Source: an uncultured Latescibacterota bacterium (GTDB lineage: Bacteria; Latescibacterota; UBA2968). From it: 64,000 nt of DNA. A model generated the notes under the pieces. That model was not told the origin of the DNA. It did no database searches and saw only the letters and a program-made list of their open reading frames with translations. The stretch lies in NCBI GenBank assembly GCA_958295785.1, contig OY282377.1, positions 1,316,394 through 1,380,393 on the forward strand, given 5' to 3'. Both the position numbers and the translations under genes were made by a program. Shown in pieces: positions 1 to 64,000 of the stretch (position 1 is the stretch's first letter; every line of letters starts with the position of its first letter).

Positions 1-2
1 CC

Positions 3-215
3 GATTTTCGGCAAACGCCCGGGCGAAAACAATTCGTGCCCGCGCACAGCGTTCAGGGCAAAAACGGCGCGTGGGAAAGCACATGGGTGGGGCACCACGG
101 GTCAGCCGATCTGTTTTCAATGGCCCGCGCAAACAGCTTGTTTGTGGTCAATGCCGAATTGGCCCATGTAAAAGCTGGCGAGGAATTGGATCTCATTTTG
201 TTGGAGCGGTGGTAA
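3..215 (+). CDS. moeA: Molybdopterin molybdenumtransferase MoeA, C-terminal fragment (cut by window edge)
   Basis: The frame is open from the left edge (first full codon at base 3) to a TAA at 213-215. The translation contains PGR..FVPA followed by W..HHGSADLFSMARANS and ends VKAGEELDLILLERW. The G-S-A-D-L..(A/M)ARANS stretch and the closing beta-barrel domain are typical of MoeA, which inserts molybdate into adenylylated molybdopterin in the cytoplasm. Only about 70 C-terminal residues are inside the window, so catalytic residues cannot be checked. About 50 bases separate its stop from the tRNA-Asp promoter. No start codon is present, so a search based on start codons would miss it. Confidence 0.88.
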   Translation, partial: DFRQTPGRKQFVPAHSVQGKNGAWESTWVGHHGSADLFSMARANSLFVVNAELAHVKAGEELDLILLERW

Positions 216-263
216 AAGGCAGGTGCAAACCCGCGTGTCTGACCGAGGATATGTTGAATTTGC

Positions 264-292
264 TTGACACTGAATAGACACCTTGTTAAATT
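264..292 (+). promoter_or_regulatory. Sigma-70-type promoter for tRNA-Asp
   Basis: TTGACA at 264-269 is followed after 17 bases by TAAATT at 287-292 (4 of 6 matches to TATAAT). Transcription would begin near 299, giving a leader of about 45 nt before the tRNA. It lies in otherwise non-coding DNA downstream of moeA. Inferred from sequence only. Confidence 0.6.
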
Positions 293-344
293 CTCAGCAC
301 TTCGGGAAGATGAACGTCTCGAATTGTTTTGCAAATGAAAATTT

Positions 345-422
345 GGGGTAGTAGCTCAGTTTGGTTAGAGTACTGGCCTGTCACGCCAGTGGTCGCGGGT
401 TCGAGTCCCGTCTGCCCCGCCA
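345..422 (+). tRNA. tRNA-Asp (anticodon GTC), CCA encoded
   Basis: The acceptor arms GGGGTAG (345-351) and CTGCCCC (412-418) pair with one G-T wobble. The anticodon arm CTGGC / GCCAG encloses the loop CTGTCAC, so the anticodon is GTC. The T arm carries GTTCGAGTC. The terminal CCA is encoded at 420-422. A promoter sits upstream and a strong terminator starts ten bases downstream, so this is a single-gene transcription unit. Confidence 0.96.
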
Positions 423-431
423 ATTGACCGG

Positions 432-465
432 AAAGCTCGACGCAATTACACGTGTCGAGCTTTTT
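432..465 (+). terminator. Rho-independent terminator after tRNA-Asp
   Basis: AAAGCTCGAC (432-441) pairs perfectly with GTCGAGCTTT (454-463) around a 12-base loop, and the T-rich tract runs to 465. It directly follows the tRNA. The next 160 bases up to mfd hold nothing I recognise. Confidence 0.85.
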
Positions 466-626
466 GGCGTGTACTGCTAAAATTTTGCAACCATCACACA
501 GGCGTAGCGCGTACGAACGCGGATAAAAGGCGAGCGGCCAAGTGGCGAGACATCTGCCAGGGACGCGCCTCAAGTAATTGCGCTGTCTGTCGGTGGTTGC
601 TTTTGATCGTTGAGGCCAAAGGAGTT

Positions 627-3600
627 ATGTCCGTTGAGAGATTGTACAATCGCATGAAAAATTCGCCGCCATTTAAGGACTTGGCGCGAAAATTAGCATC
701 CGGGGATCAAGAGGTGGCAATGCGCGGAGGCGCGGGGTCCCTGTCGGCATTTGCCATCGCGGGAATTGAAGAGGCCGTGCCCGGCCCGGTGGTGGTCGTG
801 TGCGCGGATGAAGAGCGCGCCGAGGCGTTGCGAAATGATTTGGAGCGACTGGTCGAAGATGTGGGGTATTTCCCGAGCTGGGATGTGGCGCATTGGGATG
901 GGCGTTCGCCGCATTTGGACGGGGTGGGATTGCGGATGGAAGCATTGGATCAGTTGCACCGAGGGGCAGGTGGCATCGTGGTCGCACCGATTGAAGCCCT
1001 GATGGGACACACCTTGTCCCCGGACTTGTTTGACTTGAGCGTGAAGACGATTCGTTTGGATCGGGAAATCTCGCCTTTGGCCTTGGCGGATCATCTGGTG
1101 GAAATCGGATATGAGCGCGTGACCACTGTGGAAGGGGTGGGGCAATTTGGAATGCGCGGTGGCATTTTGGATTTCTGTTCGTTTGGCAGCGCGCATCCGG
1201 TGCGACTGGAGTTTTGGGGTGACGAGGTGTCGGCGATCCGCGCGTTTGATTTGAGTACCCAACGGTCTGTGGCGCGGTTGGAGGAAACGCGGATTTTGCC
1301 TTGCCGAGAAAGTGTGCTCCCGCTGACAATGTCGGATATCTATTTGGAAAATTTAGAAAATGCAGAGCGCGATTTGGGCATTGCATTGCCCACCGTGCGG
1401 GAGATGCTGGAACGCGAAGGGGTTTTTGAGGGGCAAGAGCACTACCTCAGCGTGTTGTATGGCGCGCGCACGGGGTTGTTGGATTACGTGCCCGAAGGGT
1501 GCTGGATCGTCTTAGATGACCCCGATGGCATTGCCGCAGCAGCGGATGATGCCTGGGCCGCGTGCGAGCAAATCGCACAGCGAAAAAAGAAGCGACGAGG
1601 GGAAACAGAACCCTTGCCAACGCGGTGTGTGCTCCGAGAACCAAAGGATGTGCTTCACCGCTTGGAACAAATGCCTCGGGTGTTGAATCGCGCCTTGGGC
1701 GGCGTGTCTGAAGATGCGGTGGATTTGGGTGGGCAAAGCGGGCAGCACTACGAGGGCCATGTGCCCGTGTTGAAGGAGGATGTGCGAAAGTATTGGATGG
1801 ATGGGTATGAGGTTGTCATTCTGTGTGAAAGCGTTGGACAGCAGGCGCGTTTGGAAGAAATTTTGGAAGACAGCGCCGATGTGGTCTCGATTTACGTAGG
1901 CGTGCTACAATCCGGATTTGCGTACCGCCCCGGCAAGGTCTTTTTGGTCAATGACCATGAAATTTACAGCCGCGTGCGTCGGCGCCGGCGGTATCGCCGC
2001 TTTCAAGATGCGTCGCCGATCAAAACGGTGGCAGCACTTCAGCGCGGCGATTTTGTCGTGCATGTGGATCACGGCATCGGGCGGTTTGAAGGGGTGGAGC
2101 GGATTGAGATGGGCCGTTTGGCCAGCGATTGTCTCGCCCTTGGGTATCGGAATGGAGATCGGGTTTTTGTGCCGGTGGATCAGATGAACCGCGTGCAGAA
2201 GTATTCCGGGCGAGATGGCGTAGCACCTGTATTGAGCAAATTGGGCACGGTGGCATGGGAGCGGTTGAAAGAAAGGACGCGCAAAGCCATTTTCAAAATG
2301 GCGGCAGAGCTCGTGGCTTTGTACGCCGAGCGCAAAGCGCGACCAGGCACGGCATTTTCGCCCGATGGCGCGGAGATGAAGGCAATAGAAGCGTCGTTTC
2401 CCTTTCGTGAAACCCGAGATCAACAGGCGGCGATAGAGGCCGTGCGCCAAGATATGGAATCGCGGTCCGCGATGGATCGGTTGATTTGTGGCGACGTGGG
2501 GTATGGCAAAACAGAAGTGGCGATTCGCGGGGCATTTAAGGCGATTTTGGATGGCAAACAAGTGGCGGTTTTGGCCCCCACCACCATTTTGGCGCAGCAG
2601 CACTTTCGCACATTTTCCGAACGGTTTGCCGAATTTCCCGTGCATGTCGCGGTCATGAGCCGGTTTCGCACGCGGGCCGAGCAACAACGCACCCTCGAGC
2701 GGATGGAGAATGGCAGCGTGGATATCGTGGTGGGCACGCATCGGTTGTTGTCTAAGGATGTCGCCTTCAAATCCTTGGGGCTTTTGGTCATAGACGAAGA
2801 ACACCGCTTTGGGGTGCGGCACAAAGAGCGATTAAAAGAGATGCGGCGGTTGGTGGATGTGTTGACACTTACCGCGACGCCGATTCCGCGCACCTTGCAC
2901 ATGTCGCTGATGGGCGCGCGCGATATGTCGGTGATTCAAACCCCGCCCAAAGATCGCTTGCCCATTCAGACCGAAGTCCTGGCATTTGAAGAGGAGCGCA
3001 TTGCCGAGGCGATTTTGCGAGAAGTGGATCGAGGCGGGCAGATCTACTTTGTTCACAATCGCATTCAGTCCATGCAGGCGATGATGGGCTTTCTCCATCG
3101 CTTGGTGCCCGAAGTGCGTTTGGGGATGGGGCACGGGCAAATGCCCGAGCGACAACTCGAAAAAGTGATGATGGACTTTTTCGAGCACAAGTACGATGTT
3201 CTGGTCTCGACCATGATCGTGGAGTCTGGGCTGGACATTCCCAATGTGAACACGCTGATCGTGAACCGGGCGGATCGATTGGGATTGGCGCAGTTGTACC
3301 AGTTGCGCGGCCGGGTCGGTCGGTCGAATAAGCGGGCGTACGCGTATTTGTTCGTGCCGTCGCGGCAAGCCCTTAGAAAAGCGGCTGTGAGACGATTGCG
3401 CGCCATTGAGGAATTTTCGGATTTGGGGTCGGGATTTCACATTTCAATGCGCGATATGGAAATTCGAGGCACCGGCAATGTATTGGGGGCGCAGCAGCAC
3501 GGCCATATTGCGGCCGTGGGATTCGATTTGTACACGCGGTTGTTGGACGAGGCCGTGCGGCAGATCAAGGGCGATGAGACCGAACCCGCGATTGAGCCAG

Positions 3601-4037
3601 AGGTACAGGTGTCGATCTCGTCGTACATTCCGGACGATTATATTTCAGATGCGGATCAAAAAATGCAGTTCTATCAGCGTTTGGGCGAGATGCGCCGAAC
3701 AGTGGAGGTGTTGGCAATTGAAGAAGAACTCGCGGATCGCTTTGGGCCTTTGCCCGAACCCACCGCCGCATTGTTGGACGTTTTACAGGTCAAACTTTTG
3801 GCGCGCCAACTTCGGTTGTCTCAGTTGCACATTGGAGAGGTGATGACGATGACTTTGTCCCCTGAAAAAATGCTGACGCGGCAGGAGATCGAGCGGATGG
3901 TGACCCAGTCGCCACTGCCCCTACAATTCGCGCTGGGAGACCCGCCAAAAATCGAGGTCGCGCTGATCGGCAAGGGCCCCCAGTCGCGCTTAGAATCGGC
4001 GAAAAATGTATTGCAAAGCCTTCAATCCAGCCCGTAA
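627..4037 (+). CDS. mfd: Transcription-repair coupling factor Mfd
   Basis: Mfd is an ATP-driven DNA translocase that removes RNA polymerase stalled at DNA lesions and recruits the UvrA excision-repair machinery. With the ATG at 627 it is 1136 residues, a normal length. The N-terminal third is the UvrB-like homology module; the RNA-polymerase-interaction segment follows around residues 470-540. The helicase core shows Walker A GDVGYGKT (residues 622-629), the DEEH box (723-726) and the LTATPIPRTLHMS motif, and the C-terminal TRCF domain is complete. The frame could be extended to a TTG at 597. I prefer the ATG at 627 because AAAGGAG stands just before it, although its two-base spacing is unusually short. 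It is co-directional with the foldase gene behind it. Confidence 0.97.
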   Translation: MSVERLYNRMKNSPPFKDLARKLASGDQEVAMRGGAGSLSAFAIAGIEEAVPGPVVVVCADEERAEALRNDLERLVEDVGYFPSWDVAHWDGRSPHLDGVGLRMEALDQLHRGAGGIVVAPIEALMGHTLSPDLFDLSVKTIRLDREISPLALADHLVEIGYERVTTVEGVGQFGMRGGILDFCSFGSAHPVRLEFWGDEVSAIRAFDLSTQRSVARLEETRILPCRESVLPLTMSDIYLENLENAERDLGIALPTVREMLEREGVFEGQEHYLSVLYGARTGLLDYVPEGCWIVLDDPDGIAAAADDAWAACEQIAQRKKKRRGETEPLPTRCVLREPKDVLHRLEQMPRVLNRALGGVSEDAVDLGGQSGQHYEGHVPVLKEDVRKYWMDGYEVVILCESVGQQARLEEILEDSADVVSIYVGVLQSGFAYRPGKVFLVNDHEIYSRVRRRRRYRRFQDASPIKTVAALQRGDFVVHVDHGIGRFEGVERIEMGRLASDCLALGYRNGDRVFVPVDQMNRVQKYSGRDGVAPVLSKLGTVAWERLKERTRKAIFKMAAELVALYAERKARPGTAFSPDGAEMKAIEASFPFRETRDQQAAIEAVRQDMESRSAMDRLICGDVGYGKTEVAIRGAFKAILDGKQVAVLAPTTILAQQHFRTFSERFAEFPVHVAVMSRFRTRAEQQRTLERMENGSVDIVVGTHRLLSKDVAFKSLGLLVIDEEHRFGVRHKERLKEMRRLVDVLTLTATPIPRTLHMSLMGARDMSVIQTPPKDRLPIQTEVLAFEEERIAEAILREVDRGGQIYFVHNRIQSMQAMMGFLHRLVPEVRLGMGHGQMPERQLEKVMMDFFEHKYDVLVSTMIVESGLDIPNVNTLIVNRADRLGLAQLYQLRGRVGRSNKRAYAYLFVPSRQALRKAAVRRLRAIEEFSDLGSGFHISMRDMEIRGTGNVLGAQQHGHIAAVGFDLYTRLLDEAVRQIKGDETEPAIEPEVQVSISSYIPDDYISDADQKMQFYQRLGEMRRTVEVLAIEEELADRFGPLPEPTAALLDVLQVKLLARQLRLSQLHIGEVMTMTLSPEKMLTRQEIERMVTQSPLPLQFALGDPPKIEVALIGKGPQSRLESAKNVLQSLQSSP

Positions 4038-4079
4038 AATCCCGCCTCTTCAGGGCGGGGATGCAAGGGCTTTAGCCTT
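4029..4079 (+). repeat. Double-hairpin element at the end of mfd, related to a copy at 52548
   Basis: CCCGCC (4041-4046) pairs with GGCGGG (4054-4059), and a second small hairpin GGCT-TT-AGCC follows at about 4068-4077. The left part, including the preceding AGCCCGTAAAA that supplies the mfd stop codon, recurs almost unchanged at 52548-52577. The shape resembles terminal hairpins of IS200/IS605-type elements, but no transposase is nearby. It may simply act as the mfd terminator. Confidence 0.45.
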
Positions 4080-4246
4080 TGACAGACTCGGCATTGAGAC
4101 TTAAATTTGTGGTGTCTATGGGCGTTTCGGATGGACGCCCGGAGGCCACGCCCCTACGATTGCCTTTCATCCGCGTTCATCTGCGGATCGCCTTTGGGGC
4201 GGTTGGGGCGAAACTTTATTTTTTGATGGTTAGAGCCATGACCGCC

Positions 4247-5083
4247 ATGGGAGAGCGCGTTTTGAAACGGGCGGGATGTTTGAAAATTGGCCTGATTGGC
4301 CTGATTGTTTTTGGGGGATGCAAGGTCCCGCCAAAAGGCACTGCGGTGGCACAGGTGGGGGACAGCTACCTGACCCGCGAGGCATTGGAGCGGCGGATTC
4401 CCGCCTCGTTTGCCGGCACACTGTCGGTTGCGGAAAAACGCGGGTTGGTCGAAAATTGGGTTGAGGAAGAGTTGCTCTATCGAGAGGCATTGCGGCAAAA
4501 GCTCGATAGAGATCCCGAATTGTCGGAGCGCATCGATCGCGCGGTGAGGCAATTGTTGGCGGGCGAGTTGATAGCACGCCTACCTGTGCGCGATGCCGAC
4601 GTCTTACAGGACGAAATTCTCGCCTATTACGAAGCGCGTCAAACAGATTTTGAGCGCGATCAGCCCGAACTGAGGGCGCGGCACATCGTCGTAAAAGACG
4701 AGCAGGCAATGAATCAGGCTTGGGAGCGACTGAGAAAGGGCGCGTTTTTTGGGCAATTGGCTGGTGAAGTTTCCATTGATCTGTCGGCTACAAAAGGCGG
4801 CGATTTGGGATATTTTACCGAAGACATGGTTCATCCCTCTTTTTGGTCCGCATGTCAAAACGTCAAATTGGGGCATCGGGTGCGCGTTTCAACCGAATTG
4901 GGCTACCACATCATCGAAGTGCTGGATCGGCGCGAAGCGGGTTCCATCCGCGATTTGTCCGATGTGCGCGGCGAGATTCAACAGCGCATTTTGACCGAGC
5001 GAAGACGCGAGCAACGGGCGAAGTTGTTGACCGAGCTCAAGGCGCGAATGGAATGGTCAATGGATTTGGAGAAGATCGAGTAG
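4247..5083 (+). CDS. PpiC-type peptidyl-prolyl isomerase lipoprotein (SurA/PrsA-like foldase)
   Basis: This is a predicted lipid-anchored periplasmic foldase of 278 residues. A basic, hydrophobic leader ends in the lipobox LIVFGGC, making Cys25 the modified residue. An N-terminal SurA-like helical region (residues about 30-145) precedes a parvulin rotamase domain (about 146-250) with the typical stretches ARHIVVKDE, KGGDLGYF and GYHIIEV. The open frame reaches back to 4079, but that part crosses a dispersed intergenic repeat. The true start is one of the ATGs at 4226, 4238 or 4247; none has a convincing ribosome site, and 4247 gives the most ordinary signal peptide. Proteins of this kind assist outer-membrane protein folding. 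Confidence 0.82.
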   Translation: MGERVLKRAGCLKIGLIGLIVFGGCKVPPKGTAVAQVGDSYLTREALERRIPASFAGTLSVAEKRGLVENWVEEELLYREALRQKLDRDPELSERIDRAVRQLLAGELIARLPVRDADVLQDEILAYYEARQTDFERDQPELRARHIVVKDEQAMNQAWERLRKGAFFGQLAGEVSIDLSATKGGDLGYFTEDMVHPSFWSACQNVKLGHRVRVSTELGYHIIEVLDRREAGSIRDLSDVRGEIQQRILTERRREQRAKLLTELKARMEWSMDLEKIE

Positions 5084-5118
5084 TGGGGTTGGGTTGCCCT
5101 TTCGCTTCTTGTATCTTT

Positions 5119-5537
5119 GGGCGAGCACGGGGGCATCGCCCCTACAATATCTTTGGGCGAGCACGGGGGCGTCGCCCCTACGTTTCTAATCCCTCGCTTC
5201 CCGCCTTTCCTCCGCGCCATCCGTATAATCCGCGATCCGCCTTGTATCTTTCCTTTTCGGGCGAGCACGGGGGCATCGCCCCTACAATATCTTTGGGCGA
5301 GCACAGGGGCATCGCCCCTACACACACTGCTCGCCTTTTCGCCTTTCCTCCGCGCCATCCGTGTAATCCGCGATCCGTCTTGTATCTTTCCTTTTCGGGC
5401 GAGCACGGGGGCCGCGCCCCTACAATATCTTTGGGCGAGCACGGGGGCATCGCCCCTACACACACTGCTCGCCTTTTCGCCTTTCCTCCGCGCCATCCGT
5501 ATAATCCGTGTAATCCGCGATCCGCCTTTCCCGATTA
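5119..5537. repeat. Array 1 of a palindromic interspersed repeat (six hairpin units)
   Basis: Six copies of a 27-base unit beginning GGGCGAGCAC and ending CGCCCCTAC start at 5119, 5155, 5259, 5295, 5397 and 5433. The unit ends GGGCGA and TCGCCC are inverted, so each copy can fold. Between pairs of units is a second conserved segment of about 65 bases (TTTCCTCCGCGCCATCCG, then ATCCGCGATCCGCC). The whole stretch from 5084 to 5541 has no credible gene; open frames across it are translations of the repeat. Array 2 at 7871 has the same composition and direction. Confidence 0.9.
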
Positions 5538-6580
5538 AAGATCATTTCACAGAGAACATTTCCGCGGCGAATCTTACAAACTGAGGATGATCGCCGAGGG
5601 CGTGAACCAGGTTTCTTGCGTTCTGAGCCGCAGGAGCGGAGTTCCGCGCAAATACTGCATCCATCTCCTTCTGCAGCACCGGTCCGCAAAGCAAGTTTGC
5701 GACACCAAGCCCATACTCCACATCCGGACCGGGTTCGCCAGCGTCTATCGCACATTCTTTCAGGACGCTTACAATCTCCTGTGGCGTGTCCCAGAACTGG
5801 GCGAGATAGAAGGCCATAGCAGACAAGCGGGCCGAAGCCTGTGAGGTGTATTGACCAGGAATAACAGTAAAGCAGTTATCCTTGAGGGTGCCACAGCGAA
5901 TAACATCCCGATGCGGCACCGCTGTCATGCTGTCCGAACTGATGTCCGCGCTGCTGGCAAACAGCACATTGTCGAGCCGTGCAACCTCTTGAATGTTCTG
6001 ATACGCTCCCCAATTTCTCTCTGCAGTGGAATTTCTCCAGTAACCATCTGCCTGCCAGAGCAGATGGCCATCGTTCCATATGTCCCAAGAGCGGGATGTC
6101 GGAGAGTTTATATGATCAATCTCAGCATATCTATAACTATTACCCGTGACAGTGACAAATAAGGTGCCGCTTTCTCCGCGCAATCTCTCTATATCTTTCT
6201 CTGTCTCAAAAGGAGTAGCGTGCGGCACATGCACTACCCGGGTTCTCCTGCGCAGTGACTCGTACTCACTGGAGGTGAATCGTCGCAGACCCCAGTTTCC
6301 GTCACTGGTAGCCCAACCACTCAAAGAAAACGAAAGTGACTCCTCGGGTATACCCATACCAATCAATACCCTCCGCATCTCTCTTCCATGCGAATCAAGA
6401 AAGTCACCGACTAACAGGGTATCCTTGAATCCTCCCTGTTGCCTGATTGCCCCGCTATTGAGATCATAGACACTGGCACGAGGAATTCCATAAGATGTGC
6501 TGAAAAGTGTATTGTACCTCGCATTAATACTCTGTAAATTAAATACTTTGGAATTTCAATTATTTCAAGGAGGCGTTCGC

Positions 6581-7003
6581 ATGCCCAAACAACACGTCCA
6601 ACTCACCCCCACAGACCGAGATACTTTGACCGCCTTGATCACCAAAGGAGACCAAAAAGCCCGAATCTACAAACGCGCCTTGGGCTTGCTTGAACTTGAC
6701 CGAGGCAAAACCTACACCCAAGGGGCTCAAACCCTCGGCATGACCGGGCAGACCCTGAGCAATTGGGCAAAGAAATACCGCACCCTCGGCTTGGATGGCC
6801 TCAAAGATGCCCCGCGGCCAGGACGCCCGGTGGAGATGACCGGCAAGCAACGGGCCCAAATCACCGCCTTGGCCTGTTCAACCCCCCCGGCAGGCCATGG
6901 CAGATGGACGTTGCGCCTCTTGGCGGATCACTGCGTGGCATTGGGCTATTGTGAGCATCTCTCACACACGCATGTCAAGACGATTCTAAAAAAAACGAAT
7001 TGA
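6581..7003 (+). CDS. IS630 transposase, N-terminal part (OrfA, helix-turn-helix)
   Basis: A 140-residue protein from an ATG with AAGGAGG about nine bases upstream. It carries the IS630-type DNA-binding region: a first helix-turn-helix around GAQTLGMTGQTLSNWAKKY, then GLDGLKDAPRPGRP and a second winged-helix segment ending HVKTILKKTN. It stops at 7001-7003, immediately after a run of eight A at 6988-6995. Shifting back one base in that run joins it to OrfB as ...TILKKNELKPHLKRTWCI, the normal sequence of a single-chain IS630 transposase. The break is therefore either programmed -1 frameshifting or a one-base expansion of the A run. Confidence 0.85.
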   Translation: MPKQHVQLTPTDRDTLTALITKGDQKARIYKRALGLLELDRGKTYTQGAQTLGMTGQTLSNWAKKYRTLGLDGLKDAPRPGRPVEMTGKQRAQITALACSTPPAGHGRWTLRLLADHCVALGYCEHLSHTHVKTILKKTN

Positions 7004-7710
7004 AGCCCCACTTGAAGAGAACATGGTGCATCCGCAAAGTGGATGCGTCCTTTCTCGCACGCATGGAAGCCTTGCTTTGGCTGTATGACCAACCTCATGA
7101 TCCCAATGTTCCTGTGGTCTGCTTTGATGAACGTCCTTGTTTTCTCATCGGACAAGTCCTTGATCCCTTGCCCCTAACAACAGGCCAAGTGACCAAAGAA
7201 CATTATGCCTATACCAAACACGGCTCGTGTGCTTTGTTGGCCGCCATTGAGCCTTTAACCGGCAAACGGCTTGCCGAAATCTATCCCCGGCGCACGATGA
7301 AGGAATACACCCACTTTTGTCAGGCCATGACACAGCATTGGCCACAAGCGGAGAAAATCCGCTTGGTGCAAGACAATCTCAACACGCATACCCGCCATGC
7401 CTTCTATCGTTACTTGCCGGCCGATGAGGCGTTTGCCCTCGCGCAGAAGTTTGAGTTCTTCTTTACTCCCAAGGCGGCGAGTTGGCTCAACATGATCGAG
7501 ATCGAATTTTCGGCTCTGGCGCGAGGATGTTTGAATAGGCGCATTGCGACAAAGGCGGAACTGCGCCGAGAAGTTTTGGCCTTCTTTCAGGAGCGGGAGG
7601 CCAAGGGCATCCCCTTGAATTGGCAGTTCACTTTGCCCAAGGCCAGAGACAAGATGAATACCCATTATCAACGCGTTTATCCAGACAATTCAAAACTTAG
7701 GATAACTTAA
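6988..7710 (+). CDS. IS630 transposase, catalytic part (OrfB, DDE domain)
   Basis: This frame holds the DDE nuclease fold: the first acidic residue in VVCFDERPCF, the second in LVQDNLNTH, and the final Glu in WLNMIEIEFSALARG. The frame's first usable codon is a TTG at 7000, but the natural product is probably the OrfA-OrfB fusion made by a -1 slip in the A run at 6988-6995. All three catalytic acids are present and the C-terminus reaches the right inverted repeat, so the enzyme could be functional if the slip occurs. Confidence 0.85.
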   Translation, partial: KKNELKPHLKRTWCIRKVDASFLARMEALLWLYDQPHDPNVPVVCFDERPCFLIGQVLDPLPLTTGQVTKEHYAYTKHGSCALLAAIEPLTGKRLAEIYPRRTMKEYTHFCQAMTQHWPQAEKIRLVQDNLNTHTRHAFYRYLPADEAFALAQKFEFFFTPKAASWLNMIEIEFSALARGCLNRRIATKAELRREVLAFFQEREAKGIPLNWQFTLPKARDKMNTHYQRVYPDNSKLRIT

Positions 7711-7870
7711 TTTACAGAGTAATTAATCCTAATCAGGGACTCTTTGTCCAATGGAAGGTCATTCGGACCGCAGCCGCCGTCCCGCAGGATGAAGCCCGGC
7801 ATAATCAGCAATACCACTAACGAATATATACGCATCTACTGCTCCTTTCTTTGATCCGCCTTGTATCTTT

Positions 7871-8370
7871 GGGCGAGCACGGGGGCGTCGCCCCTACGTT
7901 CCTAATCCCCCGCTTTTCGCCTTTCCTTCGCGCCATCCGTATAATCCGCGATCCGTCTTGTATCTTTCCTTTTCGGGCGAGCACGGGGGCATCGCCCCTA
8001 CAATATCTTTTGGCGAGCACGGGGGCATCGCCCCTACGTTTCTAATCCCTCGCTTCCCGCCTTTCCTCCGCGCCATCCGTATAATCCGCGATCCGTCTTG
8101 TATCTTTCCTTTTCGGGCGAGCACGGGGGCATCGCCCCTACACACACTGCTCGCCTTTTCGCCTTTTCGCCTTTCCTCCGCGCCATCCGTATAATCCGCG
8201 ATCCGCCTTGTATCTTTCCTTTTCGGGCGAGCACGGGGGCGTCGCCCCTACGTTCCTATCCTCGCATCTTTCTTATGCTTTCACCTACCTTCATCTACGT
8301 TCATCTGGGTTTGCTTTTCGCCTTTCCTCCGTGTAATCCGCGCAATCCGCTTAATCCGCGATCCGCCTTT
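7871..8370. repeat. Array 2 of the palindromic interspersed repeat (five hairpin units)
   Basis: Hairpin units begin at 7871, 7975, 8011 (TGGCGA variant), 8115 and 8225, alternating with the same 65-base spacer segment seen in array 1. The final part (8315-8370) is spacer only, with repeated ATCCGC words. It fills the 536 bases between the peptidase lipoprotein start and the dioxygenase stop. No gene is credible here. Confidence 0.9.
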
Positions 8371-8371
8371 C

Positions 8372-9244
8372 TTATGCGGATACGCAATCCCACGCTGTCA
8401 GCCCCAACAACTTCTCGCCCAATGCGGTCAATTTCGCGGGCTTTTGCGTTTTGTGCTCCCAATCCCTCGGATCGCCCGGCCAGCGCGGCGTGGGCCTGCA
8501 CGCTCGCCAGGCCTGCACGCGCTCTTGCCGTTCGGCCTCACTGCGTCCCTCTGCGGGCGACATCGCAATGTATTGCGCCAAGCGGGGCCTGTCCGAGCGG
8601 TTGTGTCCATTGCCGTGCGCCAGCAACCGATGCCAAATCAACAAATCCCCGGCTTTGCCCGGAATGGATTTCACTTCCAAACCATCCAAATTTGGACGCC
8701 GCGGATCGCGATCCGCCGGTTGGGTCTCGACCCAGTCTTTAAAAAGATTGTGGAACCCCGGCACGCACTGAAACCCGCCTTGGTCCGCCGATGTATCCGT
8801 CAAATACAACACCCCTTGCACGCCAAACGGCACGTTGGGCACAGACGTATCCGTATCCCAGTGGATCATCCCTTCATTTTGCCAATCGGGTTTATCCGGG
8901 CGCGAAGGCGGTTTCATATTCGCGCGATCCAGCGACACCCACAATTTTTCCGTGCCCCAAATCTCGGAAAACGCCCGATGCACGCGGGGATACTGTCGGT
9001 TATTCCACAGGGCTTGGTGCTGATAAATTTCCACCATCCCGGACGCCGCAATCATCGAACACGGGTTGCCTCGCGTATAGGGTTTGTACTTATACCAATC
9101 CTCTGGATCCCGGGGATCCATATCCAAAAACTCCCAAACCGCCCCCACTATCGCATCCAGATTTTCCTGCGGCACGGCGTTGTGAATCACCACGTACCCG
9201 TTTTCGTGCCAAAAGTCCCAATCCCGCTGACTCAAAACCGACAT
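8372..9244 (-). CDS. Phytanoyl-CoA dioxygenase (PhyH) family protein
   Basis: A 290-residue Fe(II)/2-oxoglutarate-dependent oxygenase of the PhyH superfamily, which hydroxylates small organic substrates in the cytoplasm. The metal-binding triad is visible as H-x-D in MIHWDTDTS and the distal His in LLAHGNGHNRSDRPRLA, whose following Arg is the expected 2-oxoglutarate ligand. The N-terminus FWHENGYVVIHNAV is the usual opening of the fold. A C-terminal tail of about 60 residues, rich in Arg/Trp/Pro, extends beyond the core. AAAAGGAGAACAGCA precedes the ATG. Its substrate cannot be deduced; two other PhyH proteins occur in the window but are not close copies. Confidence 0.85.
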   Translation of the reverse strand: MSVLSQRDWDFWHENGYVVIHNAVPQENLDAIVGAVWEFLDMDPRDPEDWYKYKPYTRGNPCSMIAASGMVEIYQHQALWNNRQYPRVHRAFSEIWGTEKLWVSLDRANMKPPSRPDKPDWQNEGMIHWDTDTSVPNVPFGVQGVLYLTDTSADQGGFQCVPGFHNLFKDWVETQPADRDPRRPNLDGLEVKSIPGKAGDLLIWHRLLAHGNGHNRSDRPRLAQYIAMSPAEGRSEAERQERVQAWRACRPTPRWPGDPRDWEHKTQKPAKLTALGEKLLGLTAWDCVSA

Positions 9245-9329
9245 TGCTGTTCTCCTTTTCCAAAGTTAAAAAATAGCAAACCGCCCCGGTCCTGTTGCGG
9301 CTTGTCGAAATCAAACCCCAACCCACAAT

Positions 9330-9654
9330 CTAACCAGCCTGTCTCGTCGCGTCCAAGAGGTCCGGGAGGTCGGTCTGGATGATGTCCCAGATAACCGTGA
9401 ATCACGCGGTTTCGCGTTCCTATGATGCTGCGCCATTGGATACCCGGATACGCCTCGCGTACCTCATTTGGAACATGAGTTGCCGCCTCGCCGATGAGTT
9501 CCAAATTGCGTAGAATTGCATCGTAGGTACGATCATCGGCGAGGAACGCATCGTGGTCCATTCCCTCTGTGTAGGACAGAATTTTTTCGCCAAAGTTGAT
9601 CATGTCCCGAATGTAGAAATCCCAGGTTCGTCCGCCAGAGTCCGCATCAAACAT
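9330..9654 (-). pseudogene. HepT-type toxin (HEPN RNase-like), frameshifted by an internal deletion
   Basis: From the ATG at 9654 the frame gives a HepT/DUF86 helical protein: WDFYIRDMINFGEKILSYTEG, LELIGEAATHVP, and the RX4HXY active-site motif in RNRVIHGYL. Straight after it the family's ending is found one frame over: VIWDIIQTDLPDLLDATRQAG followed by a stop at 9330-9332. The residues normally linking HGY to the WD segment (about seven) are missing. The junction lies between the similar words GGTTAT and GTTATC, suggesting a small slippage deletion. As it stands the reading frame runs on with unrelated residues to 9232. The active-site motif is intact but the fold end is lost. Confidence 0.72.
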
Positions 9655-9937
9655 GGACAGCCTCCCGGTCGATATGGGGACGTAGTTCTGCCCGCAGTGC
9701 CTTGTCAGTGACCAAGTCAACTTGGCGGTTCAGCAGGTCTTCGATGTAGAACTGCACGCCAAAATATCGCTTGGAGGTCGCCGGGCCGTCGAAACGCACC
9801 AGAATGTCAACATCGCTGTCTGCGGCGGCTTGGTCGCGGGCGAAAGAGCCAAAGAGGGCGAGTTCCGCAATGCCAAAGCGTTGCGACAGGGTCGCCTTGT
9901 GTGCTCTTAGGCGTGTCAATACCTCATCTCTGTCCAT
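9647..9937 (-). CDS. MntA-type nucleotidyltransferase antitoxin
   Basis: A 96-residue minimal nucleotidyltransferase with the signature GSFARDQAAADSDVDILV (GSxA...SDxDxxV), where the two Asp residues bind metal. Proteins of this type (MntA) inactivate the HepT toxin by attaching AMP units near its active site. The stop overlaps the HepT start by eight bases, the normal layout of the pair. AAAGGAG is placed well before the ATG. Since its partner is damaged, this antitoxin may now have no target. Confidence 0.82.
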   Translation of the reverse strand: MDRDEVLTRLRAHKATLSQRFGIAELALFGSFARDQAAADSDVDILVRFDGPATSKRYFGVQFYIEDLLNRQVDLVTDKALRAELRPHIDREAVHV

Positions 9938-10046
9938 TGCAACTCCTTTTTATTTTTCCGTTGTCCATTGTCACAAAGCAGTATAACCACCCCGGCCGGC
10001 TCCGCGCTACTGTTTTCTTGGCGGGCGCGAGTTTGGGTTTTGCACG

Positions 10047-10083
10047 AAAAAAGGCCATGAGGTTTGTTTCCTCACGACCTTTT
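10047..10083 (-). terminator. Terminator after tRNA-Glu
   Basis: On the minus strand AAGGTCGTGAGG pairs with CCTCATGGCCTT (10081-10070 with 10062-10051), using G-T wobbles, and ends in a run of T. It starts ten bases past the tRNA 3' end. Confidence 0.75.
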
Positions 10084-10093
10084 GTGATATTTT

Positions 10094-10169
10094 TGGTGAC
10101 CCCGAGGGGAGTCGAACCCCCGTCTCCAGAGTGAGAGTCTGGTGTCCTAGGCCACTGAACGACGGGGTC
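10094..10169 (-). tRNA. tRNA-Glu (anticodon CTC), CCA encoded
   Basis: Read from 10169, the acceptor GACCCCG pairs with CGGGGTC. The D arm contains AGTGGCCTAGGAC. The anticodon arm CCAGA / TCTGG holds the loop CTCTCAC, giving CTC. The T loop reads TTCGACT, and the encoded CCA ends at 10094. The variable region GAC and overall layout are those of bacterial tRNA-Glu. Confidence 0.95.
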
Positions 10170-10189
10170 ACCCAAATGCGATGGCGAAG

Positions 10190-10218
10190 AACCTAACAAA
10201 GTCCGATCATTTTGTCAA
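10190..10218 (-). promoter_or_regulatory. Promoter for tRNA-Glu, overlapping the end of the hydrolase gene
   Basis: On the minus strand TTGACA (10218-10213), a 17-base gap and TAGGTT (10195-10190) precede the tRNA by about 20 bases. The -35 box lies inside the last codons of the beta-lactamase-like gene, so the tRNA promoter is embedded in coding sequence. Confidence 0.6.
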
Positions 10219-11457
10219 GTTCGTCTCAAGGGCTTCATAGACCAGCGGCTGAAAATGTCGCGTGACATTGCCCGACCCGCGCAGTTGCGTCCACACCATT
10301 GAAATCATCTCGTTTTGCGGATCGATCCAGAAATGGGTTTTGGCAATGCCCGACCAATAGTACGTCCCATTGTTGTCCATCCATTCGGTCTCGGTTTCAT
10401 CGACAATGACGGCGAACCCATAGCCAAAGCCGTCGCTCTTGCGCTGGCGGTGGCGATAGGGCGCGGTCTCGGGCAGGTGGTTGGCGGTCATGAGGTGGAC
10501 GGTTTCGGGTTTCAAGATGCGCGTGCCGTACAATTCCCCGCCATTGTGCAACATCTGGGCAAAGCGGAGATAATCGCGTGCGGTGCTCACCAATCCACCG
10601 CCGCCGGACGCCCACGCGCCTCGCCGCGTATTGCTCTGCATGTTGCGCGGTTCGAGTTTGCCATCCCTTTTTCGATAAAGCGTTGCCAAGCGGTGGCGCT
10701 TTTCTTCTGGCACGTAAAAACCCGTGTCGAACATGTCCAAAGGCGCGAAAATGCGTTGCGAGAAAAATTCCCCCAAGGACATGCCCGAGGCGACCTCGAC
10801 CACGCGTCCGAGGATATCGGTGGAGACGCTGTAAACCCAGCGGGTGCCGGGCTGAAAACGCAGGGGCAACCGCGCGACCTTTCGGGCAAATGCGGCGTTT
10901 GATTGGGACGAAAACAGGTTTGCAGCGCGGTAGAGCGTATCCACAGGCGTTTGCCCAAAACTGCCATAGGTCAGTCCAGAGGTGTGCGAGAGCAAGTCCG
11001 CGAGGGTTATCGCGCGCGCAAGCGGCACGAGAATGGGATTTTGCGATCCGCCACCTGCATAGACTTTTGTTTTTGCAAATTCCGGGATAAATTTGGACAC
11101 GGGATCGTCCAATTTGAGTTTGCCGTCTTCGCAGAGCATCATGATCGCGACGCTGGTGATGGGCTTGGTCATGGAATAGATGCGAAACAGGGCGTCCTCG
11201 GTCATGGGTTTGGACGATGCGAGGTCGCTAAAACCCGCGGTTTGGAGATGGACAATTTTGCCTTTTCTGGCAATGAGCGTCAGAATGCCCGCGAATTTCC
11301 CCGAATCGACCAGAGCCTGCATTGCCGGTTGGATTTTCCCCAGGCGTTCTGCGGACACCCCCACTTCTGCGGGGTCGGCATGGGGAATTTCTGTGGCGAA
11401 GATGGGATGGTATAACAGACAAACAGCGAGCAACGTGTTTTGCAAAAAGCGCGTCAT
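10207..11457 (-). CDS. Serine hydrolase of the beta-lactamase / esterase (class C-like) family, secreted
   Basis: A 416-residue protein with signal peptide MTRFLQNTLLAVCLLYHPIFA. The catalytic S-x-x-K is SMTK (Ser95, Lys98). The second motif region is WVYSVSTDILG (Tyr-Ser-Val rather than Tyr-x-Asn). The family includes class C beta-lactamases, D-aminopeptidases and EstB-like esterases, and relatives of this length are mostly periplasmic esterases or peptidases, so antibiotic resistance should not be assumed. The start at 11457 is preferred over the upstream one at 11523 because CAGGAGA stands about nine bases before it and it begins a proper signal peptide. The gene stands alone between two tRNA-linked segments. 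Confidence 0.83.
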   Translation of the reverse strand: MTRFLQNTLLAVCLLYHPIFATEIPHADPAEVGVSAERLGKIQPAMQALVDSGKFAGILTLIARKGKIVHLQTAGFSDLASSKPMTEDALFRIYSMTKPITSVAIMMLCEDGKLKLDDPVSKFIPEFAKTKVYAGGGSQNPILVPLARAITLADLLSHTSGLTYGSFGQTPVDTLYRAANLFSSQSNAAFARKVARLPLRFQPGTRWVYSVSTDILGRVVEVASGMSLGEFFSQRIFAPLDMFDTGFYVPEEKRHRLATLYRKRDGKLEPRNMQSNTRRGAWASGGGGLVSTARDYLRFAQMLHNGGELYGTRILKPETVHLMTANHLPETAPYRHRQRKSDGFGYGFAVIVDETETEWMDNNGTYYWSGIAKTHFWIDPQNEMISMVWTQLRGSGNVTRHFQPLVYEALETNLTK

Positions 11458-11523
11458 GTGATCTTCTCCTGACAAAATAAAGAGGCGACAGTGCGAGGGG
11501 TCACCTCCTCGAAAAATGAACAC

Positions 11524-11811
11524 TTACCGATACACATCGCGGCGGTGGCCTATTTCCATGACGAGTACAACGAGAATATCATCTCGAATTTCGCAAATAA
11601 TGCGATATGCACCGACGCGGATTCTATAGCGGTCGGGAAATCTTTTGCGTTTGATACACCTAGATGGGCGAGGTTCTGTTCCCAAGGCATCAATATGGGG
11701 TTGGATTCGGTGTTGAACCTGGGAGGATAATTTTAAGAATTGTCTGCGTGAACGGCGCGTGAAGTTGATTGTGTAAGCTACAATCCGATTTCTTTTTTGA
11801 TTTTTTTCCAT
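11524..11811 (-). CDS. RelE/ParE-type toxin
   Basis: A basic 95-residue protein with the RelE/ParE fold signature: YTINFTRRSRRQFLKL, the middle helix QHRIQPHIDAL, the strand YRIRVGAYRIICEI and the ending VMEIGHRRDVYR. Members either cleave mRNA on the ribosome (RelE) or block gyrase (ParE); which applies here is not visible. Its start overlaps the antitoxin gene by 34 bases. The shorter homologous core begins near VAYTINF, so translation may begin a few codons later, but no better start codon is available. Confidence 0.78.
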   Translation of the reverse strand: MEKNQKRNRIVAYTINFTRRSRRQFLKLSSQVQHRIQPHIDALGTEPRPSRCIKRKRFPDRYRIRVGAYRIICEIRDDILVVLVMEIGHRRDVYR

Positions 11812-12041
11812 GGAATGGGTTGTTTCCCTGTTCGTTCCATTTCTTTCAATGCATGATCGGCTGCTCGGTTATCGATCACATCTTCCAAAAATTGAAAAAT
11901 TTCTTCCTCCGGGATACCCTGTTTTCGCGCTTTATCAACCGCACTTTCAAATGCTTCCCAAAGTTCTCTTTGTACGTTTTCTGGCTTCTTGGCGATTGTC
12001 GGACAGGATAGGGGTACATCAATGCAAATCGAAGCGGTCAT
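11778..12041 (-). CDS. Putative antitoxin partner of the RelE/ParE-type toxin
   Basis: An 87-residue protein directly upstream of and overlapping the toxin. It is helical and charged (WEAFESAVDKARKQGIPEEEIFQFLEDVIDNRAADHALKEME in part) and ends PWKKIKKEIGL. That ending resembles the toxin-wrapping tail PWEEIKxELG of RelB-like antitoxins. The assignment rests mainly on gene order and size; the DNA-binding part is not recognisable. Confidence 0.58.
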   Translation of the reverse strand: MTASICIDVPLSCPTIAKKPENVQRELWEAFESAVDKARKQGIPEEEIFQFLEDVIDNRAADHALKEMERTGKQPIPWKKIKKEIGL

Positions 12042-12146
12042 CGCGAGAGAATGCTACAAAGTCATTCCATTAAGTCCGGCGGCCTGAACCGCCTCCCACA
12101 CATCCTTTAAGCACGATGGCCTCGTTCAATTTTGAAGTCACACATC

Positions 12147-12182
12147 AAAAAAGGGTTACACCGTTGCGATGCAACCCTTTTT
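12147..12182 (-). terminator. Terminator after tRNA-Arg
   Basis: On the minus strand AAAAAGGGTT pairs with AACCCTTTTTT around a loop that itself contains GTTGC-GCAAC. It begins eight bases past the tRNA 3' end. Confidence 0.85.
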
Positions 12183-12189
12183 CCGCGTC

Positions 12190-12266
12190 TGGTGCGGACG
12201 CCAGGATTCGAACCCGGAACCGTCTGATCCGTAGTCAGGTGCTCTATCCAGTTGAGCTACGTCCGC
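12190..12266 (-). tRNA. tRNA-Arg (anticodon ACG), CCA encoded
   Basis: Read from 12266, GCGGACG pairs with CGTCCGC. The D arm is GCTC...GAGC with AACTGGATA. The anticodon loop CTACGGA gives ACG (decodes CGN through inosine), and the T loop reads TTCGAAT. The anticodon stem CCTGA / TCAGA has a C-A mismatch at its outermost pair (27-43). The encoded CCA ends at 12190. Confidence 0.94.
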
Positions 12267-12313
12267 AAAAATCAGGTCTTGAGCACCTTGCAATGCAACA
12301 TGCAAGGCCACCA

Positions 12314-12341
12314 AAGATAGCAAAAGCGCGAAACATGTCAA
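12314..12341 (-). promoter_or_regulatory. Promoter for tRNA-Arg with a leader hairpin
   Basis: On the minus strand TTGACA (12341-12336), 16 bases, then TATCTT (12319-12314). Between the start site and the tRNA a perfect hairpin CCTTGCA / TGCAAGG spans about 12284-12306, probably removed during 5' processing. Confidence 0.68.
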
Positions 12342-12423
12342 GCGCAAAGGCGATTTTGGGTTGCTCTCGGAGGGGGAATGTATGATTATGGATAAAGTGC
12401 AACGTGCAGATAGGGAGTTGATT

Positions 12424-13569
12424 ATGAACATCCAAACCCAACTCATCCACGCAGGTGAGGAAACCAAAGCACACGATGGCGCAGTCGCGTTGCCCGTGTT
12501 TCAGAGTGCCACGTTTGAACATCGCGGGGATACACCTTACGACGAGATCAAATACGCACGCCTGAACAACACCCCCAATCACAGGGTTTTGCACGAGAAA
12601 TTGGCGCGGATTGCAGGCGGGGAAGCGGCATTGGTCACGGCGTCTGGGATGGCGGCGATCACCACCGCGCTGCTGACCGTGCTGAAAAAGGGCGATCACC
12701 TGTTGGCGCAAAACTGTCTCTACGGCGGAACGCACTCCTTTTTGACGCACGACATCGGTGACTTTGGCATCGATGTGGATTTTGTTCCGGGCAATGAACC
12801 GGAGGCGTGGGAGAAGCTCATGCGTCCCGAAACGCGGGCCATTTACGTGGAGACCATGAGCAATCCCCTACTCGAAGTCGCCGATCTCCCGGGCGTTGTC
12901 GCGTTTGCCCGCGCCCATGGACTCGTTTCGCTGATCGACAACACCTTTGCGTCGCCCGTGAATTTTCGGCCCTTGGAACTGGGCTTTGACCTGTCGTTGC
13001 ACAGTTGCACAAAATATTTGAATGGGCATTCGGATATCGTGGCGGGTTGTGTGATTGGCGCGTGCGATTGGGTGACTCGGATAAGGCACCGTTTGAATCT
13101 CATGGGCGGGTGTTTGGATCCGCACGCCTGTTTTCTGCTGTTGCGCGGGATGAAAACCCTGTGGCTGCGCGTGCAAAAGCAAAATGAAAACGCGCGGGCA
13201 TTGGCCTCGTTTTTGGCCGCGCATCCGGCGGTGTTGCGCGTGAATTACCCGGGGTTGTCCTGCCATCCGCAACGCGAGCGGGCAAACGCGCTGTTTGACG
13301 GGTGTGGCGGGGTGTTGAGTTTCGAGGTGCGGGGCGATAGCCGCATCGCTGACCGCGTGATCGCGCGATTGCAACTGCCCATTTCCGCGCCGAGCCTGGG
13401 CGGGGTCGAAACCCTGATCACGCGCCCCGTTCAAACATCCCATGCGGGATTGAGCACCGAGGAGCGAGAAGCCGCGGGGATTTCCGATGGGTTGATTCGC
13501 GTGGCAGTCGGCATTGAAGCCGCAGCGGACTTGTGCGCGGATTTTGAGCGGGCTTTACGAGGTGTTTAG
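12424..13569 (+). CDS. Cys/Met metabolism PLP-dependent enzyme (cystathionine gamma-synthase / gamma-lyase family)
   Basis: A 381-residue type I-fold PLP enzyme of trans-sulfuration or methionine degradation. Visible motifs are the phosphate-binding region SGMAAIT, YVETMSNPLLEVADLP, the cofactor Asp in LIDNTFASP, and the Schiff-base lysine K197 in SCTKYLNGHSD, followed by LITRPVQTSHAGLS near the C-terminus. The family contains synthases, beta- and gamma-lyases that motifs alone do not separate. The start at 12424 is supported by AGGGAG six bases upstream; an in-frame ATG 42 bases earlier lacks such spacing. The tRNA-Arg promoter fires the other way just upstream. No riboswitch-like fold was recognised in the leader. 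Confidence 0.87.
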   Translation: MNIQTQLIHAGEETKAHDGAVALPVFQSATFEHRGDTPYDEIKYARLNNTPNHRVLHEKLARIAGGEAALVTASGMAAITTALLTVLKKGDHLLAQNCLYGGTHSFLTHDIGDFGIDVDFVPGNEPEAWEKLMRPETRAIYVETMSNPLLEVADLPGVVAFARAHGLVSLIDNTFASPVNFRPLELGFDLSLHSCTKYLNGHSDIVAGCVIGACDWVTRIRHRLNLMGGCLDPHACFLLLRGMKTLWLRVQKQNENARALASFLAAHPAVLRVNYPGLSCHPQRERANALFDGCGGVLSFEVRGDSRIADRVIARLQLPISAPSLGGVETLITRPVQTSHAGLSTEEREAAGISDGLIRVAVGIEAAADLCADFERALRGV

Positions 13570-13596
13570 TGCGAATCGACGAATCAGCGGAGCGGG

Positions 13597-13688
13597 CAAC
13601 TGGCCGGTGAACGGGCTTGAGAGGCAGTCCGTTGTACCCCATTGCTCAGGCCAGTTCATCTCCGGCACGGAGTACAACTACAGCAACA
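13597..13688. repeat. Copy of the second palindromic repeat family (AACTGGCC form)
   Basis: AACTGGCC and GGCCAGTTCATC face each other across about 60 bases, with GTTGTACCCC between. Related copies occur at 18253, 19121 and 24976. It occupies the gap between the PLP enzyme and the nitrilase, which otherwise holds only the ribosome site region of the latter. Confidence 0.6.
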
Positions 13689-13734
13689 GTCTATCGAAGC
13701 ATGTAGTGAGTTGAAAAAAAAAAGGCTAAACAAT

Positions 13735-14556
13735 ATGAATGTTCGAGCCAAAATTGGAATGCTCAAGGCCATGCCGAAAAAGTGGGATGTCGCGGAAAAT
13801 TGGGCCTTGTTTGAACGACAATTTGAGGCGCACGCGGGCGATGTGGATGTGTTTGTCACGCCGGAATGTTTTTTGGATGGGTACGCGGTGACAGAGGCCG
13901 ATTGGACCGCGGCGCGCTTTGCCCAAGTGGCACAGGATGTGCGCGAGAGCGGGTACATTCGGCAGGTGTGCGAAATGGCGCGTGCATCCCAAACGCATGT
14001 GGTTTTTGGATTTACCGAAAAACGGACGGAGTGTTTTTACAACGCGGCCATTTTGGTGAACCGCGCTGGAAAAATTGTGGGGACTTACTACAAGACGCAT
14101 TTGCAGGCGCACGATCACCGCTTTGCAAGAGGGAACGCCCTGCCCGTGTTTGACTTGGATGTCGGAACGGTCGGGATGGTAATTTGTGCGGATCGCCGAT
14201 GGCCCGAGTCGATTCGCACGCTGCGCCTGAAGGGCGCGAAAATCTGTTTGATGCCGACTTATGGCATGTGGCACGAAGACAATGAGTGGTGGATGCGGAC
14301 GCGGTCTTACGAAAATCAGATGTTTGTGTGTTTTACGCATCCCAATGTGGCGTTGATCACGGATCCGCGCGGCAAGGTGGCGGCAAAATTGCAATCGAAC
14401 GTGCCCGATGTGTTGATCCACGAGGTCGATCTAAAAGATGTATCAGACGAAAATCATCTGAACAATCGACGCCCCGAACTCTATGGGGTCATCGCCGAGG
14501 TGGATCACAAATCGCGGCAACCCGAATTTTTGTCTCCGAGATATGGAGGGCAGTGA
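13735..14556 (+). CDS. Carbon-nitrogen hydrolase (nitrilase superfamily)
   Basis: A 273-residue amidase/nitrilase-type enzyme. The Glu-Lys-Cys triad is present: Glu44 in VTPECFLDG, Lys120 in YYKTHLQAHDH and Cys151 in GMVICADRRWPES. It would hydrolyse an amide or nitrile bond in a small cytoplasmic substrate. The open frame extends upstream to 13642 through repeat DNA; the ATG at 13735 is where homology to the family begins. The Gfo/Idh/MocA gene follows after three bases, so the two are surely co-transcribed and may act on one substrate. Confidence 0.86.
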   Translation: MNVRAKIGMLKAMPKKWDVAENWALFERQFEAHAGDVDVFVTPECFLDGYAVTEADWTAARFAQVAQDVRESGYIRQVCEMARASQTHVVFGFTEKRTECFYNAAILVNRAGKIVGTYYKTHLQAHDHRFARGNALPVFDLDVGTVGMVICADRRWPESIRTLRLKGAKICLMPTYGMWHEDNEWWMRTRSYENQMFVCFTHPNVALITDPRGKVAAKLQSNVPDVLIHEVDLKDVSDENHLNNRRPELYGVIAEVDHKSRQPEFLSPRYGGQ

Positions 14557-14559
14557 ACT

Positions 14560-15609
14560 GTGTATCGCATTGGACTGATTGGCAACCGGGCGCATCAGAA
14601 TGTTTATGGCCCGATTTGGCAAGAGCGAGATGATTGTGAGATTGTGGCCGCAGCCGAGCATCAGGTGGAAAAGGGCAGGGCACTGTCTCGGCTCTACGGC
14701 CTTGAGGTGGCGCGGGAATACGACGCGGTTCTGGAAAACCCGACTGTGGATATCGCGTCTATTTGCACGGATTTTTATCTCAAGCGCACCCTGATCAAAA
14801 AGGCACTATCATGCGGCAAGCATGTGCTGGTTGACAAAGCGATTGCGCGAACCGTCGTCGAAGCCAGAGAAATTGCCGATGCTGTCGCGCGTGCATCCAG
14901 CAAGGTGGCACTGGCGTATCCCACGCGGTTTTCCCCGCCGATGCTGAGACTCAAAAAGGCCCTTGACCAGAGAGAATACGGATGTATTTCAGCGTATGCC
15001 CACAACAGCGTGAAGCAATTTGCCGGCGATCTGATGGAATATGTGAGCTATCCGACGCCGGCCGTGCAAAATGGCGGGGGTGAGTTGATGAATTTGGGCA
15101 GCCATGCCGTGGACAATTTGCTCTGGCTTTTTGGGATGCCAAACCGGGTGAGTTGTCAGGTGCAAAATGTGTACTTTGAGGAATACAGGCCATTCGGCAC
15201 AGAAGATATCGCCACGCTCTGGTGCGAATATCCCCATTTTACGGCGACGCTGACAGTGGGACGGTCGAAGGCGAACCGCGAAGATGCCATGTTCGATTGT
15301 GTCAATCTAACGGGCGAGGGCGCGTGGGTCCAGGTGGATCGCTTCGGTTATGCTGTCAATGGCGCGGCGGTCGATATACCGCAAATCAAAGCCACCGGCG
15401 CGGCTGGGTGTGTCGCGCATCTCATCGACTGTATTGAACGCGACGCCGCGCCCGTGACCAGCGCGGAAAATGGCCTGTCCGTCGCCCTGCTGACGACGGC
15501 GGCCTATCAAGCCGCGCATACAGGCAAAGCGGTCGCATTGCCCTTGCAAGACGAACGCCATCCCCTCATTGATGCAGCGGATCATGTGATTGATCGTTTT
15601 CTGGATTGA
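14560..15609 (+). CDS. Gfo/Idh/MocA family oxidoreductase with unusual DKA in place of EKP
   Basis: A 349-residue protein starting at GTG, with GGAGG about ten bases upstream inside the end of the nitrilase gene. The N-terminal NAD(P)-binding domain opens YRIGLIGNRAHQNVYGP and the C-terminal alpha/beta domain contains GGGELMNLGSHAVDNLLWLFG. The family's E-K-P motif, whose Lys takes part in catalysis, appears as VDKAIAR: the Lys is kept but Glu and Pro are replaced. The dinucleotide-binding loop is also not the canonical GxGxxG. It may therefore be a divergent dehydrogenase or a non-catalytic member. It forms a tight operon with the nitrilase. Confidence 0.84.
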   Translation: MYRIGLIGNRAHQNVYGPIWQERDDCEIVAAAEHQVEKGRALSRLYGLEVAREYDAVLENPTVDIASICTDFYLKRTLIKKALSCGKHVLVDKAIARTVVEAREIADAVARASSKVALAYPTRFSPPMLRLKKALDQREYGCISAYAHNSVKQFAGDLMEYVSYPTPAVQNGGGELMNLGSHAVDNLLWLFGMPNRVSCQVQNVYFEEYRPFGTEDIATLWCEYPHFTATLTVGRSKANREDAMFDCVNLTGEGAWVQVDRFGYAVNGAAVDIPQIKATGAAGCVAHLIDCIERDAAPVTSAENGLSVALLTTAAYQAAHTGKAVALPLQDERHPLIDAADHVIDRFLD

Positions 15610-15666
15610 GATATGCGAATCAACGGAACGAGGTACACATCTACGAAGCGGTAGGGTGGCCTTTTG

Positions 15667-15693
15667 GGGCGGGCACGGGGGCGCCGCCCCTGC
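15667..15693. repeat. Single palindromic unit, GGGCGG / CCGCCC form
   Basis: A 27-base unit of the 5119 repeat family in which the stem bases read GGGCGG...CCGCCC instead of GGGCGA...TCGCCC, so pairing is kept. It lies between two Gfo/Idh/MocA genes. Confidence 0.75.
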
Positions 15694-15757
15694 GTTTCTA
15701 TTGGGCGGGATTCTTCTATTCGCGTTTTTTGTCGTGTATTCTGACTGGAGGAACACC

Positions 15758-16798
15758 ATGAGCACGTATCGCGCTGTTATCGTGGGCTTGACGGGCATTG
15801 GCGCCAGCCGCCCCAGTGAAACCGAGGGGCCGGTATTTGGCGCGATGCCGGCATCGCACGCAGCGGCGTATCACAAGCACTCACAGACGGAAGTGGTCGG
15901 CGTGTGCGATTTGCGCGCCGAGGCTTTGGATGCGTTTCGCAATCAGTGGGGCGATGTTTGGCCGCAGGTGAATACATACACCGATTACCGGGAGATGTTC
16001 GACAAAGAGCAGCCCGATTTGGTCAGCGTTGTGACGTCTGACCACGCGCACGCCGATATAAGCGTGGCAGCGGCCGAGGGGAGCGCGCAGGCAATTTTGT
16101 GTGAAAAGCCCATTGCGACAACCCTGCCCGACGCGGATCGCATGATCGAAGCCGCAGAAGCAAATAATACGCTGCTTTCGATAGAACACACGCGCCGCTG
16201 GTACCCGAGTTATCTCCAAGCGCGGGAGATGATTCGCTCGGGCGAGTTGGGCGCGTTGCGAACGATTGTGTGCGAGCAATTTGGCCCGCGTGCGATGATG
16301 TTTCGCAATGGCACGCACATGATCGACATGATGTGCTTTTTCGCAGAGGCGCGTCCCGCGTGGCTGGTGGGCGATCTGGAGCCCGGGTTTGAGCATTTCA
16401 CAGAGTACATGGGAGATGGCGGGCACGACCCGGCGACCGATCCGTTTGCCTCGGCCTATATCCATTTTGACAATGGCGTGCGCGCATTTTACAACTGCCG
16501 CAAGATGGCGTTTAATGGGTCGCAATTTTCCCTGACGTGTGAAAAGGGGCGAATTGAGATTTCGGATCAAAAATTTGAAGTGATTACACAGCGGGAAGCG
16601 CGCTGGTGGTCGCACGCCGAGGTGCCGACAGACCCGTATATGGCAATTCGGCAAAGCGGCGCAGTTGCAGAACTGATCCGCGTTTTGGAACGCGGCGGCA
16701 CGCTCGTTTCCCCCGGGCGCGAGGCGCGAAAGACTCTGCAAATTATGCTGGGCATCTTGGACTCGCACCACGCCGGCAATGTGCGCGTCGATGTGTAG
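15758..16798 (+). CDS. Gfo/Idh/MocA family oxidoreductase
   Basis: A 346-residue NAD(P)-dependent dehydrogenase-like protein. The canonical motif is present as ILCEKPIATTLPDADR, and the N-terminal domain has VGVCDLRAEAL and PDLVSVVTSDHAHADI. The C-terminal domain holds NGTHMIDMMCFFA, including the His in the usual catalytic position. CTGGAGG precedes the ATG at 15758 by the right distance; the longer frame back to 15590 runs through a dispersed repeat and is rejected. A 148-base gap separates it from the upstream family member, so it is probably a separate unit or loosely coupled. Members oxidise sugars, inositols or related polyols, and the substrate is unknown here. Confidence 0.88.
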   Translation: MSTYRAVIVGLTGIGASRPSETEGPVFGAMPASHAAAYHKHSQTEVVGVCDLRAEALDAFRNQWGDVWPQVNTYTDYREMFDKEQPDLVSVVTSDHAHADISVAAAEGSAQAILCEKPIATTLPDADRMIEAAEANNTLLSIEHTRRWYPSYLQAREMIRSGELGALRTIVCEQFGPRAMMFRNGTHMIDMMCFFAEARPAWLVGDLEPGFEHFTEYMGDGGHDPATDPFASAYIHFDNGVRAFYNCRKMAFNGSQFSLTCEKGRIEISDQKFEVITQREARWWSHAEVPTDPYMAIRQSGAVAELIRVLERGGTLVSPGREARKTLQIMLGILDSHHAGNVRVDV

Positions 16799-16857
16799 CA
16801 ACAGTGGTCAGCAGTTAGTTCCCGCACAGCCGCCTCAAGGCAATGGTTAGGTGCAAA

Positions 16858-16883
16858 GACAGGCACAGGGGCCTGTCCCTACG
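16858..16883. repeat. Palindromic unit, GACAGG / CCTGTC form
   Basis: A variant of the dispersed unit in which both stem arms changed together (GACAGGCACAGGGGCCTGTC, then CCTACG). It lies in the short space between convergent genes. Confidence 0.7.
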
Positions 16884-16924
16884 ATTGCGCTTTTCGCGCT
16901 TTTCGCGTCTTTCGTAGTCCCCTC

Positions 16925-18178
16925 TCACGCCCGCCACAATCTCGGCACTGAAACCGGCTTTTCCGTGACCGGCCAGTATTCCGGTGGCGCGTCTTCCCAA
17001 TGGGGCACAGTGCGCGCATCGCGATCAAAAATGATCTCGCCCTTGCGAAGCGTCAGCCGACAGACCACGCGCTGAGCCGCATCAATGCGCGCATAGCCGC
17101 AATCCTCAAACGAAAAATGTCCCGTTTCGAGCGCGAGTACTGCAACATCGGCCTCTGCACCTACGGATAGCGCGCCCAACTCTGGGCGACCTATCGCCTG
17201 CGCGGGCGTTGCGGTCGATCTGTAAATCACTTCTTTGAGCGGCATGCCCATCGCCAGACATTTCGACATTGTATCTTGCATGCTGAACACGGGGCCTGCG
17301 ATGTTGCCCATGTGCAGGTCCGTGCTGATGGAATCGGGCGCGAAGCCATGGGCAATGGCCCGCGCGCCGTTGCGGAACCAGAAACTCCCGGCGCCGTGCC
17401 CCAAGTCGAACCAGATGCCGCGTTCTCTGGCCTCAAACATGTATGGCTCGACCTGTCCATCGCCATCCACCACGGGAAATTGCCGCGCGTACACATGGGT
17501 GTGAATATCGCCCGGGCGGAGTTTTTCCAGAATGAGCGTCGGGTACGGGCGTTCGGGCGGGCGCGGCCAAAAGTCAACCATGACGGGCATGCTACATGCG
17601 TCTCCCGCTTCAACGGCTTTTTCCACGGATTCCCACGGCGGGTGCATCGCGTCAAACGGCGCGCTCGTCCAATAATGCGCGGTCTTGATCCCCACCACCA
17701 CGTCCTCGTGTTCGCGCGCCGCACGCGCCGCACTTGCCACGTCAAAGTTCCGAATATCCTGCTCGGGCGCGCCCATCCCGGGGGCAGAGATATTGATGTA
17801 TGCCAGCACTCGGGTTTTCGCCCGCGCCATCGCGGTTTGGCGAAAATGGTCGATTTCCTCGCAACCGGCCGTGCCCGTATCCACGCACGTCGTCACGCCA
17901 GACAATGGAAAATGGGCATCGGGATTGAGGCTGGCATCAAAAAGCCCCTCGCCGGGTGCGCGGGTAAAATAAGCGTGGACGTGGATATCGATCAACCCGG
18001 GCGTCGCGATCAACCCGGACACATCCACGACATGGGCGGCGTTTTCCACGGGGATATTCGCTTCCACCGCTGCAATTTTCCCATCCCCAATTCCGAGGTC
18101 GCGCAATCCATCCACCCCATTGACCGGGTCAATCACCCGCCCGCCTTTCAGCAACAAGTCAAACTGTGTGTCAGCCAT
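16925..18178 (-). CDS. Amidohydrolase/deacetylase-family metallohydrolase (dihydroorotase-like)
   Basis: A 417-residue cyclic amidohydrolase. The N-terminal beta-sandwich (LLLKGGRVIDPVNGVDG) leads to the metal-binding H-x-H in PGLIDIHVHAYFTRAPGEG. A candidate carbamylated lysine sits in VVGIKTAHYW, further His ligands in DIHTHVYARQ and DLGHGAGSF, and the catalytic Asp in SISTDLHMGN. The pattern resembles the EF_0837/AHA_3915 subgroup, which deacetylates or cleaves N-acyl amino-acid derivatives rather than dihydroorotate. TTGGAGGTGAACG stands before the ATG. It is convergent with the Gfo/Idh/MocA gene at 15758. Confidence 0.85.
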   Translation of the reverse strand: MADTQFDLLLKGGRVIDPVNGVDGLRDLGIGDGKIAAVEANIPVENAAHVVDVSGLIATPGLIDIHVHAYFTRAPGEGLFDASLNPDAHFPLSGVTTCVDTGTAGCEEIDHFRQTAMARAKTRVLAYINISAPGMGAPEQDIRNFDVASAARAAREHEDVVVGIKTAHYWTSAPFDAMHPPWESVEKAVEAGDACSMPVMVDFWPRPPERPYPTLILEKLRPGDIHTHVYARQFPVVDGDGQVEPYMFEARERGIWFDLGHGAGSFWFRNGARAIAHGFAPDSISTDLHMGNIAGPVFSMQDTMSKCLAMGMPLKEVIYRSTATPAQAIGRPELGALSVGAEADVAVLALETGHFSFEDCGYARIDAAQRVVCRLTLRKGEIIFDRDARTVPHWEDAPPEYWPVTEKPVSVPRLWRA

Positions 18179-18252
18179 CGTTCACCTCCAAGTAAAAAAT
18201 ACGGGATGCTTGCGTATTACAGCGCCGCAGTCGTATATTAAACGGGCACGGC

Positions 18253-18318
18253 GCGGAACGGGGTACAACTGCGACAGCAGTTCATCTGTTCGGGCGGGCA
18301 CAGGGGCCACGCCCCTAC
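18253..18318. repeat. Adjacent copies of both palindromic repeat families
   Basis: GGAACGGGGTACAACTGC-GACA-GCAGTTCATC (18253-18287, split here for length) is a member of the second family with a perfect AACTGC/GCAGTT stem. It is followed directly by a first-family unit GGGCGGGCACAGGGGCC...CCCCTAC (18292-18318). The tail ATTCTCACGTCTCGATTTT recurs at 19211. Confidence 0.8.
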
Positions 18319-18322
18319 ATTC

Positions 18323-19102
18323 TCACGTCTCGATTTTGACGAGGGGCCGGCACAGGGTTTTGCCGCGTTCTGAAAGGGTGTTGTAAATGGCGCGGGGCAT
18401 TTCGCCATCTTGCTGGGGCCGGCGAAACCACGGGGCGTAGTAGCCCACGCTGGTCATTATGCGGATCTCCCGAGACGTATTGGCCGTGCCCCCGTGCCAG
18501 CAGCGAACATCTCGAAAAATGGCCGAATGGGTCGGCGCGCAGGCGATGGCGTGCTTCATCCAGTCGGGTTCTTCTTCCAAACTGGGAATGGGATGGCGCG
18601 AGCGGTGGGTGCCGCGAATAAAGCGAGTCGCGCCGTTTTCCGCGCTAAAATCGATCATGGGAAAGTTGACCACGACAAAAGGCGTCGGCACGTCCATGAT
18701 CGTAACGCGTTGCTCTGGGTCGTTGATCACGTCTGACATGTCGCGGTGGAGTTTCTGGATTTTTGCACCGGGCAGGGAATAATCACCGCCCGCGCCACTG
18801 CATACGAATAGAGGGCTGTTGAAAATCGCTTCAACTATCGGGAGAATGGTGGGCAGGTCGACGAGCATGGCCCATTCGGGATGGTGAATCTGCGAGCCAA
18901 AGGAATAACGCGCAAAGCCCCGGTTGGCGTTCTCGCGTGAAATGGCGGCAGTTTGCTGTGCGACAACGCGATGCGCGCCCGCTTTGAGATAGGCGAACTG
19001 GTCATCGGCCAGCGCGTTGGCAACAACGACAAATCCATCGCGGTGAAAAAGCGCGGTTGCGCGGTCGGGTTGCGAGGGGTCAACGAGATCGAGGTCGAGC
19101 AT
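18323..19102 (-). CDS. Phytanoyl-CoA dioxygenase family protein
   Basis: A 259-residue Fe(II)/2-oxoglutarate oxygenase. H-x-D appears in IQKLHRDMSDVIND, and the distal His is in RCWHGGTANTSREIRIM, with the Arg that should bind 2-oxoglutarate shortly after. The substrate-side strand FVVVNFPMIDFSAENGATRFIRGTHRSRHP is typical of the group. The start at 19102 is chosen because CGAGGAGTTCCC precedes it; the in-frame ATG at 19138 lies in a repeat. It is divergent from the next PhyH gene across two repeat copies. The pair has low mutual similarity, so it is not a recent duplication. Confidence 0.85.
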   Translation of the reverse strand: MLDLDLVDPSQPDRATALFHRDGFVVVANALADDQFAYLKAGAHRVVAQQTAAISRENANRGFARYSFGSQIHHPEWAMLVDLPTILPIVEAIFNSPLFVCSGAGGDYSLPGAKIQKLHRDMSDVINDPEQRVTIMDVPTPFVVVNFPMIDFSAENGATRFIRGTHRSRHPIPSLEEEPDWMKHAIACAPTHSAIFRDVRCWHGGTANTSREIRIMTSVGYYAPWFRRPQQDGEMPRAIYNTLSERGKTLCRPLVKIET

Positions 19103-19120
19103 GGGAACTCCTCGGCGAAT

Positions 19121-19210
19121 CAACGGAACGGGGTACAACTGCGACAGCAGTTCATCAGCGAATTGACCAACAGTTCATCTGTTCGGCGGGCACAGGGGCC
19201 ACGCCCCTAC
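19121..19210. repeat. Second copy of the paired palindromic repeats
   Basis: CGGAACGGGGTACAACTGC...GCAGTTCATC (19121-19156) and a slightly shortened first-family unit (19185-19210), in the same order as at 18253-18318. The two blocks bracket the PhyH gene in direct orientation, 868 bases apart. The following 140 bases up to the next gene carry repeat-like words only (CCACTAACCACTGATTTTT). Confidence 0.8.
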
Positions 19211-19356
19211 ATTCTCACGTCTCGATTTTATTCCCGTTGCTTTTATCCCGATCATCCTTTAATCCTGCAAATCCCGATTCAGACAGATAAGGGGCGGGGG
19301 CTGACAACGCTCCACCCTCCACTAACCACTGATTTTTTGAGGAGGAGGTTGTGATT

Positions 19357-20211
19357 GTGCAAAAGGATATTTTGGAAGACGCTTATGGCCCGGGCGAATA
19401 CGATCCCGCGCTTTACGAGTATGCCCGCATCGCCGAATGCGTCAATGGCTTTGAAAACGTGCGCGACACACACCTTGCCCAATTTCACGCGCAGGGGTTT
19501 TTGGCGATTCAACATGCCTATTCCACCGCGCAGGTCGCGGCGGCTATGGCCGCGGTCAAGGCATTGATCGCGGGGGACAATCGCGCGTTTCGAGGCGTTC
19601 AATTCGAGCGCGGGATCGCGCAAGAGGTGAAGCGATCAGCCGGGCATGCGCGCGAAATGCTCGTGCGAAAACTCACGCGATTCGTCGGACTCGATCCGCG
19701 TTTGGACGTGTTTGGCGAAGACCCGCGTCTGTTGGATATTTTGACGCGCATCATGGGCGAACCGCCCGCATTATTCGCCAACCAAGCGATGCTAAAACCG
19801 CCCGGCATTGGGCGGGAAAAGCCCTGGCATCAGGATCACGCCTATTTCAACCTGCCCATGCACACCTGCATCGTGAGCGCGTGGGTGGCTCTCGATCCCG
19901 CGGATCCGGAAAACGGGTGTATGCACGTCATCCCCGAAAGCCACCGCGATGGCCCTGTGGTGCATTTCAAAAGACGCGATTGGCAGATTTGCGACACCGA
20001 TGTTGCGCGCCATCGCATTGCCGCCGTGGCCCTGCAACCCGGCGGGGTCTTGCTCTGGCACGGTCGATTGCACCACGGCTCGCCGGCCAACCGATCCAAC
20101 CGCCGCCGCAGGGCCTTGCAACTGCACTATATTCCCGCGTCTGTCGAAACCATTGCCACAGAAGAACGGCTCGCGGTTTATGGCAGCGAGGGCAAGGATG
20201 TGGTGTGTTGA
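19357..20211 (+). CDS. Phytanoyl-CoA dioxygenase family protein
   Basis: A PhyH-superfamily oxygenase of about 284 residues. The metal triad is H-x-D in KPWHQDHAYFNLP and His in LWHGRLHHGSPANRSNRRRRALQ, with the basic run supplying the 2-oxoglutarate-binding Arg. SAWVALDPADPENGCMHVIPESH is the family's signature strand. Two GTG codons can begin it, 19351 and 19357. GGAGGAGG lies at 19341-19348, so 19357 has the better spacing, and the difference is two residues. Its divergent neighbour is another PhyH protein and its downstream neighbour is a Gfo/Idh/MocA protein, fitting a small-molecule catabolic role. Confidence 0.85.
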   Translation: MQKDILEDAYGPGEYDPALYEYARIAECVNGFENVRDTHLAQFHAQGFLAIQHAYSTAQVAAAMAAVKALIAGDNRAFRGVQFERGIAQEVKRSAGHAREMLVRKLTRFVGLDPRLDVFGEDPRLLDILTRIMGEPPALFANQAMLKPPGIGREKPWHQDHAYFNLPMHTCIVSAWVALDPADPENGCMHVIPESHRDGPVVHFKRRDWQICDTDVARHRIAAVALQPGGVLLWHGRLHHGSPANRSNRRRRALQLHYIPASVETIATEERLAVYGSEGKDVVC

Positions 20212-20277
20212 GGGGCCGCCGCTTCTTAGAAGCAGGCCCTCGCGCTTGTCCTCGTACCCAGCGGTGGGGGCTGATAG

Positions 20278-21366
20278 CTAATTTCCTCCCACCTTGAACG
20301 CCGCTTCTTTGGGGCGTATGGACTCGCCGCCGATCACGGCGATTCGCATGGCGTTGTACCCATCTTCATGCGTGACGCTGAACGGGGTGTCGGCGATGCA
20401 GTGGGCGACGAAATCCGCGAGTTCGTTTTTGTAGGATTCGCCAAATCGGGTGACGAACACGGGTGCGGCCGGGCCGTAGTCGCGCAAGGTGATGGTTTCT
20501 TTGTGGATGATGCCATTGCGACCATAGGCTTCGACTTCGACCGCGAGCGGGTTTTCCTGAAAGTGGCCGACGTGAATCACCCCTTGATCGCCATAGACCC
20601 AAGTGGCGTTGCGGTATCCCGCGACGTGATTGCGGCTGACCGTGACTTGGCCGATCAAGCGCCCGGGAAACCACATCTGCAAAAACGCATCGTCGTAATC
20701 TTCCCGAACTGTGCTGATGGTGCTGTTGTAAATATTGGAGCCATACGCGGCCACGTATTCGGGCATGCGGCCACCGAGTAGCCAGAGGATTTCGTCGCAG
20801 TTGTGAACGGCCATGTCGCTGAGCAATCCCGCGCTGTTGTAACCCTCGGGCGGTGGAATCGGGTCTTCGAGAATCGAGACGATTTTGAAAATTTTGCCAA
20901 TGGCGTTTTGGTCAATCAGTTCTTTGACTTTGAGCAGCGGGGGGTCAAAGCGGCGCATAAAAGCCAGCATCAGCGCGTTTTTGTGCGCGGCATCGCGGTT
21001 GAGGTCCGCGACAAATGCTTCGGCAGATGCGAGCGAATCGGTCAGTGGTTTTTCCAAGAGCACGCGACAACCCGCGTCGATGAGGGTTCGCGCATCGCGT
21101 TCATGGTCTTCGGTGCGCGAGGCGATAAACGCCGCGTCAATGAGGTTCGCCGCCGCGAGGTCAAACACATTCTTGAAAGCGCGAATTTCGCCTTCCCGAT
21201 CAACCTGAAGTGCGGCGGCAACGCGCACAGCCGTGTCGGCATAAGTGTCCGCCACCGCCACGAGTTCGCACTGCCCGGTCTCGCGGGCGAGTTCTTGAAT
21301 ATGCCGAGCGTGAAATACGCCAATGCGCCCCACGCCAACCACAGCCATGCGGATGGGTTTTTTCAT
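20278..21366 (-). CDS. Gfo/Idh/MocA family oxidoreductase, inositol 2-dehydrogenase-like
   Basis: A 362-residue dehydrogenase with a canonical nucleotide-binding start RMAVVGVGRIGVFHARHI (GxGxxG), VAVADTYAD, and the catalytic E-K-P in VLLEKPLTDSLASAE. The second domain has GLLSDMAVHNCDEILWLLG with the expected Asp and His. Overall it reads most like bacterial myo-inositol 2-dehydrogenase or scyllo-inositol enzymes, but no other inositol gene is nearby, so the substrate stays open. The start at 21366 follows AAAGGA by eight bases; an upstream in-frame ATG at 21390 has no ribosome site. It is convergent with the PhyH gene at 19357. Confidence 0.88.
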   Translation of the reverse strand: MKKPIRMAVVGVGRIGVFHARHIQELARETGQCELVAVADTYADTAVRVAAALQVDREGEIRAFKNVFDLAAANLIDAAFIASRTEDHERDARTLIDAGCRVLLEKPLTDSLASAEAFVADLNRDAAHKNALMLAFMRRFDPPLLKVKELIDQNAIGKIFKIVSILEDPIPPPEGYNSAGLLSDMAVHNCDEILWLLGGRMPEYVAAYGSNIYNSTISTVREDYDDAFLQMWFPGRLIGQVTVSRNHVAGYRNATWVYGDQGVIHVGHFQENPLAVEVEAYGRNGIIHKETITLRDYGPAAPVFVTRFGESYKNELADFVAHCIADTPFSVTHEDGYNAMRIAVIGGESIRPKEAAFKVGGN

Positions 21367-21566
21367 GTTGGGATTCCTTTGTTTTTGCATGATGACCCCT
21401 CCCCCGGCCCCTCCCCGAAACGGAGAGGGGAGACGTTATTCCCCTTTCCTCGTAGGCACAGGCTTAACCTACAACGAGCGGAGCGAGTAACGGGGGTAGG
21501 GGATAGGTCCCAAAATCAATCAATAGCCACGCCGAAATCCTGTCAACCCTATTTTGGAGATAAAAA

Positions 21567-22586
21567 ATGAAAGTCGCTGCAATTTTTGGCGAGTGCAAAG
21601 GCGGCGTGATCGACGTGCCAGAGCCGAAGCCAAAAGACAACTGGGTGCTGGTCAAAGTTCACGCCGCGCCGATGTGTACCGAGTACAAGGGCTTTGTGGG
21701 CGGCAGGGCGACGACCTCGTTGGGGCACGAAGCCGCCGGTGAAGTGGTCGCGGTTGCCCAACCCGTGCGCGTGGCGGTGGGCGACCGCGTGGCGGTGATG
21801 CCGCAATATCCGTGTGGCGTCTGTGCCCTGTGCATCCGTGGCGATTACATCCATTGCCAGCACAATGTCGCGTTTGACAAATTTACGGGTGGCGCCGAGG
21901 GCCGAGCCACGATGGCGCAATATCTGTTGAAGCCGGACTGGTTGTTGCCCAAACTGCCGGATGGCGTTTCCTACGCACACGGGGGGATGGCCTGTTGCGG
22001 GTTAGGCCCCACTTTTGGCGCGGCGCAACGCATGGGCATAGGGGCGTTTGATACGTTTATGGTGACGGGCTTAGGGCCTGTGGGCCTTGGGGGCGTGATC
22101 AATGGCAAACACCGAGGCGCGCGCGTGATCGCCGTGGATATCAATCCCTATCGGCGCGAGAAAGCGTGCGAGTTGGGCGCGGACGAGGTGATCGATCCCT
22201 CGGATGAGCACGCCTTGCAACAAATTATGGACTTGACGGATGGCGTTGGCGTGGATGCGGCAGTGGATTGTTCGGGCGCAGTGCCCGCGCATCGGCTGTG
22301 CATTGACGCGGTGAGACGGCGCGGGCAGGTGGCCTTTGTCGGCGAATGCGGGGAAGACACGCCCTTGCATGTCAGCCGGGATATGATCCGCAAAGGGATT
22401 ACACTCGTCGGATCCTGGCATTACAATTTGCAAGACGTGCCCAAACTGATGCAGGTGGTACGCGCAAATGCAGACAGATTGGACCGGCTGATTTCACACA
22501 CGTTTTCGCTGGACGACGTTCAAAAAGCCTGGGAATTGCAAGCCACAGGCGCGTGTGCAAAGGTCGTTTTGAAACCCTGGGGATAA
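21567..22586 (+). CDS. Zinc-dependent alcohol dehydrogenase (MDR family)
   Basis: A 339-residue medium-chain dehydrogenase. Catalytic-zinc ligands are Cys in APMCTEYKG and the GHEAAGEV motif. The structural zinc site is present as the Cys cluster CGVCALCIRGDYIHC. The NAD(P) fold shows VTGLGPVGLGG and VIAVDINPYR; the Asp of VDIN favours NAD. TTTGGAG stands upstream of the ATG. Members oxidise polyols (sorbitol, threonine-type substrates) or primary alcohols. Its neighbours, Gfo/Idh/MocA proteins on both sides, suggest polyol or sugar use. Confidence 0.88.
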   Translation: MKVAAIFGECKGGVIDVPEPKPKDNWVLVKVHAAPMCTEYKGFVGGRATTSLGHEAAGEVVAVAQPVRVAVGDRVAVMPQYPCGVCALCIRGDYIHCQHNVAFDKFTGGAEGRATMAQYLLKPDWLLPKLPDGVSYAHGGMACCGLGPTFGAAQRMGIGAFDTFMVTGLGPVGLGGVINGKHRGARVIAVDINPYRREKACELGADEVIDPSDEHALQQIMDLTDGVGVDAAVDCSGAVPAHRLCIDAVRRRGQVAFVGECGEDTPLHVSRDMIRKGITLVGSWHYNLQDVPKLMQVVRANADRLDRLISHTFSLDDVQKAWELQATGACAKVVLKPWG

Positions 22587-22713
22587 AGCAACCACAGATG
22601 AAAGGCGAGATGGGAACGAGAGAAACAGAAGGGCGCAAGCTTCTGTGCTCATCCAACCGGGCCACCAAACAGTTAGCGGTTCGCAGTCCGTTGCCCATTC
22701 TGCCTCCATCATT

Positions 22714-22959
22714 TGTAGGGACAGGCCTCCGTGCCCGACCAATAGCTGTCCCCATAATCCGTAGGGACAGGCCCCCGTGCCCGATAAATAGCCATCTGTC
22801 CCCTGCCTCCATCATTCGTAGGGACAGGCCCCCGTGCCTGTCCTCGCACCCAGCGGCGGGACTGATAGCTGAAAGTTGATTGCATCTTGTATCTTCGGGC
22901 GAGCACAGGGGCATCGCCCCTACCCACACTGCGGGCGAGCACGGGGGTATCACCCCTAC
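22714..22959. repeat. Repeat cluster: three inverted then two direct palindromic units
   Basis: Units reading GTAGGGACAGGC...GTGCC lie at about 22714, 22760 and 22818 (inverse orientation, GACAGG/CCTGTC form in the last), and GGGCGAGCAC units at 22897 and 22933 (direct orientation). Together they fill most of the 400 bases between the dehydrogenase and the next gene. A further short segment (TGTCCTCGCACCCAGCGG, then GCTGATAGCT-like) is shared with 20248. Nothing else was recognised there. Confidence 0.85.
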
Positions 22960-22986
22960 ACACACCACTTTTGGGGAATAAATTCT

Positions 22987-24012
22987 ATGCTCAAATGTGC
23001 AATTATCGGCGTGAGTGGTGGACGCGCACGCGGGTTGGCTGAAGCGTATCAGTATGTCACGCATGGAAAACTCGCCGCGGTTTCCACGCGCACAAAAGAA
23101 AGTTTGCACGCATTCGGCGATGCGTTTGGCGTGGATAGGCGGTATGTGGATTATCGGGAGATGTTTGAAAAAGAAAAGCCGGATCTCGTCCATGTCAACA
23201 CCCCGCCGAGCGTGCGATTGGAGATTTTCGCCGCGGCAGAGGCCGCAGGCGTTCCCGCAGTGCTGGTGGAGAAGCCCATAGCGATCCAAGGCGAGGATTG
23301 GCGTGCGATTAGGGATTTTGCCGCAACCGCGAAAACCAAAATCGCGGTGAATCACCAACTCCATTTTCACCCGCGCAGACAGCAGTTGCAAAATATCGTC
23401 CGCGAGGGAAAGATCGGCGATGTGCGATTTATTGAAGCGAGTTGTGGCATGAATCTGGCGTATCAGGGCACGCACGCCTTGCAGGCGATAGGCGCGTTTC
23501 ATCCAGATGGCGTGCCGATCAAAGTGATGGGCCAAGTCTCTGGCGCGGATGGCTTGGCGGATACGCCCAAAAAGCATTTCGCACCCGACCAGTGCATCGG
23601 CGCGATAGAATACGCCGATGGCCTGCGCGCCCAACTCATTTCAGGGCCCTTTGCCCCGCGCGTGAAAAATGAAGATCGCACCAATGTCCACAAGCGGGTC
23701 GCGGTGTACGGCACGCACGGGTTTGTGCATTGGACGATGTGGTCTTGGGAGGTGGGTATTGACGGACGGGTTGAGCGGGGCACGCACGAATATCCCGGTG
23801 AAGATATTTTGGGTCAGGCCGCGATGACCGATGCGATGCTCGCATGGGTTGGAAATGATGCAAAAATTCATCCCTTGAATCTCGATCTGGCCCTGCGCGA
23901 TTTCAATATTATTTTGGGGATTTATACGAGTGCGTTGACCCATCGCCCCGTGGATTTGCCCTGCGAACCCGCAGATGGCTTGATCGACGCGTTGCGCGCT
24001 CGCTTGCAATAG
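22987..24012 (+). CDS. Gfo/Idh/MocA family oxidoreductase
   Basis: A 341-residue member of the sugar dehydrogenase superfamily. The N-terminus LKCAIIGVSGGRARGLAEAY has a variant nucleotide loop. VLVEKPIAIQGEDWRAI is the catalytic motif, and KIAVNHQLHFHPRRQQ is the strand after it. The substrate-domain segment GTHALQAIGAFHPDGVP differs from the usual G-x-x-x-D-x-x-H arrangement, so activity is uncertain. GGGGAATAAATTCT stands before the ATG, and the longer frame to 22876 lies in repeats. It follows the zinc dehydrogenase in the same direction, separated by the repeat cluster. Confidence 0.84.
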   Translation: MLKCAIIGVSGGRARGLAEAYQYVTHGKLAAVSTRTKESLHAFGDAFGVDRRYVDYREMFEKEKPDLVHVNTPPSVRLEIFAAAEAAGVPAVLVEKPIAIQGEDWRAIRDFAATAKTKIAVNHQLHFHPRRQQLQNIVREGKIGDVRFIEASCGMNLAYQGTHALQAIGAFHPDGVPIKVMGQVSGADGLADTPKKHFAPDQCIGAIEYADGLRAQLISGPFAPRVKNEDRTNVHKRVAVYGTHGFVHWTMWSWEVGIDGRVERGTHEYPGEDILGQAAMTDAMLAWVGNDAKIHPLNLDLALRDFNIILGIYTSALTHRPVDLPCEPADGLIDALRARLQ

Positions 24013-24102
24013 CGAATCGAAGTACGCAGTGGTTTTGGGAGTTGGGCGGGGACTGACCACTTGGTGGCCGGGTTGGTCGGGATTCGTCTATTACTCGCTC
24101 CG

Positions 24103-24172
24103 CTGCACAAAGGCCACGCCCCTACGTTTTTGTCCTCGCATTTTCGGGCGGGCACAGGGGCATCGCCCCTAC
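24103..24172. repeat. Palindromic repeat units upstream of the SRAP gene
   Basis: A truncated unit (GGCCACGCCCCTACG, about 24114-24128) and a full unit at 24146-24172. In the full copy the left arm reads GGGCGG but the right arm TCGCCC, one of the few copies whose stem contains a G-T pair. Confidence 0.75.
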
Positions 24173-24211
24173 GTTTCTATCCTCGTGTCTCCCCTTTGGA
24201 AAGGAATCCCC

Positions 24212-24895
24212 ATGTGCGGTCGATATGTTTATGCTGCCCAGCGCGATGAGAACCGGCGCGCATTTCCGCAATTTGTTTTTCCAGACGAGATGCCCAAGCG
24301 ATACAATATTGCGCCAGGGCAAAATATTACCGCGATAGCCAACACCCATGAGCCGCGTGCAGACACCTTCAAATGGGGGCTGATTCCGGCGTGGGCAAAA
24401 GACCACAAAATCGGCAACCGCCTCATCAATGCGCGGGGAGAAACCCTCGCGGAAAAACCCTCGTTTCGCGCGGCGTACAAAAAACAGCGATGCCTCATTC
24501 CCGCAACGGGATTTTACGAATGGCGGCGCAACGGCAGAACCAAAACGCCCATGCACATCGCGTTCAAATCCGGCGCGCCCTTTGCCTTTGCCGGCCTTTG
24601 GGACGTGTGGCACGCGCCCACCGGAGAACGCATCCAATCCTGCACCATTATCACAACCGAACCCAACGACCTGATGGCAGCCATTCACAACCGCATGCCC
24701 GTCATCCTCCCGGCAGATGCGTATGACGCTTGGCTCGCCCCAGAAGAACGCACAGACTTGCGGGAACTCCTCGTTCCATACACGGCGAGAGAGATGATCG
24801 CACATCCGGTTTCGACCCTTGTCAACAGCCCGAGAAACGACACCCCCGATTGTCTGAAACCCTCGCTACCGCCCGAACAGGGCGCCTTGTTTTGA
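24212..24895 (+). CDS. SOS response-associated peptidase (SRAP / YedK / HMCES family)
   Basis: A 227-residue protein that traps abasic sites in single-stranded DNA by forming a thiazolidine link through its N-terminal Cys. The essential MCGRY start is present (Cys2), with NIAPGQNITAI, WGLIPAWAKDHKIGNRLINARGE, the Glu of ATGFYEW and the His of LMAAIHNRMPVIL. All residues used by the family are visible. AAAGGAATCCCC precedes the ATG. Its length is normal. It stands alone between repeat units and is unlikely to be functionally tied to its catabolic neighbours. Confidence 0.92.
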   Translation: MCGRYVYAAQRDENRRAFPQFVFPDEMPKRYNIAPGQNITAIANTHEPRADTFKWGLIPAWAKDHKIGNRLINARGETLAEKPSFRAAYKKQRCLIPATGFYEWRRNGRTKTPMHIAFKSGAPFAFAGLWDVWHAPTGERIQSCTIITTEPNDLMAAIHNRMPVILPADAYDAWLAPEERTDLRELLVPYTAREMIAHPVSTLVNSPRNDTPDCLKPSLPPEQGALF

Positions 24896-24918
24896 CCGTA
24901 AAATCGAGACGTGAGAGC

Positions 24919-25016
24919 GCAGGGGCGGTGCCCCTGTGCCCGCCCGAATCATTCAATGAGGTCAGTTGATTCGTAGATGAACTGGCCTCAGAAGCGGCCA
25001 GTTGTACCCCGTTCCG
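24919..25016. repeat. Inverse copies of both palindromic families
   Basis: A first-family unit in inverse orientation (24919-24945, GGGCGG/CCGCCC pairing) is followed by a second-family unit in inverse orientation (24976-25016) whose stem is AACTGGCC/GGCCAGTT. The two-family order is the mirror image of that at 18253-18318. Confidence 0.75.
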
Positions 25017-25085
25017 TAGATGTGCGTTTTCTCGCGCAATGTACTTTTCCCTTTCATCTTTCAACCGATTCCTTTGGAGCGCATC

Positions 25086-25844
25086 ATGACCATTGTCGAT
25101 ACCCATTGCCACATTGGCCTGCACAAATACGAACCCGTGGAATCCCTGCTCTACCACATGAACACATCCAAAGTCGATAAAGCCGTTTTCATCCAATACG
25201 CGGGAAACGCGGATAATCAGTATATGATCGACAGCATGGCCGCGCATCCGGGCAAATTTCAAGCGGCCATGATCGTTGCCCCAACAGACGATGGCACGGC
25301 CATGCGCGCATGGGCAGAGCAGGGCATCGTGGGCATTCGCCTGCCGGCAAACAGCCGCGCCGATAGTTCCGATCCGCTCGCACAATGGCGCACCGCAGCA
25401 GAGCTCGACCTCGTCGTCAGCGCGCCGAGCAATCCCCAAAGCCTCTTGAGCGATGAATTTGCAGAGGTGATCAAAAAATTTCCAAACCTGTCCATTGTGA
25501 TCGAACACCTCGCGGGCATTGGCGAAGGCCAACAGCCGCCCTATCACATGTTCAAAAAAATCCTCGCACTCGCCGAACAGCCCAACCTGTCCATCAAACT
25601 CCCCGGATTCGGCGAAATTTGTCCCGTGCCCTTGCCCTTTGACCCCATCCCCCCACTCGCCGATATGGCTATCGAAGCCTTTGGCCCGCAGCGCGTCATG
25701 TGGGGCAGCGATTACCCGCCCGTGAGCAGGCGCGAAGGCTATGACAACGCCCTCCGCGTGCCGATAGATTACCTCAGCGGATTCAGCGCAGACGACAGGG
25801 AATGGATATTTGGAAAAACCGCCCTGAAAATCTGGCGGTTTTGA
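25086..25844 (+). CDS. Amidohydrolase family protein (amidohydrolase-2, TIM barrel)
   Basis: A 252-residue metal-dependent hydrolase or decarboxylase. It opens IVDTHCHIGLH with the H-x-H pair, has IVIEHLAGIGEG for the barrel His, and MWGSDYPPVSRREGYD for the catalytic Asp near the C-terminus. The family includes aminocarboxymuconate-semialdehyde decarboxylase-like and lactonase-like enzymes acting on small carboxylates or lactones. TTTGGAG precedes the start. The chain is shorter than typical members (280-320) but has the complete motif set. Confidence 0.84.
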   Translation: MTIVDTHCHIGLHKYEPVESLLYHMNTSKVDKAVFIQYAGNADNQYMIDSMAAHPGKFQAAMIVAPTDDGTAMRAWAEQGIVGIRLPANSRADSSDPLAQWRTAAELDLVVSAPSNPQSLLSDEFAEVIKKFPNLSIVIEHLAGIGEGQQPPYHMFKKILALAEQPNLSIKLPGFGEICPVPLPFDPIPPLADMAIEAFGPQRVMWGSDYPPVSRREGYDNALRVPIDYLSGFSADDREWIFGKTALKIWRF

Positions 25845-25900
25845 TCTCGCACGAGACACAGGCAAAGCCTATAACCTTGCATCTGAGCGTGAACTTTGCT

Positions 25901-26206
25901 ATGTCTTTTTCATGGAATGGGATTTAAAAAAAATATGTCCAAAAAAAAACGCGGTATCAGCTTTTTACGGGTTGTCCGAGTTTTTGATGGTCCAATATTG
26001 AAATTCATTGATGACCGATGGTATTGTCGATGGTTTAGAATACAATGTCGTTTACACCATTCGAGATAATCGCTATCGAATCATTTCTTGCAGAAGGGCA
26101 AATCGACAGAAAAAATATCGTGCGATACACTCGGGGCCAACTTCCTGAAGACACCGAATCTGATATTCGGATGGTCAGACACCCAAAACAAAAAGCGTCG
26201 GCTTAA
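25901..26206 (+). pseudogene. Remnant of a BrnT/BrnA toxin-antitoxin pair, several frameshifts
   Basis: Pieces in different frames match a BrnT toxin: MSFSWNG at 25901, then EWDLKKNMSKKKRGISF with VVRVFDGP, then (one frame over) EYNVVYTIRDNRYRIISCRRANR ending at a TGA at 26146-26148. The order and the RIIS.R..N/A signature fit BrnT. Overlapping its end, NIVRYTRGQLPEDTESDIRM and a stop at 26204-26206 looks like the N-terminus of a BrnA antitoxin cut to about 30 residues. Both are broken beyond function. The rest of this 400-base gap (25845-25900) holds nothing recognisable. Confidence 0.6.
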
Positions 26207-26229
26207 ATAGCTGACGCTTTTATTTTTTT
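26192..26229. terminator. Bidirectional terminator
   Basis: AAAGCGTCGGC (26192-26202) and GCTGACGCTTT (26210-26220) pair with one G-T, and T runs follow on the plus strand and, less strongly, on the minus strand. It can end both the BrnA remnant transcript and the coiled-coil gene converging from the right. Confidence 0.75.
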
Positions 26230-26245
26230 CAACTGCAACAAGTAG

Positions 26246-27202
26246 TTATTCTGCCTCCAGCACCTCTGGATCCAGCGCATACCAAAACACCTCGCCAGAT
26301 TCGATGAGGCCATGTATGCGATCATCTCGGCGCAAGCCAGCGACAGCGGCATAAGACCTTCTCCCGGTGAACTGGGTCAAAAACCGGGCATTGCGAAGGG
26401 CACGTGTGGTATCCCTGCCATTGACAGTGAAGGAAATTTCCACGGCGATATAGCACTTTTTGCCATCCTGATCTGTGGCCTCTATCATCAGGTCGGCGCG
26501 GCGGAAACTTCTCAACTCGTTTGTGGGAATGCCAGACATGTCGACGCGGGCAACCAAAGCACCGAGATCGTCTTGGGTAAGGGTTTTGGTCCGTTTGAGG
26601 CCCATATCTTCGGCAATGAGGGAAGCCTCTCGAATAGCGGCGTTCCGGGCGTGAGCACCTTTGAGAGTGCCGATATCATCTTGGATAGTCTTCACTCTAA
26701 CTTTGAGTACGCCAACATCTTCTTTTAGAACCTGGACGTCTTCTTTTAGAACCTGGACGTCTTCTTTTAGAACCTGGACGTCTTCTTTTAGAACCTGGAC
26801 GTCTTCTTTTAGAACCTGGACGTCTTCTTTTAGAACCTGGACGTCTTCTTTTAGAACCTGGACGTCTTCTTTTAGAACCTGGACATCTTCTTTTAGAACC
26901 TGGACATCTTCTTTTAGAACCTGGACATCTTCTTTTAGAACCTGGACATCTTCTTTTAGAACCTGGACATCTTTTTGGATAGAATCCACTCTAATTTCGA
27001 GAGCGTCAAAACGCCTTTTTGTGGCTTCGACAAACTTGTTCACCTCGGCGACAAAGCTGTTCATCTCAGCGACGAACTGGGTGAACTTTTCTGGTAATTC
27101 TATCAGTTCGTGCGTCAGTAGCCTGGCACGCAGGGCGTCAACCCAATCGGGATTTTCGTCCAGTACATGAAGCAAATCTTCTATGGTATGGATGGTGGTC
27201 AT
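26246..27202 (-). CDS. Coiled-coil protein with twelve exact heptads and a C-terminal PD-(D/E)XK-like domain
   Basis: A 318-residue protein. Residues about 1-75 are helical, then a left-handed coiled coil is built from a seven-residue unit VQVLKED repeated twelve times without change, followed by slightly diverged heptads. The C-terminal 130 residues contain FRRADLMIEATDQDGKKCYIAVEIS, the D...E-x-(K/S) arrangement of PD-(D/E)XK nuclease-like domains seen in DUF3782-type proteins. The expected Lys of the motif is replaced by Ser (EIS), so nuclease activity is doubtful. Such proteins occur in many copies in some environmental bacteria and their function is not established. The surrounding DNA is toxin and transposase debris. 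Confidence 0.72.
   Translation of the reverse strand: MTTIHTIEDLLHVLDENPDWVDALRARLLTHELIELPEKFTQFVAEMNSFVAEVNKFVEATKRRFDALEIRVDSIQKDVQVLKEDVQVLKEDVQVLKEDVQVLKEDVQVLKEDVQVLKEDVQVLKEDVQVLKEDVQVLKEDVQVLKEDVQVLKEDVQVLKEDVGVLKVRVKTIQDDIGTLKGAHARNAAIREASLIAEDMGLKRTKTLTQDDLGALVARVDMSGIPTNELRSFRRADLMIEATDQDGKKCYIAVEISFTVNGRDTTRALRNARFLTQFTGRRSYAAVAGLRRDDRIHGLIESGEVFWYALDPEVLEAE
26731..26982. repeat. Tandem array of twelve 21-bp units inside the coiled-coil gene
   Basis: The 21-base period is exact from 26731 to 26982. Copies 1-7 (left) read GACGTC and copies 8-12 read GACATC at the same place, so the array consists of two internally uniform blocks. The third-base difference is silent. Such uniformity indicates recent expansion by slippage or unequal exchange. 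Confidence 0.95.
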
Positions 27203-27238
27203 ATCGTTTTCTCAATGATCGTTTTCTCTATCGTCCAA

Positions 27239-27462
27239 CCAGTGACCGTGACAAAAGACTGCCTCCCTGTGGCAGACCAAGTCTTGTCTCGGGCGGTTTC
27301 GCGCATCCGACAACCGATTGAATCACCGTTCTGTTGGACGAAAAAAACCACATCTCAATGGCATCTAAAGTGCGATCCCATAACGGATGATTCATTCAGG
27401 TCTTTGGACGATTGACTGAGACTCGCTTTTTGCACTTTCGCATCATTGGGAAGTTGCATTAA
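27239..27462 (+). pseudogene. Transposase C-terminal remnant
   Basis: One frame reads VADQVLSRAVSRIRQPIESPF; a shift near 27345-27355 continues MASKVRSHNG, an in-frame TGA, then FIQVFGRLTETRFLHFRIIGKLH and a stop at 27460-27462. The words VSRIRQPIES(F) and ASKVRS.NGL..H.FG are, from memory, the C-terminal signature of a DDE transposase group (IS982- or IS4-like). No inverted repeats were found. This explains most of the 316-base space between its neighbours. Confidence 0.5.
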
Positions 27463-27518
27463 CTTACCGCATTGGTCCGAGCATTTGCCCGTTTCAGGCG
27501 GTTTGTCTGTTGCGGGGA

Positions 27519-27956
27519 TTATTCCTCGTATTCGGGAAATGCGGGGGCGAGCATGAACGCGCAATCCTCGTGACATTTGCCGCAATAGGGCACCATAGCG
27601 CGGAACTTCTTATTCGCCTCTTTGACATTTCCCGCCTTGGCTGCCGAAGCGACCCCCAACGCCAGGGTTTGAGAGGCTTGGTTGTAAATCGTGTATTTCT
27701 CCTCGTGTTCTGGCGGATAGAGATCGATCACCGCTTTCAACGCCTCCTGAATCCGCTTGGCTTCATCGGCAACCCCGTCAACTGTTTCGTTTTTCAGCGC
27801 GACCATAATTCGGTCCGTGCTCAACTTGATCGCGCGCATTTTCGCACGCCTTATGGGCAACTGATTGTCCGACTGTTCCTTGCCACAGCCGGCGATTGCC
27901 GCCATCATCACACCCAGTACGACAGATCCCAGAGCCATCCATCTCACATAGCGCAT
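27519..27956 (-). CDS. Small lipoprotein c-type cytochrome (CXXCH near C-terminus)
   Basis: A 145-residue protein exported as a lipoprotein: leader MRYVRWMALGSVVLGVMMAAIAGC with Cys24 as lipidation site. The chain is mainly helical, and a single heme-c motif C-G-K-C-H lies about 25 residues from the end in MVPYCGKCHEDC. That layout (four-helix, motif near the C-terminus) resembles the cytochrome c'/c-556 type. CGAGGAGG stands before the ATG at 27956; the longer frame to 28010 lacks a leader. It is 70 bases downstream of the GAF/membrane gene in the same direction and may be its redox partner. Confidence 0.7.
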   Translation of the reverse strand: MRYVRWMALGSVVLGVMMAAIAGCGKEQSDNQLPIRRAKMRAIKLSTDRIMVALKNETVDGVADEAKRIQEALKAVIDLYPPEHEEKYTIYNQASQTLALGVASAAKAGNVKEANKKFRAMVPYCGKCHEDCAFMLAPAFPEYEE

Positions 27957-28026
27957 TGCATCCTCCTCGTTATCTGTTTCGCAGGAACCAAACCGAAGGT
28001 CATGATACACCTTTCCGAACGCAAAA

Positions 28027-29055
28027 TCAAGTTCTCCCAGAGGGCTTGTTTGGCCCTCCCAACACTTTTCGCAACCCTTCCTGAACCCGCCGATTTTGAT
28101 TGATCTGGCGCACGCCCGCCTGAATCATAAACCGCGAAAGCCGATCCTTTTTCGCCCGCATCCAGCGGTTGAGCGGCGGGTACGCGTACATCAAAAAACC
28201 CGACAAACAGATCGCCAGCGTCACACACGCGGCGATATCCGTGTAGATATAGGCGTAGCTATACCCCGCAAAAATGGACCCGGTGTGCAAATCCAGCATC
28301 ACGGAACGAAAATCGTCTGACCGCACCATCACCAGCGAGGTAATAGACATCAGGACCAACAAAATCATGCCGATCATCCCGGCCCAATAGTGTATCTTGC
28401 GGTTGTACTTAAACACGGTATTGATGACCGTGCGATCTTCCACCAGATACTCAAAGCCCGACAAGCGTTCCATCTGCGCTTCGAGCAACTCGTTGCGATG
28501 AGCCATCTCCTCGCGGCGCAGCATCATATCGACCAACCCGCCAATCTGCTCGGCCACCTCGTGCAGAAACCCCTCATCGTCTTTTGTAAAATACCCCGGG
28601 GCGGCTTTCTTGTTCAGGAGTTCTATCACGCCTATTGGCTCTTTGCGCCTGTTGCGGAGCGGATATGCCAAAATGGTATGCGTTTCATACCCATTCGCAT
28701 TGGAAAACAAGGGGTCTTTTGACGCATCCATCACATTTCTCACATCGCCGCTGCTAAACACCTGCCCTGTGATTCCCCTATCGCTCGGCATCCTGATCCG
28801 CGTGTCCTTGTCGGAACCTGCCCGCGCGGTGCCGGCGGGCGATCCAACATGCGTGTAAAGCTCGTCCGTCAGGCGATTGTGAAAAAAAATCGAACATCGA
28901 TCTGCCTCCAAATACGTGGATATTTCACGCGCAATGCCATTGATCAACCGCTCCTGATTCGACGTTGCATTCATGAGCCGACTGATCGCCAACAGCGATT
29001 CCAAACGCTCGACGCGGGCGGTGAGATCTCGAGAAAACGCATCCTCTTGTGCCAT
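28027..29055 (-). CDS. GAF-domain sensor fused to a PepSY-type membrane segment
   Basis: A 342-residue protein. Residues about 20-180 form a GAF domain (ILAYPLRNRRKEPIGVIELLNKK is its characteristic ending), preceded by a short coiled coil. After a linker helix (about 185-210) come transmembrane stretches: IHYWAGMIGMILLVLMSITSLVMV, a loop with LDLHTGSIF, then DIAACVTLAICLSGFLMYAYP. The H-x-G-x-(I/L)F...D pattern matches the membrane parts of PepSY-TM proteins, whose His residues may bind heme. A soluble ligand or redox sensor attached to a possible heme membrane domain next to a cytochrome suggests redox signalling. No output domain is present. Confidence 0.7.
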   Translation of the reverse strand: MAQEDAFSRDLTARVERLESLLAISRLMNATSNQERLINGIAREISTYLEADRCSIFFHNRLTDELYTHVGSPAGTARAGSDKDTRIRMPSDRGITGQVFSSGDVRNVMDASKDPLFSNANGYETHTILAYPLRNRRKEPIGVIELLNKKAAPGYFTKDDEGFLHEVAEQIGGLVDMMLRREEMAHRNELLEAQMERLSGFEYLVEDRTVINTVFKYNRKIHYWAGMIGMILLVLMSITSLVMVRSDDFRSVMLDLHTGSIFAGYSYAYIYTDIAACVTLAICLSGFLMYAYPPLNRWMRAKKDRLSRFMIQAGVRQINQNRRVQEGLRKVLGGPNKPSGRT

Positions 29056-29163
29056 ACCTTCAACCTTGAATACGAGCCACTGATGAACACCGATTTAGAC
29101 GATCACGCAACGCTTCAATATACAAAAGTTTCGGCGAAACACAAATGGACAAAATAAAAGTAG

Positions 29164-29814
29164 TCAGTCGCCTCTCACCAACTCCGCCGTGCCCCACAGG
29201 CTCGGATCGTAAGACACGGGCAAAATTTCCTCTGCGGTCCAAACTTGCCGCCCCAACTTTTTGTCGCGGAGCAAATAGGTAAATCCGAGCCGATTGTTCT
29301 CATCGGGGTCAAACCCCGTCATGGCAACCTCTGGAATACGCGCCTCCAGCCGATATCCGGTTTTGAACACCTTTGAAGCCACTTCTAAACGGTCGGGATC
29401 GCACAGGCGGGGATGCGCCCTTGCCCGTCGCAACCGAAACAGCCTGCCCCCGGCCTTCTCCGTTCCATTGCCCGGCCAAAAAGAAAAATGATGACAATAG
29501 CGGCTGCCGCGGGACGCGCTACGCACATCGCGCGTATCGATCCACACTTGAAAACCATCGCCGCGCAAGGGTTGCCGAACATTGGGCGCACGCCCCCCCG
29601 CGCCTTTCACATCAACGGCGAAAAACAACCCATTATCGCGCCATGCCATATACACATCGGCAAAGGGAGTTTTCCCCTCTACACCCGTCAAATCGGGCAC
29701 CAAATACGCGGTATCCCAGTCGTTGATCTCGCCGTCGATCACCGGGGCATCTGCGCGAAACACGCAGGGAAATGCCGCGTGAAAAAATGCGCGGTTGGGA
29801 ATCCCGATATTCAT
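29164..29814 (-). CDS. CBM9-like carbohydrate-binding / sugar-associated domain protein
   Basis: A 216-residue single-domain protein with the opening APVIDGEINDWDTAYLVPDL, the core FADVYMAWRDNGLFFAVDVKG, and DGFQVWIDTRDVR, as in the CBM9-like families that bind sugar ends or sit in extracellular sugar-active proteins. No signal peptide is visible, so this member may be cytoplasmic. ATAGGAGATCGAA stands before the ATG. It is the first gene of a leftward run with the GAF/membrane gene and the cytochrome (gaps of 108 and 70 bases). Confidence 0.75.
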   Translation of the reverse strand: MNIGIPNRAFFHAAFPCVFRADAPVIDGEINDWDTAYLVPDLTGVEGKTPFADVYMAWRDNGLFFAVDVKGAGGRAPNVRQPLRGDGFQVWIDTRDVRSASRGSRYCHHFSFWPGNGTEKAGGRLFRLRRARAHPRLCDPDRLEVASKVFKTGYRLEARIPEVAMTGFDPDENNRLGFTYLLRDKKLGRQVWTAEEILPVSYDPSLWGTAELVRGD

Positions 29815-30119
29815 TTCGATCTCCTATTTTGAAACCATTTGCGAGTCGATCCAAAAAGGATGCGAAGGACACGGAGGGCCACGCCCCTATGTCTTGATTT
29901 TGGAGTGGATGGGTGGGGACTGACCACTGATTTTGGGATTGGGCGGGGCGCAACGGCGATAGCAGTTCATCGACAGATTGACTATCCGTCTATTCGGGCG
30001 AGCACTTTTCCGCTATCTTTGGGAAGTGGCAAGGTTTTTTGACTCTGACGTTCATACCCTACGGTCAGCGCGTGCTCGCCTTGACAAAAGCGACCGTAGA
30101 ATCGCTGTTTGGCTTTGGG
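29815..30119. other. 305-base gap with repeat fragments and a distant inverted repeat
   Basis: It contains a truncated first-family unit (GGGCCACGCCCCTATG near 29876), a GACTGACCACTGATTTT word shared with 19320 and 54052, and a degenerate second-family copy (GATAGCAGTTCATC near 29957). GGCGAGCAC (29997-30005) and GTGCTCGCC (30072-30080) are inverted across 66 bases. No gene is visible. Confidence 0.6.
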
Positions 30120-30755
30120 TTATTTCAAATACAAACCGGCAAGCCCTAACAACATCGCAATAAAAATACCAATAAGCCATTGTCTCGTTGCTCGCAATTC
30201 CCTGAACTGATTGTCCATATCCCTTTTCAAATCGCCAAATTGTTTACTCATGTCCCCTTTCAAGTCGTCAAATCGTTTATCTACATCCCCCTTCAAGTCG
30301 TCAAATTGTTTATCCACATCCCGTTTCAAGTCGTCAAATCGTTTATCTACATCCCCTTTCAAATCGCCAAACTGTTTATTGACACTTTCAAACCGCTTGT
30401 TCATATCCCGTTTCAAGTCGTCAAACCGGTTGTCCATGTCCCGTTTCAAGTCGTCGAATCGGTTGTTCATATCCTCAAACCGGCCGTTCGTACTCTCTTT
30501 CAAGTCGTCGAACCGGTTGTCCATGTCCCGTTTCAAGTCGTCAAACCGGTTGTCCATGTCCCGTTTCAAGCCGTCGAACCGGTTGTTCATATCCTCAAAC
30601 CGGCCGTTCGTACTCTCTTTCAAATCCTCAAACCGCTTGTCCAACTGATCGAGAAACCCGCCCAAATAGCCCTGCTGTTTCGTTGTTTCGCTTTGAAAAA
30701 ACTTCGCCCAGTTTTCAAACACAGTTGGCGATTTTTTTTCTTTTTCATTGCTCAT
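30120..30755 (-). CDS. Membrane-anchored coiled-coil protein built of 11-residue repeats
   Basis: A 211-residue protein. After a charged N-terminus (NWAKFFQSETTKQQGYLGGF) it consists of about 12-13 repeats of an 11-residue unit of the type (K/N)RFDDLKRDMD, predicting a long right-handed (hendecad) coiled coil. It ends in a single transmembrane helix, QWLIGIFIAMLLGLAGLYLK, which would anchor the rod to the inner membrane with only two residues beyond. AAAAGGAG stands six bases before the ATG at 30755. Function unknown; similar short rods occur as scaffold or phage-tail-like components, but nothing next to it supports either. Confidence 0.7.
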   Translation of the reverse strand: MSNEKEKKSPTVFENWAKFFQSETTKQQGYLGGFLDQLDKRFEDLKESTNGRFEDMNNRFDGLKRDMDNRFDDLKRDMDNRFDDLKESTNGRFEDMNNRFDDLKRDMDNRFDDLKRDMNKRFESVNKQFGDLKGDVDKRFDDLKRDVDKQFDDLKGDVDKRFDDLKGDMSKQFGDLKRDMDNQFRELRATRQWLIGIFIAMLLGLAGLYLK

Positions 30756-30848
30756 GTTCATCTCCTTTTGTTTTGTAAAACCAACACAGACGCCCGGAAA
30801 CAATGCACTATTTCGGGCTTATATCGACAAAAAGATCGCGCTATTTTT

Positions 30849-31367
30849 TTACTGGCCCTCGTCAGCATCTTCGTCAGCGAGTTGTCGCTGGGCGAGATCG
30901 CGGTCGAGCAAGAACAACCCGTTGCCTTCTGTGCCGACCAGTTTGAGCGTGTCGATGAGTTCCTTGACCGAGGCTTCTTCTTCGACTTGCTCGACAATAA
31001 ACCACTGGAGAAAGGTATGGGTGGCGTGATCGCGTTCGGACAGGGCGAGATCCGTGATGTCGTAGATGCTTTGAGAAACTTTTTGTTCTTGGGCAAGGGT
31101 GTCTTCAAACACTTCCAAAGGGCTGTCCCATTTCTGTTTGGGTGCCTCAATGCCGCGCAAGCGGATATCGGCTTCGCGGTCGTCGAGAAAATCGTAAATT
31201 TTCATGCCATGCGCGAGTTCCTCTTGGGCTTGAACGCGCATCCAGTGTGCGAACCCATTGAGGTTTTGCGTGAGAAAATACGCCGACATCGCCAGATAGC
31301 TATACGCGGAATAGTATTCCATGTTGAGCTGATCGTTGAGGGCAGCAGCGGTTTTGGAGTTGATCAT
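30849..31367 (-). CDS. Bacterial non-heme ferritin (first of a divergent pair)
   Basis: A 172-residue iron-storage protein that assembles into a 24-mer cage. Ferroxidase residues are visible: Glu in LNMEYYSAYSYLAM, the E-x-x-H in AQEELAHGMKIYDFL, and Glu/Gln in FLQWFIVEQVEEE. LFLLDRDLAQRQ is the FtnA-type end, and the acidic tail DEDADEGQ is an extension. AAAGGAGAGCATC stands before the ATG. A strong promoter is found at 31416-31443. The second ferritin is read in the opposite direction from the same intergenic region. Confidence 0.93.
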   Translation of the reverse strand: MINSKTAAALNDQLNMEYYSAYSYLAMSAYFLTQNLNGFAHWMRVQAQEELAHGMKIYDFLDDREADIRLRGIEAPKQKWDSPLEVFEDTLAQEQKVSQSIYDITDLALSERDHATHTFLQWFIVEQVEEEASVKELIDTLKLVGTEGNGLFLLDRDLAQRQLADEDADEGQ

Positions 31368-31415
31368 GATGCTCTCCTTTTGTGGGGTGAGAAAGTGGTA
31401 TCCAAATGCAAGAGA

Positions 31416-31443
31416 AGTATAGCAAAAATATGGGCTTTGTCAA
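31416..31443 (-). promoter_or_regulatory. Near-consensus promoter for the leftward ferritin
   Basis: On the minus strand TTGACA (31443-31438), 16 bases, then TATACT (31421-31416). Transcription would begin near 31409, about 40 bases before the start codon. Confidence 0.78.
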
Positions 31444-31456
31444 TCGCTTAAAATAA

Positions 31457-31475
31457 TTGCTTGATTATCATAATG
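31457..31475. promoter_or_regulatory. Fur-box-like site between divergent ferritins
   Basis: On the minus strand CATTATGATAATCAAGCAA matches 12 of 19 positions of the classical Fur box, including ten in a row (ATGATAATCA). It lies about 50-65 bases upstream of the leftward ferritin start site, where it would not block that promoter directly. It could activate, or control the rightward ferritin. The role is inferred. Confidence 0.45.
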
Positions 31476-31613
31476 TTTAGAAAAGGGACCACGCTATCGT
31501 CAGGACATTTTTTTATTGATTCTTTTTGCGAATTTGCGTAAAACTGTATCGGCATTTCCAAGCTTTGACCGCCCCAGCGCGGTACTCTGAAGCCACCTGA
31601 CAGGAGGTTTGTT

Positions 31614-32093
31614 ATGATTCCCGAAAAGGTCCTCGCGGCCTTAAACGAGCAACTCAATTTTGAATTTCATTCGGCATTTCACTACCTCGCCATGGAGACC
31701 TATTTTCACGGGGCCAATCTGCACGGATTTGCCGAATATATGCGCGAGCAATACAAAGAGGAACGGCAGCACGCGCTCAGGATCGTGGATTATATCAATG
31801 CGCGAAATTGCCGGGTCAGGCTCGCGCAGATCGCCGAACCGCCGTCTGAATGGGCGTCGCCGCTGGAGGTTTTTCAAGACGCTTATCGGCAAGAGCAAAA
31901 ATCCAGCGGGATGATCAACGATTTGGTCGATCTCGCACTGGATGAGCGCGACCATGCAACGGATATTTTTTTGAAATGGTTTATCGAAAAACAAGTGGAG
32001 GAAGAGGCGCAGGTCGGCAGTATCGTGCAGAAGTTAAAACTGGTGGGCGATGACACGTACGGCTTGTTTTTGCTGGATCGAGATATGGGGTAA
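31614..32093 (+). CDS. Bacterial non-heme ferritin (second of a divergent pair)
   Basis: A 159-residue ferritin. Ferroxidase residues are conserved: LNFEFHSAFHYLAM, YKEERQHALRIVDY (E-x-x-H variant E-R-Q-H) and FLKWFIEKQVEEEAQV. It is about half identical by eye to the leftward ferritin, so the pair is an old duplication rather than a recent one; different substitutions around the entry sites may tune uptake or release. GACAGGAGGTTTGTT gives a strong ribosome site. The transcript appears to end at the terminator at 32233. Confidence 0.93.
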   Translation: MIPEKVLAALNEQLNFEFHSAFHYLAMETYFHGANLHGFAEYMREQYKEERQHALRIVDYINARNCRVRLAQIAEPPSEWASPLEVFQDAYRQEQKSSGMINDLVDLALDERDHATDIFLKWFIEKQVEEEAQVGSIVQKLKLVGDDTYGLFLLDRDMG

Positions 32094-32184
32094 GAGCGAG
32101 ACGGGAGACGCAAGAGGCGAGAGGCGAAAAGCAACCACATAAGAACGCGGATGAAAGGCGAGATAGAGTGCAACGTGCGAGAAC

Positions 32185-32211
32185 TTAGGGGCGCGGCCCC
32201 TGTGCCCGCCC
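32185..32211. repeat. Inverse first-family palindromic unit
   Basis: Reads TTAGGGGCGCGGCCCCTGTG then CCCGCCC; it lies in the 3' untranslated region of the second ferritin ahead of the terminator. Confidence 0.7.
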
Positions 32212-32232
32212 AAAGTAATACGCCACATGAGA

Positions 32233-32267
32233 AGTGCCCTCAGATACGCATTGAGGGCACTTTTTTT
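32233..32267 (+). terminator. Terminator for the rightward ferritin
   Basis: AGTGCCCTCA (32233-32242) pairs perfectly with TGAGGGCACT (32252-32261) around nine bases, followed by seven T. It abuts the stop of the convergent hypothetical gene. Confidence 0.88.
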
Positions 32268-32271
32268 GACA

Positions 32272-32691
32272 TCAGTTGAGATGAATACGTTGCGTATCAT
32301 CATGTATTTGAGGCAGAAAGAGAAACGGTTTTTCTGCAAAGGTGTCGCATTCTTCGCGCGAAGGCACAATGCCTGCGTCCTCACAATCTTCGAGAAATTC
32401 CAGATGTTCCTGCGCCTGGGCAAGGCTGTCGCTCAAATGGCAAAAATCATCCACTGGAAGCACCAGTGTTGTCGACGCGTAATTGACCGTCATGTGCGAC
32501 GCCTCAACAGCACCCTGCTCGATCTGGCGGTGCATCTCAAAAATTGACCGGCACAATTTTGCAAAGCAAGTGCGGCACATGCCGATATTGACATAGCCAT
32601 AAAAGAGATACAGATGGCCCTCTTTCCAGCGATAGACACAAATCGGTTGTGTGCCTTCGGTATTGTTCACCAAAATTTGTGCGTTGTTCAC
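32272..32691 (-). CDS. Hypothetical cysteine-containing protein
   Basis: A 139-residue protein I do not recognise. It has strands VYRWKEGHLYLFYGYVNIGM, then a cysteine group in GMCRTCFAKLCRSIFEMH, a predicted helix, and an acidic second half with EFLEDCEDAGIVPSREECDTF. CxxC plus a nearby Cys and His could hold zinc. The likely start is GTG at 32691 behind TTGGAGG; the frame could begin at a TTG 15 bases earlier, which overlaps that ribosome site. It lies downstream of the PepSY gene on the same strand, after a gap of about 210 bases. No signal peptide. Confidence 0.6.
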   Translation of the reverse strand: MNNAQILVNNTEGTQPICVYRWKEGHLYLFYGYVNIGMCRTCFAKLCRSIFEMHRQIEQGAVEASHMTVNYASTTLVLPVDDFCHLSDSLAQAQEHLEFLEDCEDAGIVPSREECDTFAEKPFLFLPQIHDDTQRIHLN

Positions 32692-32902
32692 GGTAGGGTC
32701 CTCCAAATACTCTGTGATTGGGTTGTGGGTAGATTGGGCGGAAGGGATTTTGTGATACGCGTTGCCCAGAGAGTGCCATTAGGAGTGTCCAGACAAAAAT
32801 GTCAGATGTACAGCAATACGCATGCACCACTGCTCGCCAAAATGAGCGTTTTGGTTGTCATGGCAAATGCTCTTCGCAGACAGTTTTCCAGATGGCGTAG
32901 CG

Positions 32903-34519
32903 TTACTGGGCACGCCATAAAAAACAGAACCAACTGATGATGACGATGATGGTAAGGGTTGAGAAAATTGCGATTATCCCCCAGACACCCGGCGGCGTAT
33001 CGGGCAGAGAGAGGGCAATGGGCGGGCCGGGAATCGCGGCTGACGCTTGAAATACGGCTTTGAAAGTGGTATTGTCCCACCTCGTGATTTGCACTTGAAG
33101 CGGGGTATTGGGCTTTGTCGTTAGGGTGGCTGTTGGTGCGAATGCCGTTCCCTTCATAGAGACGGATTCGCCCTCCAAGGTGCCAATGGAAACCCGCTTG
33201 TAATTTGGAAAGCCTTTGCCCAAAAATTTTGCGGCGAGTTGCATGCCTTTTCGCGGATTGCAAGGCACTGCACACGTCACTATTACCCGATAGGGGCCAA
33301 CGGATTGCTCGGCGATAACAACGGGCGGCGCGGTTTGTGTGCCGTAATTGTAAATGCCTTCAATTGTGGAGAACACCGCGATGGCAAAATACGCCAGCGT
33401 GAGAATGAAGGACACCGTCGCGCCGCGCAACCTTTGTGCGGGGTTTGGCTTTGCGCGTACCACCCATAAGTACGCGCCGGCCAAAATTGAAAACGACAGG
33501 GCCAGGCCCAAAATACACCAGATGATTTTGGTTGCGAGGCCGCCGAAATACCCAAAATGCAGGGGATCGACCAAGTCTGTGATAAAGGGAATGACCGCGA
33601 GATCCGCGCTGTGTTGTATGGCGATAACTTCGCCGCTAAATGGGTGCAACAGCACTTTGTTGGCGCGGTCTCTGACGAGAGGATTGCCCGCTTGTCCATC
33701 CAAATAGACCGGCGCGCCAATGCGGTTGGGCATCCGCAGGGATCGGACGGTCAGGCCGGGAAATGCCGCTTGGGCGCGTTTTGCGTATTCGTTGGGCGCG
33801 TGCAACGCGGGCTGCGCGCCGTAATTGCCGAGCGAAGTTTTATCGACTTGTGGCAAGGGCGGTGGCAACAGTGCTCTGTAATTGTCTGCGGCTTGAAAAC
33901 ACACTTCCACAAAGTAGAACACCCCCGTGGCCGCGATCAGCAACACAAAGAGAAAAACCCATATCCCCGTGGTTTTGTGCAGGTCTGACCAGCGCCTGCG
34001 CGGCCCTTTGTCTGTACGCAACGCGAACCATTGACCGCGCCAGCCTTTGTAAAAACAGATCCCAGACAGCCCGGATACGAGCAACGCAAATGCGGTGAGG
34101 GTGACGAGGGTGATGCCGCGCGTGCCGTCGAAAAAACGACGGTGAAAGGATCGGAAGAACCGTTGCACATTGAAAAAACTGGTATGCCCTTTCAGCATGC
34201 CGGTATGGGGATCGAGATAGACTTTGCGCGTTTGTCCATTTGTGAAGGAGACATAAGCCAAGGCGGCAAACCCATCGCCGACTGGCGCGTACATGCCCAA
34301 CACGCGCTCATCGGGAAATTTCGCGATCAATGTTTCGTACATCGCGGTCCAATTGTAAGGCGCGTCGCGGGTTTCGGCGCGCATGGCGGGGTTGAGCAAC
34401 CCATCTATTTCATGGGATAGGGTGGCAAATGATCCGGAAAAGCAGACCACAAAAAGCAACAAGCCAATATTTAGCCCCAAACAACCGTGCAGGCGAAAGA
34501 GCATCTTGCGCCAATTCAT
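32903..34519 (-). CDS. PepSY-associated TM-helix protein (iron-uptake reductase-like)
   Basis: A 538-residue inner-membrane protein. It starts WRKMLFRLHGCLGLNIGLLLFVVCFSG, the first helix with its His, then a periplasmic PepSY-type domain (VYLDPHTGMLKGH). The next part is FFRSFHRRFFDGTRGITLVTLTAFALLVSGLSG, another helix at WSDLHKTTGIWVFLFVLLIAATG, DPLHFGYFGGLATKIIWCILGL, and further helices. These conserved His-containing helices are shared with FoxB/PiuB-like proteins that act next to TonB receptors, probably reducing siderophore-bound ferric iron. It follows the receptor gene by 47 bases. The frame reaches 34552, but the homology begins at the ATG at 34519. Confidence 0.85.
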   Translation of the reverse strand: MNWRKMLFRLHGCLGLNIGLLLFVVCFSGSFATLSHEIDGLLNPAMRAETRDAPYNWTAMYETLIAKFPDERVLGMYAPVGDGFAALAYVSFTNGQTRKVYLDPHTGMLKGHTSFFNVQRFFRSFHRRFFDGTRGITLVTLTAFALLVSGLSGICFYKGWRGQWFALRTDKGPRRRWSDLHKTTGIWVFLFVLLIAATGVFYFVEVCFQAADNYRALLPPPLPQVDKTSLGNYGAQPALHAPNEYAKRAQAAFPGLTVRSLRMPNRIGAPVYLDGQAGNPLVRDRANKVLLHPFSGEVIAIQHSADLAVIPFITDLVDPLHFGYFGGLATKIIWCILGLALSFSILAGAYLWVVRAKPNPAQRLRGATVSFILTLAYFAIAVFSTIEGIYNYGTQTAPPVVIAEQSVGPYRVIVTCAVPCNPRKGMQLAAKFLGKGFPNYKRVSIGTLEGESVSMKGTAFAPTATLTTKPNTPLQVQITRWDNTTFKAVFQASAAIPGPPIALSLPDTPPGVWGIIAIFSTLTIIVIISWFCFLWRAQ

Positions 34520-34566
34520 TTTGGAACCCCGATAAATCGCGGCTGAACGCATCGTTTTTGGCGCGA

Positions 34567-36972
34567 TCAGAATTGATAGCGAACGGTCGTATCAAAACTT
34601 CTCGGCGTGCCTCTAAACCCGCCGATGCGACCGCCATAACCCCCGGGAAAGTATTCTGTGTTGAAAAGGTTGTGCAAGTTGATGGCGATGTTGAATCGGT
34701 CATATCGCATAAAAACAGCGCCATTGGCGACAAAGTACGCGGGCAAGTTGTCGCCCTTCGCGCGGGTGGTGCGCTCGCTGAGATAATTGCCTCCCAAAGC
34801 AAAACCCAACTGGATAGCGCGAGAGGGCGGCATATCGTAGCGAGACCAAAAACCGATGGCGTTTTTGGGATTGTTTGGATTGGCTTGACCGATGTTGGAT
34901 GGGTGGGTGTCTTTGGTGATTTCGGCTTTCAGGCTGTGTGCAAAACTGCCGTGTACGCGCCAGCGATCTGTAATGAGGCCCGCGATGTCCAGTTCAAAAC
35001 CCCGGCTTTGAATTTCGCCGACCTGAACCCTGCGATCCGGCATGTCTTCGGGCGGGTTGGAATCGCGGAGAATGACATTTTCCTTGGCGATGTGATAAAG
35101 CGCGAGGGTGGTGTGAAAACGGTTGTCTAAGAATGTCGATTTCGCACCGCCTTCTATTGTCCAACTGTTTTCCGGATTAAAAGGGCCGCCGTATCGGTCG
35201 GGATCAAATGTGTAGCTGGAACTGACGGGTTCAAAGCCCTCGCTATAGCTCAAATAGGTCGAGATTGACGGGATGGGTTTGAACACGGCCCCGCCGCGCA
35301 ACGACCAATGGGTGTCACCGGCCCGGTTATTCGATCCGCTTTCGGCTTTGTCTTCAAAGGTGTCATAACGCAACCCGAGCAGCACATTGAGCTTTTTGCC
35401 AAAGTCAATTTGGTCTTGAAAATAAAACCCAAAGGCCGAGATGCGGTTGTCGAGGCGCGTGGTCAACTGGGAAATGCCCCGCGGAATATCTGCCCCGTAA
35501 TAGGAATATTTGAGGGGGCCGTTTTCTGGCGCGAAAACGGGATTAAAGATATTGATGTTGGGCACCGGCCCACCCCGGCTGGAATCTCGTGCGGTCGCAA
35601 AGCGGTAAAGACCTTCTGTGAGGGTGTATTCCACGCCCGAAAGCACCGTGTGCTCAATCCATGCGGCATTGAGATTGTAAATCAGATTTGCGTTGGCTGT
35701 TCGCTGTTGTTTTTCGCGGTATTGATCGCGAAATTCGCGCAACATGGTTTCGCCATCGGCGAGCAGGCCCCGAGGTTCGTGGTATTCCTGCCGCCGTTGG
35801 TTGGTTAAATAACTGGCTGAGGCGTCAATTTTTAGGCGATCTGAAAACCGATGATCTGCGCGCAGGCGATAGGTATAGGCTTCAATGCTGATAAAATCGT
35901 CGGGTTCGTTGACCGTGTAATCCAGGGGAAGACCGACGAGTTCGCCGTTGAAAAACGGCACGCCCCGATTGCGGTGGCCCTTGTTCAGTTCGTCAAACCA
36001 TTCGCCGCTTATCGTAAAGGACGTGCGGTCTGTGGGCAACCATGTGAAGGCCCCGTCAAAAAATGAGTGAATGAATTGCTCGTGTTGGCGGAATCCATCA
36101 TCATTGGCATGGCCGGCGTTGATCAGGTAGAGCAGTTTGCCAAAACCGGGCGTTGTGGATAAGGGGCCTGTAAAAGAAAAGTTGGCCTGAGATTTGGAAT
36201 AAGAACCCAGGGTGAATTTGAGTTCGTTTTTTCGCCGCGCACTGGGTTGTTTGGTGAGGACGTTGATAAATCCACCGGGGCGCGATTGCCCATAGAGCGC
36301 GCCCGCGGGGCCTTTGACCACTTCGATGCGCGCCACATTGTCCAATCGCATTCTGTTAAAAAATCCATGCACTTGATTGAGGCCGTTTTGCTTGACCGCG
36401 CCGTCTCCTGTGGTGCGAAAGCCGCGCATGTTAAAGTCGAGATATTCGCTGAAGGGATTGACGCCGCTCACATTTTGCAGCACATCGGTGAGGTACGTCA
36501 GCCCTTGGTCTTCGACGAGGTCGCCATTGATGATTTGCACGGATTGGGGCAAGTCGCGCAAGGCGGTGTTGGTGCGCGTCGCCGTGGTGCGGTCCGAGGC
36601 ATACCCCTCTTCCACGACTGTGATTTCATCGAGGATGTACGGGGTGTCTTCCATGAGGGTGATCGCGATGGCGGGCACTTGGTTTGACGCGACAGACACC
36701 GGTTGTTCAACGGTTTTGTAACCGAGGTAACTCGCGGTGAGGACATAGTCTCCGCGCGGCACATTGGGAATCACAAAATGCCCTTGCCGATCTGTAACGG
36801 CACCCAGGCGCGTGTTTTTCAGCGCGATGCTCGCGCCGGGCAGGGGGGCGTCGTTGGGGTCAGAAACCCGTCCGCGAACCGCATGGGGTTGCGCGAGGGC
36901 AGGCGTTGCAGAAACCGCAAAAATGGCGAGCAACAAACTGGATGCCAAAAAGAAACGAGAGAGGGTTGACAC
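34567..36972 (-). CDS. TonB-dependent siderophore receptor with carboxypeptidase-regulatory-like N-domain
   Basis: An 801-residue outer-membrane receptor importing ferric siderophores with TonB energy. A signal peptide (STLSRFFLASSLLLAIFAVS...ALA) is followed by a carboxypeptidase regulatory-like domain (VRGRVSDPNDAPLPGASIAL, residues about 31-113). The TonB-box-like stretch DEITVVEEG comes next, then the plug (LPQSVQIINGDLVEDQG, RIEVVKGPAGALYGQSRPGG) and a 22-strand barrel ending in RYQF with terminal Phe. The start is GTG at 36972, eight bases after GGAGG. The open frame extends to 37293, but that part has no ribosome site and delays the signal peptide. Confidence 0.93.
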   Translation of the reverse strand: MSTLSRFFLASSLLLAIFAVSATPALAQPHAVRGRVSDPNDAPLPGASIALKNTRLGAVTDRQGHFVIPNVPRGDYVLTASYLGYKTVEQPVSVASNQVPAIAITLMEDTPYILDEITVVEEGYASDRTTATRTNTALRDLPQSVQIINGDLVEDQGLTYLTDVLQNVSGVNPFSEYLDFNMRGFRTTGDGAVKQNGLNQVHGFFNRMRLDNVARIEVVKGPAGALYGQSRPGGFINVLTKQPSARRKNELKFTLGSYSKSQANFSFTGPLSTTPGFGKLLYLINAGHANDDGFRQHEQFIHSFFDGAFTWLPTDRTSFTISGEWFDELNKGHRNRGVPFFNGELVGLPLDYTVNEPDDFISIEAYTYRLRADHRFSDRLKIDASASYLTNQRRQEYHEPRGLLADGETMLREFRDQYREKQQRTANANLIYNLNAAWIEHTVLSGVEYTLTEGLYRFATARDSSRGGPVPNINIFNPVFAPENGPLKYSYYGADIPRGISQLTTRLDNRISAFGFYFQDQIDFGKKLNVLLGLRYDTFEDKAESGSNNRAGDTHWSLRGGAVFKPIPSISTYLSYSEGFEPVSSSYTFDPDRYGGPFNPENSWTIEGGAKSTFLDNRFHTTLALYHIAKENVILRDSNPPEDMPDRRVQVGEIQSRGFELDIAGLITDRWRVHGSFAHSLKAEITKDTHPSNIGQANPNNPKNAIGFWSRYDMPPSRAIQLGFALGGNYLSERTTRAKGDNLPAYFVANGAVFMRYDRFNIAINLHNLFNTEYFPGGYGGRIGGFRGTPRSFDTTVRYQF

Positions 36973-37162
36973 GTTTGAATCCTCCGTGATGATCAATTGT
37001 TGGGATTGAAACTGAACGTGGGACAATTTCATTTTTCGTTTGGAGATATGTTGCATGCGATTTATTTTTAGAACACGTTGCACCTCCTTTGGGTGTGGCT
37101 CTATGCCATCGGTTTTCTGCTTGACGGGCGATAACCGATGGCATTTTTCATTTTTGGCCGCG

Positions 37163-38539
37163 CTACAAGGATCGCAGAAACGCGATGAGGGCGTCTCGGT
37201 CGGCTTTGGACAGGTTGCGGACGGCCTCGCGCGATTTCGCGCCTTCGCCCCCGTGGAACATAATGGCTTCGAGCAGGGTTGCGGCGCGACCATCGTGCAA
37301 ATAGGCCGGGACCCCGTTGACGGTCTCCGTTAAGCCAATGCCCCACAGCGGCGGCGTTTTCCACTCGCGGCCCGTGGCTTCGAAGTCCGGGCGGTGATCG
37401 GCCAAGGCGTCGCCCATGTCGTGGAGCAACAAATCCGCGTACGGGTGGATGGTTTGATTGGACAGGGACGCGATGCTGTGATTGCCGGTTTGAAAGGTGG
37501 GCGTGTGGCAAGCGGCGCACCCGGTCGATTCAAAGAGGGCTTCGCCGCGCAGGGCTTGCGGGTCGTCCCAATCGCGGCGGGCGGGCACGGCCAGGGTTTG
37601 GATGTAAAATGCGGTGACGTCCAGTGTTGTTTGGCCGATTTCTGGATCGTCGTCCCGGCCGTCATATTGGGGTTGTCCCCAAACCGATTCCTGTGGAAAA
37701 TAGGGGTTGGTCACGCCCATGTCCTCGTTGTACGCGCCGGCGGTTTGTTGCAAAATATCGGGATTGTTGGCTTTTAGGCCAAAGCGCCCGAGTTCTCTTT
37801 GCCCGGTTCGGAAATTGTACGCGTAATTGGGCCGTCCAGAGATGCCATCGCCATCTGCATCTGAGGGATCGGCCAAGGCGAGAAGATCGGACTCGGCAAT
37901 GGCTTCGAGCAAGCCGCGTCCAAACACGGGTGGGGCCATGCGCGCCGATAAAAGAACGCCCGCGGGCAGGGGTTGATAGGGCGTGACGATGGTGTAAATC
38001 GGGTGTTTTAAGCGAACCTCTGTGCCATCGGCCATGGTTTCCACGGTTTCAAAAAAATCGACGCGAACCCGCGCTTCGGGAGCCACGCCAAAATTTGCGC
38101 GGTCGCCGAGTTGCGTGCCAAAACCGGGAACGGGCGCAGGGCCGCCGTGCGCGGTGAACCCGGGAATGCTGACGCGCATGAGCATCGAGCCGACAAAGGG
38201 CGGTTCAGAACCAAACGCGCCGCGCCCGCGCCCATCGCGCAAATGGCATCCAATGCAAGACGTGTGGCTAAACACCGGCCCAACGCCTGCGTTCACGTCT
38301 GCCGGTGGGGTGACAAAGACTTGTTCAAACGCGGCATCGCCCGCAAAAAATTTGTCGCGTTCGTCGGGCGAAAGCGTCGGAATCGGCATTTCAAACGCTT
38401 GGCTGGAGGCGTCAAAAACAGTAGCATCCCCCCCGGACAAGGCTTTGTCCGGCGTGGGCACTGGGGCAATGGGATTGCCCTTGCCGCAGGCAAAACAACA
38501 CAGGGCAAGGGCGTAGAAAATTTGACAAGTGATTTTCAT
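37163..38539 (-). CDS. Di-heme oxidoreductase (DHOR / DUF1111), imelysin-linked
   Basis: A 458-residue exported protein with two heme-c sites: C-I-G-C-H at residues 95-99 and C-A-A-C-H at about 341-345. The leader MKITCQIFYALALCCFACGKG contains possible lipidation cysteines. RGRGAFGSEPPFVGSMLMRVSIPG and YLHDGRAATLLEAIMFHGGE are characteristic segments of the family related to bacterial di-heme peroxidases. In known gene neighbourhoods these proteins accompany imelysins and are thought to serve redox steps in iron uptake. The gene lies between imelysin and the TonB receptor. No strong ribosome site is seen before the ATG. Confidence 0.88.
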   Translation of the reverse strand: MKITCQIFYALALCCFACGKGNPIAPVPTPDKALSGGDATVFDASSQAFEMPIPTLSPDERDKFFAGDAAFEQVFVTPPADVNAGVGPVFSHTSCIGCHLRDGRGRGAFGSEPPFVGSMLMRVSIPGFTAHGGPAPVPGFGTQLGDRANFGVAPEARVRVDFFETVETMADGTEVRLKHPIYTIVTPYQPLPAGVLLSARMAPPVFGRGLLEAIAESDLLALADPSDADGDGISGRPNYAYNFRTGQRELGRFGLKANNPDILQQTAGAYNEDMGVTNPYFPQESVWGQPQYDGRDDDPEIGQTTLDVTAFYIQTLAVPARRDWDDPQALRGEALFESTGCAACHTPTFQTGNHSIASLSNQTIHPYADLLLHDMGDALADHRPDFEATGREWKTPPLWGIGLTETVNGVPAYLHDGRAATLLEAIMFHGGEGAKSREAVRNLSKADRDALIAFLRSL

Positions 38540-38641
38540 AACAACAAACTCTTGAACAAGTCCTCTGTCCCTCTTCAGAAAAACAAGCGGTTAGCCCATA
38601 CATCGCCTTGGGGTGAGTGGGCGGGGGCTGATCGCATCTTA

Positions 38642-39709
38642 CTACTCTGCCAGCACCAGCGGCAAAATATCGCCTTCGAGCGTTCGTTGCACGGTGGCAA
38701 TGGCCTGTTGGGCCGCGGTGATTTGCGGGCCATCCGTGGTCAGGGCGTCTCGAAATGGAAAGGAAATTTTGCCAATTTCCTCAATGGCCGTCTGAATCTC
38801 AGCTTGAAATCGCTGGTCGAGCGCGGGGTTTTTGCTTTTGACAAATTCGTCGAGCCCCACGGCTTCCACATTGTATCCGCCCGTATAAACATTTTGAATG
38901 CTGCGGATGTTGTCTTGAAAATCGAGGAGCGAATTGAAGCTGAATTGCGATTCCACCAAGCGCGTATCCCGTTCGGTAAAGGGATCGGCGATTTTGCCAT
39001 TTCCGACTTCGTCGGCAATGCCCACCATGCCGTTGACCATTTCCTGCACGGCGGCTGTTTGCGTGGTGTAGGTGTTGCTCCCCGCGCCGGCATTGACCAC
39101 TTGTGCGCGGAAATTCTCGCCCGATGCGATCCAACTCGTGTACAGCGACCCCGCCGCATCTCGGAGCAATTCCGATGTGGCGATCAGATAATCGTATTGG
39201 CGCGGGGTGAACGCATCGATGGTTTTGATGCCGCCCTCGTCAAAGAGCAAAAATTCAATGGTGTGAAATCCCTTGAGCGCGTTGTCGAGGTTATCGACCG
39301 AGGACTTGGTGAGGGGCGTGTCGCTCGCCAAGACGGCTTCGAGGTCTGCGCGGTTGACCGGCCATGTGTCCAGCGCGGGATCAAAGCCATTAAAATCGAC
39401 GGGGCCAAACAAAAAGCCCTCGCTCTTTTCCCACGGAGACCGCGAAGCCACCCATTTTGCGCGGGCAGTCGATAGCGTGGCGGGCGATGGATTGTCTTTG
39501 AGATTTTGCACCGCAGTGAGGAGTTCCGATGCGACAACGGAAAGGTCTTTGTAGGTCGGGATAACCGTTTTATCGGCAAAATCGGTCAAAATCGGAGAAA
39601 AATTGTACCCGGGGTCGGGTTCTGGCGCGACGGGGCTTGCATCCTTGCTGTTGCATGCAGAAAGTGAAAGGGCAAAGATGATGCCGAGTAGAAAGTTGAT
39701 GCGTTTCAC
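38642..39709 (-). CDS. Imelysin-family lipoprotein (peptidase M75-like)
   Basis: A 355-residue lipoprotein: MKRINFLLGIIFALSLSAC with lipobox LSAC. It starts at GTG, six bases after GGAGG. The imelysin G-x-H-x-x-E motif is present as GFHTIEFLLFDEGG, and DTWPVNRADLEAVL with FGPVDFNGFDPALDTWP is the typical region before it. Imelysins were first described as insulin-cleaving, but family members are mostly iron-regulated and are presumed to bind or handle iron at the cell surface. It is the second gene of the iron operon, 16 bases after the porin-like gene. Confidence 0.9.
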   Translation of the reverse strand: MKRINFLLGIIFALSLSACNSKDASPVAPEPDPGYNFSPILTDFADKTVIPTYKDLSVVASELLTAVQNLKDNPSPATLSTARAKWVASRSPWEKSEGFLFGPVDFNGFDPALDTWPVNRADLEAVLASDTPLTKSSVDNLDNALKGFHTIEFLLFDEGGIKTIDAFTPRQYDYLIATSELLRDAAGSLYTSWIASGENFRAQVVNAGAGSNTYTTQTAAVQEMVNGMVGIADEVGNGKIADPFTERDTRLVESQFSFNSLLDFQDNIRSIQNVYTGGYNVEAVGLDEFVKSKNPALDQRFQAEIQTAIEEIGKISFPFRDALTTDGPQITAAQQAIATVQRTLEGDILPLVLAE

Positions 39710-39725
39710 GGTTTACCTCCAAAAA

Positions 39726-40955
39726 TTAGAATTGAAAACCGAGTGCGAAACTCGCGGTGTTTTCGCCGTTGAAATTTGCGGCGCCCAACCGGCGCATGGC
39801 ATAGTCGCCTTTGAGGACGACCGCATGGCCCATGGTGTAGTTGAGGCCAAGCGTGTACACCCGGCGGTTAAAGCGCGGGTTGTCGAAAAAATTGGGGGGT
39901 GTTTCGGCCATGGTGTCGTAGGCGTCATAGCGAAAAAACAGGTGGCATTGATCCTCCTTGCGCGAGGTGAAAAAGGGCAGGATATCGTAACCGACTTCGG
40001 CGTACAAGGCATACGCGGCGCTGGCAACCGGCGTTCTCAACACGTCGAGGTTGTTGGACAAGGTGCGGTTGCGCTGGCTGACTAGGGCCGCGTTTTGCAA
40101 ATGACCGTAGAGGTACATGCCCTGTGCGCGAAAGCGGTTGTATCGCAGCACGGCGTGGGCATCGAAAATGGAGACGTGGGCATCCGCGTCTTTCATGTCG
40201 GGTTTGGGACGGTTGTCCGCGCTGTTGCCGCGATAGCCCGATACGCCGAGCGCGAGACCATCGGCGAGGTGAAAGTCCAACCGCGCCGCAAGGGCCATGT
40301 TGGATGCGCGCACGTCTTCAAAGCGCGTTTGGTGCCCGCCCACAATCCAGTGTTGCGAACTAAAGCCCGTGGCGTCTAAGCCGTTGACGAGTTGGACTCG
40401 GTAGCGCAAGCGATGGATCTCGCCGTTGATTTCAATGCCGGTTTCGTGCCAGATCGCGGGCATAACAGCAGTCTCCGATTCGGGGCGGCGGGTGCCGAAA
40501 AAGTCCGTGGGGTGATATTGCTCTGTGGTGAGGCCCACCCCGACGTAGAAATGGCCCAAGCGGATGTTGAAGGCGTCGCCAAATTCGCGCTCGATGTAGA
40601 GTTCTTCGAGGATGACTTCCCCGCCTTTTTCCACTTCGGTTTCGTATTCGCCAAATTCCTCGTATTCGATTTCGAGGGCGCCGCCCGTGCCGCCGTGCTC
40701 GATTTCCACTTCGGCTTCGAGTTCAACGCCGCGCAGCAGATGGGTTTCCAATTCGAGGGACAGACGCGCAATGTCGATGGTGGCGCGGCTATCGGGCGGT
40801 GAACCCGTTGGGCCGCTCTTTTGGTCGGGGCCGTAATCGAAATGCGAGTAGATGAGTTCGCCGTATCCCGCGAGTTTGAATTTGGACGCATCGGCTGCAA
40901 TGCTCACCGGCAACGCGAGCGCGAGACAGATGCTGCAAAAGAAAACTTTATCCAT
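39726..40955 (-). CDS. Outer-membrane beta-barrel (porin-like), first gene of the iron operon
   Basis: A 409-residue protein with a signal peptide (MDKVFFCSICLALALPVSIAAD). Alternating amphipathic strands run throughout, with acidic segments EVEIEHGG and EYEEFGEYETEVEKGGEV, RLGHFYVGVGLTTEQYHPTDFFG, and a terminal FALGFQF whose last Phe is the usual outer-membrane sorting signal. It resembles the FepA-unrelated, porin-type barrels often found beside imelysin. The acidic loop could attract metal ions, which is an inference. GGGAGG is three bases before the ATG. Promoter and operator are at 41101-41157. Confidence 0.78.
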   Translation of the reverse strand: MDKVFFCSICLALALPVSIAADASKFKLAGYGELIYSHFDYGPDQKSGPTGSPPDSRATIDIARLSLELETHLLRGVELEAEVEIEHGGTGGALEIEYEEFGEYETEVEKGGEVILEELYIEREFGDAFNIRLGHFYVGVGLTTEQYHPTDFFGTRRPESETAVMPAIWHETGIEINGEIHRLRYRVQLVNGLDATGFSSQHWIVGGHQTRFEDVRASNMALAARLDFHLADGLALGVSGYRGNSADNRPKPDMKDADAHVSIFDAHAVLRYNRFRAQGMYLYGHLQNAALVSQRNRTLSNNLDVLRTPVASAAYALYAEVGYDILPFFTSRKEDQCHLFFRYDAYDTMAETPPNFFDNPRFNRRVYTLGLNYTMGHAVVLKGDYAMRRLGAANFNGENTASFALGFQF

Positions 40956-40973
40956 AAACCTCCCTCAGAGTGA

Positions 40974-41001
40974 TTGACAAAAAATAAACGGGTGTTATAT
41001 T
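40974..41001 (+). promoter_or_regulatory. Rightward promoter of a candidate small RNA
   Basis: TTGACA (40974-40979), 16 bases, then TATATT (40996-41001). It is 19 bases beyond the start codon of the porin-like gene and points away from it. No open frame follows before the terminator at 41051-41095. Confidence 0.65.
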
Positions 41002-41007
41002 GTGCTT

Positions 41008-41095
41008 TGCAAGCGCGGAGAGACACACGCTCTCTAGCGCGTGCGTGCGGGTGATCGGCGATGGCCGGGCAAGTCAGAGCCGATCACTCTTTTTT
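41008..41095 (+). ncRNA. Candidate small RNA of about 88 nt, antisense to the iron-operon leader
   Basis: Starting about seven bases after TATATT, the sequence folds into a first hairpin (GCGC and GAGAG near 41011-41025 pairing with CTCTC and GCGC near 41030-41041). A second hairpin follows, with a perfect nine-base stem GTGATCGGC (41051-41059) / GCCGATCAC (41079-41087), and then TCTTTTTT: a regular intrinsic terminator. No start codon with ribosome site is contained. I do not recognise it as a known RNA family. The opposite strand is the predicted 5' leader of the iron operon. Confidence 0.5.
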
Positions 41096-41100
41096 GTCAT

Positions 41101-41120
41101 TTGTTTTGCTAATAAAACAA
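41101..41120. promoter_or_regulatory. Perfect inverted-repeat operator at the iron-operon start site
   Basis: TTGTTTTGCTAATAAAACAA is a perfect 7-6-7 inverted repeat. Relative to the leftward promoter at 41157-41129 it covers about +2 to +21, a position where a dimeric repressor would block transcription. It does not look like a classical Fur box, so another regulator may be involved. Confidence 0.55.
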
Positions 41121-41128
41121 TCGCCCAA

Positions 41129-41157
41129 ATCATAAAACAGATGTTGCATCTTGTCAA
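41129..41157 (-). promoter_or_regulatory. Promoter of the iron operon
   Basis: On the minus strand TTGACA (41157-41152), exactly 17 bases, then TATGAT (41134-41129). Transcription would begin near 41122, leaving a leader of about 165 nt before the porin-like start codon. Confidence 0.75.
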
Positions 41158-41301
41158 CAATTTTTTGCGAAAAGCGATCAGGGATGAAAGACGCGAGACG
41201 AAACGCAGGGAGTGGATCGCGCCTCTCCTGTCTTAAAAGGGTTGAATTTTCGGCATAAGTACTTATTTTATTTGGACGATCATAAAGCAAAGGGGGTAAA
41301 A

Positions 41302-42279
41302 ATGTCGAATGGACTGAAGGTCGCGGTGATCGGGGCGAGTGGCATTGGGCAGCACCACGCGCGATGGCACCATTTGTCGGGGTCGCAAGTGGTGGCGTTT
41401 GCGGGCACGTCGGAAGAATCGCGTGCAAAAACCCGATCCCTCTTGCAGGCGGATTTTGGCTTTGATGGCCGTGCGTACACCGATGTGGCCCACATGCTCA
41501 AAGCCGAACAACCCGACGTGGTCGATGTGTCGAGCCCGCCGCATTTGCACAAAGACCACGCGATCATGGCATTGCAAAGCGGATGCCATGTGGTGTGTGA
41601 AAAACCCCTGTGTTGGGACGAGGATAAAAGTTTGGACGCGATTTTGGCCGATGGACAAGCCGTGGTCAATGCGGCTGATCAGGCGGGGAAATCCCTGGCG
41701 ATGTCTGCCCAATATTCCGCGGCAATTCCGATTTATCGCCAGCTTTACGCACGGGTCAGGGGCGCGTGGGATCGCGTTGAATCGCTCGAGATGGTCATGG
41801 AGTCAAAGGGGCGCAGGGGGCCGAAGGCGCGAGAAGAGATCTGGATCGATCTGGCCTCCCATCCCCTGAGTTTGGTCTTTGGTTTTTTGCCCGATGGGGA
41901 AATTGACTGGGCGAGCGCGTCGTGTGCGATAGGCGAGCGGGAAAATCGCGCGCGGTTTGACGTGCTTATGCCCAAAGGCCGATGCGCGGTGCAATTCGTG
42001 TTGCGCGATAGAGACGATGGCGTTCCCATCCGCCAATTTGGCGTCAATGGCTTTTTGGTCAACTGGGAGGGATTTGCCGACGAGGAGGGGATTTATCGCG
42101 CACGCCTCTCCGGCGATGGCGAGACCGCGACTTGCCCGGATTTTATGCACATTTTAATTGACGAGTTTGGCAAGCATATCTGCGGCAAAGGCGGGCGCGT
42201 CATCGTTCCCGCCGCAGACGCCTTGAAAAATTTGCAGGCTCAAGTTGCATTGCTCAAGCGCGCGGAGTGGCCCGCATGA
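41302..42279 (+). CDS. Gfo/Idh/MocA family oxidoreductase
   Basis: A 325-residue dehydrogenase-like protein: VAVIGASGIGQHHARWHH (G-x-x-G-x-G), PDVVDVSSPPHLHKDHAI, and VVCEKPLCWDEDKS with E-K-P. The second domain lacks the usual G-G-x-x-x-D-x-x-x-H and instead has IWIDLASHPLSLVFG. AAAGGGGG precedes the ATG at 41302, and the earlier in-frame start at 41212 lies in non-coding DNA. Its stop overlaps the glycosyltransferase start by four bases (ATGA), so the two are translated together. A role in making or modifying a nucleotide sugar is therefore possible. Confidence 0.86.
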   Translation: MSNGLKVAVIGASGIGQHHARWHHLSGSQVVAFAGTSEESRAKTRSLLQADFGFDGRAYTDVAHMLKAEQPDVVDVSSPPHLHKDHAIMALQSGCHVVCEKPLCWDEDKSLDAILADGQAVVNAADQAGKSLAMSAQYSAAIPIYRQLYARVRGAWDRVESLEMVMESKGRRGPKAREEIWIDLASHPLSLVFGFLPDGEIDWASASCAIGERENRARFDVLMPKGRCAVQFVLRDRDDGVPIRQFGVNGFLVNWEGFADEEGIYRARLSGDGETATCPDFMHILIDEFGKHICGKGGRVIVPAADALKNLQAQVALLKRAEWPA

Positions 42280-43046
42280 GCACTGCGGCAGACATCGGGG
42301 TGGTGGTGACGACGCACAATTACGGGCACTATCTTTCGGCGTGTTTGGAATCGGTGTTGTCGCAAACGCTTCTACCGCGCCGCGTGGTGGTAATCGACGA
42401 TGCCAGCGAAGACAATACCGCTGACATCGCCGCGACGTTTCCCAAGGTCGAGTATTGCCGCGTGGATTTTCGCAATGGCAATCGCGCGCGAAATTTTGGG
42501 TTCTTGAAGGCGTCAATGCCTTTGGTCGCGTTTTTTGATGCCGACAATGTGATGATGCCGCGCTTTTTAGAAGTGCTTTGCGCCGCGTTGCAACGGGTTC
42601 CAAACGCGGCGTTTGCCTACGCTGATCGCATCGCTTTTGCCAATAAGGATCCGCGGCAGGGCAAACGCCAAGTCTCCGGCCCGTTTGACATCCCGCGTTT
42701 GAAAGCCGGCAATTACATCGACCTCGCCGCGCTGATTCGATCCGACAAATTTCCCGGATTCGATCCCTCTGTCCGCCGATATCAGGATTGGGAGTTGTGG
42801 CTGAATATCGCGCTTGAGCACGGGGGATTCGGGCAGTACGTACCCGAGCCATTGTTTTATTATCGGATACACCCGCACAGCGTCAGCCACCGAGAAGACC
42901 GCGATAAGGCCATGTGGCGCGTCCGAAAAAAATACCATCTCGGCTGGGGCGCGATCCCTCTGTTGCGCCATTCTTTCAAACTCTATCAATTCGTCCGAAA
43001 GACAAAGACTTTGCTCAACGGACAAATAAAAATCAAATTGGTATAA
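42276..43046 (+). CDS. Glycosyltransferase family 2
   Basis: A 256-residue GT-A fold glycosyltransferase: DIGVVVTTHNYGHYLSACLESVL for nucleotide binding, VVVIDDASEDNT, and the metal-binding D-x-D equivalent in VAFFDADNVMMPRFL. QDWELWLNIALEHGGFG contains the E-D/W-type catalytic region, followed by PLFYYRIHPHSVS. It transfers a sugar from a nucleotide donor to an unknown acceptor on the cytoplasmic side. No membrane helices. It starts inside the stop of the Gfo/Idh/MocA gene, so translational coupling is expected. Confidence 0.88.
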   Translation: MSTAADIGVVVTTHNYGHYLSACLESVLSQTLLPRRVVVIDDASEDNTADIAATFPKVEYCRVDFRNGNRARNFGFLKASMPLVAFFDADNVMMPRFLEVLCAALQRVPNAAFAYADRIAFANKDPRQGKRQVSGPFDIPRLKAGNYIDLAALIRSDKFPGFDPSVRRYQDWELWLNIALEHGGFGQYVPEPLFYYRIHPHSVSHREDRDKAMWRVRKKYHLGWGAIPLLRHSFKLYQFVRKTKTLLNGQIKIKLV

Positions 43047-43164
43047 CACCACTTCAGCACATGCTTTGCCCTTCGCGCCTCCCGCCTTGACACGGCGAGA
43101 AGCAAGCGTTAATTTTTTGACGTGTTGTTGTACACCACGCGCAGGCAAAACGGTGGAGGTTATC

Positions 43165-45957
43165 ATGTCATTCGATATTGCGACAATTGCAAATGCCGAT
43201 TACATCGACGCCATGTATGAAAAATTCAAAACGGATCCCAATCTGCTCGATAGACAATGGCAGGCATTTTTTGCGGGTTTTGAGTTGGGGGCGCAGCGCG
43301 ATGGCGCGCCGGATACATCGGACGAAAGCGCGGATGAGCGAGAGGCCATGGCCTTTCTCGATGCCTATGGCACCTTGGAGGAATATACCCGCACGGATTT
43401 GACCCGGCAGCAAGGCGCGATGGCCTTGGTCAATGCCTATCGCACATGGGGGCACATGATCGCCGACATCGCGCCGATGAGTTACACGCGCCCGCCCTAT
43501 CCCCTGTTGGAATTGGCTGAATACGGCTTTACAGAAGACGATTTGGATCAAAACGTCGGCAATGGCGGATTTCTCGGCCCCACAGACAGTACGCTGCGCG
43601 ACCTCGTCGCCAAGCTCAGGCAAACCTATTGCAGTTCCGTGGCCGTGGAATACACCGAGATTCCCTATAAGAGCCAACACGAGTGGTTGGAACAGCGCAT
43701 GGAGCCGATCCTCAATCGCCCCAAATTCAGCGCGGAGCAATGCCGCGCGCTCTTGAGGCAACTCATTGAAGCGCGGGAGTTCGAGCAATTTTTGCACACC
43801 AAATACATTGGGCGAAAGCGGTTCTCCATTGAAGGCGGCGAGGCCCTCATCCCGATGCTGCACGCGCTCATCGAGACCGGCGCCGCGCTCAATGTCGGCG
43901 AAATTGTGATGGGGATGGCGCATCGCGGCAGGCTCAATGTGCTCACGCATGTGATGCACAAACCATACGCGGAAATTTTCAGCGAGTTTGAGGGCGTTGA
44001 AGTGGATCGCAGCGAGGGCTCGGGCGATGTGAAATACCACATGGGATACGCCCACGAATACATCACGCGCGATGGCCGCGAAGTGCATTTGGGATTGACG
44101 CCCAACCCGAGTCACCTCGAATTGGTCAACCCCGTGATCGAGGGGATCGTTTGCACCAAGCAAGAGACCAAAGGCGACATTCAGCACGAGCACATCGTCC
44201 CCTTGATCATCCACGGCGACGCCGCATTTGCCGGGCAGGGCATTGTGCCCGAAACAATATGCCTGTCCCATTTAGATGGCTACGACAATGGGGGCACGAT
44301 CCACATTGTGGTCAACAACCAACTCGGCTTTACGGCCCTGCCGCGCGAATCGCGCTTTACCTCGTATCCAACAGACGTCGCCAAAATCGTCAAAATGCCC
44401 ATTTTTCACGTCAATGGCGACGACCCCGAAGCCGTGGTTCACACGGCGCGCCTGGCGATGGCCTATCGCCAAGCCGTGAAAAACGATGTGATCATCGACC
44501 TGTGGTGTTACCGCCGATACGGCCACAACGAATCCGACGATCCCTCTTTTACCCAACCCCTGCAATACGCCGAAATCGCCGCGCATCCAACGGTCGTGGA
44601 TCTGTACGCCAAACGCCTCATCGAGCAAAACGTCGCAACAGAAGACGACGTTGCGGCCATGAAACGCACGGTGCGGGAAAAACTCGACGCCGGCTTGGTC
44701 GCGGCCAAGACCCAGACTATCGAACAACCGCGCGGGCCCACATTTGGCGGCGCGTGGCAGGGGTATGACAAGGCGGGTACAGACCGCTTCGCGAAAACCG
44801 CGGTGCCCAAGGCGCGTTTGATCGACATTGCCCAAAAGGCGACCACCGTGCCCGAGGGCTTTCAGGCGTACCGCAAATTGGCGCGCCAACTCGATTACCG
44901 CATGCAGATGGTCGACGGCAAAGTGCCCATGGACTGGGGGTGCGCCGAGATGCTCGCGTTTGGCAGCCTGCTCGTCGAGGGCTACCCCGTGCGATTGGCC
45001 GGGCAGGATTCCCAGCGCGGCACGTTTAGCCATCGGCAAGCCGTGTGGCACGACATCAAAACCGGATCGCTCTATTCCCCGCTGAACCATCTGTCGGACG
45101 ATCAAGCCGGGTTCAGGGTGTACAATACCATGCTTTCGGAATTGGCCGTGCTGGGCTTTGAGTTTGGCGTGAGCTATGCCAACCCCAACAAACTGACGAT
45201 TTGGGAAGCGCAGTTTGGCGATTTTGTCAATGGCGCGCAGGCCATTATCGATCAGTTTATTTCCAGTTCAGAGGCCAAATGGGAAAAGATGAGCGGCTTG
45301 GTGATGCTGTTGCCGCACGGGTTTGAAGGGCAGGGGCCTGAGCATTCGAGCGCGCGCTTAGAGCGGTTTCAAGCGCTGTGCGCCGAAGACAACATGCAAG
45401 TGGGTTGCCCCACGCTACCCGCGCAGTATTTTCACCTGTTGCGCCGGCAGATGCTTCGCAAGTTTCGCAAGCCCCTCATTTTGATGATGCCCAAGAGTTT
45501 GTTGCGGCACAAAGAATCGACCTCCGCGCTCGAGGATTTGTCCTTCGGCGCGTTTTACCCGGTTTTGGACGACCCCGCCCAACCGGATCCCAACCGGGTT
45601 GAGCGCGTTGTTTTCTGCACGGGGAAGGTCTTTTTCGACCTCAAAGATGGGCGCGATCAAAAGGGCGATGATCGGCTCGCGCTGGTGCGAATTGAGGAAC
45701 ACTATCCGTTTCCGTGGGATGACGTGGAAACTGTGCTCAACAAATACCGCGATGCGGATGTTTTCTGGGGGCAAGAAGAGCCGCAAAACATGGGCAGTTG
45801 GGATTTTATGGAGCCAAAACTCCGCAAATTGCTCAATGGCAAAAAACCCGTGCGCTATCTCGGGCGGAAGCCCACCGCCGCAACGGCTACGGGCATTCAA
45901 TCCGTGCATCTGACCGAACAGCGCGAGATCGTGGAAACTGCGCTGGATTTCTCTTAG
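43165..45957 (+). CDS. sucA: 2-oxoglutarate dehydrogenase E1 component
   Basis: A 930-residue thiamine-diphosphate enzyme that decarboxylates 2-oxoglutarate in the TCA cycle and passes the succinyl group to SucB. The N-terminal E2-binding segment (IANADYIDAMYEKFKTDPNLLDRQWQ in part), KRFSIEGGEALIPML, VMGMAHRGRLNVL, GDAAFAGQGIVPET and CYRRYGHNESDDPSFTQP match the family throughout; H-R-G-R and the GDAAFAGQG...N-Q-L-G-F region bind cofactor. GGTGGAGG precedes the ATG at 43165. In most genomes sucB follows at once; here 6.7 kb of other genes separate them. Confidence 0.97.
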   Translation: MSFDIATIANADYIDAMYEKFKTDPNLLDRQWQAFFAGFELGAQRDGAPDTSDESADEREAMAFLDAYGTLEEYTRTDLTRQQGAMALVNAYRTWGHMIADIAPMSYTRPPYPLLELAEYGFTEDDLDQNVGNGGFLGPTDSTLRDLVAKLRQTYCSSVAVEYTEIPYKSQHEWLEQRMEPILNRPKFSAEQCRALLRQLIEAREFEQFLHTKYIGRKRFSIEGGEALIPMLHALIETGAALNVGEIVMGMAHRGRLNVLTHVMHKPYAEIFSEFEGVEVDRSEGSGDVKYHMGYAHEYITRDGREVHLGLTPNPSHLELVNPVIEGIVCTKQETKGDIQHEHIVPLIIHGDAAFAGQGIVPETICLSHLDGYDNGGTIHIVVNNQLGFTALPRESRFTSYPTDVAKIVKMPIFHVNGDDPEAVVHTARLAMAYRQAVKNDVIIDLWCYRRYGHNESDDPSFTQPLQYAEIAAHPTVVDLYAKRLIEQNVATEDDVAAMKRTVREKLDAGLVAAKTQTIEQPRGPTFGGAWQGYDKAGTDRFAKTAVPKARLIDIAQKATTVPEGFQAYRKLARQLDYRMQMVDGKVPMDWGCAEMLAFGSLLVEGYPVRLAGQDSQRGTFSHRQAVWHDIKTGSLYSPLNHLSDDQAGFRVYNTMLSELAVLGFEFGVSYANPNKLTIWEAQFGDFVNGAQAIIDQFISSSEAKWEKMSGLVMLLPHGFEGQGPEHSSARLERFQALCAEDNMQVGCPTLPAQYFHLLRRQMLRKFRKPLILMMPKSLLRHKESTSALEDLSFGAFYPVLDDPAQPDPNRVERVVFCTGKVFFDLKDGRDQKGDDRLALVRIEEHYPFPWDDVETVLNKYRDADVFWGQEEPQNMGSWDFMEPKLRKLLNGKKPVRYLGRKPTAATATGIQSVHLTEQREIVETALDFS

Positions 45958-46008
45958 AAGCAGTCTCAAAACAAAATAAAACCCTTCCCCCACCGCCCTG
46001 CCTCCGCC

Positions 46009-46165
46009 CTATCTGCGCTCCGCCAATGTTTGTCCCTCTAGGGTTGCCTTTCGCCTTGTATCTTGCCTTTTTGGGCGGGCACGGAGGCACCGCCCCTACG
46101 TTTTATTTTCGCATCTTTGTCCAACAAAGTCTTGTCAAAAATGGCGTGATTGTATCATTTTTTTG
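46009..46165. repeat. Left copy of a duplicated promoter module
   Basis: The segments 46009-46057 and 46124-46165 recur at 47279-47327 and 47339-47383. Between them this copy contains a first-family palindromic unit (46073-46099). The second segment carries TTGTCA (46133-46138), 15 bases, TATCAT (46154-46159), a promoter for the nuclease gene starting at 46210. Confidence 0.75.
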
Positions 46166-46209
46166 TTCACCATTTTTTTCTTCACATCAATTTTTTCAAG
46201 GTGGCGTTT

Positions 46210-47140
46210 ATGGCCGAATACGATACGATATCCAAACACCTGATTCAAACCTACCCGGACGATTTCATCCGCTTCACACTCGGACGCGCTGACATTGAGG
46301 TGCTCGAGGTGCTCGAAACCGAGCAACCCACTGTGGAATCCCGGCGCGCCGATAGCCTGATTCTCGTGCGTATTGAGGGTGAGGATGCGTTGATTCATTG
46401 CGAATTTCAAACCGCGGACAGCACGGACGTCCCGATGTCGCGTCGCATGGCCGGCTATATTGGTCGCGCCATAGAACGCTATGGTCTGCCGATCTTTTCC
46501 TTTGTGAATCTACCTGCGTCCCGGTGCTGGACGACGCGATAAGGGATACTACATCCAAGAACTGCCCGGCCATGAGGTGCTGGTGAAATACAAGGTGATT
46601 CGTCTGAGTGAGATCGACGGTCAAGCGATTATCGAGGGCGGTCATCCGGGCTTGCTTCCGTTTGCGCCCTTGATGAAACCTCCGTCTGGGGTGTCTGCGG
46701 ATGCGTGGTTGCGTCAATGTCTTCATGCGACGGAAGCCTTGCCCTTGGACGCTTCAACCAAGGTTGACATGATGGCGGGTATGGCTATTTTAGGTGGGAT
46801 ATCGTATGAGTTGTCCACCGTTAGGCGTATTATTTCTCAGAAGGGTTTTATGGATGCGATTATGCGTGAATCATCGTTTGCCCAATACCTTACCCAACAA
46901 GGTATTGACCGCGGCATTGAACAGGGCATTGAACAGGGTCTGGAGCGCGGAAGCAGAGAAAGCACCATTGAAGCTATTTTCGATGTGTTGGAGGTTCGCT
47001 TTGATGCGGACGCGCCCGGTCAGTTCGCCGCCCGCATTGCGGCTATCGCCGATTTGCAACAACTCAAGCAGTTGCTTCGTGAGGCGGTGCAAGTGAACAA
47101 TCTCGAGGGATTTCAGCGTGCGTTGGACGCAGAGGCGTAG
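46210..47140 (+). pseudogene. Rpn-type recombination-promoting nuclease / PD-(D/E)XK protein with a one-base frameshift
   Basis: The first part (MAEYDTISKHLIQTYPDDFIRF, then RRADSLILVRIEGEDALIHCEFQT) has the D...E-x-Q arrangement of Rpn/transposase-like PD-(D/E)XK proteins and runs off into a stop at 46540-46542. The second part, one frame over, continues YLRPGAGRRDKGYYIQELPGHEVLVKYKVI and extends to 47140 with the regular tail (GGISYELSTVRRIISQKGFMDAIM, then GIEQGIEQGLERG). Comparing the joint with the expected FSFVIYLRP shows one extra A in GTGAATCTAC near 46513. Without it the gene would be about 310 residues. It is either a pseudogene or a sequencing error. Confidence 0.75.
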
Positions 47141-47278
47141 CACTGGATTACGGCGTTTTGGCACAGGCTCTGCAACGCCACTGTCTGGATCGCGGATTGT
47201 CGCGGATTAGGGGATTGCGCGGATTACCCCCGCCCCCCTGCCTCCGCTATGTCCTTTCTGTCTGCTCCATTCGCCTCC

Positions 47279-47383
47279 CTATCTGCGCTCCGCCAATGTT
47301 TGTCCCTCTATGGTTGTCTTTCGCCTTTCATCCACGTCAAACAAAGTCTTGTCAAAAAATGGCGTGATTGTATAATTTTTTTT
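47279..47383. repeat. Right copy of the duplicated promoter module
   Basis: 47279-47327 and 47339-47383 match 46009-46057 and 46124-46165 with a few changes. The palindromic unit found inside the left copy is absent here. The 368-base gap (47141-47508) holds otherwise only ATT/GCGGATT-like repeat words and a short TCATCGGGACCTACCC-type stretch before the next gene. Confidence 0.75.
47349..47376 (+). promoter_or_regulatory. Promoter for the surface-protein gene
   Basis: TTGTCA (47349-47354), 16 bases, then a perfect TATAAT (47371-47376). Transcription would begin near 47383, about 125 bases before the start codon of the dockerin protein. Confidence 0.65.
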
Positions 47384-47508
47384 GTTAAGAGGCTGTTTTA
47401 AGCTCATCGGGACCTACCCTCTCACCATTACTCGCTTCGCTCCGTTATAGGCTAACGCCTGTGCCTACGAGAAAAAAAAAGAACATCTCCCCCCGTGAGG
47501 GATCCCAA

Positions 47509-50500
47509 ATGACATCCTACTACGGTCGCTTGTTGCCCCTGCTGGCATGCGGCTTCGCCCTGTTGCTCGGCACCGCCTCGTCCGCCCCGGCGCAATCAAC
47601 GACCGACTACGACGATAATGACAACGGCCTGATTGATGTCACAACGCTGGCGCAACTGAACGCCATACGCTGGGATCTCAATGGCGACGGCTCTTTGGAC
47701 ACCGGGACCACCACTGCCGATACTATGGCATATCAAGCCGCCTTTCCCAACGCCGCCACGGGCATGGGTTGCCCTAGCAGTGGTTGCGCCGGCTACGAAC
47801 TGCGCGCGAACTTGGACTTTGACACGACCGGAGACGACGACATAGCCGACGCCCCCTATGCCAACTGGGCGGCGATAGGACCCTCATACCCCAACCCTTA
47901 CACATCCGAATTTAAGGGCAACAACCATACCATATCCAACCTGACAATCAGCGGCGTAACGACCTTCGACAGGATGGGCTTGTTCGGGCAGTTATCCTTC
48001 ACCGCTGCCATCAGCGGCGTGGGATTGGTGGATGTGAACATAAATGCTATGGTGCCACACGGTACCCACATAGGCGCGCTGGTCGGCTGGAACCGCGGAG
48101 GAACGGTGCATTCCAGCTACGCCACCGGCTCCATCTCGGTCACCTCCGCCAGACCGAATTGGGGCAACCTCCATCTCGGCGGCTTGGTGGGAACGAACGA
48201 TCCGGGAACAATTGCGGCGAGTTGGTCGAGCGTCGATGTCTCCGCATCGGGGGAGCAAACCATCGAGGCGGGCGGACTGGTGGGTAGGTTTATAGGCGAA
48301 AGCACAGGCGACGCATCCATAATTGCATCTTATGCCACCGGCTCGGTGTCAGCCACAGCCAGCCCATCCCTTATAGACTACAGGGGGGCATTTGCGGGCG
48401 GGCTAGTGGGCATAACATCAGGCACTTTGGAAATAGCGCGCATAACTGCATCCTACGCCACAGGGCATGTGTCGGCGTCCAGCACCAGAACCGGGAATCC
48501 TGGCGGAGTGTTTGTCAATGGCCTGATAGGACATCGCAACCTCACCACAGTCACGGCTAGCTACTGGGACACCGGGACGACCAGCATCGCCGACGACTCA
48601 GACCTCACCCCCCCAGAAGGCAAGACCACGAGCGAACTGCAATCCGTCACATCGTACACCGGCATCTACGCGAACTGGAATGTGGATGTGGACGGGACGA
48701 CGGGCAACGACGATCCGTGGACCTTTGGCAAGTCGGATCAGTATCCGGTTTTGAAGTATGTCGGTATGGACACCACCGCGCAGTATAGCGCACAGCCGCA
48801 GGGCGTGCCGACAGGTGTGACGGTGACGGCTTTGGTGGACACGCTGGCGGTGAATTGGACTGCGGCGAGCAATGCGGATGGGTACAAGGTGCAGTGGAAA
48901 TCTGGCACACAGAATTATCCCACATCCGATCAGCAGGCCAGCACGCATGGGCAGACCACTATCTCCGGCGGGAGCACCACGACCTATAAGATCCCCGGCC
49001 TGACGGCAGGAACGACCTACACGGTGCGGGTGATCGCCACCAAGACAGGTGGATCCGATAGTGCCCCTTCCGCGGAGCAGACCGGCGTTCCAAAAAATAC
49101 CCCCCCGGGCATGCCGATGGGTGTGATGGTGACAGCTCAGGTGGTCGCGTTGCGCGTCACTTGGACCGCGGGTGCCAACGCGGATGGGTATAAGGTACAG
49201 TGGAAATCCGGAGGGCAGGCATACGACGCGGTAGCCCGCGAGTACGCGGTGGTCGGCAGGGACACGACCATCACCGGCCTGACCGCAGGGACGATCTACA
49301 CGGTGCGGGTGATCGCCACGCGAAACAACGCCGATGACGGGTCGGCCTCGTCCGAAGAGACGGGGACGCCCTTGGCACTTCCGACGTTGAGCATCGGCAC
49401 GCCGAGCGTGGCGGAGGGTGCGGCCGGCGCGACGGCGACGCTAAGTTTTGCAGTCACACTGAGCCATGCGAGCCAGCACGAGGTGACGGTGGCCTACGCA
49501 GACGCGGGCACGGGCAGTGCGACTTCGGGGACAGACTACACCGCGCTTGCCGCCGGGACGCTGACCTTCTCGCCCGGCGCGACGAGCCAGTCCCTCGCCG
49601 TTTCGGTCACCGGCGATGACACGGATGAGCCGGACGAGACGGTGGTGGTGACGTTGAGCAACCCGACCAACGCGACGCTGGGCACGGCGAACGGCACGGG
49701 GACGATCACCGATGACGATCCGGCGGTGGCAACCTTGGTTTTGTCGCCAGCGTCGATTTCGGAAAATGGCGGCGTGACGACGGTCACGGCGACCCTCTCG
49801 ACTCCTGAGAGCGCGGCAGTGACGATCACCGTGTCGGCGATGGCGGTGGCACCTTCGGTATCGGGGGATTTCACGCTGTCGAGCGCGACAACGCTGACCA
49901 TCGCGGCGGGGCAGACGACGAGCATGGGCACCGTGACGATCCGCGCCAACGACAATGCTGTGGTCGCGGCGACCAAGTCGGTGACGGTCTCGGGCACGAC
50001 CGACGACACGCCCGATATCGTGGCGGCCCCGTCCGATGTGACGCTGATGATCACCGATGACGACGCGCCGCAGATGACGCTGGCCTTGTCTCCGCAGTCG
50101 ATCTCAGAGAACGGCGGCGTGACGACGGTCACAGCGACGCTGGATCGTCCCGCGAGTGCGGCAGTGACGATCACCGTGTCGGCGATGGCGGTGGCACCTT
50201 CGGTATCGGGGGATTTCACGCTGTCGAGCGCGACAACGCTGACCATCGCGGCGGGGCAGACGACGAGCATGGGCACCGTGACGATCCGCGCCAACGACAA
50301 TGCTGTGGTCGCGGCGCCTAAGTCGGTGACGGTCTCGGGCACGGCCGACGACACGCCCGATATCGTGGCGGCCCCGTCCGATGTGACGCTGATGATCACC
50401 GATGACGACGCGCCGCAGATGACGCTGGCCTTGTCTCCGCAGTCGATCTCAGAGAACGGCGGCGTGACGACGGTCACAGCGACGCTGGATCGTCCCGCGA

Positions 50501-52512
50501 GTGCGGCAGTGACGATCACCGTGTCGGCGATGGCGGTGGCACCTTCGGTATCGGGGGATTTCACGCTGTCGAGCGCGACAACGCTGACTATCGCGGCGGG
50601 GCAGACGACGAGCCTGGGCACCGTGACGATCCGCGCCAACGACAATGCTGTGGTCGCGGCGACCAAGTCGGTGACGGTCTCGGGCACGGCCGACGACACG
50701 CCCGATATCGTGGCGGCCCCGTCCGATGTGACGCTGATGATCACCGATGATGACGCGCCGCAGATGACGCTGGCCTTGTCTCCGCAGTCGATCTCAGAGA
50801 ACGGCGGCGTGACGACGGTCACAGCGACGCTGGATCGTCCCGCGAGTGCGGCAGTGACGATCACCGTGTCGGCGATGGCGGTGGCACCTTCGGTATCGGG
50901 GGATTTCACGCTGTCGAGCGCGACAACGCTGACTATCGCGGCGGGGCAGACGACGAGCATGGGCACCGTAACGATCCGCGCCAACGACAATGCTGTGGTC
51001 GCGGCGCCTAAGTCGGTGACGGTCTCGGGCACGGCCGACGACACGCCCGATATCGTGGCGGCCCCGTCCGATGTGACGCTGATGATCACCGATGACGACG
51101 CGCCGCAGGTAACGCTGGCCTTGTCTCCGCAGTCGATCTCAGAGAACGGCGGCGTGACGACGGTCACGGCGACGCTGGATCGTCCCGCGAGTGCGGCAGT
51201 GACGATCACCGTGTCGGCGATGGCGGTGCCGCCTTCGGTATCGGGGGATTTCACGCTGTCGAGCGCGACAACGTTGACCATCGCGGCGGGGCAGACGACG
51301 AGCATGGGCACCGTGACGATCCGCGCCAACGACAATGCTGTGGTCGCGGCGACCAAGTCGGTGACGGTCTCGGGCACGACCGACGACACGCCCGATATCG
51401 TGGCGGCCCCGTCCGATGTGACGCTGACCATTACCGATGATGACATCGCCGGGAACATCCCCGCTGACGATCCGGATGTGGCAACTTCAGTCCCGTCATT
51501 CACGGATGCCGTGGATTTTCAACGCTACCAACAGGGCACGCCCATCACCCCAGTGATATTCCCAACAGTGACCGACGGCGACGGAAAACTGACCTACTCG
51601 TTGCCCGATCTCCCGCCCGGCCTAACCTACACGGCACCGGGGGATGAGGACAAACACAGCGGCATCCTGTCCGGCACCCCAACCGAGCCACAGGCCAAGA
51701 CGCGCTACAACCTGACCGTGACAGACGAAGACCAAGACGAGGGATCCGCATCCTTCTTCATCGTCATAGATAGGGATTTGTTGCCTTCGTTTGGCGACAC
51801 GACCATCGCCGCGCAGGTCTATGTGCAGAATCGAGAAATCGAGACCCTGACCCTGCCGCGAGCCACCGGGGGCGATAGCGCATTGGCCTACGCGCTGACG
51901 CCCGATCTGCCCGCTGGCCTGACCTTTGACGCCGAGACGTTCGGGGTATCTGGCACACCGATCAAGGCGATGGGAGAAATGACCTATACGCTGACCGCAA
52001 CAGATAAAGATGGCGATGCGGCGACATTCGCGTTCACCGTCGCGGTCATGGCGGACTTGATGCCGACATTTGGCGATACGAGCATTGCCGCACAACGCTA
52101 TACCATAGGCATAGCTGTCAACCTGATCTTGCCCGAAGCAACCGGTGGCGATGGCTCCCTCGCCTATTTCATATTCCCGTACCTACCGGATGCCCTGAGT
52201 TTCGACCCGACCACGCGCACCCTTTCCGGCACACCGCTCGAGGCGATAGCCGAGGCGACCTACACCTTGAGCGCGCTGGACGCCGATGGCGACATCGTCT
52301 CTCTGATCTTCGCCATGGAAGTGCGCTTGCCCTCGCCCGATTTCGACGGCAATGGTCAAGTCAATTTCGCGGACTTCATCGGCTTTGTCGGCAAGTATGG
52401 GACGCGGCTCGGTGAAGACGGATATGACGCCCGCTACGATCTCAATGGCGATGGCGTAATTGGGGCTGACGATTTCTGGATCTTCGACGCCGCCTTTGGC
52501 TCGGCGGGCTGA
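47509..52512 (+). CDS. Large secreted surface protein: GLUG, Fn3, Calx-beta, five tandem repeats, putative Ig, dockerin
   Basis: A 1667-residue exported protein. In order: signal peptide (RLLPLLACGFALLLGTASSA); a GLUG-rich region with SYATGSIS and GGLVG repeats (about 180-350); two fibronectin-III domains (about 427-527 and 533-622); a Calx-beta domain (about 624-739); and five tandem 115-residue repeats starting LSPQSISENGGVTTVTATL (740-1314). Three putative-Ig (He_PIG) domains follow (about 1331-1606, e.g. LSGTPTEPQAKTRYNLTV), then a C-terminal dockerin with two calcium loops DFDGNGQVNFADF and DLNGDGVIGADDF. It is presumably an adhesin or scaffold piece. The ATG at 47509 follows GAGGGATCCCAA; the upstream GTG at 47461 gives no better signal. 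Confidence 0.87.
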   Translation: MTSYYGRLLPLLACGFALLLGTASSAPAQSTTDYDDNDNGLIDVTTLAQLNAIRWDLNGDGSLDTGTTTADTMAYQAAFPNAATGMGCPSSGCAGYELRANLDFDTTGDDDIADAPYANWAAIGPSYPNPYTSEFKGNNHTISNLTISGVTTFDRMGLFGQLSFTAAISGVGLVDVNINAMVPHGTHIGALVGWNRGGTVHSSYATGSISVTSARPNWGNLHLGGLVGTNDPGTIAASWSSVDVSASGEQTIEAGGLVGRFIGESTGDASIIASYATGSVSATASPSLIDYRGAFAGGLVGITSGTLEIARITASYATGHVSASSTRTGNPGGVFVNGLIGHRNLTTVTASYWDTGTTSIADDSDLTPPEGKTTSELQSVTSYTGIYANWNVDVDGTTGNDDPWTFGKSDQYPVLKYVGMDTTAQYSAQPQGVPTGVTVTALVDTLAVNWTAASNADGYKVQWKSGTQNYPTSDQQASTHGQTTISGGSTTTYKIPGLTAGTTYTVRVIATKTGGSDSAPSAEQTGVPKNTPPGMPMGVMVTAQVVALRVTWTAGANADGYKVQWKSGGQAYDAVAREYAVVGRDTTITGLTAGTIYTVRVIATRNNADDGSASSEETGTPLALPTLSIGTPSVAEGAAGATATLSFAVTLSHASQHEVTVAYADAGTGSATSGTDYTALAAGTLTFSPGATSQSLAVSVTGDDTDEPDETVVVTLSNPTNATLGTANGTGTITDDDPAVATLVLSPASISENGGVTTVTATLSTPESAAVTITVSAMAVAPSVSGDFTLSSATTLTIAAGQTTSMGTVTIRANDNAVVAATKSVTVSGTTDDTPDIVAAPSDVTLMITDDDAPQMTLALSPQSISENGGVTTVTATLDRPASAAVTITVSAMAVAPSVSGDFTLSSATTLTIAAGQTTSMGTVTIRANDNAVVAAPKSVTVSGTADDTPDIVAAPSDVTLMITDDDAPQMTLALSPQSISENGGVTTVTATLDRPASAAVTITVSAMAVAPSVSGDFTLSSATTLTIAAGQTTSLGTVTIRANDNAVVAATKSVTVSGTADDTPDIVAAPSDVTLMITDDDAPQMTLALSPQSISENGGVTTVTATLDRPASAAVTITVSAMAVAPSVSGDFTLSSATTLTIAAGQTTSMGTVTIRANDNAVVAAPKSVTVSGTADDTPDIVAAPSDVTLMITDDDAPQVTLALSPQSISENGGVTTVTATLDRPASAAVTITVSAMAVPPSVSGDFTLSSATTLTIAAGQTTSMGTVTIRANDNAVVAATKSVTVSGTTDDTPDIVAAPSDVTLTITDDDIAGNIPADDPDVATSVPSFTDAVDFQRYQQGTPITPVIFPTVTDGDGKLTYSLPDLPPGLTYTAPGDEDKHSGILSGTPTEPQAKTRYNLTVTDEDQDEGSASFFIVIDRDLLPSFGDTTIAAQVYVQNREIETLTLPRATGGDSALAYALTPDLPAGLTFDAETFGVSGTPIKAMGEMTYTLTATDKDGDAATFAFTVAVMADLMPTFGDTSIAAQRYTIGIAVNLILPEATGGDGSLAYFIFPYLPDALSFDPTTRTLSGTPLEAIAEATYTLSALDADGDIVSLIFAMEVRLPSPDFDGNGQVNFADFIGFVGKYGTRLGEDGYDARYDLNGDGVIGADDFWIFDAAFGSAG
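49726..51450. repeat. Five tandem 345-bp coding repeats
   Basis: Starts at 49726, 50071, 50416, 50761 and 51106 are spaced exactly 345 bases (115 codons). Copies 2-4 differ at only a handful of bases; copy 1 differs mostly over its first 100 bases (STPES in place of DRPAS), and copy 5 has a few changes (VPPS for VAPS). High nucleotide identity including silent sites implies recent duplication or gene conversion. Confidence 0.95.
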
Positions 52513-52547
52513 TCGCCGACCACCGAACGCTGGAGATTTCTCCAAAT

Positions 52548-52599
52548 AGCCCGTAAAACCCCGCGCCTTTCAGGGCGGGCACAGGGGCCGCGCCCCTAC
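52548..52599. repeat. Hairpin element related to 4029 fused to a palindromic unit
   Basis: AGCCCGTAAAA(C)CCCGC..TTTCAGGGCGGG repeats the element found at the end of mfd, and its right arm doubles as the start of a first-family unit (52573-52599). It sits between the surface protein and sucB. The remaining bases to 52690 include a GGTCACTGACCACT word shared with other gaps. Confidence 0.65.
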
Positions 52600-52690
52600 G
52601 ATTGGATCGCGGGTTTGGGCTGGGGCTGGTCACTGACCACTATTTCCCCACCTTTCATTTTTATTTTTTACCTCTTAGGGAGGCACGCAC

Positions 52691-53932
52691 ATGCCCATTG
52701 ATGTGGTTTTGCCCGAATTGGGCGAGTCTGTCACCAGTGCCATTTTGGTCGAGTGGTTGAAATCGGATGGCGAGGCCGTAACTGTTGATGAACCCATTGC
52801 GGTGATCGAAACGGATAAAGCCGATGTGGAATTGCCCGCGCCTTCGTCTGGCGTGTTGCACACCGTGAGGGCCGATGGCGACACCATTGAGATCGGCGAG
52901 ACTATCGCCACTATCGCAGAAGATGGCGCGCCAACGGTCAGTCGGGAATCGCGCCAGCCTGTGGACGAGGCCACGGCTCCTGTCGCAGACGCGCCCGACC
53001 GTGCCGATCCGTCGCCTGCACAAACTGAGGATTTAAGCCCGGCCGTGCGCCGACTGGTGACAGAGCACAACCTCGATCCCGCAACCATAGAAGGCACGGG
53101 AAAAGGCGGGCGATTGACAAAAGCAGATGTACTCGCCCATCTCGATTCAGCGGCGTCTGCCCCTGTCCCCGAAGTTCCTGAATCCGTTGTCCCTAAATCC
53201 GAAGTCCCCGAACCTGTCCCTGCGGCTTTGCGTGGGGGTGAACGGCGCGAGCCAATGAGCCAAATTCGCACGCGCATTGCCCAGCGTCTGGTCTCGGCAC
53301 AGCAGACCGCGGCTATGTTGACCACGTTTAACGAGGTCGATATGAGTGGTATTTTCGAGTTGCGCGGCAAATACAAAGAGCCCTTTGCAGAGGTACACGG
53401 CGTTTCTTTGGGCTTGATGTCCTTTTTTGTGCGCGCCTGCGTCATTGCCTTGGGGGATTTTCCCGACGTGAACGCCAGTGTAGATGGTTCCGATATTGTC
53501 TATCGCGATTACGTCAACATGGGCATTGCGGTGGGTACGGACCGCGGCGTCGTGGTGCCGGTTTTGAAATCGGCAGAGCGCATGTCTTTTGCGACCATCG
53601 AATCCGAGATCAAGCGCGTGGCCCTCTCGGCGCGAGAAGGCAAGTTGGGGTTGGATGAATTGAGCGGGGGCACATTTACAATTACCAATGGCGGCGTGTT
53701 TGGATCCCTGTTGTCAACCCCCATTCTCACGCCGCCGCAGACGGGTATTTTGGGCATGCACGCCATTCAAAACCGGCCCATTGCCGTGGGCGATGAGGTG
53801 GTTGTTCGGCCCATGATGTATCTCGCCTTGACCTATGATCACCGCCTGATCGACGGCCAAACTTCGGTCACATTCCTCGTGCGCGTCAAAAACCTGCTTG
53901 AAGACCCCGCACGCATGATGTTGGAGGTGTGA
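52691..53932 (+). CDS. sucB: Dihydrolipoyllysine succinyltransferase (E2 of 2-oxoglutarate dehydrogenase)
   Basis: A 413-residue E2 enzyme. The lipoyl domain (residues 1-76) has the lipoylated lysine in [12 protein letters not shown] linker rich in Pro/Val/Ala leads to the E1/E3-binding domain ([30 protein letters not shown]; about 115-152). A second linker ([19 protein letters not shown]) leads to the catalytic domain, with [17 protein letters not shown] and the active-site His in [25 protein letters not shown] precedes the ATG. The downstream lpdA supplies the third component; sucA is upstream beyond the inserted genes. Confidence 0.96.
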
Positions 53933-53979
53933 AGACGGGGAGAAGGAAGATGGGAGAAGGAAGACGGGAGAATAGAAAC

Positions 53980-54006
53980 GTAGGGGCGATGCCCCCGTGC
54001 TCGCCC
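53980..54006. repeat. Inverse first-family palindromic unit
   Basis: GTAGGGGCGATGCCCCCGTG then CTCGCCC, the exact reverse complement of the common GGGCGA/TCGCCC form. It lies between sucB and lpdA within a 144-base gap that also has a triple TGACCAC word just before the lpdA start. Confidence 0.85.
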
Positions 54007-54076
54007 AAAGACGGGAGAGGGAACGCACACGGGTGGCGGAGCGGATGGGCGGACTGACCACTGACCACTGACCACT

Positions 54077-55462
54077 ATGACAAACACGACATTCGATCTC
54101 ATCGTTATCGGCGCAGGGCCGGGGGGATATGTCGCTGCGATTCGCGCGGCGCAACTGGGCATGCGCGTGGCGTGTGTGGAAAAACGCGCATTGGGAGGCA
54201 CATGCCTCAATGTGGGCTGTATCCCGAGCAAAGCCCTGCTGGAATCGAGCGAGTTGTTTCACCGCGCAAAGACCGCGTTGGGTGTTCACGGTGTAAAGGT
54301 CCAGGGTGTGGAACTCGATTTGGCCGGCATGATGAAGCGCAAGTCCGATATTGTTCGCAAAATGACGGGCGGGATTCGCGGCCTGTTTCGCAAGCACAAT
54401 GTGACGCATATCGCGGGCATGGCGCGATTGGCGGGCGATGGCAAGGTCGATGTTGAAGGTGAGATGTATACGGCAACGCGAATTTTGATCGCAACGGGCA
54501 GTTCTGAGATCGAATTGCCCAATTTGCCTTTTGATGGCGTGCATGTAATCGGGTCAACCGAGGCGTTGTCGCTAGACGAGGTGCCCAAAAAAATGATCGT
54601 CATTGGCGCGGGCGCGATTGGCCTCGAGTTGGGGTCCGTGTGGCACCGCTTGGGGGCAGAGGTGCATGTGGTCGAATTTCTCGATGGCATCGCGCCGACA
54701 ATGGATCGCGAATTGTCCCATGCGCTGCAAAAAGTGCTGGCAAAACAGGGGCTGACGTTTGCGTTGAAAACGCGGGCCGAAGCGGCTGAGGTTTGCGATG
54801 GCAAAGTGGCTGTGACACGCGCGCAGGGCGGCGAGACGACTGTTGAGACGTGTGATCGCTTGCTGGTCGCCGTGGGCAGAAAACCCAATACCGAGGGTTT
54901 GAGAGGCGAAGAGGTGGGCTTGGCTATGGATGATAGGGGCCGCGTTTTGGTCAATGAAGCGTTTGAGACCAATTTGCCCGGCGTCTATGCCATTGGCGAT
55001 GTGATCCCCGGCCCGATGCTGGCGCACAAAGCAGAAGAAGAGGGGATTGCAGCGGTAGAACGCATGGCGGGAAAGGCCGGACATGTCAATTACGACACCA
55101 TTCCCAATGTGATATACACGCATCCAGAACTGGCATCGGTGGGCCTTACAGAAGAACAGGTCAAGGCGCGGGAGATGCCCTATAAGGTGGGCAAATTCCC
55201 ACTGATTGCCAATGCCCGCGCCCACGCCCTCAATGCGACAGACGGACTGGTGAAGATCATCGCGCACGAAAAGACGGACCGCGTTTTGGGCATTCACATC
55301 TTGGCGGCCCACGCCTCCGATATGCTCGCAGAAGGCGTGCTGGCAATGGAATTTTCCGCCAGCGCAGAGGATATTGCCCGCACCATGCACGCGCACCCCA
55401 CGCTTTCCGAAACCCTGAAAGAAGCCGCGCTCAACGTGTCACAAGAGGCGATTCACATTTGA
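54077..55462 (+). CDS. lpdA: Dihydrolipoyl dehydrogenase (E3)
   Basis: A 461-residue flavoprotein that reoxidises the lipoyl groups of SucB with NAD. FAD is held by LIVIGAGPGGYVAAIRAAQLG, and the redox disulfide is in GGTCLNVGCIPSK. NAD binds at MIVIGAGAIGLELGSVW, the second FAD site is VYAIGDVIPGPMLAHKA, and the catalytic His-Glu pair lies in HAHPTLSE. Length and motifs are standard. The ribosome site before the ATG is poor because the repeat word TGACCACTGACCACT directly abuts the start codon, so its translation may be modest or coupled. It is co-directional with sucB. Confidence 0.96.
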   Translation: MTNTTFDLIVIGAGPGGYVAAIRAAQLGMRVACVEKRALGGTCLNVGCIPSKALLESSELFHRAKTALGVHGVKVQGVELDLAGMMKRKSDIVRKMTGGIRGLFRKHNVTHIAGMARLAGDGKVDVEGEMYTATRILIATGSSEIELPNLPFDGVHVIGSTEALSLDEVPKKMIVIGAGAIGLELGSVWHRLGAEVHVVEFLDGIAPTMDRELSHALQKVLAKQGLTFALKTRAEAAEVCDGKVAVTRAQGGETTVETCDRLLVAVGRKPNTEGLRGEEVGLAMDDRGRVLVNEAFETNLPGVYAIGDVIPGPMLAHKAEEEGIAAVERMAGKAGHVNYDTIPNVIYTHPELASVGLTEEQVKAREMPYKVGKFPLIANARAHALNATDGLVKIIAHEKTDRVLGIHILAAHASDMLAEGVLAMEFSASAEDIARTMHAHPTLSETLKEAALNVSQEAIHI

Positions 55463-55518
55463 GGGATGGATGGGAAAGACCCGATCACCTGTTGAATCAT
55501 GCCCCTTGTATCTTTGGG

Positions 55519-55556
55519 CGAGCAATCTCCGACCTGACCGCAGGAACGACCTACAC
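55519..55556. other. Fragment resembling fibronectin-III coding DNA next to a half repeat unit
   Basis: GGGCGAGCA here starts a first-family unit but changes into CTGACCGCAGGAACGACCTACAC, which matches the Fn3 coding segments of the surface protein near 48998 and 49279 almost base for base. It lies in the leader of the creatininase-like gene and has no open frame of its own. Confidence 0.6.
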
Positions 55557-55570
55557 CGCAGAGGATAGTC

Positions 55571-56350
55571 ATGCATCGCACCTTGTCGGGTATTTTGGAA
55601 GAAATGACGATTGACGACGTGCGGTCGCTCGCGCCCAATGTCGCGGTGATCCCCATTGGCTCCACCGAACCGCACGGGCCTGCGTTGCCTTATGGCACAG
55701 ACAGTTTTCAGGTGGAATACGTGGCGTATAGCAGCACGCGAAAAGCCAATGAATGGGGCGGGCGCGTGGTGTGTTTGCCCACGCAACGGGTGAGTTTGAA
55801 CAACAATTTTCGCGCTTTTCCGTTTGCGTGCCGAATGCAGGTGCCCACGTTTATGAATTTGCTGACCGATCTGGTCTCGATGTGCCGCGCGGAAAATGTA
55901 CACCGCATTGTGTTCATCAATGGTCACGGCGGCAATCCCGACGTCATTCGCGCCGTGCAGCGCGATTTGGCCGCACAGGATGGCTTGTTTACGTGTTTGA
56001 TCGGCACGGGGTCTTGTGCGTCTGCGGAAGCGCGGGCAGTTTGGGAAAATCGCAGCGATCACGCGGGCGAAGAAGAAACCTCTCAGGTGATGTTTTTGCG
56101 CCCCGAACTCGTGCGTGAAAATCGGATCGCCAACAACCCACCGCAGCGCCCCAAGTTGAAGACCTTGCGGGAATTTCAGGTGGATTTTGTGCGCCCGTGG
56201 CACCTGTATTTGCCCACATCTGCCGGCGGCGATGCGCGAAAAGCCTCGAAAAAAAAGGGCGAAACCGTCTTAAATTCAGCGGTGGAAGGAATGGCGCGAT
56301 TGCTCGTTGAACTCTCTCAGGCAGAAAATTCAGAGACGTTTCCCTATTGA
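55571..56350 (+). CDS. Creatininase family protein
   Basis: A 259-residue metal-dependent amidohydrolase of the creatininase group, which also contains enzymes acting on formamides and on flavin/riboflavin pathway intermediates. Motifs: IPIGSTEPHGPALPYGTDS (metal ligands Glu, His, Asp), NGHGGNPDVI, and the distal Glu in RSDHAGEEETSQVM. GCAGAGGATAGTC precedes the ATG. It is followed after 50 bases by an amidohydrolase in the same direction, a pairing that suggests a short pathway for a cyclic amide or lactone, though this is inference. Confidence 0.88.
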   Translation: MHRTLSGILEEMTIDDVRSLAPNVAVIPIGSTEPHGPALPYGTDSFQVEYVAYSSTRKANEWGGRVVCLPTQRVSLNNNFRAFPFACRMQVPTFMNLLTDLVSMCRAENVHRIVFINGHGGNPDVIRAVQRDLAAQDGLFTCLIGTGSCASAEARAVWENRSDHAGEEETSQVMFLRPELVRENRIANNPPQRPKLKTLREFQVDFVRPWHLYLPTSAGGDARKASKKKGETVLNSAVEGMARLLVELSQAENSETFPY

Positions 56351-56400
56351 CCCTAGCCCCATTGCAGAGCGCAAAGCCCCAAAACACGAGAGGTATTGCA

Positions 56401-57228
56401 ATGATTGACGCACATCTGCATCTGACGCACAACGGCAGATCAGTGGAAGAGACCATCGCGCATATCGAGACTATCGGCGCAGAAAAAGCCGTGATATTGC
56501 CCATCGAAGATGGCGATGGTGAGTTTGGGTGGATGACCGAAGATGTGGTTGCAGCATACGCGCAATATCCCCATCGCATCATCCCATTTTGCCATGTGGA
56601 TGTGACGCGCGAAGATGCCGTGGGCGAACTCGAAAAACGCGCCGATAGGGGGATTTTTAAGGGATATGGGGAACAAAAACAGCATGTGCGGCTGGACGAT
56701 CCGCGGTTGGCGCGGGTCTTGGCGATTTGCAATGATTTGCATTGGCCGGTGACGTGGCATTTTCAAGAAGGTGAGCGCGGGTATAATGGGGGCATTGAAC
56801 ACCTCGAAGTGTTGCTGAAAAAATTTCCAAATGTTCGATTCATCGGCCATGCCCAATCGTGGTGGGCGCACATCAGCGCGGATGTGCCTGCGCCCTCAGA
56901 AACCCTATATCCGACAGGCCCCGTAAAACCCGGCGGCTTAATAGATCGGCTGTTGGTCGATTACGACAACATATTCGCGGATTTATCGGCGGGATCGGGT
57001 TTGGGTGGCCTGACGCGGGATGAGGATTTTGCCGCGGAATTTTTGGCGCGTCACAGCCAGAAGCTGATGTTTGCCACGGATTGTCCGTGCGGGGATGGCA
57101 AAGGCGCAGGCACCAGCCGCGGCTCGTGTTTCGCGCAACTGAGCTTGCCAGTTCTCGAGCGGATGGTTGCCCCTGACGCATTGGAGGACATCTTGCACAA
57201 TAATGCGGTGAGGATTTTGAATTTGTAA
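56401..57228 (+). CDS. Amidohydrolase family protein (TIM barrel)
   Basis: A 275-residue amidohydrolase-2-type protein: MIDAHLHLTHNG gives H-x-H, WPVTWHFQEGERGYNGG holds a further His, VRFIGHAQSWWAH another, and LMFATDCPCGDGKGAG the catalytic Asp. Many relatives in related genomes lie beside PhyH, Gfo/Idh/MocA and creatininase genes, as here. The start at 56401 follows GAGAGGTATTGCA; the earlier ATG at 56347 overlaps the preceding stop and has no ribosome site. Transcription probably ends at the terminator at 57259. Confidence 0.85.
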   Translation: MIDAHLHLTHNGRSVEETIAHIETIGAEKAVILPIEDGDGEFGWMTEDVVAAYAQYPHRIIPFCHVDVTREDAVGELEKRADRGIFKGYGEQKQHVRLDDPRLARVLAICNDLHWPVTWHFQEGERGYNGGIEHLEVLLKKFPNVRFIGHAQSWWAHISADVPAPSETLYPTGPVKPGGLIDRLLVDYDNIFADLSAGSGLGGLTRDEDFAAEFLARHSQKLMFATDCPCGDGKGAGTSRGSCFAQLSLPVLERMVAPDALEDILHNNAVRILNL

Positions 57229-57258
57229 GGCGAATCGCGGATGAAACGGATGAAAGGC

Positions 57259-57295
57259 AAAAGGCGAGAGGTTGGATCTCTCGCCTTTTACTTTT
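57259..57295. terminator. Terminator between convergent genes
   Basis: AAAAGGCGAGAG (57259-57270) pairs perfectly with CTCTCGCCTTTT (57278-57289) over a seven-base loop, then ACTTTTTG. The arms carry T runs on both strands, so it can serve the amidohydrolase and, from the other side, sucD. Confidence 0.85.
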
Positions 57296-57318
57296 TGCGT
57301 CTTACTTTTTGTATCTAT

Positions 57319-57345
57319 GGGCGGGCACAGGGGTACCGCCCCTAC
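57319..57345. repeat. First-family unit, GGGCGG / CCGCCC form
   Basis: GGGCGGGCACAGGGGTACCG then CCCCTAC; the changed base in the left arm is matched in the right arm. Confidence 0.8.
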
Positions 57346-57362
57346 GTTTCTATCCTCACATC

Positions 57363-58250
57363 TTACTTTCCAACCACCGCTCGCATGGCATTGCCCATTT
57401 CTGCGGGGCTTTCGCAGACGTGGATGCCTGCATCTCGAAGGGCTGCCATTTTATCGGCGGCAGAGCCTTGCCCGCCCGAGATAATTGCGCCGGCATGCCC
57501 CATGCGGCGGCCGGGGGGTGCGGTTTGGCCTGCGATAAAACTGACCACGGGTTTGTCGAAGTGTTCTTTGACATACGCAGCGGCTTCTTCTTCGGCAGTG
57601 CCGCCGATTTCTCCAATCATGATAACGGCGTCTGTGTCCGGGTCATTTTGAAAGAGTCTGAGGCAGTCCGTAAAGGTCGTGCCGATGATCGGATCCCCGC
57701 CAATGCCCACGCACGACGATTGTCCAAAACCGGCATCTGTGAGTTGCGAGACCGCTTCATACGTGAGCGTGCCACTGCGCGAAATCACGCCAACGCGACC
57801 TTCGCGGTGAATCGCGCCGGGCATAATGCCGATTTTGCACTTGCCCGGCGAAATCAGCCCCGGACAATTCGGGCCGATCAAGCGCGTGTGTTTATCGACC
57901 AAATAGTGTTTGACCTCGAGCATGTCCAAGACCGGGATGTTCTCGGAAATGCACACGACCAAGGGCAAGCCCGCCTCGGCGGCCTCCATAATGGTATCGG
58001 CGGCAAACGGCGCGGGAACAAAATTGGCCGATGCCGTGGCACCTGTTTGTGCCACCGCTTCAGAGACAGTGTCAAAAACCGGTACGCCATCCGCGCTTTC
58101 ACCACCCTTGCCCGCGTTGACCACGCCGACGACCTGAGTGCCGTATTCCATCATTTGTTGCAAATGAAACCGCGCTTCGCCCCCCATTGCCCTGCTGCTG
58201 GAAAAGGTCTGGACGATCACGCGGGTGTCGCTGTCAATGAGAATGCTCAT
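57363..58250 (-). CDS. sucD: Succinyl-CoA synthetase alpha subunit
   Basis: A 295-residue subunit that binds CoA and carries the phosphohistidine of succinyl-CoA ligase, yielding ATP or GTP in the TCA cycle. [41 protein letters not shown] and [11 protein letters not shown] are family segments, and the active His lies in [18 protein letters not shown]. The ATG at 58250 follows CGAGGAAC; the longer frame to 58352 comes from a repeat. It stands alone on the minus strand: no sucC, usually the partner gene upstream, is in the window. Confidence 0.96.
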
Positions 58251-58334
58251 AAAAGTTGTTCCTCGTAGGTTAAAGGTGATGGATGCCAAACGCAAGACAC
58301 AAGACAGATTGGCCCTCTTGTATCTTGCCTTTTC

Positions 58335-58361
58335 GGGCGAGCACGGGGGCATCGCCCCTAC
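58335..58361. repeat. First-family unit, common form
   Basis: GGGCGAGCACGGGGGCATCG then CCCCTAC, preceded by the usual TTGTATCTTGCCTTTT lead. It lies between sucD and the sulfatase. Confidence 0.85.
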
Positions 58362-58398
58362 GTTTCTCTCCTCGCATCTTGTATCTTACCTCTCTCCC

Positions 58399-59868
58399 TC
58401 ATAGACATTCAATATCTTCGGCGTCATCGGGCACTGCGACGCTGTCGGGAAGGGTGGGCTGAATGGCACGGCCCCAGCGGGTGATCACGCCCATATCCCG
58501 GTCAATATGCGCGCTTTCTTCAAGGACATAATCGGGGTCCCAGTGTTCGTAAATGCGGGATAGCAGGCGGTTGCGAACGCCTTCACAATTGGGATCGCTG
58601 CCCAGGTCGCGCAGTTCATCTGGGTCGTCTTCGAGGTTGTAGAGCACAGGGGGCGTGTTGTCGTGGTAGGTGTAACACTTCCAAGGGCCCGTGCGGATCA
58701 TACGCGAGGGAATGCCCTCTTGCCCCAAGTGTTCGCTGAATGTTTCGTTGGGATGATCGCCTGCACCGCGCCCCGTGAGCAGGGGCCAGAGCGAGTGTCC
58801 GTGAATGCCGCGCAGGGGATCGCCACCTGCCATGTCGAGCAACGTGGGGCCAATATCCACCAGATTGCATATCTGATCGCTGTGGGTATTCGGGGCGATA
58901 GCGCCGGGCAGGCTTGCGATGAGGGGAACGCCGACTGATCCCTCGTAATAACTGCTTTTCCACCAGCAGCCGTGTTCTCCGGCCATTTCGCCGTGGTCTG
59001 AGCAATAAATGACCAGCGTGTTGCGGTCGAGACCGGTTTCGCGCAGGGTTTGAAGAATGTGTCCGATTTGCTGGTCGAGATATTCGCACATGCCAAAATA
59101 CGCCGCCCGTGCAACGCGGACGCGCTCCTCGTCGAGCGGCGGATACAAGCCGCGCAGTTGTTTGAACTTGCGGATGGCCGCGGGTTCGCCGGGCGCGTGT
59201 TGGGGAATATCCACGCGCGCATAGTAATAATCAAACAGGTCTTTGTGCGCGATGAAGGGACAGTGCGGCAACAAAAATCCCGCGACAGCCGCAAAGGGGC
59301 GTGCGCCGGGATTTTCTGCTTTCTGGCGCAGATACGCGCTGGTCTCGTCCGCGACCATCTCGTCAAAAACGTGATACGAGCCATACCCCCGGCCAGCAAT
59401 TTCCACAGCCGTGCGGTTTTGTCCAGTGGTTGCCGTTGAAATGCTTTTGAAAAGGGGCGCGCCTTTCTGGGGTGCGCCAGGATGCGTTGCGCCGTATTCG
59501 CCCAGGGGTCGATTTTCAAAGCCGTGCCGCTGGTCGTGCCCGTTGAAGTGCATCCGCCCAATCAGCGATGTTTCATACCCGGCCAACCCCATTGCATGCG
59601 CCCAAGTGGGAATGCCCGAGTGCAAGAGGTGATTGTTGGTCCACACACGATTGGCAGAGGGCGTGCGGCAGGTCATAAACGACATGCGGCTGGGCACGCA
59701 AACAGGCGACGCGCAATACGCGCCGGTCAAGCGCACCCCCTCTGCTGCCAAGCGGTCGAGATGGGGCGTTCGCACCAGTGGATCTCCATACGCCCCAATG
59801 TGATATTTGCTGTGTTGATCCGAGATCATCAGGAGAACATTGTAGGGTTCGGTTATCTCGTTGCTCAT
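58399..59868 (-). CDS. Sulfatase (formylglycine-dependent, arylsulfatase family)
   Basis: A 489-residue sulfatase. VLLMISDQHS carries the metal-binding Asp. The modification motif C-x-P-S-R is CVPSR (Cys57 to be converted to formylglycine). LIGRMHFNGH holds the substrate-site Lys/Arg-His region, and VIYCSDHGEMAGEHGCWWKSS supplies the second metal and catalytic residues. There is no signal peptide, so it is either cytoplasmic or exported by another path. Sulfatases of this type often remove sulfate from algal polysaccharide fragments, and the nearby BNR and CBM9 proteins fit that theme. No maturase gene is in view. Confidence 0.92.
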   Translation of the reverse strand: MSNEITEPYNVLLMISDQHSKYHIGAYGDPLVRTPHLDRLAAEGVRLTGAYCASPVCVPSRMSFMTCRTPSANRVWTNNHLLHSGIPTWAHAMGLAGYETSLIGRMHFNGHDQRHGFENRPLGEYGATHPGAPQKGAPLFKSISTATTGQNRTAVEIAGRGYGSYHVFDEMVADETSAYLRQKAENPGARPFAAVAGFLLPHCPFIAHKDLFDYYYARVDIPQHAPGEPAAIRKFKQLRGLYPPLDEERVRVARAAYFGMCEYLDQQIGHILQTLRETGLDRNTLVIYCSDHGEMAGEHGCWWKSSYYEGSVGVPLIASLPGAIAPNTHSDQICNLVDIGPTLLDMAGGDPLRGIHGHSLWPLLTGRGAGDHPNETFSEHLGQEGIPSRMIRTGPWKCYTYHDNTPPVLYNLEDDPDELRDLGSDPNCEGVRNRLLSRIYEHWDPDYVLEESAHIDRDMGVITRWGRAIQPTLPDSVAVPDDAEDIECL

Positions 59869-59935
59869 TTTGATTTTTCTCCTTCACATTGCAGTGAGTA
59901 TGAACGGCGAAAGCAGGGGCGCCGTGCCCACCTGA

Positions 59936-60012
59936 AAGCGATCAGCCATCGGTCAGTCCGCCCCAAGACAGTTGAGTTGTTCGATTTATGGACTGCGGAT
60001 TGCTGATCGCTT
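59936..60012. repeat. 77-base imperfect palindrome
   Basis: AAGCGATCAGC (59936-59946) is inverted exactly at GCTGATCGCTT (60002-60012), and inside it CAGTCC faces GGACTG. It fills the gap between sulfatase and NIPSNAP genes together with a decayed first-family unit (GGGGCGCCGTGCCC near 59917). It could be a transcript-end structure or a further repeat family. Confidence 0.55.
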
Positions 60013-60027
60013 GTTTTTCGCCTCCAA

Positions 60028-60345
60028 CTACTGAAGTGGCGAGAAGGATGTGGCGGTCATCGTTTCGGAAATGACTTCCGACACAATGGGGCCATGGGCC
60101 TCGGTTTGTGCTCTGGCTTCGATCCATTCGGGGTCTGCGCGAAACGATGCCCACGCGCGCTCCATCGCCGTTTCGCTCTCGTATTGGCAAATATAGACGA
60201 TTTCATTCGCATCAGTTTTTCGCCAAAAACCCGTCACCTCAATGCCGTGACGCGCAAACAAGCCAAACGTAATATTTTCAAATCGGCTGAGAATGTCGGG
60301 CATTTTCCCCTCGGGAATGCGGTAGGTACGCAGTTCGTAAATCAT
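60028..60345 (-). CDS. NIPSNAP family protein
   Basis: A 105-residue ferredoxin-like-fold protein of the NIPSNAP group: IYELRTYRIPEGKMPDILSRF, HGIEVTGFWRKTD, VYICQYESETAMERAWASFRADPEW. Family members often occur in small-molecule catabolic clusters and may act as isomerase- or monooxygenase-like dimers, but no activity is established. AGGAGGCACC stands before the ATG. It is upstream of the sulfatase in the same direction, 160 bases away. Confidence 0.88.
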   Translation of the reverse strand: MIYELRTYRIPEGKMPDILSRFENITFGLFARHGIEVTGFWRKTDANEIVYICQYESETAMERAWASFRADPEWIEARAQTEAHGPIVSEVISETMTATSFSPLQ

Positions 60346-60458
60346 GGTGCCTCCTAAAAAAGTGGATGGTATTTTGTGTTTTCAAAAATAATAATGACTA
60401 TATTCCAGCGTCAAGCACTGAAATGAGCGGCACAGACGAATCTGCCGCTCGCCTGTTC

Positions 60459-60486
60459 GGGCGGGCACGGGGACGGCATCCCCGCG
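60459..60486. repeat. Diverged first-family unit
   Basis: GGGCGGGCACGGGGACGGCA then TCCCCGCG; recognisable at its left half only. It lies just upstream of the small membrane protein. Confidence 0.55.
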
Positions 60487-60514
60487 ATGAACTGCCACTT
60501 GGAGGGTTGGCAAA

Positions 60515-60697
60515 ATGGTTGGAATGTTGCAAATCATCGCGTATTTGTTGGCGTTTTATTTTGTTGTGAAAGGGATTGAGATTTTGCAGATCGCGCTTGC
60601 ATCTCAACGAGTGCAACGGGGCGGTATTATTGCAGCTATCGCATTTGTTCACCTGCAAGACCAACAAGCGATGTCCGTGTCTAATAACCTCAACTAA
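60515..60697 (+). CDS. Small predicted membrane protein
   Basis: A 60-residue protein with a strong ribosome site (TTGGAGGG about ten bases before the ATG). The N-terminal half MLQIIAYLLAFYFVVKGIEILQIAL is a clear transmembrane helix, and GGIIAAIAFVHL may be a second short one. It ends 12 bases before the BNR gene and runs in the same direction. I do not recognise a family. The hydrophobic profile and ribosome site argue that it is real rather than chance. Confidence 0.55.
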   Translation: MVGMLQIIAYLLAFYFVVKGIEILQIALASQRVQRGGIIAAIAFVHLQDQQAMSVSNNLN

Positions 60698-60709
60698 TTG
60701 GAGGCGTTT

Positions 60710-62005
60710 ATGGAAATTCTCGGTTCGATCTTCATCGCAACCGTCTGGTCTGGGCATCCCGTGGGGTTTGACCTGTTGACAGATGGCGACCGGCAGTTTG
60801 TGGCATTTTACGATGCCGACCGCAAAATGACCGTGGGGACGCGCCCTCTCGATAGAGAAACGTGGACATTTGCCCAGCCCGAAGGGGTCTGGCTGGAAAA
60901 TCGCGGACGCCTGTCGTCCGAGGTCGGATGGGACAGCCACAATTCACTGACCATGGCCATTGACGACGAGGGTCACATCCATCTGTGCGGGAATATGCAT
61001 GTGGATCCGCTGATTTATTTTCGCACCACGCGCCCGCGCGATATAACGAGTTTTGAACGCATTCCCGCTATGGTGAAAAAAAATGAGGATCGCTGCACCT
61101 ATCCCGTGTTTATGCGCGGTCCAAATCGGGAATTGATTTTCCGATTTCGAGACGGCAAAAGTGGCAATGGCGTGGATTTTTACAATGTGTACGATGCCGA
61201 AACCAAAACGTGGCGGCGTTTGCACCACGCGCCCCTGTTAGATGGCTTAGACCGCATGAATGCCTACGCCCGCATGCCCGAAAAAGGCCCCGATGGCAGG
61301 TATCACATGATCTGGATGTGGCGCGATACCCCGGACTGCGCGACCAATCACAGCATTTCCTACGCCCGCAGCCGCGATCTCATCGCCTGGGAAACCGGAG
61401 CCGGCCAGGCGCTCAATTTGCCGATTGCCCTAGAAAGCGGCGCGGTTGTCGATCCCGTGCCCCCGGGCGGTGGGATGATCAACATGACGCAGTCCTTGGG
61501 CTTTGACGATCAAAAACGCGCGGTGATCAGCTATCACAAACACGACGAAAACGGATACACGCAAGCCTATTGCGCGCGGTTGGAAAATGGCGAATGGATA
61601 TTTTACAAAGTGAGCAATTGGACCTACCGGTGGGAATTTGGCGGCGGCGGCTCAATCGGCGCAGAGATCCGCTTGGGCGGCGTACAAGCCGAAGCCGATG
61701 GCGGGCTGAGTCTGCGTTATTGGCACGCAAAAGAAGGGCAGGGGATTTGGAAATTGCATCCCAAAACCCTGCGTGTGATCGGCACATATCCACCGCCAAA
61801 AAATCAGATCCCCGATGAATTGGAACAAGTGACCTCGGATTATCCGGGCATGGTCGTCAACCTGCGCGGCGCACGCGGCTCTGGAACGCGGCCCGGCGAG
61901 CAATACCTCTTGCGCTGGGAAACACTGGATCGCAACCGGGACAGACCGAGGGAAAGAATCCCCCCGCCGAGTGATTTGAAACTCTATATTCTGCAAGACA
62001 ACTAA
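60710..62005 (+). CDS. BNR-repeat (BNR-4) family protein, probable polysaccharide-active enzyme
   Basis: A 431-residue beta-propeller protein. LSSEVGWDSHNSLTMAIDDEGHIHLCGNMH, TYPVFMRGPNRELIFRFRDG, MNAYARMPEKGPDGRYHMIWMWRDTPD and AVISYHKHDENGYTQAYCARL match the BNR-4 group, some of which are polysaccharide lyases for sulfated algal sugars. No signal peptide is seen, so the substrate would be an imported oligosaccharide. TTGGAGG precedes the ATG at 60710. With the sulfatase and NIPSNAP genes nearby it suggests use of sulfated glycans; this is an inference. Confidence 0.82.
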   Translation: MEILGSIFIATVWSGHPVGFDLLTDGDRQFVAFYDADRKMTVGTRPLDRETWTFAQPEGVWLENRGRLSSEVGWDSHNSLTMAIDDEGHIHLCGNMHVDPLIYFRTTRPRDITSFERIPAMVKKNEDRCTYPVFMRGPNRELIFRFRDGKSGNGVDFYNVYDAETKTWRRLHHAPLLDGLDRMNAYARMPEKGPDGRYHMIWMWRDTPDCATNHSISYARSRDLIAWETGAGQALNLPIALESGAVVDPVPPGGGMINMTQSLGFDDQKRAVISYHKHDENGYTQAYCARLENGEWIFYKVSNWTYRWEFGGGGSIGAEIRLGGVQAEADGGLSLRYWHAKEGQGIWKLHPKTLRVIGTYPPPKNQIPDELEQVTSDYPGMVVNLRGARGSGTRPGEQYLLRWETLDRNRDRPRERIPPPSDLKLYILQDN

Positions 62006-62010
62006 AAACG

Positions 62011-62037
62011 CGCCCCGGTGATTTTGTCATCGGGGCG
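62011..62037. terminator. Strong hairpin after the BNR gene
   Basis: CGCCCCGGTGA (62011-62021) pairs with TCATCGGGGCG (62027-62037) with one G-T over a five-base loop. There is no T tract after it, so it may stall or protect transcripts rather than terminate alone. The remaining gap to 62199 is GC-rich with AAGCTAGG-like words and no gene. Confidence 0.55.
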
Positions 62038-62199
62038 TGATTCACATTGAATTGTCGATTGGTGAATGAAAAAAAATCAACGTAGAGGAGGCCGCCGTCC
62101 AACGCGTCGCCGCTGAGTGCGACGCCCGCGGCTTACGCGGCGTCGTTCGCAACCCGTTCGCAGACACCCGGGCCAAAAGCTAGGATTTACGGGATTTTT

Positions 62200-64000
62200 T
62201 TATCCGCCATAAAAAAAGACCACTTCCCGCGTGGCTTTGCCGCTGCCGACCTCGTCCTGCACGGTGATTTCCACCACATTCACCCCCGGTTTGGCCTTTT
62301 TTAGATCGAGTTCCACGTATTCGCGTGTGGCTTCATCTGCTCCCACCTGCTCGTAACTCACCGAGACTTGGGGTTTTTGTTGCCGCAAGAGGGCGCGGAT
62401 GCCCGAGGAAATTACGCCTGCGAGGCCCACAGAGGCGCGTGGGTTGAATTGCACGCGGTACTGCACTTTGTACCGGGTTTGCCCAAAGGCGTCGCGCTGC
62501 AAGTTGTAGATTTCAAAATAGGCAAACACCCGACTGCCCGGGGGATAGCTTCGGGAGGCCATGGGGGATACGTAGATGTCTCGCTTTTGCAAACGCGCAT
62601 TCGCGCCTGTCTCTGTGATCGCAGACGCCAATTGAATGCCGCTGATCTTCACGCCTTGTGCGGCAAAATCCGAAACAGTGAGCTCCTGTTTATACGCCCC
62701 CACGCGGCCCGACAGGTCATCTTTCAACTGCACTTGAAGTTGATATTTCTCGCCAGGCGAGACCTCCAAGCGCATCACGTCGGGAATAAACACGCCTCGG
62801 GTTGTGGGAAATCCGCGGCTGTTTTGGTAGGACAACACCTCTTGAGCGCGGTAGATATTTTCGTGGCTCATATCCGCTAGGGCCAGAGTAGCTTGGGTGT
62901 GAATGAGATAATCCCGGTCCCCCTTGCCCACGGTCACCTCCGCCGGTGGCACGCCGTAATACACCTCCACAACGGTCTTGCCATCTGTGCCGCGAAAATC
63001 CGCCACATCGTAAAAAAAATGCAGCGCGTCTTTGCCCGCGCCCGGCCGATAATAGTCGGGCACCACCGAGACGGACTGCTGATAGATCACCCCCGGCGCG
63101 TATTCCATCAGGCGCGCTGTGCTGGCAATGCGATTGTCGCTTTGCGGCAACGGCGGCAGGGGCGCGAAATCAAAATGCCCGTTGCCCACTTCGTCGGTGA
63201 ACGTAAATTCCACGCCGCCTTGCAATTGCGTAAATGTCCACGTTTCCCAGGGCACGGTCTCGTATTCGCGGTCGGACGTCACCGGGCCGTAATTCAAAAA
63301 CCGTTGCTCTGTGCGCGGCCCCACGGATACGTCAAACGGGCTGGAGTCGACGAGGTCCGGCACCTGAAATTGAAATCCCAAATTCTCTGCCTCTTCCCCT
63401 GGATTCAGGGCCAAATTGGCGTCGTCTTCCCCGGCATCTGTGCCAAACACCCCTTCGTTTCTGGGCGTGATATTGCCCTCAAACGGCGCGCGCTGGCTGC
63501 GAATGGGAAAGACCGGGCCCGTGAACGTGTAATAGGTCGCTGCCGGGCCCCAAATATCGGCGGCCATGCGGTTGCGGACGGCTTCCACTTCGGGCGTTAA
63601 GACCAGGGCGCGCTGGCTGGAGCGGGAGCGATAATCGGGTTCGCCATACCGAATATAGACCTCGCCCCTGCGATCCCAGGGGCTGATTTTTTTCGAGAAA
63701 AACATACGCGCATACCACACGCGCCGGTAATGTTCAATGACGCGCTCGTTGACCGGCGTCAAAATATCCGGATCGCGCCGCTGCCAAAACCGGCGCACAT
63801 ACGCCCGCTTTTCCGCCGCGTCGGAAAGGCCCTGAAATTCGCGCCACTCCTTTTCCGATGCCGCCAGGGAAATATCGGTATAATAGGCGCGTTCGCTTTC
63901 CCCTATCCGTTGCAAATAGCGTTCAAAATAATCCAGAGCCAATTCGGGTTTTTCGTGAAAAAAATAGCCCAACGCCGCCAGCGGCAGCAACCGGGGGGCT
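62200..64000 (-). CDS. GWxTD-domain protein, C-terminal part (continues beyond window)
   Basis: At least 600 codons are open on the minus strand from the right window edge to the stop at 62200. The GWxTD-type domain is near residues 40-130 of the visible part: SEKEWREFQGLSDAAEKRAYVRRFWQRRDPD, then WDRRGEVYIRYGEPDYRS. The signature tripeptide itself is not present in canonical form. The rest is a long beta-rich region with DADMSHEN-type and FAYFEIYNLQ segments and an Ig-like C-terminal domain (PGVNVVEITVQDEVGSG). The upstream visible residues look like a TPR-like helix (PELALDYFERYL). Proteins of this kind are exported and of unknown function. The start lies outside the window. Confidence 0.78.
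   Translation of the reverse strand, partial: APRLLPLAALGYFFHEKPELALDYFERYLQRIGESERAYYTDISLAASEKEWREFQGLSDAAEKRAYVRRFWQRRDPDILTPVNERVIEHYRRVWYARMFFSKKISPWDRRGEVYIRYGEPDYRSRSSQRALVLTPEVEAVRNRMAADIWGPAATYYTFTGPVFPIRSQRAPFEGNITPRNEGVFGTDAGEDDANLALNPGEEAENLGFQFQVPDLVDSSPFDVSVGPRTEQRFLNYGPVTSDREYETVPWETWTFTQLQGGVEFTFTDEVGNGHFDFAPLPPLPQSDNRIASTARLMEYAPGVIYQQSVSVVPDYYRPGAGKDALHFFYDVADFRGTDGKTVVEVYYGVPPAEVTVGKGDRDYLIHTQATLALADMSHENIYRAQEVLSYQNSRGFPTTRGVFIPDVMRLEVSPGEKYQLQVQLKDDLSGRVGAYKQELTVSDFAAQGVKISGIQLASAITETGANARLQKRDIYVSPMASRSYPPGSRVFAYFEIYNLQRDAFGQTRYKVQYRVQFNPRASVGLAGVISSGIRALLRQQKPQVSVSYEQVGADEATREYVELDLKKAKPGVNVVEITVQDEVGSGKATREVVFFYGG

Follow-up and report, generated by a model that had tools for sequence, protein, structure and literature searches.

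Sequence evidence for a putative two-layer iron switch, combining a DtxR-family repressor with a cis-antisense leader RNA, in Latescibacterota

To our knowledge, evolutionary conservation supports few cis-antisense RNAs, and many have been dismissed as transcriptional noise. The iron-stress cis-antisense RNA IsrR of Synechocystis is long and lies inside the isiA coding region, and the short, fully folded, two-hairpin antisense RNAs of plasmid copy-number systems (RNAI/CopA/ctRNA type) are directed against a leader and control replication. In Vibrio anguillarum, RNA-beta belongs to the same iron-transport operon as the antisense RNA-alpha. RNA-alpha acts on the fatA/fatB iron-transport operon and has a negative effect under iron-rich conditions (PMC5524678). 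MtlS of Vibrio cholerae is a terminated cis-antisense RNA of ~100 nt that is complementary to a transporter 5' UTR, and the MtlS and mtlA transcripts are inversely coupled (PMC6597380). Here, we describe a locus from a 64 kb stretch of Latescibacterota DNA (the window, meaning the whole stretch that was analyzed), which we are inclined to read as a two-layer iron switch consisting of a DtxR-family repressor and a cis-antisense RNA that would damp the operon leader. Since relatives carry either the same RNA or unrelated RNAs of like design in its place, the locus looks like a real, though still putative, two-layer switch.

By analogy, RNA-alpha is the nearest known example in iron uptake, as it is likewise antisense to an iron-uptake operon controlled by an iron repressor. 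However, that repressor is Fur in V. anguillarum and of the DtxR family in the window, and RNA-alpha pairs with fatA/fatB coding mRNA, whereas the RNA predicted here is compact, terminator-ended, located wholly in the leader or a gene junction, and apparently built anew at several operons. The inverse coupling of MtlS and mtlA appears to be the nearest worked example, with a leader antisense RNA next to a repressor-controlled promoter; unlike the window RNA, MtlS serves a sugar transporter, is transcribed from a promoter in a coding region, and occludes ribosome binding, whereas the window RNA stops short of the ribosome site. IsrR/isiA differs in that it is not known to involve a repressor-operator pairing of such kind. 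The plasmid copy-number RNAs share the form of the window RNA but have another role, and the sole ctRNA match in Rfam (ctRNA_pGA1) scored 14.1 bits against a cut-off of 45. It was dropped together with a weak match to RT-13 (18.5 bits, cut-off 69), and no Rfam 15 family reached the gathering threshold for this RNA. A literature search combining Latescibacter and antisense RNA returned nothing on the subject, and only magnetosome genes in another organism turned up. The original prediction had not recognized the arrangement as described, which needs qualification: such cis-antisense RNAs are known as a kind (RNA-alpha, MtlS), also in connection with iron, while the RNA family, the phylum, and the repeated modular use appear to be new.

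The operon is encoded on the minus strand of the window, and Pfam agrees with the gene order read in the original prediction. A porin-like outer-membrane protein of 409 aa (Porin_4; 39726–40955) is followed by imelysin (Peptidase_M75; 38642–39709), a di-haem oxidoreductase (DHOR; 37163–38539), a TonB-dependent siderophore-type receptor (34567–36972), and a PepSY membrane protein (32903–34552). The receptor ORF as called (34567–37293) overlaps the DHOR gene, and its true start is probably the GTG at 36972, which has a Shine-Dalgarno sequence and a signal peptide, and not 37293. The porin is 84–86% identical in five relatives; its homologues with >80% identity come from Candidatus Latescibacterota MAGs, and no porin relative was found in the viral contigs searched. 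The operon promoter TTGACA-17-TATGAT (41157–41129, minus strand; −35 at 41157–41152, −10 at 41134–41129) matches the consensus at 11/12 positions, and in relatives its −35 box is kept and its −10 box is weaker. A long-range leader stem (UGACAAAAAA/UUUUUUGUCA) that was seen in a fold is specific to the window species and was set aside.

The plus strand opposite the leader carries the promoter TTGACA-16-TATATT (40974–41001; −35 at 40974–40979, −10 at 40996–41001), also with an 11/12 match. The predicted transcript, antisense RNA A, extends over 88 nt (41008–41095) and consists of hairpin 1 (41009–41044) and a terminator hairpin (41049–41095) that encloses an inner 4-bp hairpin and ends in a T6 run (41090–41095). 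In the terminator stem, GTGATCGGC (41051–41059) forms nine perfect pairs with GCCGATCAC (41079–41087). Both promoters, the nine-base stem with its T run, and the RNA length of about 88 nt are thus as the original prediction had described them. The leftward leader, if the promoter at 41129–41157 is used, overlaps RNA A in position over its whole length and would be fully complementary to it, also as predicted. The region 41008–41100 folds with −44.8 kcal/mol (z = −3.6), a value that none of 200 shuffled sequences equaled. A promoter scan of 2 kb detected six promoter-like sites, compared to 1.0 ± 0.9 in shuffles. When the 64 kb were scanned for near-consensus promoters with a strong T-tailed hairpin no more than ~125 nt downstream, this unit was the sole match, and the same scan applied to 20 Markov shuffles gave no match in 18 and one match in two. 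A generic terminator scan passed over the window terminator because its 19-nt loop with the inner hairpin exceeds the loop limit of 8, and scanning all loci for terminators alone proved too permissive for quantitative use. A small protein encoded in RNA A was ruled out, as a conserved ATG opens a different frame in each species. RNA A starts ~50 nt ahead of the first porin codon and stops short of the operator described below; it therefore covers most of the leader, the ribosome site being excluded.

The operator TTGTTTTGCTAATAAAACAA (41101–41120; TTGTTTT-GCTAAT-AAAACAA) is a perfect 7-6-7 inverted repeat that begins just downstream of the expected operon start site near 41122, where the original prediction had located it. 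We searched for its motif (TGTTTTATTARYAAAACA; TGTTTTRNTARYAAAACA, up to one mismatch) in the 11 genomes of the genus, which, with two genomes from outside it, formed our sample, and found one to three copies in each of the 11, whereas a reversed-pattern control yielded none in ten genomes and one in G010. The flanks of nearly all copies were inspected (the feo-type copy on C208 in G003 and one further one-mismatch copy in G008 were left out), and in all 11 genomes the inspected copies lie in front of dtxR-like/feoA/feoB genes or of one of this cluster's cassettes (porin or nitroreductase). One class lies upstream of a 174-aa DtxR-like repressor, feoA, and feoB, as seen directly in the ten genomes other than G003; in the window's genome, this copy (G000:C1:2614324–2614341) lies as far from the −10 box as the window copy does. 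The other copies precede a porin or nitroreductase cassette adjoining a Gfo/Idh gene. The 174-aa protein contains an Fe_dep_repr_C domain (1.8e-9) and matches DtxR and MntR structures. Because of the genes that its copies front, the 20-base repeat is almost certainly a DtxR-family iron operator, and in these ten genomes the palindrome sits at the promoter of what would be an autoregulated, metal-dependent repressor gene. This resembles the DtxR/IdeR/MntR regulons, with their autoregulated metal-dependent repressor and palindromic operators at iron-transport promoters; unlike these, the regulon of this genus comprises just one to three sites, and its operator TTGTTTTATTAGYAAAACAA presumably differs from the classical DtxR box. 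Three more DtxR-domain ORFs (243–454 aa, two of them long enough for fusion proteins) are located near dtxR-feoAB at G000:C1:2621051–2624032. In the same genome, an 18-mer, TTTTTTAACAGCAAAAAA, is scattered in about 30 copies that lie inside a longer palindromic repeat, and the sequence around TGTTTTGGTCGCATACCA occurs in several identical copies, probably a mobile element.

By BLAST, the region falls into two independently moving blocks. RNA A is kept in five genomes, with one copy each and 74–84% identity in relatives, and this type A unit lies directly before porin1 in G000, G001, G003, G005, and G008. Across all five loci the −10 box TATATT is invariant and the −35 box is TTGACG or TTGACA. 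In G001 and G003, a second cassette (porin2, FMN_bind, PepSY) sits between the operator and the type A RNA, which is thereby 2.7 kb away from the operator; the T run of this RNA meets the stop codon of an upstream PepSY gene. A second unit, type B, is located between the operator and porin2 in G001, G002, G003, and G007, and before porin1 instead of porin2 in G009; its −10 box is weak and its promoter matches at 9/12 positions overall. Types A and B are unrelated in sequence. Covariance model R1 missed the type B loci even at E values up to 10, R2 missed type A and matched the window only at 37064 and 24479, and thus no single model found the other type. Both types nevertheless share one layout: −35/−10 boxes beside the gene start, a small hairpin, a terminator hairpin with an internal loop, and a T run adjoining the operator or the upstream stop codon. 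As type A fronts porin1 in five genomes and type B accounts for five more starts, all ten porin-led operons in the genus start with one antisense unit. G008 and G009 are close to each other, with 96% Gfo identity and 98% identical porin DNA, yet keep different units. The covariance models found no further convincing copies of either type in these genomes, and an R2 match at 2491032 in the window's own genome, a plain T-tailed hairpin amid other sequence, was judged to be due to chance. Operator copies at the nitroreductase and feo genes are without a hairpin unit; a third unit suspected at the nitroreductase operator of G001 and G003 (L016:5440–5760, L017:11890–12210) was rejected, as the two share a T-run remnant but lack the hairpins and promoter.

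These comparisons support in part the original prediction of a repressor acting together with a cis-antisense RNA as an iron-uptake switch. The operator does recur at other iron genes, and the stems and promoter of the RNA are conserved in relatives; however, the RNA is bound neither to the operator nor to this leader, as it can lie at a gene junction and be replaced by a sequence-unrelated RNA. They also bear on the possibility that the rightward transcript works in trans as a small RNA, reaching other iron or envelope mRNAs or a protein through its conserved apical loop, and neighbors the porin by chance. Each type has its own conserved apical loop in the terminator hairpin, GGCCGGGCAAGUCA for A and GGGCUGGCAGGCUC for B, the latter with a similar sequence in the distant f4 hairpins described below, which could hint at a trans target or protein. 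We nonetheless regard this explanation as unlikely, since the unit always occurs in cis to the start of an iron-operon gene while its sequence is swapped in place from A to B, and since the RNA is almost fully folded and shows no obvious single-stranded seed. The compact two-hairpin form rather resembles cis-antisense RNAs that meet their targets by loop contacts than trans-acting small RNAs with a free seed.

In the type A alignment, 98.6% of the cells at 28 pairs are paired and one pair is compensatory, a result equaled in 114 of 500 shuffles; taken alone, the covariation of type A is modest. Pair 65–85 of alignment A2, located in the terminator hairpin, changes from C-G to U-A. When type B was compared with its copy in another genus (G014), six pairs had changed on both sides, which was reached in none of 500 shuffles. 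For both types and in 10/10 cases, the RNA strand folds better than the operon strand by 9–15 kcal/mol, a comparison that is free of the bias affecting the count of G-U versus A-C cells on the RNA-strand structure (47 versus 1), which leans to the RNA strand by construction because the pair sets came from RNA-strand folds. With the strands folded separately, the operon strand still had fewer wobbles and more A-C breaks. An alternative in which the structure belongs to the operon leader, as an attenuator, protein site, or mRNA stabilizer, with an incidental antisense promoter and T run, is very unlikely in this light. The hairpins do form on the operon strand, but less stably, and a riboswitch or other sense leader would have its structure favored on the mRNA strand, the reverse of what was observed; the wobble pairs suit the antisense strand alone, and the T runs and −10/−35 boxes are on the antisense strand at all loci. 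Indeed, each of the 12 loci examined has its own promoter (9–11 of 12 positions matching) and T-tailed hairpin opposite the target, as expected of a cis-encoded antisense RNA.

A further explanation invokes transcriptional interference or insulation only, by collision or by blocking antisense read-through into the neighboring gene, with the RNA itself being inert. It would fit the convergent promoters and the position of the units, whose ends fall on the stop codon of the preceding gene or immediately short of the operator. However, both hairpin 1 and the inner hairpin are kept with compensatory and G-U changes beyond what interference needs, and we consider this explanation quite improbable.

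Outside the genus, G014 has the order Gfo, operator, type B, porin2, with the stem rewritten by the compensatory changes mentioned above. G015, from another family, has the cluster DtxR – porin – ApbE – FMN_bind – 217-aa gene – PepSY – FeoB, with antisense units of like anatomy before the porin (L123:6586–6721; TTGACC-17-TATATT) and before PepSY (L123:2802–2933; TTGACA-17-TATATT). The latter came up with the type A model at E = 9.5e-4 in that genome (47 genomes searched), and its location inside an iron cluster lends independent support. A unit before the porin was not found in some other genera that have the operon (L054, L110/L055). Conservation by descent without function or relevant transcription would be consistent with the young age of the genus and with the loss of the hairpins from the leader at the third operator, that of the nitroreductase in G001 and G003, but appears extremely improbable: RNA A has 77–85% identity to the window copy, compared to 70–75% at four-fold sites of the neighboring porin, the G014 copy covaries, the association is 10/10, and similar units occur in another family.

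Within the window, the DHOR-TonB gap contains a candidate second antisense unit, type C (37064–37149, plus strand), with a hairpin (37077–37099), a terminator hairpin (37103–37144), and a T run. It was matched by R2 (E = 0.002), has a fold z of −4.4, and is conserved in G001 and G003 with 90% identity in stretches; a strong −35 box was not seen. On the operon strand opposite this unit, a perfect Shine-Dalgarno sequence precedes a two-codon ORF, GTG TTC TAA, which reads ATG TTT TAA in G001 and G003. T-tailed antisense hairpins also follow DHOR, in the corresponding gap, in the distant f4 genus (L126:13776–13846, L127:13489–13559, L129:5290–5361), with the apical sequence CUGGCAGG as in type B; having no clear promoter, they are only a lead.

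These units are best read as cis-antisense RNAs that would dampen transcripts of iron operons under DtxR control, in the leader or between genes. In the first layer, the DtxR-family repressor, encoded with feoAB elsewhere, would, when iron is sufficient, bind the 20-base operator both where the operon begins and in front of its own dtxR-feoAB genes. In the second layer, the constitutive-type promoter beside the porin start codon would yield the compact two-hairpin RNA, which most likely pairs with leader RNA, nascent or finished, and reduces leaky expression via RNase III cleavage or premature termination. Simple ribosome occlusion should not be the mechanism, because the RNA begins upstream of the ribosome site of the porin gene. 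Under iron starvation, strong transcription of the operon would cross the antisense promoter and in turn silence the RNA, which would create a threshold. Interference should act mainly one way, because antisense transcription ends before the operon promoter. The most likely role of the RNA would thus be to keep leaky or low-level expression of the operon down while iron is sufficient, and it would be overrun once the operon is derepressed. At internal junctions (G001, G003, and G015), a like device would set the downstream block separately.

More tentatively, it is quite possible that Latescibacterota use a recurring module, in which gene starts in DtxR-controlled iron operons, leaders as well as junctions, each have their own antisense hairpin RNA. 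If true, these RNAs would differ in sequence and share a layout, one repressor site would be split into separately tuned gene blocks, and the window would hold two units, at the porin and at the TonB receptor. The operator and repressor would together form a first candidate iron regulon for a phylum without genetics. As the structure on the antisense strand is conserved and covaries, the unit tracks one kind of operon across genera, and its sequence is swappable while the design stays, a role of leader antisense RNAs in iron homeostasis becomes directly testable.
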